Of a stretch of DNA of 16,135 bases, positions 1 to 16,135 are shown in pieces. This DNA comes from Acidobacteriota bacterium. GTDB lineage: Bacteria; Acidobacteriota; Terriglobia; Terriglobales; Acidobacteriaceae. The stretch lies in the NCBI GenBank assembly GCA_003224785.1, contig QHZV01000207.1, positions 1 to 16,135 on the forward strand, in the 5' to 3' direction. A program made the position numbers and the translations under genes. The notes under the pieces were generated by a model, which was not told the DNA's origin, did not search any database, and saw nothing but the letters and a program-made list of their open reading frames with translations. Every line of letters begins with the position of its first letter. The first letter of the stretch is position 1.

Positions 1-579
1 ATGCCGTTGCCTCCCATTTTGCGGGTCTCCTGCGAGTTCGCCCTGAGTAATGCGATGCAGCGTTGCTTTCGGGAGAAAGAAGACCTGGGCCGTGCGCACA
101 TCTTGCTGAATACCGCACGACAGAACGGCATTGCGATTGACGCTTCGATCAAGTCAGCGCTTCGTGAACGCCTGAATTCATTAATGCAGCATTGGGCAGA
201 GGACCCGCTGAAGCTCGATTCCCTGACCAAACTGGTTTCGTTGGCCTCGTTGATGCGAGAGCCGATATTCGACGCTGATCTATGGAAAGCTCAGAACATT
301 TTCTATGAGCGGATGATCGCGATCTCTGCGTTGAATTCGGCGGAGCTGAGCGCGGAATGGTTCAATTATTTTGCGGCGCTGGCAACGAGTCTGGGAATCA
401 CAATACCGGAGTCGTTCCCTCCTTCGCGAATTTCTAACAGAGATACGGCGGCATGTGAGGGCCAATTTCCCGCCATCGCGGAACAGGCAGCCGCAGCCAT
501 AGATTTAAGCTCGTTAAACCGTGGTGCGGGTGTTACGAGTTTTCGCAACGGTCGGATTCCACGTCTTCGTCACGCCTAA
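1..579 (+). CDS. C-terminal end of a DUF3536-type (GH57-associated) protein, 5' partial
   Basis: Open from the first base of the window, so the ATG at position 1 is probably an internal Met and the gene begins upstream. The 192 visible residues are mostly helical. The block around residues 94-103, reading DLWKAQNIFY, and the preceding helices (EFALSNAM near residue 12, ILLNTARQNGI near 34) match my memory of the C-terminal DUF3536 domain found in large proteins with an N-terminal GH57 alpha-amylase-like domain. The catalytic part is not in the window, so activity cannot be judged. The last 50 or so residues look unstructured. Its stop codon overlaps the stop of the convergent marR gene by four bases. 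Family call is from memory only; a different all-helical protein is possible. Confidence 0.55.
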   Translation: MPLPPILRVSCEFALSNAMQRCFREKEDLGRAHILLNTARQNGIAIDASIKSALRERLNSLMQHWAEDPLKLDSLTKLVSLASLMREPIFDADLWKAQNIFYERMIAISALNSAELSAEWFNYFAALATSLGITIPESFPPSRISNRDTAACEGQFPAIAEQAAAAIDLSSLNRGAGVTSFRNGRIPRLRHA

Positions 580-1031
580 ACTGTCCTGCTTAATTTCTCG
601 ATTATTTCCGCGGCTTTGCCTAGCAAACCGACCTCGAGTTCTGGTAATGCAGAAATCGCCCGGGCCAGCGACTCTACTCTCCGTACACGCGCTTGCTGCA
701 TGAGACGGACACCTTTTGCAGTCGCAGTGATGACGATGGCACGGCCATCCGCCTTATTAGAAGTCAGGCGAACGAGGCTTGCGCGACGAAGGCCGGCAAC
801 GATTCGACTCATAGTGGGCGGCTTAACCTGTTCGGCCTGGGCCAACTCTGCCAGTGATTTCGACCCAGCGAACACGAGCACCGAAAGGGCCGAGAGCTGC
901 GCCGGGCCAATTCCGCTCTCGCGGTCGCGAATGCGCAGGCCTCGGAGCAGATGGATTGCGGAGGAATGCACGCGATCGGCGGCCTCGAAGGCGTGCTTCG
1001 GGATATTTACGGGCTTAGTGTGAGCTTGCAT
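576..1031 (-). CDS. MarR-family winged-helix transcriptional regulator
   Basis: The 151-residue length is typical of MarR proteins, which are dimeric DNA-binding repressors or activators. The central part has the family's winged helix-turn-helix: LAELAQAEQVKPPTMSRIV forms helices 3-4 (about residues 60-78), followed by the wing with NKADGRAIVITATAKG (about 94-109). Flanking helices would form the dimer interface. The ATG start lies five bases from a perfect inverted repeat at 1036-1054, a typical autoregulated arrangement. Divergent to it is a glyoxalase/VOC gene, so the regulator may respond to a reactive electrophile or antibiotic, but this is inference. The gene appears intact. It ends overlapping the stop of the convergent gene at 1-579. 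Confidence 0.85.
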   Translation of the reverse strand: MQAHTKPVNIPKHAFEAADRVHSSAIHLLRGLRIRDRESGIGPAQLSALSVLVFAGSKSLAELAQAEQVKPPTMSRIVAGLRRASLVRLTSNKADGRAIVITATAKGVRLMQQARVRRVESLARAISALPELEVGLLGKAAEIIEKLSRTV

Positions 1032-1035
1032 AAGT

Positions 1036-1054
1036 TAGTTAGCTATGCTAACTA
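1036..1054. promoter_or_regulatory. Operator-like palindrome between marR and the VOC gene
   Basis: Perfect 8-base inverted repeat with a 3-base spacer, TAGTTAGC-TAT-GCTAACTA, in the 55-base divergent intergenic region. The TTAGC/GCTAA half-sites and overall size fit sites bound by MarR dimers. It sits immediately upstream of the marR start and 32 bases upstream of the VOC start, so binding could block both promoters. The assignment to this MarR protein is inferred from position and symmetry. Confidence 0.7.
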
Positions 1055-1086
1055 TATCAGCGTACCAATACTTGGAGGCAAACAAA

Positions 1087-1523
1087 ATGAAAACCAGTCC
1101 AGCCGTCAGTTCAGAAAGTGCACTCAAGCAGGTTCGCCAAATTGCACTCAACATCTCGCGTTCTTTGATTGCGGCGGGGTGCGGCTAATGTTGACTCCTC
1201 CGGAAAAGCCGGAATTCGATCATCCTTCGTCAATTCTCTATTTTAAGGTTGATGACATTCAGGCCGCTTTCGATCGACTAGTACAGAAGGGTGTGAAAGC
1301 AGAGGACAAGCCACACATTGTCGCGAGAATGCCCGATCATGATCTTTGGCTGGCTGAGTTCCGGGACTCAGAAGGCAATTTGATGAGTCTGATGTCGGAG
1401 GTGCGGAATGAAATTCCGCCGGATAGTTATTTGCCGATACAGAATCGGCTGAAGATCAAGTTAAGAATGTCGTCATTAGTGGTCGCTCCGGTGATCTCGT
1501 CGAGCGGACGAAGGGCATTGTAG
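1087..1523 (+). pseudogene. Glyoxalase/bleomycin-resistance (VOC) protein, internally deleted and frameshifted
   Basis: VOC proteins are small metalloenzymes such as glyoxalases, or antibiotic-binding proteins. Translation starts at ATG 1087 with GGAGG at 1074-1078, giving MKTSPAVSSESALKQVRQIALNI, a normal VOC N-terminus. It then runs to a stop at 1186-1188. In another frame, from about 1155, a good VOC C-terminal half follows: LAFFDCGGVRLML, ILYFKVDDIQAAFDRL and LAEFRDSEGNLMSLMSEV. The stretch expected between them (the AxxFYxxxLG block, roughly 25 residues) is absent, so the break is a deletion plus frameshift near 1150-1155. The C-terminal frame also runs past the likely natural end, through a hairpin at 1403-1419, to a stop at 1521-1523 inside convergent mnmE. 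The product is probably non-functional unless the break is an assembly error. Confidence 0.75.
1403..1419. repeat. Short palindrome at the VOC/mnmE boundary
   Basis: Perfect 7-base inverted repeat with a 3-base loop, GCGGAAT-GAA-ATTCCGC, at the apparent 3' end of the VOC frame and eight bases beyond the mnmE stop. The right arm and following bases (TCCGCCGGATAG) closely resemble those following the palindrome at 2531-2547 (TCCGCCGGACAG), suggesting one repeat family. It could act as a bidirectional transcription end, but no T-run follows. Confidence 0.55.
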
Positions 1524-2796
1524 AGGTCCAGTAATAGCATTTCGTGCGGAACGCGATTGTGAACGGTTTGGGTGGCGGCATCGAAGGCGTTGAGAGAATC
1601 CCGAACAAGCGATTGGTGGCGAGCATTGGTAAGGAATCCTGATTCCGTGGTGCCGCCCGCGTTACCGGTTACGTGCTGCAGGATGGCGGCGCGAAGTTCC
1701 GGAATCCCTTGACCTGTGAGGGCCGAGGTGCGGATTGGCGCGTCACGATTATTTGCGTGAGGCGGGAACTCTTGCCCTACCAGGTCCGCCTTATTCTCAA
1801 CCAGGACGGCCGAACGCTCTGCCACTTGCTTCAGCAGTTCCTGGTCTTCGTTGGTGAGAGGCTGGGATGCGTCCCGCACGACCAATACCATATCGGCATC
1901 GGCCAGGGCTTCCATGGATTTTTGTATTCCGATGCCTTCGGCTTCATCCAGGGCAGCACGAATTCCGGCCGTATCTATCAGCTTTACGGGAATGCCGCCA
2001 ATCGAAACCGTTTCGGTGACAAGATCGCGGGTAGTTCCAGGAGTTGCGGTCACGATGGCGCGATCGCGTTCAACTAAATAATTGAACAAACTTGATTTCC
2101 CAACATTTGGCCGACCCACGATTGCGAGCGTAAGACCTTCGTGGACAATTTTGCCGTAAGCGAATGAGCGGGCAAGTTCTTCAAGAGGAGCACGAACATT
2201 GGCTAGATCAGGTCGACCAACTTTTGTTTGACAGGCTGCAAGCGTCGGGAGAGTGCGCCTTCGAGCTGCTGGGCCGCAACTTTCGCCTGGTACAGCGTTT
2301 GAGAGTCGATCAGATCGCGGACGGCTTCGGCCTGAGTGAGATCAATGCGACCGTTGAGAAAGGCGCGCATGGTGAACTCGCCGGGTTCGGCGAGACGGGC
2401 GCCGCGCTCTAATGCGAGTTCGACGATGTGGCGGAGAACGACCGGCGATCCGTGAGCGGAGATTTCGATGATGTCGTCGGTAGTGTAGGAGTGAGGTTTG
2501 GCGAAGTAGGTGACCACGACTTGGTCGATTGCGGAGCTTTGCTCCGCCGGACAGCCGAGGGCGGCTGTCCCCGCATTCCTATGAACCGGGGTTGAATCGA
2601 GTGATCGGACAACAGTGTCCGAGCCGCACGGTTCTATGAGTTCTCCGAAAATTGCGCGGCCGGGTTCGAGATCGTGCTTGAGTCGAAGCATGGGCATTGC
2701 GATGTCGCGTGCGTCGGAGCCAGCGAAGCGCACTACACCGATTCCTCCTCGGCCGGGCGGAGTGGCGATCGCTACGATGGTGTCATCGAGGTTCAA
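1427..2796 (-). pseudogene. mnmE: MnmE (TrmE) tRNA modification GTPase, disrupted between N-terminal and G domains
   Basis: MnmE, with MnmG, installs the carboxymethylaminomethyl group on wobble U34 of some tRNAs. Reading from a TTG at 2796, [20 protein letters not shown] opens the folate-binding N-terminal domain, which continues to [20 protein letters not shown] and a stop at 2203-2205. In another frame, from about 2205 downward, comes NVRAPLEELARSFAYGKIV and then the G domain: GRPNVGKSS (P-loop), TTRD, DTAG, NKAD, and the terminal CIGK motif ending at 1427. About 35 residues normally joining these parts, including an IDF-type block, are missing, with a frameshift. The N-terminal domain also carries a 33-residue insertion (residues 57-89) made of palindromic DNA. 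As written no full-length protein is made; because mnmE is widely conserved, an assembly error is plausible. Confidence 0.85.
2530..2628 (-). repeat. In-frame palindromic insertion inside mnmE
   Basis: A 99-base stretch encodes 33 residues between GELIEP and IDQVVV, two segments that are normally close together in MnmE. It contains three perfect hairpins: GCGGAGC-TTT-GCTCCGC (2531-2547), GGACAGCCG-AGGG-CGGCTGTCC (2549-2570) and TCGGACA-ACAG-TGTCCGA (2605-2622). The insertion keeps the frame open. It looks like short intergenic palindromic elements that landed in a coding sequence, in a loop that tolerates extra residues. Exact borders are inferred from remembered MnmE sequences. Confidence 0.7.
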
Positions 2797-2883
2797 TAAC
2801 TCGATTCTAGATTACGATTCCTTCTGGACGGGCGAGACCCCATCCCGCACAAGCCCGGAATCTTGGAGTGGAATGTTTAGGGT

Positions 2884-2912
2884 TTGGGAAACGTTAAGGC
2901 CGCAAGTACAAT
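2884..2912 (+). promoter_or_regulatory. Probable sigma-70 promoter for cobO
   Basis: A -35-like TTGGGA at 2884-2889 and a -10-like TACAAT at 2907-2912 are separated by 17 bases, in the divergent mnmE/cobO gap. Transcription would start near 2919, only a few bases before the cobO ATG at 2926. cobO has no evident Shine-Dalgarno sequence, which suggests a nearly leaderless mRNA. Confidence 0.4.
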
Positions 2913-2925
2913 CTGAAGTTCTCAT

Positions 2926-3372
2926 ATGGCCGATGTTCGTCGTGGTCTGATCATCGTGAATACTGGGCCTGGCAAGGGTAAGACGACTGCCGCCATGGGC
3001 ACGGCTTTGCGCGCCGTGGGGAACGGGATGCGTGTGCTGATGCTGCAGTTCATCAAAGGTTCGTGGCACTACGGGGAACTGGACGCGGCCAAAGCTTTCG
3101 GTGACAAATTCATCATGAAGCAGATGGGCCGTGGGTTCGTGAAAGTTGTGGTGATACTGGACGAGATCAATTATGCGATCAGCTACGGTATGCTTGATCC
3201 TGCGAAGGTGGTCGAAACGCTGAAGCAGAAGCCGGAAATGGTGCATGTGATCTTGACGGGACGCAACGCGCATCCGACAATTGTCGAGCTTGCCGATACG
3301 GTGACCGAAATGCGCCAGGTGAAGCACGCGTATGAGAAAGGCGTACTGGCGCAGAGAGGGATTGAATATTGA
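2926..3372 (+). CDS. cobO: Cob(I)alamin adenosyltransferase (CobO/BtuR type) with an apparent in-frame deletion
   Basis: CobO-type enzymes transfer the 5'-deoxyadenosyl group of ATP to cob(I)alamin. The start MADVRRGLIIVNTGPGKGKTTAAMG carries the P-loop (GPGKGKTT). LMLQFIKGSWHYGELDAA, QMGRGFVK, ILDEINYAISYGMLD and VILTGRNAHPTIVELAD are further family blocks, and the C-terminus QRGIEY is normal. The protein is 148 residues, whereas the family is usually around 175-200. After GRGFVKV it jumps straight to VVILDEINYA, so about 30 residues normally present there are missing without loss of frame. Activity is therefore doubtful. The short spacing to accD (about 100 bases, filled by a palindrome) suggests a possible shared transcript. 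Confidence 0.85.
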   Translation: MADVRRGLIIVNTGPGKGKTTAAMGTALRAVGNGMRVLMLQFIKGSWHYGELDAAKAFGDKFIMKQMGRGFVKVVVILDEINYAISYGMLDPAKVVETLKQKPEMVHVILTGRNAHPTIVELADTVTEMRQVKHAYEKGVLAQRGIEY

Positions 3373-3458
3373 TTTGGTAATTGGGAATTTTGTAATTGGG
3401 TAATTTAAAAGTCTCGACCTCAGCGGTCCCAAATTATCCGATTACAAAATTACCAATT
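3373..3458. repeat. AT-rich imperfect palindrome between cobO and accD
   Basis: The left arm (3386-3406) and right arm (3431-3451) are complementary at 19 of 21 positions. In RNA the two mismatches become G-U pairs, so the stem would be continuous, with a 24-base loop. Outer bases add a second pairing block (TTGGTAA at 3374-3380 with TTACCAA at 3450-3456). The left arm holds two direct copies of TAATTGGG (3378-3385, 3393-3400). The element begins directly after the cobO stop and ends about 15 bases before the accD start. It could be a mobile palindromic element, a transcript-stability hairpin or an attenuator; there is no T-run typical of a terminator. Confidence 0.7.
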
Positions 3459-3473
3459 TACAGAATCTGTTTT

Positions 3474-4346
3474 ATGGCTTGGTTCAAACGACAATCCGGT
3501 GACCTTGACGCTTCGGGCGAAAAGAAGATGCGCACCGAAGGGTTGTGGGTGAAATGTGAAAGTTGCCGCCAGATCATCTGGAAGAAAGATCTGGAAGAGA
3601 ACCAGAATGTTTGCCCGAAATGCGGCAAACACTTCCGCATTGACGCACGCACGCGGCTCGCAAATCTGTTTGATGATGGCGAGTATGAGACTTTCAGCGA
3701 TAATCTTGCCTCGACCGATCCACTGAAATTTGTGGACCTGAAGCCATACTCGGAACGGCTGAAAAAGGCACAAGAAGAGACCGGACTTACGGATGCCGTC
3801 ATCAATGCTCGTGGCAAATTGAATGGCCGGGACGTCATCATCAGCGCGATGGAGTATAGCTTCATTGGAGGAAGCATGGGTGCTGTGGTCGGCGAAGTCA
3901 TCACCCGCGCGATTGAAGAAGCTCTGGAGAAAAACAAGCCGATCATTATTATTTCTGCATCCGGTGGCGCGAGGATGATGGAAGGTGTGCTGAGCCTAAT
4001 GCAGCTGGCGAAGATTTCCGCTGCTCTGGCTCGGTTGGACGAAGCGCGCGTGCCCTACGTCTCTGTGCTCACCGATCCGACGACCGGGGGCGTGACCGCA
4101 TCATTCGCGATGCTCGGCGACGTCAATATTGCTGAACCCGGAGCGCTGATCGGATTCGCCGGCCCGCGTGTGATTGAGCAGACGATCCGTCAGAAACTTC
4201 CGCCTGGGTTCCAGCGGAGCGAATTCCTCCTCGAACATGGAATGCTCGATGCCGTAGTGCATCGCAAGGAGATGAAAGCGTACATCTCACGAGCGTTGGA
4301 GTTTATGAGCCCTGGCGTGAGCCGCCAGCCGTCAGTCGCGAGTTAA
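3474..4346 (+). CDS. accD: Acetyl-CoA carboxylase carboxyltransferase, beta subunit
   Basis: AccD with AccA transfers the carboxyl group from carboxybiotin to acetyl-CoA, giving malonyl-CoA for fatty acid synthesis. The 290 residues from ATG 3474 (MAWFKRQSGD) match the family length. A four-cysteine zinc ribbon is present: CESC at 28-31 and CPKC at 47-50. The crotonase-like carboxyltransferase fold shows the blocks EYSFIGGSMGAVVGE, ISASGGARMMEG, SLMQLAKISAAL and LTDPTTGGVTASFAMLGD. The frame is open further upstream to 3396, but that extension lies in the palindrome and is unlike AccD, so I chose 3474. No clear ribosome-binding site precedes it. It is followed by folC, a common bacterial neighbour. 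The gene looks intact. Confidence 0.95.
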   Translation: MAWFKRQSGDLDASGEKKMRTEGLWVKCESCRQIIWKKDLEENQNVCPKCGKHFRIDARTRLANLFDDGEYETFSDNLASTDPLKFVDLKPYSERLKKAQEETGLTDAVINARGKLNGRDVIISAMEYSFIGGSMGAVVGEVITRAIEEALEKNKPIIIISASGGARMMEGVLSLMQLAKISAALARLDEARVPYVSVLTDPTTGGVTASFAMLGDVNIAEPGALIGFAGPRVIEQTIRQKLPPGFQRSEFLLEHGMLDAVVHRKEMKAYISRALEFMSPGVSRQPSVAS

Positions 4347-4370
4347 ATCCTTTATATTTGAGTTAACGTT

Positions 4371-4390
4371 CAGGCGGGCGAGGGCGCCTG
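4371..4390. repeat. Short palindrome between accD and folC
   Basis: CAGGCG and CGCCTG flank an 8-base centre in the 57-base accD-folC gap, followed by CCCCACACG and then the folC ATG. No T-run follows, so it is not a standard terminator. It looks like another of the short GC-rich repeats seen across this window. Confidence 0.4.
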
Positions 4391-4403
4391 CCCCACACGA
4401 CCC

Positions 4404-5849
4404 ATGTCTGCTTCCTACCAAACCGCTGTGGCACGCATGTATGCGCTCGGACACGAACTGGCGCAGACGCCTTCGCACAAGTTCGATTTGGGGCACATGC
4501 GGGTGCTGCTGACGGCGCTGGAAAATCCTGAACGGCGTTTTCCTGCGGTGCTGATTGCGGGTACGAACGGCAAAGGCTCGACCGCGGCCACGCTAGACTC
4601 GATCTTGCGTGCATCGGGATTTCGGACGGGACTTTATACGTCGCCGCACTTAATCCGAATCAACGAACGTATTCAGATCAACGGTGAGCAGATCGCGGAC
4701 GATAAGTTCGCATTGTTGCACGATTTGGTGGAACGCACGGCTGAACGGTTGGTCGAGGATGGTGAGCTGCCGTGGCATCCCAGTTTTTTTGAGATGCTGA
4801 CGGCAATAGCATTTGAATATTTCTCGACCAGCAAAGTGGAGATCGCTGTGCTCGAAGTGGGAATGGGCGGACGCCTGGATGCAACCAATGTGGTTGAGCC
4901 GCGGGTCAGTGTGATCACCGATATTTCGCTCGATCATGAGAAGTTTTTGGGCAGCACCATTGCGGAGATCGCGCGCGAGAAGGTGGGGATCATCCGGCCA
5001 CGCGGAGTTGTGGTTACACTTCCGCAGAGTCCGCAGGCGAATGACGTGATTGGGAACGCGATTTTGGAGCAAGATGCATGCGCCATAAGCGCGGTGCCTT
5101 ATGTGCCGCCGATTTCGCCAAAGGCGGAAACTTACGCGCGAAAGCGCTTAACCGCAAAAGACGCAGAGAGCGCCGCAAGCAGCGCAAAGAACAGCGGTAA
5201 CGGAATGGTGGCGCAATATCCCTTGCAGGTTATGGGGAAGCAGATCCGAGTTGAAACGGCGCTCGTCGGACGGCATCAGTTACGGAATGTTGCCCTTGCG
5301 ATAGCGACGGCGGAGGAACTCGCCACACAAGGATTTGCTATCACTGCAGAATCGATCGAGCGTGGCATTCGTGAAACTCAGTGGCCCGGGCGTTTCCAAG
5401 TGATTTCGCCATCAGGAGGGGCGCCCGAATTCGTTCTCGATGTGGCGCACAATCCCGCTGGGGCCTGGGCGCTTCGCTCGACGCTCTCGAACTGCTACGA
5501 AGAACGAAGGCTCATTCTGGTGTTTGGTGCGATGCGCGATAAGGCGATCGGCGAGATTGCAGAAATCTTGTTTCCGCTGGCGGAGCGGGTGATCGTCACC
5601 AGTGCTGACAACCCACGGTCGGCGACACCTGAGGAAATTCGGGAAGCTGCGGTTCGCACTCAGTCCGACATTGAATTGGCCAGCAACGTAGCAGCGGCCA
5701 TCGAGCGAGCGGGCATTCTGGCGGTGTCGGACAAAGATGTCCGACCTACACGCTCAGGGCGATCCGACGCAGTTGTTGTGATTACCGGCTCGATTTATGT
5801 CGTGGGTGAGGCGATGCGCACTCTGGGAGTTGGCTCCGATGGAAAATAG
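4404..5849 (+). CDS. folC: Bifunctional folylpolyglutamate synthase / dihydrofolate synthase
   Basis: FolC ligates glutamate to dihydropteroate and then to reduced folates, using ATP, in the cytoplasm. The 481-residue product carries the Mur-ligase ATP loop GTNGKGS (residues 53-59), TGLYTSPHLIRINERI (75-90), EVGMGGRLDATN (151-162), TDISLDHEKFLG (172-183), GRHQLRNVALAI (289-300) and VLDVAHNPAGAW (344-355), all family hallmarks. It is slightly long because of two low-complexity stretches, residues 245-271 and about 441-455, which are encoded by repeat-like DNA and remain in frame. It follows accD, as in many bacteria. Its last 11 bases overlap the start of the acyltransferase gene, implying translational coupling. 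Confidence 0.93.
   Translation: MSASYQTAVARMYALGHELAQTPSHKFDLGHMRVLLTALENPERRFPAVLIAGTNGKGSTAATLDSILRASGFRTGLYTSPHLIRINERIQINGEQIADDKFALLHDLVERTAERLVEDGELPWHPSFFEMLTAIAFEYFSTSKVEIAVLEVGMGGRLDATNVVEPRVSVITDISLDHEKFLGSTIAEIAREKVGIIRPRGVVVTLPQSPQANDVIGNAILEQDACAISAVPYVPPISPKAETYARKRLTAKDAESAASSAKNSGNGMVAQYPLQVMGKQIRVETALVGRHQLRNVALAIATAEELATQGFAITAESIERGIRETQWPGRFQVISPSGGAPEFVLDVAHNPAGAWALRSTLSNCYEERRLILVFGAMRDKAIGEIAEILFPLAERVIVTSADNPRSATPEEIREAAVRTQSDIELASNVAAAIERAGILAVSDKDVRPTRSGRSDAVVVITGSIYVVGEAMRTLGVGSDGK
5147..5193 (+). repeat. Repeat-like insertion in folC (ACCGCAAAAGACGCAGAG type)
   Basis: This purine-rich stretch reads ACCGCAAAAGACGCAGAG and then repeats GCGC/CGCAA-like units. It resembles the loose CGCAGAGxxCGCAGAG repeats I recall between genes in many environmental bacteria. 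It encodes about residues 247-264 of FolC (LTAKDAESAASSAKNS), a low-complexity segment between conserved VPYVPP and YPLQVMG where homologues, as I remember them, are shorter. The repeat identity is from memory. Confidence 0.45.
5726..5745. repeat. Palindrome inside the folC 3' end
   Basis: Perfect 8-base inverted repeat, GTCGGACA-AAGA-TGTCCGAC, encoding part of FolC residues 441-449. Its core TCGGACA-N4-TGTCCGA is identical to that of the palindrome at 2605-2622 inside mnmE, so the two are copies of one element family. Confidence 0.65.
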
Positions 5850-6645
5850 TACGGTAACCGAGACGCCCCAGGAGCAGAAACAAAACATCGCGCCAGTTGA
5901 AACCGGAAAGTATGGCCTTCTCAGCCGGCTGCGTTCTTACTTATTTTTCGATCTGCTGATCTGGGCCTATACCGTCCTTTTCGGCATTGCTTCCATTCCA
6001 TTCGGCTTCTTCGACAAAGATGGACGCAAGCTTCATGCATTTGCTCGCGCCTGGGCGAAGATGATCATGAAGACGATTTTTTCTCCGATGCGAGTTGTCG
6101 GGCTGGAAAAAATCGATACAAGCAAGCCTCACGTATTTGCCGTGAACCACGGCTCGGCGTTCGACATCCCCGTGTTGTATGCGTATCTGCCCTTTCAGTT
6201 TCGAATCGTGTTCAAGAAAGAGTTGCTGTCATACCCGATTGTTGGTTGGCACTTGAAGCGCTCCGGGCAGGTGTGCGTGGACCAGCAGCATCCGGCGCGG
6301 TCTGTGGCGAGCATACGATCAGCATTTAAGACGTTAAAAGGCGGAATGCCGCTGGTCATTTTCCCAGAAGGCGGGCGAACTTCAGACGGTCGCATTCAGT
6401 CGATTCTGCCCGGTGCATTTTGCCTCGCGATCAAGGCGCAAGTGGATGTGGTGCCCGTCGCGCTGATCGGAACGTATGAGCTGCTGCCGATGGATACGTA
6501 TCACATCAAGCCGCGGCGGCTGGAAATGAGAGTCGGCGAGTCTATTCCGACGGCGGGGATGACGTTGAGGGAGATGGACAAGTTGTCGGCGAAGGTGCAG
6601 CGGGAGCTGGAGAAAATGTATTACACAGGCGCTATCCAGCGCTAG
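5839..6645 (+). CDS. 1-acyl-sn-glycerol-3-phosphate acyltransferase (PlsC family)
   Basis: This family acylates lysophosphatidic acid to phosphatidic acid at the membrane. The 268-residue protein starts at the ATG overlapping the folC stop. It has a hydrophobic segment at about 34-57, the catalytic HX4D motif NHGSAFD at 103-109, and the acceptor-binding FPEGGRT at 175-181, a variant of the usual FPEGTRS. PGAFCLAIKAQVDVVPVAL (about 191-209) completes the fold. The N-terminal 25 residues are polar and not conserved. The overlap with folC and the closeness of accD suggest co-expression with malonyl-CoA supply. It is intact. The exact acyl acceptor cannot be read from the sequence, so I give no gene symbol. 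Confidence 0.88.
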   Translation: MENSTVTETPQEQKQNIAPVETGKYGLLSRLRSYLFFDLLIWAYTVLFGIASIPFGFFDKDGRKLHAFARAWAKMIMKTIFSPMRVVGLEKIDTSKPHVFAVNHGSAFDIPVLYAYLPFQFRIVFKKELLSYPIVGWHLKRSGQVCVDQQHPARSVASIRSAFKTLKGGMPLVIFPEGGRTSDGRIQSILPGAFCLAIKAQVDVVPVALIGTYELLPMDTYHIKPRRLEMRVGESIPTAGMTLREMDKLSAKVQRELEKMYYTGAIQR

Positions 6646-6742
6646 TACAAGCCGTTGCGATCTCTTTGATCGTGGGCCACTCCCGAGCGGCTGATATCGA
6701 ACTGTTTGGATCGGCGCTTCGAGCAACATTCGCTCACTCCCC

Positions 6743-6748
6743 TATAAT
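6743..6748 (+). promoter_or_regulatory. Consensus -10 box upstream of trpE
   Basis: An exact TATAAT lies in the 125-base gap between the acyltransferase and trpE genes. No good -35 is visible at the usual distance. Transcription would start near 6755, leaving a leader of about 16 bases before ATG 6771 without an evident ribosome-binding site. It helps reject in-frame starts at 6666 and 6747. Confidence 0.4.
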
Positions 6749-6770
6749 GTTGCTTCCGTATTGGAATCTC

Positions 6771-8255
6771 ATGCTTCGTCCCGACTACAAAGAGTTTTCT
6801 CGTCTCGCCCGCGACTCAACGCTGGTCCCCGTGGTCAAGTCGGTTATGGCGGACTTGCTTACGCCAGTTTCGGCTTTTCTTGCGATCTCGCGAGGCGAGC
6901 GGGATGCTTTTCTGCTTGAGTCGGTCGAACGCGGCGAGCAAATTGGCCGCTACACATTTCTCGGTGCGCGTCCCTACATGAAACTGCAGACCGATGGTCG
7001 GCAGACTATCGTTCAGGAAGGCAAGAAGCGCGAGCGGCACGATGGCAATGTGTTCCAGCTCGCGAAACAATTGCTTACTAAACACAAACTGGCTGCGGTT
7101 CCCGGACTGCCTCCTTTTAGCGCCGGTGCGGTCGGGTTTTGTTCTTATGATATTGTTCGCCAGCTCGAAAACATCGGCAACGAAACGAAAGACGATCTTC
7201 ACCTTCCTGACTGTGTCCTGATGTTTTTCAACCGGCTGCTGGCGTTCGATCACCTTCGACACCAAATTCACATTATCGCCGTGCCCGACGTCTCAGCCGA
7301 GAGTCCACGGCAGGCTTACGATCGCGCGGTTCGTGACATTGCCGCTCTCGAAAAGAAACTGGCGAGTGGGCTCCGGCCCGGCGAGTGGCATAAGTCTCGA
7401 GGCAAGCGCCGGGGAAGGTTTAACGTGCGGCCCCAGACAACACGAAAGGACTTTGAGCAATTAGTTCGGAATGCAAAGGAGTACATCGCGGCGGGAGATA
7501 TTTTTCAAGTTGTGCTTTCGCAGCGGTTGGACTTCACACCCGAGGTTCCGCCATTTGATATTTATCGCGCGCTGCGCGCCGGGAATCCTTCGCCGTATTT
7601 GTATTTTCTGAAAATGGGTGACACGCATGTGCTGGGATCATCGCCGGAGATGCTGGTGCGCGTGACTGGTCGCAAGCTGGAGTATCGTCCCATTGCCGGA
7701 ACGCACCCGCGCGGCAAAGACGAACTGGAAGATGCCCGTCTCGAAGAAAAGATGTTGACCGACGAAAAAGAGCGCGCCGAGCACGTGATGCTGGTTGATT
7801 TGGGGCGCAACGATTTGGGCCGGGTCAGCAAGTATGGATCGGTGAAGGTAAAGGACCTGATGTATGTGGAACGCTATTCGCATGTCATGCATTTAGTGTC
7901 GGCGCTTGAGGGCAAACTGCGGCCCGAACTGCACGCGCTGGATGCGTTTGCGGCATGTTTCCCGGCTGGAACTTTGAGCGGCGCGCCGAAAGTTCGAGCC
8001 ATGCAGATCATTGAAGAGTTGGAGCCAACCCGGCGTGGAGTTTATGGCGGTTCGGTGTTGTATGCGGATTTCGCGGGGAACCTGGATTCGTGCATTGCGA
8101 TTCGTACCATGCTGATGAAAGGCAAGAAGGCGTATTTGCAGGCGGGCGCAGGCATTGTGGCGGATTCAGATCCCGCAACGGAATATGAGGAGAGCATGAA
8201 CAAAGCGCAGGCGGTGCTACGAGCGGTGCAGACGGCGAGGGGAGCGGAAGCGTGA
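6771..8255 (+). CDS. trpE: Anthranilate synthase component I
   Basis: TrpE converts chorismate to anthranilate, the first step of tryptophan synthesis, using ammonia from the TrpG glutaminase. From ATG 6771 (MLRPDYKEFSRLARDSTLVP) the protein has 494 residues, the usual size. LLESVERGEQIGRYTFLG in the N-terminal domain is the region where LLES contributes to tryptophan feedback binding. The chorismate-binding domain shows GDIFQVVLSQR, NPSPYLYFL, LGSSPEMLVR, RPIAGTHPRG, MLVDLGRNDLGRV, FPAGTLSGAPKVRAM and GAGIVADSDPATEYEE. Earlier in-frame starts exist (6666, 6747), but they precede or overlap the TATAAT box and encode non-conserved sequence. trpG is not next to it; its stop overlaps the GH31 ATG by one base, an unusual partner. 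Confidence 0.95.
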   Translation: MLRPDYKEFSRLARDSTLVPVVKSVMADLLTPVSAFLAISRGERDAFLLESVERGEQIGRYTFLGARPYMKLQTDGRQTIVQEGKKRERHDGNVFQLAKQLLTKHKLAAVPGLPPFSAGAVGFCSYDIVRQLENIGNETKDDLHLPDCVLMFFNRLLAFDHLRHQIHIIAVPDVSAESPRQAYDRAVRDIAALEKKLASGLRPGEWHKSRGKRRGRFNVRPQTTRKDFEQLVRNAKEYIAAGDIFQVVLSQRLDFTPEVPPFDIYRALRAGNPSPYLYFLKMGDTHVLGSSPEMLVRVTGRKLEYRPIAGTHPRGKDELEDARLEEKMLTDEKERAEHVMLVDLGRNDLGRVSKYGSVKVKDLMYVERYSHVMHLVSALEGKLRPELHALDAFAACFPAGTLSGAPKVRAMQIIEELEPTRRGVYGGSVLYADFAGNLDSCIAIRTMLMKGKKAYLQAGAGIVADSDPATEYEESMNKAQAVLRAVQTARGAEA

Positions 8256-10613
8256 TGAAGAATGAGACGGGTAGAGCGGTGGTTTTCATTCTGGCATCTA
8301 TGCTGGCGAGTTCTGCCTCGGCGCAGCAACACACGCTCGTTCTCACCCGCGACAACAGCACAGTCGTGCTTGAGCCTTACGCGCCGAACATCATTCGAGT
8401 AACGCTTAGCCTGCAGAAAGATCAGGCTGCGGAAGCACCGGGCTTCGGCTTTGGCGCGCATGCGGCCGCCGAGGGTTGGAATTCAGCACATTCGGAGGCA
8501 GGCGACGTTTATCGATCGTCGCGGATGGTCGTCACAGTTGAAGCAAATCACCCCGCGAACCCCTCACGCACTGAGCGCGACATCGCGAAATTCTTCAACG
8601 GATCAGCGCCTCCCGCGCACATCATCATCAGCACACCGACTGGAAAGAAACTGCTGGAAATGACCGGCTGGTCGCAGTCGGTCCCCAATTACAAAGACGG
8701 CAATGCGCAACTCGAGAACGATCGGCGGCCAAGTGATGAGAAGTTTTATCAGGTGGGCGCGACGTTCGTCTCTCCGGATGACGAGCATTATTACGGCCTC
8801 GGCCAGAACCAGGAAGGTTTTCTCGATCATCGCGGACACACGGTTGAGTGCTGGCACAACTACACCGCGACCGGCGCGCCGAGCATCTGCGTGCCGTTTG
8901 TGGTGACGAACAAAGGTTATGGAATGATCTGGGACAATCCGTCGAAGACGACGATTGAACCAGGAGACGAACTGGATTTCGCAAGTGGGGAATCGGGTCT
9001 CGTTTTTTGTGATTGCCGGCAACGATACCGACGAAATTTATTCCGGATATCGGTTGCTAACCGGAACGACACCGATGCTGCCCAAAGCTGCGTACGGATT
9101 CGTGCAATGCAAGCAGCGCTACATCACGCAGGAAGAGATGTTGAACGTTGCCAAGGGATATCGTGAGCGGCATTTGCCTGCCGATGTGCTGGTGCTCGAC
9201 TGGTTTTATTACAACACCATGGGCCAGCTCGATTTCGTTCCCGACAGATTTCCGGATCCGGCGGCCATGAACAAGCAGTTGCACGACATGGGGTTTCAAA
9301 CCATGATCAGCGTCTGGCCGCGGTTTACAAAGCAGTCGCGCTATTACGATTTCATTCTGAAGCACGGCTGGTTCGAGCACCTGGCGGATGGGACTCCGAC
9401 CAACGGTTTGCCATACGATCGTGCCGGCTCCGATATTGATACGTCGAATCCCGAGGCGGCGCGCTGGTATTGGGGGGTGATTCGCGACAATATTCTCAGC
9501 GAGGGTTTCGATTGTCTGTGGATGGACGAGACTGAACCCGACCTGCCGCCCAATGGCAGTTATCTTTCGGTTGGGCCGGGGACGCGATACTTCAACATCT
9601 ATCCGCTGGTGCATACCAGTGCAATGTACGACGGGTTTCGGCGTGACGTGAAACATCGTGCCCTGATTCTGTCCCGCGATGCGTATCTCGGATCGCAGCG
9701 AAATGGGACGATGATCTGGTCATCGGATATTTATCCAACATGGGACGCATTCAGGCGGCAGATTCCAACCGGCCTCGACTTCACTGCCTCAGGCATGGCG
9801 TATTGGACGAACGATGTTGGCGGATGGCAGTATTTGCCGCTAGTGCATCATCCCGCGCATGCGCCACTGCTCGATCCTTCCGATGCTCGCGAGAACGTCG
9901 GCGGATACGATGACTATCCCGAACTTTATGCGAGGTGGTTTGAGTACGGAACGTTTCTGCCGATCATGCGCACGCACGGCAGCCGCAAATATAACGAGGT
10001 TTGGTCGTATGGCAAACAGGCCGAACCGATTTTGGAGAAGTATTTGAAGTTGCGATATCAGCTGATGCCGTACATTTATTCGCTCGGGTACAAGACCTAT
10101 CAGACTGGTGCGCCGTTCATGCGAGCGCTGTTTATGGATTTTCCGAATGATCCGAAGATCGCGGATCTGCGTGACGAGTACATGTTCGGTCCGGCATTTT
10201 TGGTTGCGCCTGTAACTGAGCAGGGCGCGACCAGCCGCGAAATTTACCTTCCTGCGGGAACCGACTGGTTCAACTACTGGACTAGCGAGCGGGTACATGG
10301 TGGTCAGACGATCAAAGTTGATGCACCTGTCGACATCCTGCCTTTGTTCGTGCGAGCAGGTTCGGTTGTGCCATTAGGCTCATCAATCGAGAGCACGAGC
10401 CAGGCGCAGAAGATTGAGCACGTGCGGGTTTATCCAGGCGCGGATGGAGAGTTCACAATTTACTCCGATGACGGAAACACTTATGGCTATGAAAAAGGCG
10501 ATTTCAAAACGACGCGATTGCACTGGGATGATGCGGCACAGAGGTTGACGCACGAAGGCGCGTCGGCGTGGACCGAGCCGGACTCGCAGATTCTTGAGCG
10601 CGTGACGCCGTGA
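8255..10613 (+). pseudogene. Secreted GH31 glycosidase (alpha-xylosidase-like), frameshifted
   Basis: GH31 enzymes cleave alpha-glycosidic bonds by a retaining mechanism. From ATG 8255, MKNETGRAVVFILASMLASSASAQQ is a convincing signal peptide with an AxA-type cleavage site. The N-terminal beta domain continues (YYGLGQNQEGFLDHRG, GYGMIWDNPSKTTIEPG) until about 8963-8966. There the frame must change to reach NWISQVGNRVSFFVIAG and the catalytic barrel. The barrel has QCKQRY, WFYYNTMGQLDF, the nucleophile region LWMDETEPD (Asp codon 9525-9527) and the acid/base region WSSDIYPTW (Asp codon 9726-9728), then a normal C-terminal beta domain. A loss of about 8 or 11 bases (two or so to four residues after EPG) would explain the shift. 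If it is real, a prematurely terminated protein results. Substrate choice is inferred from resemblance. The ATG overlaps the trpE stop, with a GAGGGGAG ribosome-binding site. Confidence 0.85.
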
Positions 10614-10632
10614 TTAACAAGGAGTCAGAACC

Positions 10633-10679
10633 CCCACCCTGTCGGAGAAAACGCGGCAAGAGTAGGGTACCCATTTTTT
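10633..10679 (+). terminator. Imperfect hairpin followed by a T-run, downstream of GH31
   Basis: CCCACCCTGTCG (10633-10644) pairs imperfectly, with bulges, with CGGCAAGAGTAGGG (10654-10667), and TTTTTT follows at 10674-10679. It lies 20 bases after the GH31 stop and could terminate the trpE-GH31 transcript. The CCCACCCT arm also looks like a repeat I associate with acidobacterial intergenic regions, so it may be a degraded repeat. Confidence 0.4.
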
Positions 10680-10681
10680 AA

Positions 10682-10701
10682 ATTTGATTCTGGAATCAAA
10701 T
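10682..10701. promoter_or_regulatory. Perfect palindrome upstream of the TMEM175-like gene
   Basis: 9-base arms with a 2-base centre, ATTTGATTC-TG-GAATCAAAT. The size and AT-rich symmetry fit a dimeric repressor operator, but it could also be another repeat copy. The gene downstream lacks its N-terminus, so what it once regulated is unclear. There is no regulator gene next to it. Confidence 0.4.
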
Positions 10702-10723
10702 GTCTTGACCACTTGGCGCGGCG

Positions 10724-11227
10724 TTGAGACGACAATGGCCCACTTATATCGCCTACCTAATCAGCTTTGCTTTCATCGGGATCATGTGGGTGAATCATCA
10801 CCGGCTGTTTAACCACATACGCCGGTCGGACAATGGATTGATGTTCCTAAATCTATTGCTCCTGCTGGGGGTGAGTGCAGTTCCCTTTCCCACAGCGCTG
10901 CTTGCCGCTCACTATTACACAGGCGGCAAAACGATATCAGCGGCGATCTTCAATGGCACCTACGTTCTGATCGCAGTTTTCTTCAATATCCTTTGGCATC
11001 ATGTAGTTAGAAGGGGACTGTTGGATTCAGCCACACATGATTCAGCCGATGCAATCTCAAAGCAGTATGCGGTTGGTCCAATCTCGTACCTGATTTGTTT
11101 TGGCCTGACGTGGGTCAGCGTTCCCGCAAGCTTGCTGCTGAATATCGCCTTAGCGGTGTTTTTTGCCGTGCCGCCGCGCACTGACACACAAAAAAATGCC
11201 GGGAAGATGCAAGGTGCAACGAAATAG
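10724..11227 (+). pseudogene. TMEM175/DUF1211-family membrane protein, missing its N-terminus
   Basis: Bacterial TMEM175-family proteins are six-helix potassium-selective channels. The visible 167 residues hold QWPTYIAYLISFAFIGIMWVNHHRLF, a hallmark of helices 2-3, then three or four further hydrophobic segments (about 40-65, 70-90, 115-145). The expected first helix with its RxxxFSD signature, roughly 40 residues, is absent. The native frame can be read back to GAALRRQWP, and then meets a stop at 10706-10708 preceded by unrelated intergenic sequence. The start given (TTG at 10724) is simply the first possible one and has no ribosome-binding site. I infer a 5' truncation, so channel function is unlikely. 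Confidence 0.7.
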
Positions 11228-11389
11228 TTGCATTTTTTGATTACCCGGAGGTAAGATGATCCTGGATGCAGCAGCCTTAAGCATCCGGTTCTGTGTTAAA
11301 ACCGCCCATTCTTCCCGGGTTCGAAACTAACGAGTTGTCTCAAAACCGAGGCAGCATTTTCGCCTCGACCAGCTTTTTGGAGAGACTCT

Positions 11390-12124
11390 ATGTCTTGGTA
11401 CGCGTACTGCCTGACTGAGCAGCGGCACCTGCCTAACGCAACACGGACGCGAAGGCCATTCGTACTAGAAGGTATCCAGGGCGTGAATGGCGCCACAATC
11501 CTAAGTTATCCCAGCGGTGAATTCGCGGTGATCGTGAGTGAGTTCGATCGCGCGAGCTCGACGCTGGAAGAAAAACATGTTTTAGAACACGCGCGAGTGG
11601 TGAGCGTGTGCTTCCGCCAGGGGACGGTGCTGCCGTTCCGGTTTGGCACGATTTTTGACAGTGATGATTGCCTGCGTCAAGCAGTTCGCGGCAATCGGCG
11701 CGCGTTCGGCGCAAGTGTGGCGCGGCTGAAGGGCAAGGCCGAAATGCATGTGAAGTTGCTGGTGCGGGATGGGTCTCTGCGGCAGCTTCAGGACGTCATT
11801 ATTCCCGACTCGGTTGGCGGGGAGTATCTATGCAAGCTCCGCGAAAAAGCCATGGCTGACCGCGAGCGCCAGACCAAAGCTAAAGCGCTTTCGGTGCAGG
11901 TGCACAGGCTCTTCAACCCGATCGAGGAAGAAATCAGTTGCAAGCGGGTCGCTACCGACGGAATGCTCATTGATATTGCTCACCTGATTGATTCCAAGTC
12001 CATCGAGAAATATCAGAATCGCTACGCCAGCGCTGCCAAGCAGCTGAAAAACTGCGAAATGTCGGTCAGCGGGCCTTGGCCTCCGTATCACTTCATGCCT
12101 GGGAAGCTTCGGACCGTAGCGTAA
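11390..12124 (+). CDS. GvpL/GvpF-family gas vesicle-type protein, solitary
   Basis: GvpF and GvpL are accessory proteins of gas vesicle assembly. This 244-residue protein starts at ATG 11390 with GGAGAG five bases upstream. It has the family's N-terminal YAYCLTE strand, EFAVIVSEF, the block VCFRQGTVLPFRFGTIFDSDD (about residues 79-99) and KGKAEMHVKLLVRD. The second half contains a charged helix (KLREKAMADRERQTKAKA), VQVHRLFNPIEEEISC and SGPWPPYHF near the end. No gvpA or other gvp gene is in the window, so a role other than flotation is possible. The gene appears intact and ends before a terminator hairpin at 12165-12192. Confidence 0.8.
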   Translation: MSWYAYCLTEQRHLPNATRTRRPFVLEGIQGVNGATILSYPSGEFAVIVSEFDRASSTLEEKHVLEHARVVSVCFRQGTVLPFRFGTIFDSDDCLRQAVRGNRRAFGASVARLKGKAEMHVKLLVRDGSLRQLQDVIIPDSVGGEYLCKLREKAMADRERQTKAKALSVQVHRLFNPIEEEISCKRVATDGMLIDIAHLIDSKSIEKYQNRYASAAKQLKNCEMSVSGPWPPYHFMPGKLRTVA

Positions 12125-12162
12125 GCTTCAGTTCAAATTGAAAGCAGATTCATCTTTACACC

Positions 12163-12510
12163 TCACGCCTTCGACTCGGTCGGAGGCGTTTTCGCGTGGC
12201 CGCAGCGATGCGACATGCCGTGGCGGAAGCGTTCGCGTTCTTCTGGAGTCATGGATTCCCACCGTGCCCTTATCCGATGCTGCCAGTAATGACGGTGCCC
12301 TCCTCCGAACCAGGTTCGCGGACCTCCAAAGAGCAGCCAGCTAAGTCCCAGAAGTCCCAGGGCCTGCCAGTACGTGATCGGATGCAGGCCGAATGTTGCC
12401 GGCATCAACCAGTTCCACAGGTGCAACACCGCCGTTGCGAAGCCGGCCCCAACAATGATCAGAACAACCAACACGAATATCAACATTCGGGCTACTCTGT
12501 TAGCTCTCAT
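12163..12510 (-). CDS. Small His-rich membrane protein co-translated with an ECF sigma factor
   Basis: I do not recognise a named family. The ATG at 12510 is preceded by GAGGAG seven bases upstream and lies one base after the sigma-factor stop; an earlier in-frame ATG at 12525 would overlap the sigma gene and has a poorer site. The 115 residues hold two hydrophobic segments, roughly 8-32 and 43-61. A basic, His-rich tail follows: GGGHRHYWQHR, then MTPEERERFRHGMSHRCGH. The cluster HGMSHRCGH could bind a metal ion. Tight coupling to the sigma gene suggests a regulatory partner or a first target, but there is no recognisable anti-sigma motif. Confidence 0.65.
   Translation of the reverse strand: MRANRVARMLIFVLVVLIIVGAGFATAVLHLWNWLMPATFGLHPITYWQALGLLGLSWLLFGGPRTWFGGGHRHYWQHRIRARWESMTPEERERFRHGMSHRCGHAKTPPTESKA
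12165..12192 (+). terminator. Intrinsic terminator of the gvpL/F-like gene
   Basis: ACGCCTTCGAC (12165-12175) pairs with GTCGGAGGCGT (12179-12189), giving an 11-pair stem with one G-U pair and a 3-base loop, followed by TTT so that TTTT runs from 12189 to 12192. It lies 40 bases after the gene's stop and inside the last codons of the convergent membrane-protein gene. Confidence 0.6.
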
Positions 12511-12511
12511 T

Positions 12512-13072
12512 TCATTTCTCCTCATTAAACGGTAGATCTCGAAATTCCTGGTAGATCTCGCGCAGATGCCGCCTCAGGTACAAGACTGCGTATCGTTTGC
12601 GCGAGAGCAATGTGTTGATGCTGGTCCCAGTCTCGGCCGCAAGCTCTGCAAATGTTTTGCCTTCGATTTCATTGGCGATGAATACTTCTCGCTGCTCAGG
12701 CGGAAGTTCTTCGAGCGCGGCCTCAATCGCCGCTATCAGAACGCCTCGCGCGAACGAAACGTCTGGGCCGGCATCGAGTGAAGGCAGCATTTGCTGTCGC
12801 CGAAAGCGATCGATGATGCGGTTGCGCGCCACCTGAAAGAGCCAGGCTGTGGCTTGCTCCACCGGCTTCATCAAACGGTATGCGACGACCAGTTCGTAGA
12901 AGACGTCTTGCAGAATGTCTTCGGCATCGTTGGGATCGGGCACGCGGCTGCGGATAAAGTTTCGCAGGCGCCCACGCTGCTGCTCGACTGCCTCCGAGAT
13001 TTGCCGGTCTTGCTCGCCGGTCATCGCTTCAGTATGGCCCTCCAGGGCCCCGATGCTCAGCTCCGCGTCCAT
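12512..13072 (-). CDS. ECF-type RNA polymerase sigma factor
   Basis: It directs RNA polymerase to a specific promoter set. The 186-residue protein has the region 2 signature DAEDILQDVFYELVVAYR followed by AWLFQVARNRIIDRFRRQQ (about residues 50-94), and the region 4 helix-turn-helix ELPPEQREVFIANEIEGKTFAELAAETGTSINTLLSRKRYAV (about 122-163). The linker between regions 2 and 4 is short compared with similar proteins I recall, so an in-frame loss of about 20 residues is possible, but linkers vary naturally. Start: ATG 13072, with MTGEQDRQ (residue 17) as an alternative. It is followed at once by the small membrane-protein gene. The sensor-like gene lies about 70 bases upstream on the same strand. 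Confidence 0.88.
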   Translation of the reverse strand: MDAELSIGALEGHTEAMTGEQDRQISEAVEQQRGRLRNFIRSRVPDPNDAEDILQDVFYELVVAYRLMKPVEQATAWLFQVARNRIIDRFRRQQMLPSLDAGPDVSFARGVLIAAIEAALEELPPEQREVFIANEIEGKTFAELAAETGTSINTLLSRKRYAVLYLRRHLREIYQEFRDLPFNEEK

Positions 13073-13143
13073 CTACTGTGAAGACGTTTGTAGAGGAGAA
13101 ATATTGTAAGGAAGGAACACTAACGTAGGTGATGCCTGTGGCT

Positions 13144-13752
13144 TCAGGCGTTGCGATTGGTCCGCACTACAGTCGTAGCTGTGAGCCAAGAGATCGCTAG
13201 CCCCGCAAGAAGGGCCAGACCCCCGCCCAGAAATAAAATGCGTCGGCCATGCCCGATCGCGATATCAACATCATTGAGCGGATAGGCCAGGCGCACTGCG
13301 CCCCCCGAAACCGGCGCAGACGCATAAAGCACCGCGACGCCATAATCATTTCTCTTGCGGGTCACGACGCTGGTTTCTCCACGCAGAGCGGCCACAAACT
13401 CGGGCCGGCGGCCTTCATTTTCGAGCGCTGAAAGTTGGACTTCGGAGTCCGCGACGACTCTCCCGTTTGTGTCAATTACGGTCGCGCGCGCACCAGCTGA
13501 AAGCCCTTCCTGCGCGGCGATATCTTCGACCTTGTGCTCGTGGTCGGTGTTGACTCGGGCAGCAAACATCTGTGTCTTCTGGGTGAGATTGCGCGCGATT
13601 TCCACCCGCAACGCATCTTCCCAGAAACGGTGAACGCCATAGCCTACGCTGACTGCGACGACCGCAATCATCGCAATAAAAGAGCCAAGCAGAATAAGAA
13701 AGATGCGCTTGCGAGTCGAGTTTGCAGGCACTGCTACCGGTTCAGTGGCCAT
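13144..13752 (-). CDS. Sensor domain of a PhoR-like histidine kinase, without the kinase
   Basis: The 202-residue protein has two membrane helices (about 16-40 and 171-193) flanking an extracytoplasmic domain. That domain contains ARATVIDTNGRVVADSEV (about 88-105), ENEGRRPEFVAALRGE (111-126) and APVSGGAVRLAYPL, the pattern of PhoR-like sensor domains. It stops about nine residues after helix 2, where a HAMP and kinase domain would normally begin; neither is found in the 71 bases before the sigma gene or inside it. It is therefore a truncated kinase remnant or a stand-alone sensor. The ATG overlaps the end of sucA by 11 bases, so it is probably translated by coupling. Confidence 0.65.
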   Translation of the reverse strand: MATEPVAVPANSTRKRIFLILLGSFIAMIAVVAVSVGYGVHRFWEDALRVEIARNLTQKTQMFAARVNTDHEHKVEDIAAQEGLSAGARATVIDTNGRVVADSEVQLSALENEGRRPEFVAALRGETSVVTRKRNDYGVAVLYASAPVSGGAVRLAYPLNDVDIAIGHGRRILFLGGGLALLAGLAISWLTATTVVRTNRNA

Positions 13753-16135
13753 TGGCGGTCAAGGCCAGCGAGAGAATGGTTTTCTGTTCAACATCATGCG
13801 CTTTCGCGGAACCGGTGGCTGGGCTGGGGCTCGCCGAACGCTTCACAGAAAGAATGGGGCGGTCTCCGGCCAAGCGTCGCAGCCGCGGAAGAATGTAGTT
13901 GAGCGCGCCCATGTTAGAGGGTTCTTCCTGCACCCAGACGATTTCGGCGTCCGGGTATCGCGAGAGTTCGGCTGCGAGTTCGGTCTCTGGAAATGGGTAG
14001 AGCTGCTCGACAAATGCGATCGCGACATCCGAGATTTTCTTCTTCTTGCGTTCCATACGAAGCTCGTGCCCGATCTTGCCAGTGCAGAGCAGAATGCGGC
14101 GAGCTTCATGGACTTCCGCATCGGGACGCACCCGCAGGAAATTGCCGCTAGAGAATTGATCGATCGCAGACGATGCCTCGGGATGGCGCAGCATGCTCTT
14201 AGGCGTAAATACTACCAGCGGCTTTCGCCATGGACGCAGCGCCTGCCTGCGAAGCAGATGGAAGTATTGCGCAGCGGTTGAGGGCTGCGCGATTTGGAAA
14301 TTATCAAAAGCTGCGAGTTGCAGAAATCGTTCAATGCGGGCGCTCGAGTGCTCGGGCCCCTGACCTTCATATCCGTGAGGAAGCAGAAGGACAAGTCCCG
14401 AGAGCAGGTCCCACTTGGCTTCGCCGGAAACGATGAACTGATCAATCACTGCCTGCGCCACATTGGCGAAGTCGCCGAATTGCGCCTCCCATAAAACCAG
14501 TGTCTCGGGGTAATCGCGGCTGTAGCCGTATTCAAAACCCAACACGCCGGCTTCAGAGAGCGTCGAGTTATAAATTTGGCAGCGAGCCTGACCATCTGAA
14601 ATGTGCTCCAGAGGAACATATTCCTGCTCATTCTCGATATCTAGCAGAACCGAGTGGCGCTGATTGAACGTGCCGCGCCGGCTGTCCTGCCCGCTGAGCC
14701 TGATCGGGGTCCCGGATTTAAGCAAGCTGCCAAAGGCCAGAGCTTCAGCCATCCCATAATCAACCGGGCGCTTGCCAGTTCCCATCTCGGCGCGCTGTTC
14801 CAGCAGTTTGCCAACTTTGGGATGAATGTGGAAGCTGGCAGGGAAAGTTGTGAGCCGCTGCGTCACCTGCGCCAATTCTTCTGAAGAGACAGACGTCTCA
14901 ACTTCATATTGCGGTTTGTGGCGCAGTCCTTTGTATTTGTCCCAGTAATCTGGAAGCTGACGCAGGCTGGGCTTCTTTCGGATAGATCCCGCGCGCTTTT
15001 GTGCAGCTTCTAATTCAGCTTTGATCCCGTCCGCACGGCTCCGCGCGTCTTGCAGACCGTTGTCGTCGGCGTAGATTTCCCAGAGCGGCGGATGTTCTTT
15101 AATCGCTTTGTAGATCAGAGGCTGAGTAATGGTTGGATCGTCCACTTCGCTGTGGCCATGGCGACGATAGCCGATCAGGTCAACCACCACATCGCTGCCG
15201 AATGTGTAGCGATAATCGAGCGCCAGCCGCGCTATGCGGATGACTGCATCTACATCTTCGGCATTGACATGAAAAATGGGTACGTCCTGGCGGCGCGCAA
15301 GCTGCGCCGCAAACAACGAAGAATGCAGCTCGCGCGAAGTCGTCGTGAATCCAATCAGGTTGTTGACGATCACATGCACGGTTCCGCCGACGGTGTAACC
15401 CGGAATGTCCGCAAGATTCAGAGTCTCAGCGAATACGCCTTGTCCAGCGAATGCGCCGTCACCGTGCACCAGCAATGGCAAGAACTGCTTGACGCCGCCC
15501 TTGCCTGCGCGATCTTGCTTGGCGCGAGTTCGGCCGACGGTCACCCGGTCAACCGCTTCCAGATGACTCGGATTCGAAACCAGATGAATATCACGTCACC
15601 GCCGCCCAGTACGCTGCGGGGGTCCACATCTTCAAAACCAGCGAAAACTTCTTCCGGCGCGCGCTTGGCGATGTGCGCCACCACGTTCAGGCGTCCGCGA
15701 TGGCTCATGCCCATGACCAGTTCAACTGCCCCGTACTGTCCCGCGCCATCGAGAATTTCATCAACCAGAGGAATGAGCGCGGTGACGCCTTCGAGTGAAA
15801 ATCGCTTGGTGCCGAGATACCGTTGTTGCAACACGAGTTCGAACAGATCGGCGCGGATCAGCTGATCGAGTGCGCGTTCCTGATCAACCGGCGCAGGCTC
15901 GGCCTCAAGTCGTTCCTGAATCCAACGGCGGCGCTCAGGATCTGGAATGTGCATGAACTCGACGCCGACGGTGCTGCAATAAAAATTGCGGGCTTCCTGG
16001 GCAAATTCTCCCTCGAGCTGCAGTTCGGGATGCGGCACCGGCGCAAGAAAACCGAGAGGATCGAGGTCGGCTTCCAGGTAGCCCCAATGGCGAAAGGCGT
16101 CGAATACACGCTCGCGCTCGGTCTGGGGCGCTTCC
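13742..16135 (-). pseudogene. sucA: 2-oxoglutarate dehydrogenase E1 component, frameshifted and 5' partial
   Basis: SucA is the thiamine-diphosphate E1 enzyme that decarboxylates 2-oxoglutarate in the TCA cycle. The frame is open to the window edge (FDAFRHWGYLEADLDPLGF) and continues through PHPELQLEGEFAQEARNFYCS, LVMGMSHRGRLNV and VFAGFEDVDPRSVLGGGDV. It then shifts near 15589-15592 and stops at 15541-15543. The other frame carries HLVSNPSHLEAVD, then GRTRAKQDR, HGDGAFAGQG with VNN (the TPP motif), YRRHGHSEVDDP, LSGQDSRRGTFNQRH, ALGFEYGYSRDYPE-like blocks, LLPHGYEGQGPEHSS and SASPSPATGSAKAH to the stop at 13742. Between GDV and HLVSNPSH about 17 residues are missing, including the conserved KYHMG histidine. 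The C-terminal part is complete. The gene begins beyond the window. Confidence 0.9.

Follow-up and report, generated by a model that had tools for sequence, protein, structure and literature searches.

The closest described counterparts of the repeats considered here are the GTAG-tagged REPs, which are mostly extragenic, some of them lying wholly inside ORFs, including those of tRNA synthetases, uvrA, recB and truB; in recB of Xanthomonas different REPs occupy about one site (PMC3733652, in its available sections). The same sections place GTAG repeats in Proteobacteria, Cyanobacteria, Chloroflexi and PVC, and mention Acidobacteria with TIR-flanked transposases. REPs of subclass 2.4, as presented in the part of PMC6006769 at hand, are inserted in tnpA-REP genes with the frame intact, for which the authors of that article cite flexible linkers and loops. 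A table row of PMC12306157, the portion of that source used here, includes genomes of Granulicella and of two further Acidobacteriota, so the mere presence of REPs in this phylum is probably no novelty.

Our repeats share with the GTAG-tagged REPs, as these appear in the available sections of PMC3733652, the terminal GTRG foot, the stem, the short loop and the occurrence in inverted (HH) pairs. They differ from them in that one of our families, E1, has a second hairpin, and in that a single loop holding several families across dozens of species is unmatched in those sections. The carrier in subclass 2.4 is the transposase gene itself (PMC6006769, same part), whereas here the carriers are housekeeping genes. 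A search of mainly open literature gave, among the matches listed and the text available for them, no report of REPs within MnmE or within genes of acidobacteria. REPs inside genes have been described from other phyla; what appears to be new is the MnmE loop as a recurrent landing site.

The window, i.e. the whole stretch of 16,135 nucleotides analysed, comes from an Acidobacteriaceae MAG of 2.61 Mb (490 contigs, 65.7% complete). Handles beginning with L and G denote loci and genomes in this analysis, respectively, G000 being the window's own MAG. The features of the window discussed below are as follows:

1427..2119, minus strand: mnmE C-terminal part (G domain, helical domain), in a different frame
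2203..2796, minus strand: mnmE N-terminal part (TrmE_N and start of the helical domain) with the expanded loop, ending at a stop (2203) that follows a frameshift
2530..2631, minus strand: expanded loop of 34 codons between GELIE and IDQVVV
2530..2576, minus strand: E1 REP unit, consisting of a GCGG foot (2571-2574), hairpin B and hairpin A; translated, 16 residues
2531..2547, minus strand: E1 hairpin A (the variable second hairpin), GCGGAGC-TTT-GCTCCGC, with a 7-bp stem
2549..2570, minus strand: E1 hairpin B, GGACAGCCG-AGGG-CGGCTGTCC, with a 9-bp stem and a 4-nt loop
2577..2603, no strand: 27-nt spacer separating the two REPs
2604..2627, minus strand: worn E3 REP, with a GCGG foot (2624-2627) and a hairpin (2605-2622); translated CGSDTVVR
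4373..4396, minus strand: E2-like REP in the intergenic stretch upstream of folC, differing from the pattern by 3 mismatches
5726..5749, minus strand: E3 REP copy with a GTAG foot, 0 mismatches to the GTNG-foot pattern; in frame near the folC C-terminus (SDKDVRPT)

The three palindromes from which the sequence-only reading had started (2531-2547, 2549-2570 and 2605-2622) are present as described, the last being TCGGACA-ACAG-TGTCCGA with a 7-bp stem and a 4-nt loop, and the mnmE frame is open through all of them, in the minus-strand ORF 2203-2796, which matches TrmE_N. In both REP copies within mnmE the foot, canonically GTRG, has decayed to GCGG. The same reading had proposed an in-frame insertion. 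An extra segment relative to other MnmE proteins is indeed there; it goes back to more than one event (it holds the worn E3, the 27-nt spacer and E1), and a single 33-codon insertion was rejected, since the parts of the insert differ in history.

Compared with L099 and L105, the window's mnmE has a 76-nt gap directly after KLVDLI (2203-2206), which shifts the frame and leaves the C-terminal part as a separate ORF (1427-2119). Among the neighbouring genes, about 50 internal residues are seemingly absent from the cob(I)yrinic acid adenosyltransferase (2926-3372), sucA is divided between frames, with a gap (13742-15544 and 15541-16038), and a glycosidase-like gene is perhaps also split (8252-9166 and 8955-10613). 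Such gaps in mnmE and its neighbours may reflect decay or MAG assembly error. Together with the low completeness and the 490 contigs, they are what could be said for regarding the loop itself as an artefact of a poor assembly; we consider this hardly credible, because a loop of the same type is seen in many named MAGs, whose isolate names differ, in mnmE ORFs that mostly measure 450-600 codons from stop to stop. As the window's mnmE is broken downstream, tolerance of the insert is argued from relatives with open frames, e.g. L099, L105 and L129.

The repeat families were defined by searches of the host MAG and of related genomes. The 22-nt second hairpin occurs at 4 exact places in the 2.6-Mb MAG and at 10 with up to 2 mismatches (reversed-pattern control: 0), and BLAST with the whole segment gave 8 further matches, all of them within query bases 1-56, which cover hairpins one and two. 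Aligned copies define the E1 unit as a GTRG foot, hairpin B, a 2-nt link and the variable hairpin A, about 47 bp in total. The third hairpin found no partner by BLAST, yet its uniqueness was rejected, as the E3 pattern GTGGGTCGGACANNNNTGTCCGAC (2 mismatches) recovers its family with 25 matches in the MAG (11 forward, 14 reverse), some of which are the two strands of one site. The hairpins are therefore multicopy in the host, and the objection that they might be unique to this locus falls.

Of 16 genomes tested, 12, including G000, contain matches to the E2 pattern GTGGCGCGGGCGNNNNCGCCCGCG, with 12 to 89 in each (reversed control: 1 match each in G004, G059 and G046, and 2 in G053), while E3 has matches in 10 of 16 (reversed control: 1 each in G170 and G046). 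E1, at 2 mismatches, is present in 29 of 120 family genomes, with up to 58 matches per genome and no match of the reversed control anywhere; this survey comprised family genomes at least 80% complete plus the window's own MAG. In a class-wide draw of 151 genomes, 29 of them from the family, the exact E1 pattern was found in 2, both of these family members; in the 122 that do not belong to the family, the number with exact copies was 0. Among the titles of named relatives are Candidatus Sulfotelmatobacter, gp1 Acidobacteria and Acidobacteriaceae MAGs.

The class of these elements was judged by the published canonical REP rule, taken from the part of PMC6006769 at hand. The E1, E2 and E3 families carry a GTAG or GTGG foot 0-2 nt from the stem, and the window's hairpins, at 9 bp/4 nt and 7 bp/4 nt, lie within the range of the rule for paired stem (7-20 bp) and loop (2-5 nt). 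Copies are many and mostly extragenic, 68 of the 86 E1 copies read having no assigned gene. These are multicopy repeats found mostly outside recognised genes, fitting the rule and occurring in both orientations. A resemblance to the palindromic elements of Rickettsia had also been suggested, and it holds in one respect: in both cases palindromic repeats are translated in frame in many unrelated protein genes (PMC10969869 and PMC3733652, both in available sections). However, the Rickettsia elements are about 150 bp long (PMC10969869) and CGTC-tagged (PMC3733652), whereas ours measure about 24-48 bp, with a GTRG foot and no CGTC tag at one end. An assignment to the Rickettsia type was therefore rejected, the tag being wrong.

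Two further palindromes, which we named E4 and E5, are known here from loops, not by genome-wide copy number. E4, the longer one (peptide like EVKxPTLxAKxAARMGHP), occurs in the MnmE loops of L121, L125, L131, L158 and L161, and no GTRG foot was seen on it in these five loops. The short E5-like palindrome (peptides FDSAQGR, SASSGQA, PALSLSKG) is nested in other repeats in the MnmE loops of L125, L130, L135 and L157; a peptide similar to these three is also found in an AMP-binding enzyme (L219).

The alignment with relatives, proposed as a check in the sequence-only reading, shows that the segment is not a conserved part of MnmE. The mnmE match, obtained in 112 of 120 relatives, either runs through unbroken or is interrupted at query residues ~60 to ~87. 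The TrmE_N match is divided in two by the segment, and the solved MnmEs 1xzp and 9hip align up to about residue 54 and again from about residue 85, skipping the stretch between. A plain MnmE loop between GELIEP and IDxVVV has about 6 residues, typically like P-x-x-x-E-R. For the comparison, the 157 loci L022-L178 were reduced to 147 extracted loops (L096, the same gene as L047, was dropped, and 9 loci had no extractable loop), representing 127 distinct proteins. The named loci are the best 80 of 353, ranked with the window's protein, and one of the six search words, EQSSAIDQ, falls in the loop, so this 80-locus set favours long, E1-bearing loops; in the genome-search set, which overlaps it in species, a family match was found in 15 of 69 loops.

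Among the 127 loops, 40 were labelled short (<12 residues), and the longest has 66 residues. A family pattern together with its foot was found in 45, compared with 0-2 in mnmE windows of the same size (5 draws) and 0-1 in shuffles (5). The published REP rule in its short-hairpin form, applied without knowledge of the families, picked out 30 loops, against a mean of 0.5 (maximum 3) per 127 in equal mnmE windows elsewhere and a mean of 0.1 per 127 in shuffled loops; the window's own loop is outside these 30 because its feet have decayed. Rule-fitting REPs reach 3.2 per kb in the loops and 0.08 per kb in the mnmE flanks (39x). The loop is GC-rich and variable, and palindromes might be expected to arise by chance in such a low-constraint segment, but the shuffled loops and the copies elsewhere in the genomes speak so clearly against this that we rejected it, its probability being next to nil.

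At least three REP families are represented in the loops; their members occur in either orientation and may be nested or form inverted pairs. E1 itself occurs in both orientations, and inverted E2/E3 pairs with outward feet are found e.g. in L053, L108, L132 and L146; the latter arrangement is the HH dimer described in PMC3733652 (available sections). We suggest that the insert very probably consists of GTRG-footed REP elements, inserted in frame into a permissive MnmE loop. The same loop is occupied in many species, with turnover between close relatives.

This turnover is seen when MnmE proteins that are closely similar outside the loop are compared. L125 and L146 (93.2% identical outside the loop) carry E4 with a nested E5 and an E2 pair, respectively. 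The core of the window's protein (~158 aligned residues) is 92.4% identical to that of L099, in which the E1-type element has the opposite orientation, and 90.5% identical to that of L133, which has a short loop. L138 contains a second E1-type unit, its close relative L129 only one, and E5 is nested in E1 (L135), in E4 (L125) and in E3 (L157).

At the same time, part of the pattern is inherited. On a FastTree tree of MnmE without the loop, with REP presence labels in 49 of 127 rows (some assigned by peptide), presence and absence changed 26 times, fewer than under shuffled labels (mean 39, minimum 30), so REP presence is partly inherited, alongside much change. Single REP types change 4 to 12 times, and for three of six types (E2 plus, E2 minus and E3 minus) the changes about equal the shuffled means. 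As for position and phase, 19 of the 127 loops have GTRG at offset 4, counted from the loop start, and 7 have it at offset 10, with 90 loops being at least 30 nt long; the worn E3 of the window has a left-border offset common to many relatives. All right-hand feet with an 8-bp stem (E2/E3 type) share a single phase (12/12), and E2 and E3 each keep to one reading phase per orientation (one L110 label being a strand artefact). In the left hairpin, pairing is kept across stem changes, with 27 cells showing changes on both sides versus 10 in shuffled data, in rows selected for pairing. That alignment used 18 of 30 rows, 4 identical and 8 poorly paired or E1-type rows being left out, and the rows kept pair at 6 or more of 8 positions, L101 excepted.

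These observations fit either a near-fixed entry point of the left element or its descent from one old pair with stem replacement, and the near-fixed left offset could reflect common descent for that element. Extended to the whole insert, such a scenario would involve a single ancient insertion of an inverted REP pair into MnmE, inherited vertically, with stems altered by mutation or by gene conversion from genomic copies. The offsets, the single phases, the two-sided stem changes and the reduced number of presence changes all speak for it. Nevertheless, we regard it as unlikely, since E1 stands at other offsets and in both orientations, close relatives have short loops or different elements, and there are the tandem gain in L138 relative to L129 and the nested E5. 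The compensatory differences in the left hairpin could also be read as retention for a function of mnmE mRNA or DNA structure, e.g. attenuation or a nuclease site; this seems very improbable, as 78 of the 127 loops have no labelled REP and the elements vary in sequence, number and place. Repeated entry of REPs into the loop remains our preferred reading for the insert as a whole.

Other conserved genes carry the repeats in frame as well. The 86 E1 copies read comprise 77 from G003 (22), G005 (13), G170 (35) and G157 (7), and 9 of the 10 own-genome places of G000; G170 and G157 are partly covered, G170 having at least 33 places among 52 matches. A strict codon-score test placed 9 of the 86 copies inside genes, while reading of the open frames with a Pfam and NCBIfam check found 18 in frame, in 15 genes. 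The hosts are ValS, SelA, RecG, an AMP-binding enzyme, protoporphyrinogen oxidase, LipB, AlaS (2 copies), DusB (G003), a peptidase C26, a heptosyltransferase, Lhr (2), a UvrC-like protein (2) and a GAF/zinc-ribbon protein, and, in G000, MnmE and DusB. The weakest cases are two: in the UvrC-like protein the first copy lies upstream of the best family match listed, and in the GAF/zinc-ribbon protein the copy is in a linker. A DinG-like frame was excluded from the count because the copy precedes the conserved part. The in-gene share is 15/44 in the window's genus versus 3/42 in G170 and G157 together (Fisher p 0.003), with G170 alone having 1 of 35 copies inside a gene.

DusB is a second REP-carrying loop like that of MnmE. 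Its plain form has 18 residues, and it contains E1 minus in G000 and E1 plus in G003; the part of DusB beyond the E1 copy is supported by relatives, not by Pfam. Loops were obtained from 20 of 30 DusB loci (an mnmE locus in the same set, L091, yielded none), and 5 of the 20 gave a family match (2 of the 5 at the 3-mismatch limit), four of these in the window's genus.

As for how the copies arrive, the REP literature points to a REP-mobilising HUH transposase (RAYT/TnpA-REP), which would deliver them on single-stranded DNA. Arrivals within genes would persist only in a flexible loop, with a length that is a multiple of three and without a stop. The consensus E1 is stop-free in 6 of 6 frames with the GTGG foot and in 5 of 6 with GTAG, and since it is nearly stop-free, most insertions of the right length would stay translatable. 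Flanked by a beta strand on either side, the MnmE loop tolerates inserts of widely differing kinds, so that copies would collect there, later to be replaced, nested into or worn down. In the AlphaFold model of L099 the loop is predicted between strands 48-54 and 91-100, with pLDDT below 50; the model (cut at residue 483, 16 sequences, mean pLDDT 58.7) is weak and usable for loop position only. The same model has a second low-confidence insertion at residues 384-427, in the C-terminal half. The tolerance would so have a simple reason, a loop that this weak model suggests to be flexible and a repeat that is rarely stopped.

PF01797 (Y1_Tnp) is present in 17 of 17 genomes, with 2 matches in G000, although RAYT and IS200 cannot be told apart by this domain alone. 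Rule-fitting REPs were found at 8 of 30 PF01797 loci, i.e. 0.10 per kb versus a background of 0.08 per kb drawn from partly different genomes, which is no clear enrichment, and therefore no cognate transposase is claimed here. In G170, one PF01797 gene has an E2 copy in its vicinity. Eight hand-picked E1-rich genomes and eight E1-free ones differ weakly in their Y1_Tnp counts (mean 9.5 versus 5.6, p 0.04).

Taken together, the MnmE loop appears to serve REPs as a recurrent landing site that tolerates their translation. More speculatively, it might be a preferred, not just tolerated, target, entered by several families at a near-fixed position and phase by the GELIEP codons, and the repeats might have evolved their near-six-frame openness, making coding DNA a usable niche for spread; we put this two-part proposal forward as a tentative and rather doubtful one.

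One loop in which close relatives have acquired different REPs offers many comparable insertion events beside relatives with short loops. It suggests a selfish repeat that can use the translated loops of housekeeping enzymes as a niche, and variable loops in acidobacterial proteins may be translated repeats and not functional domains.
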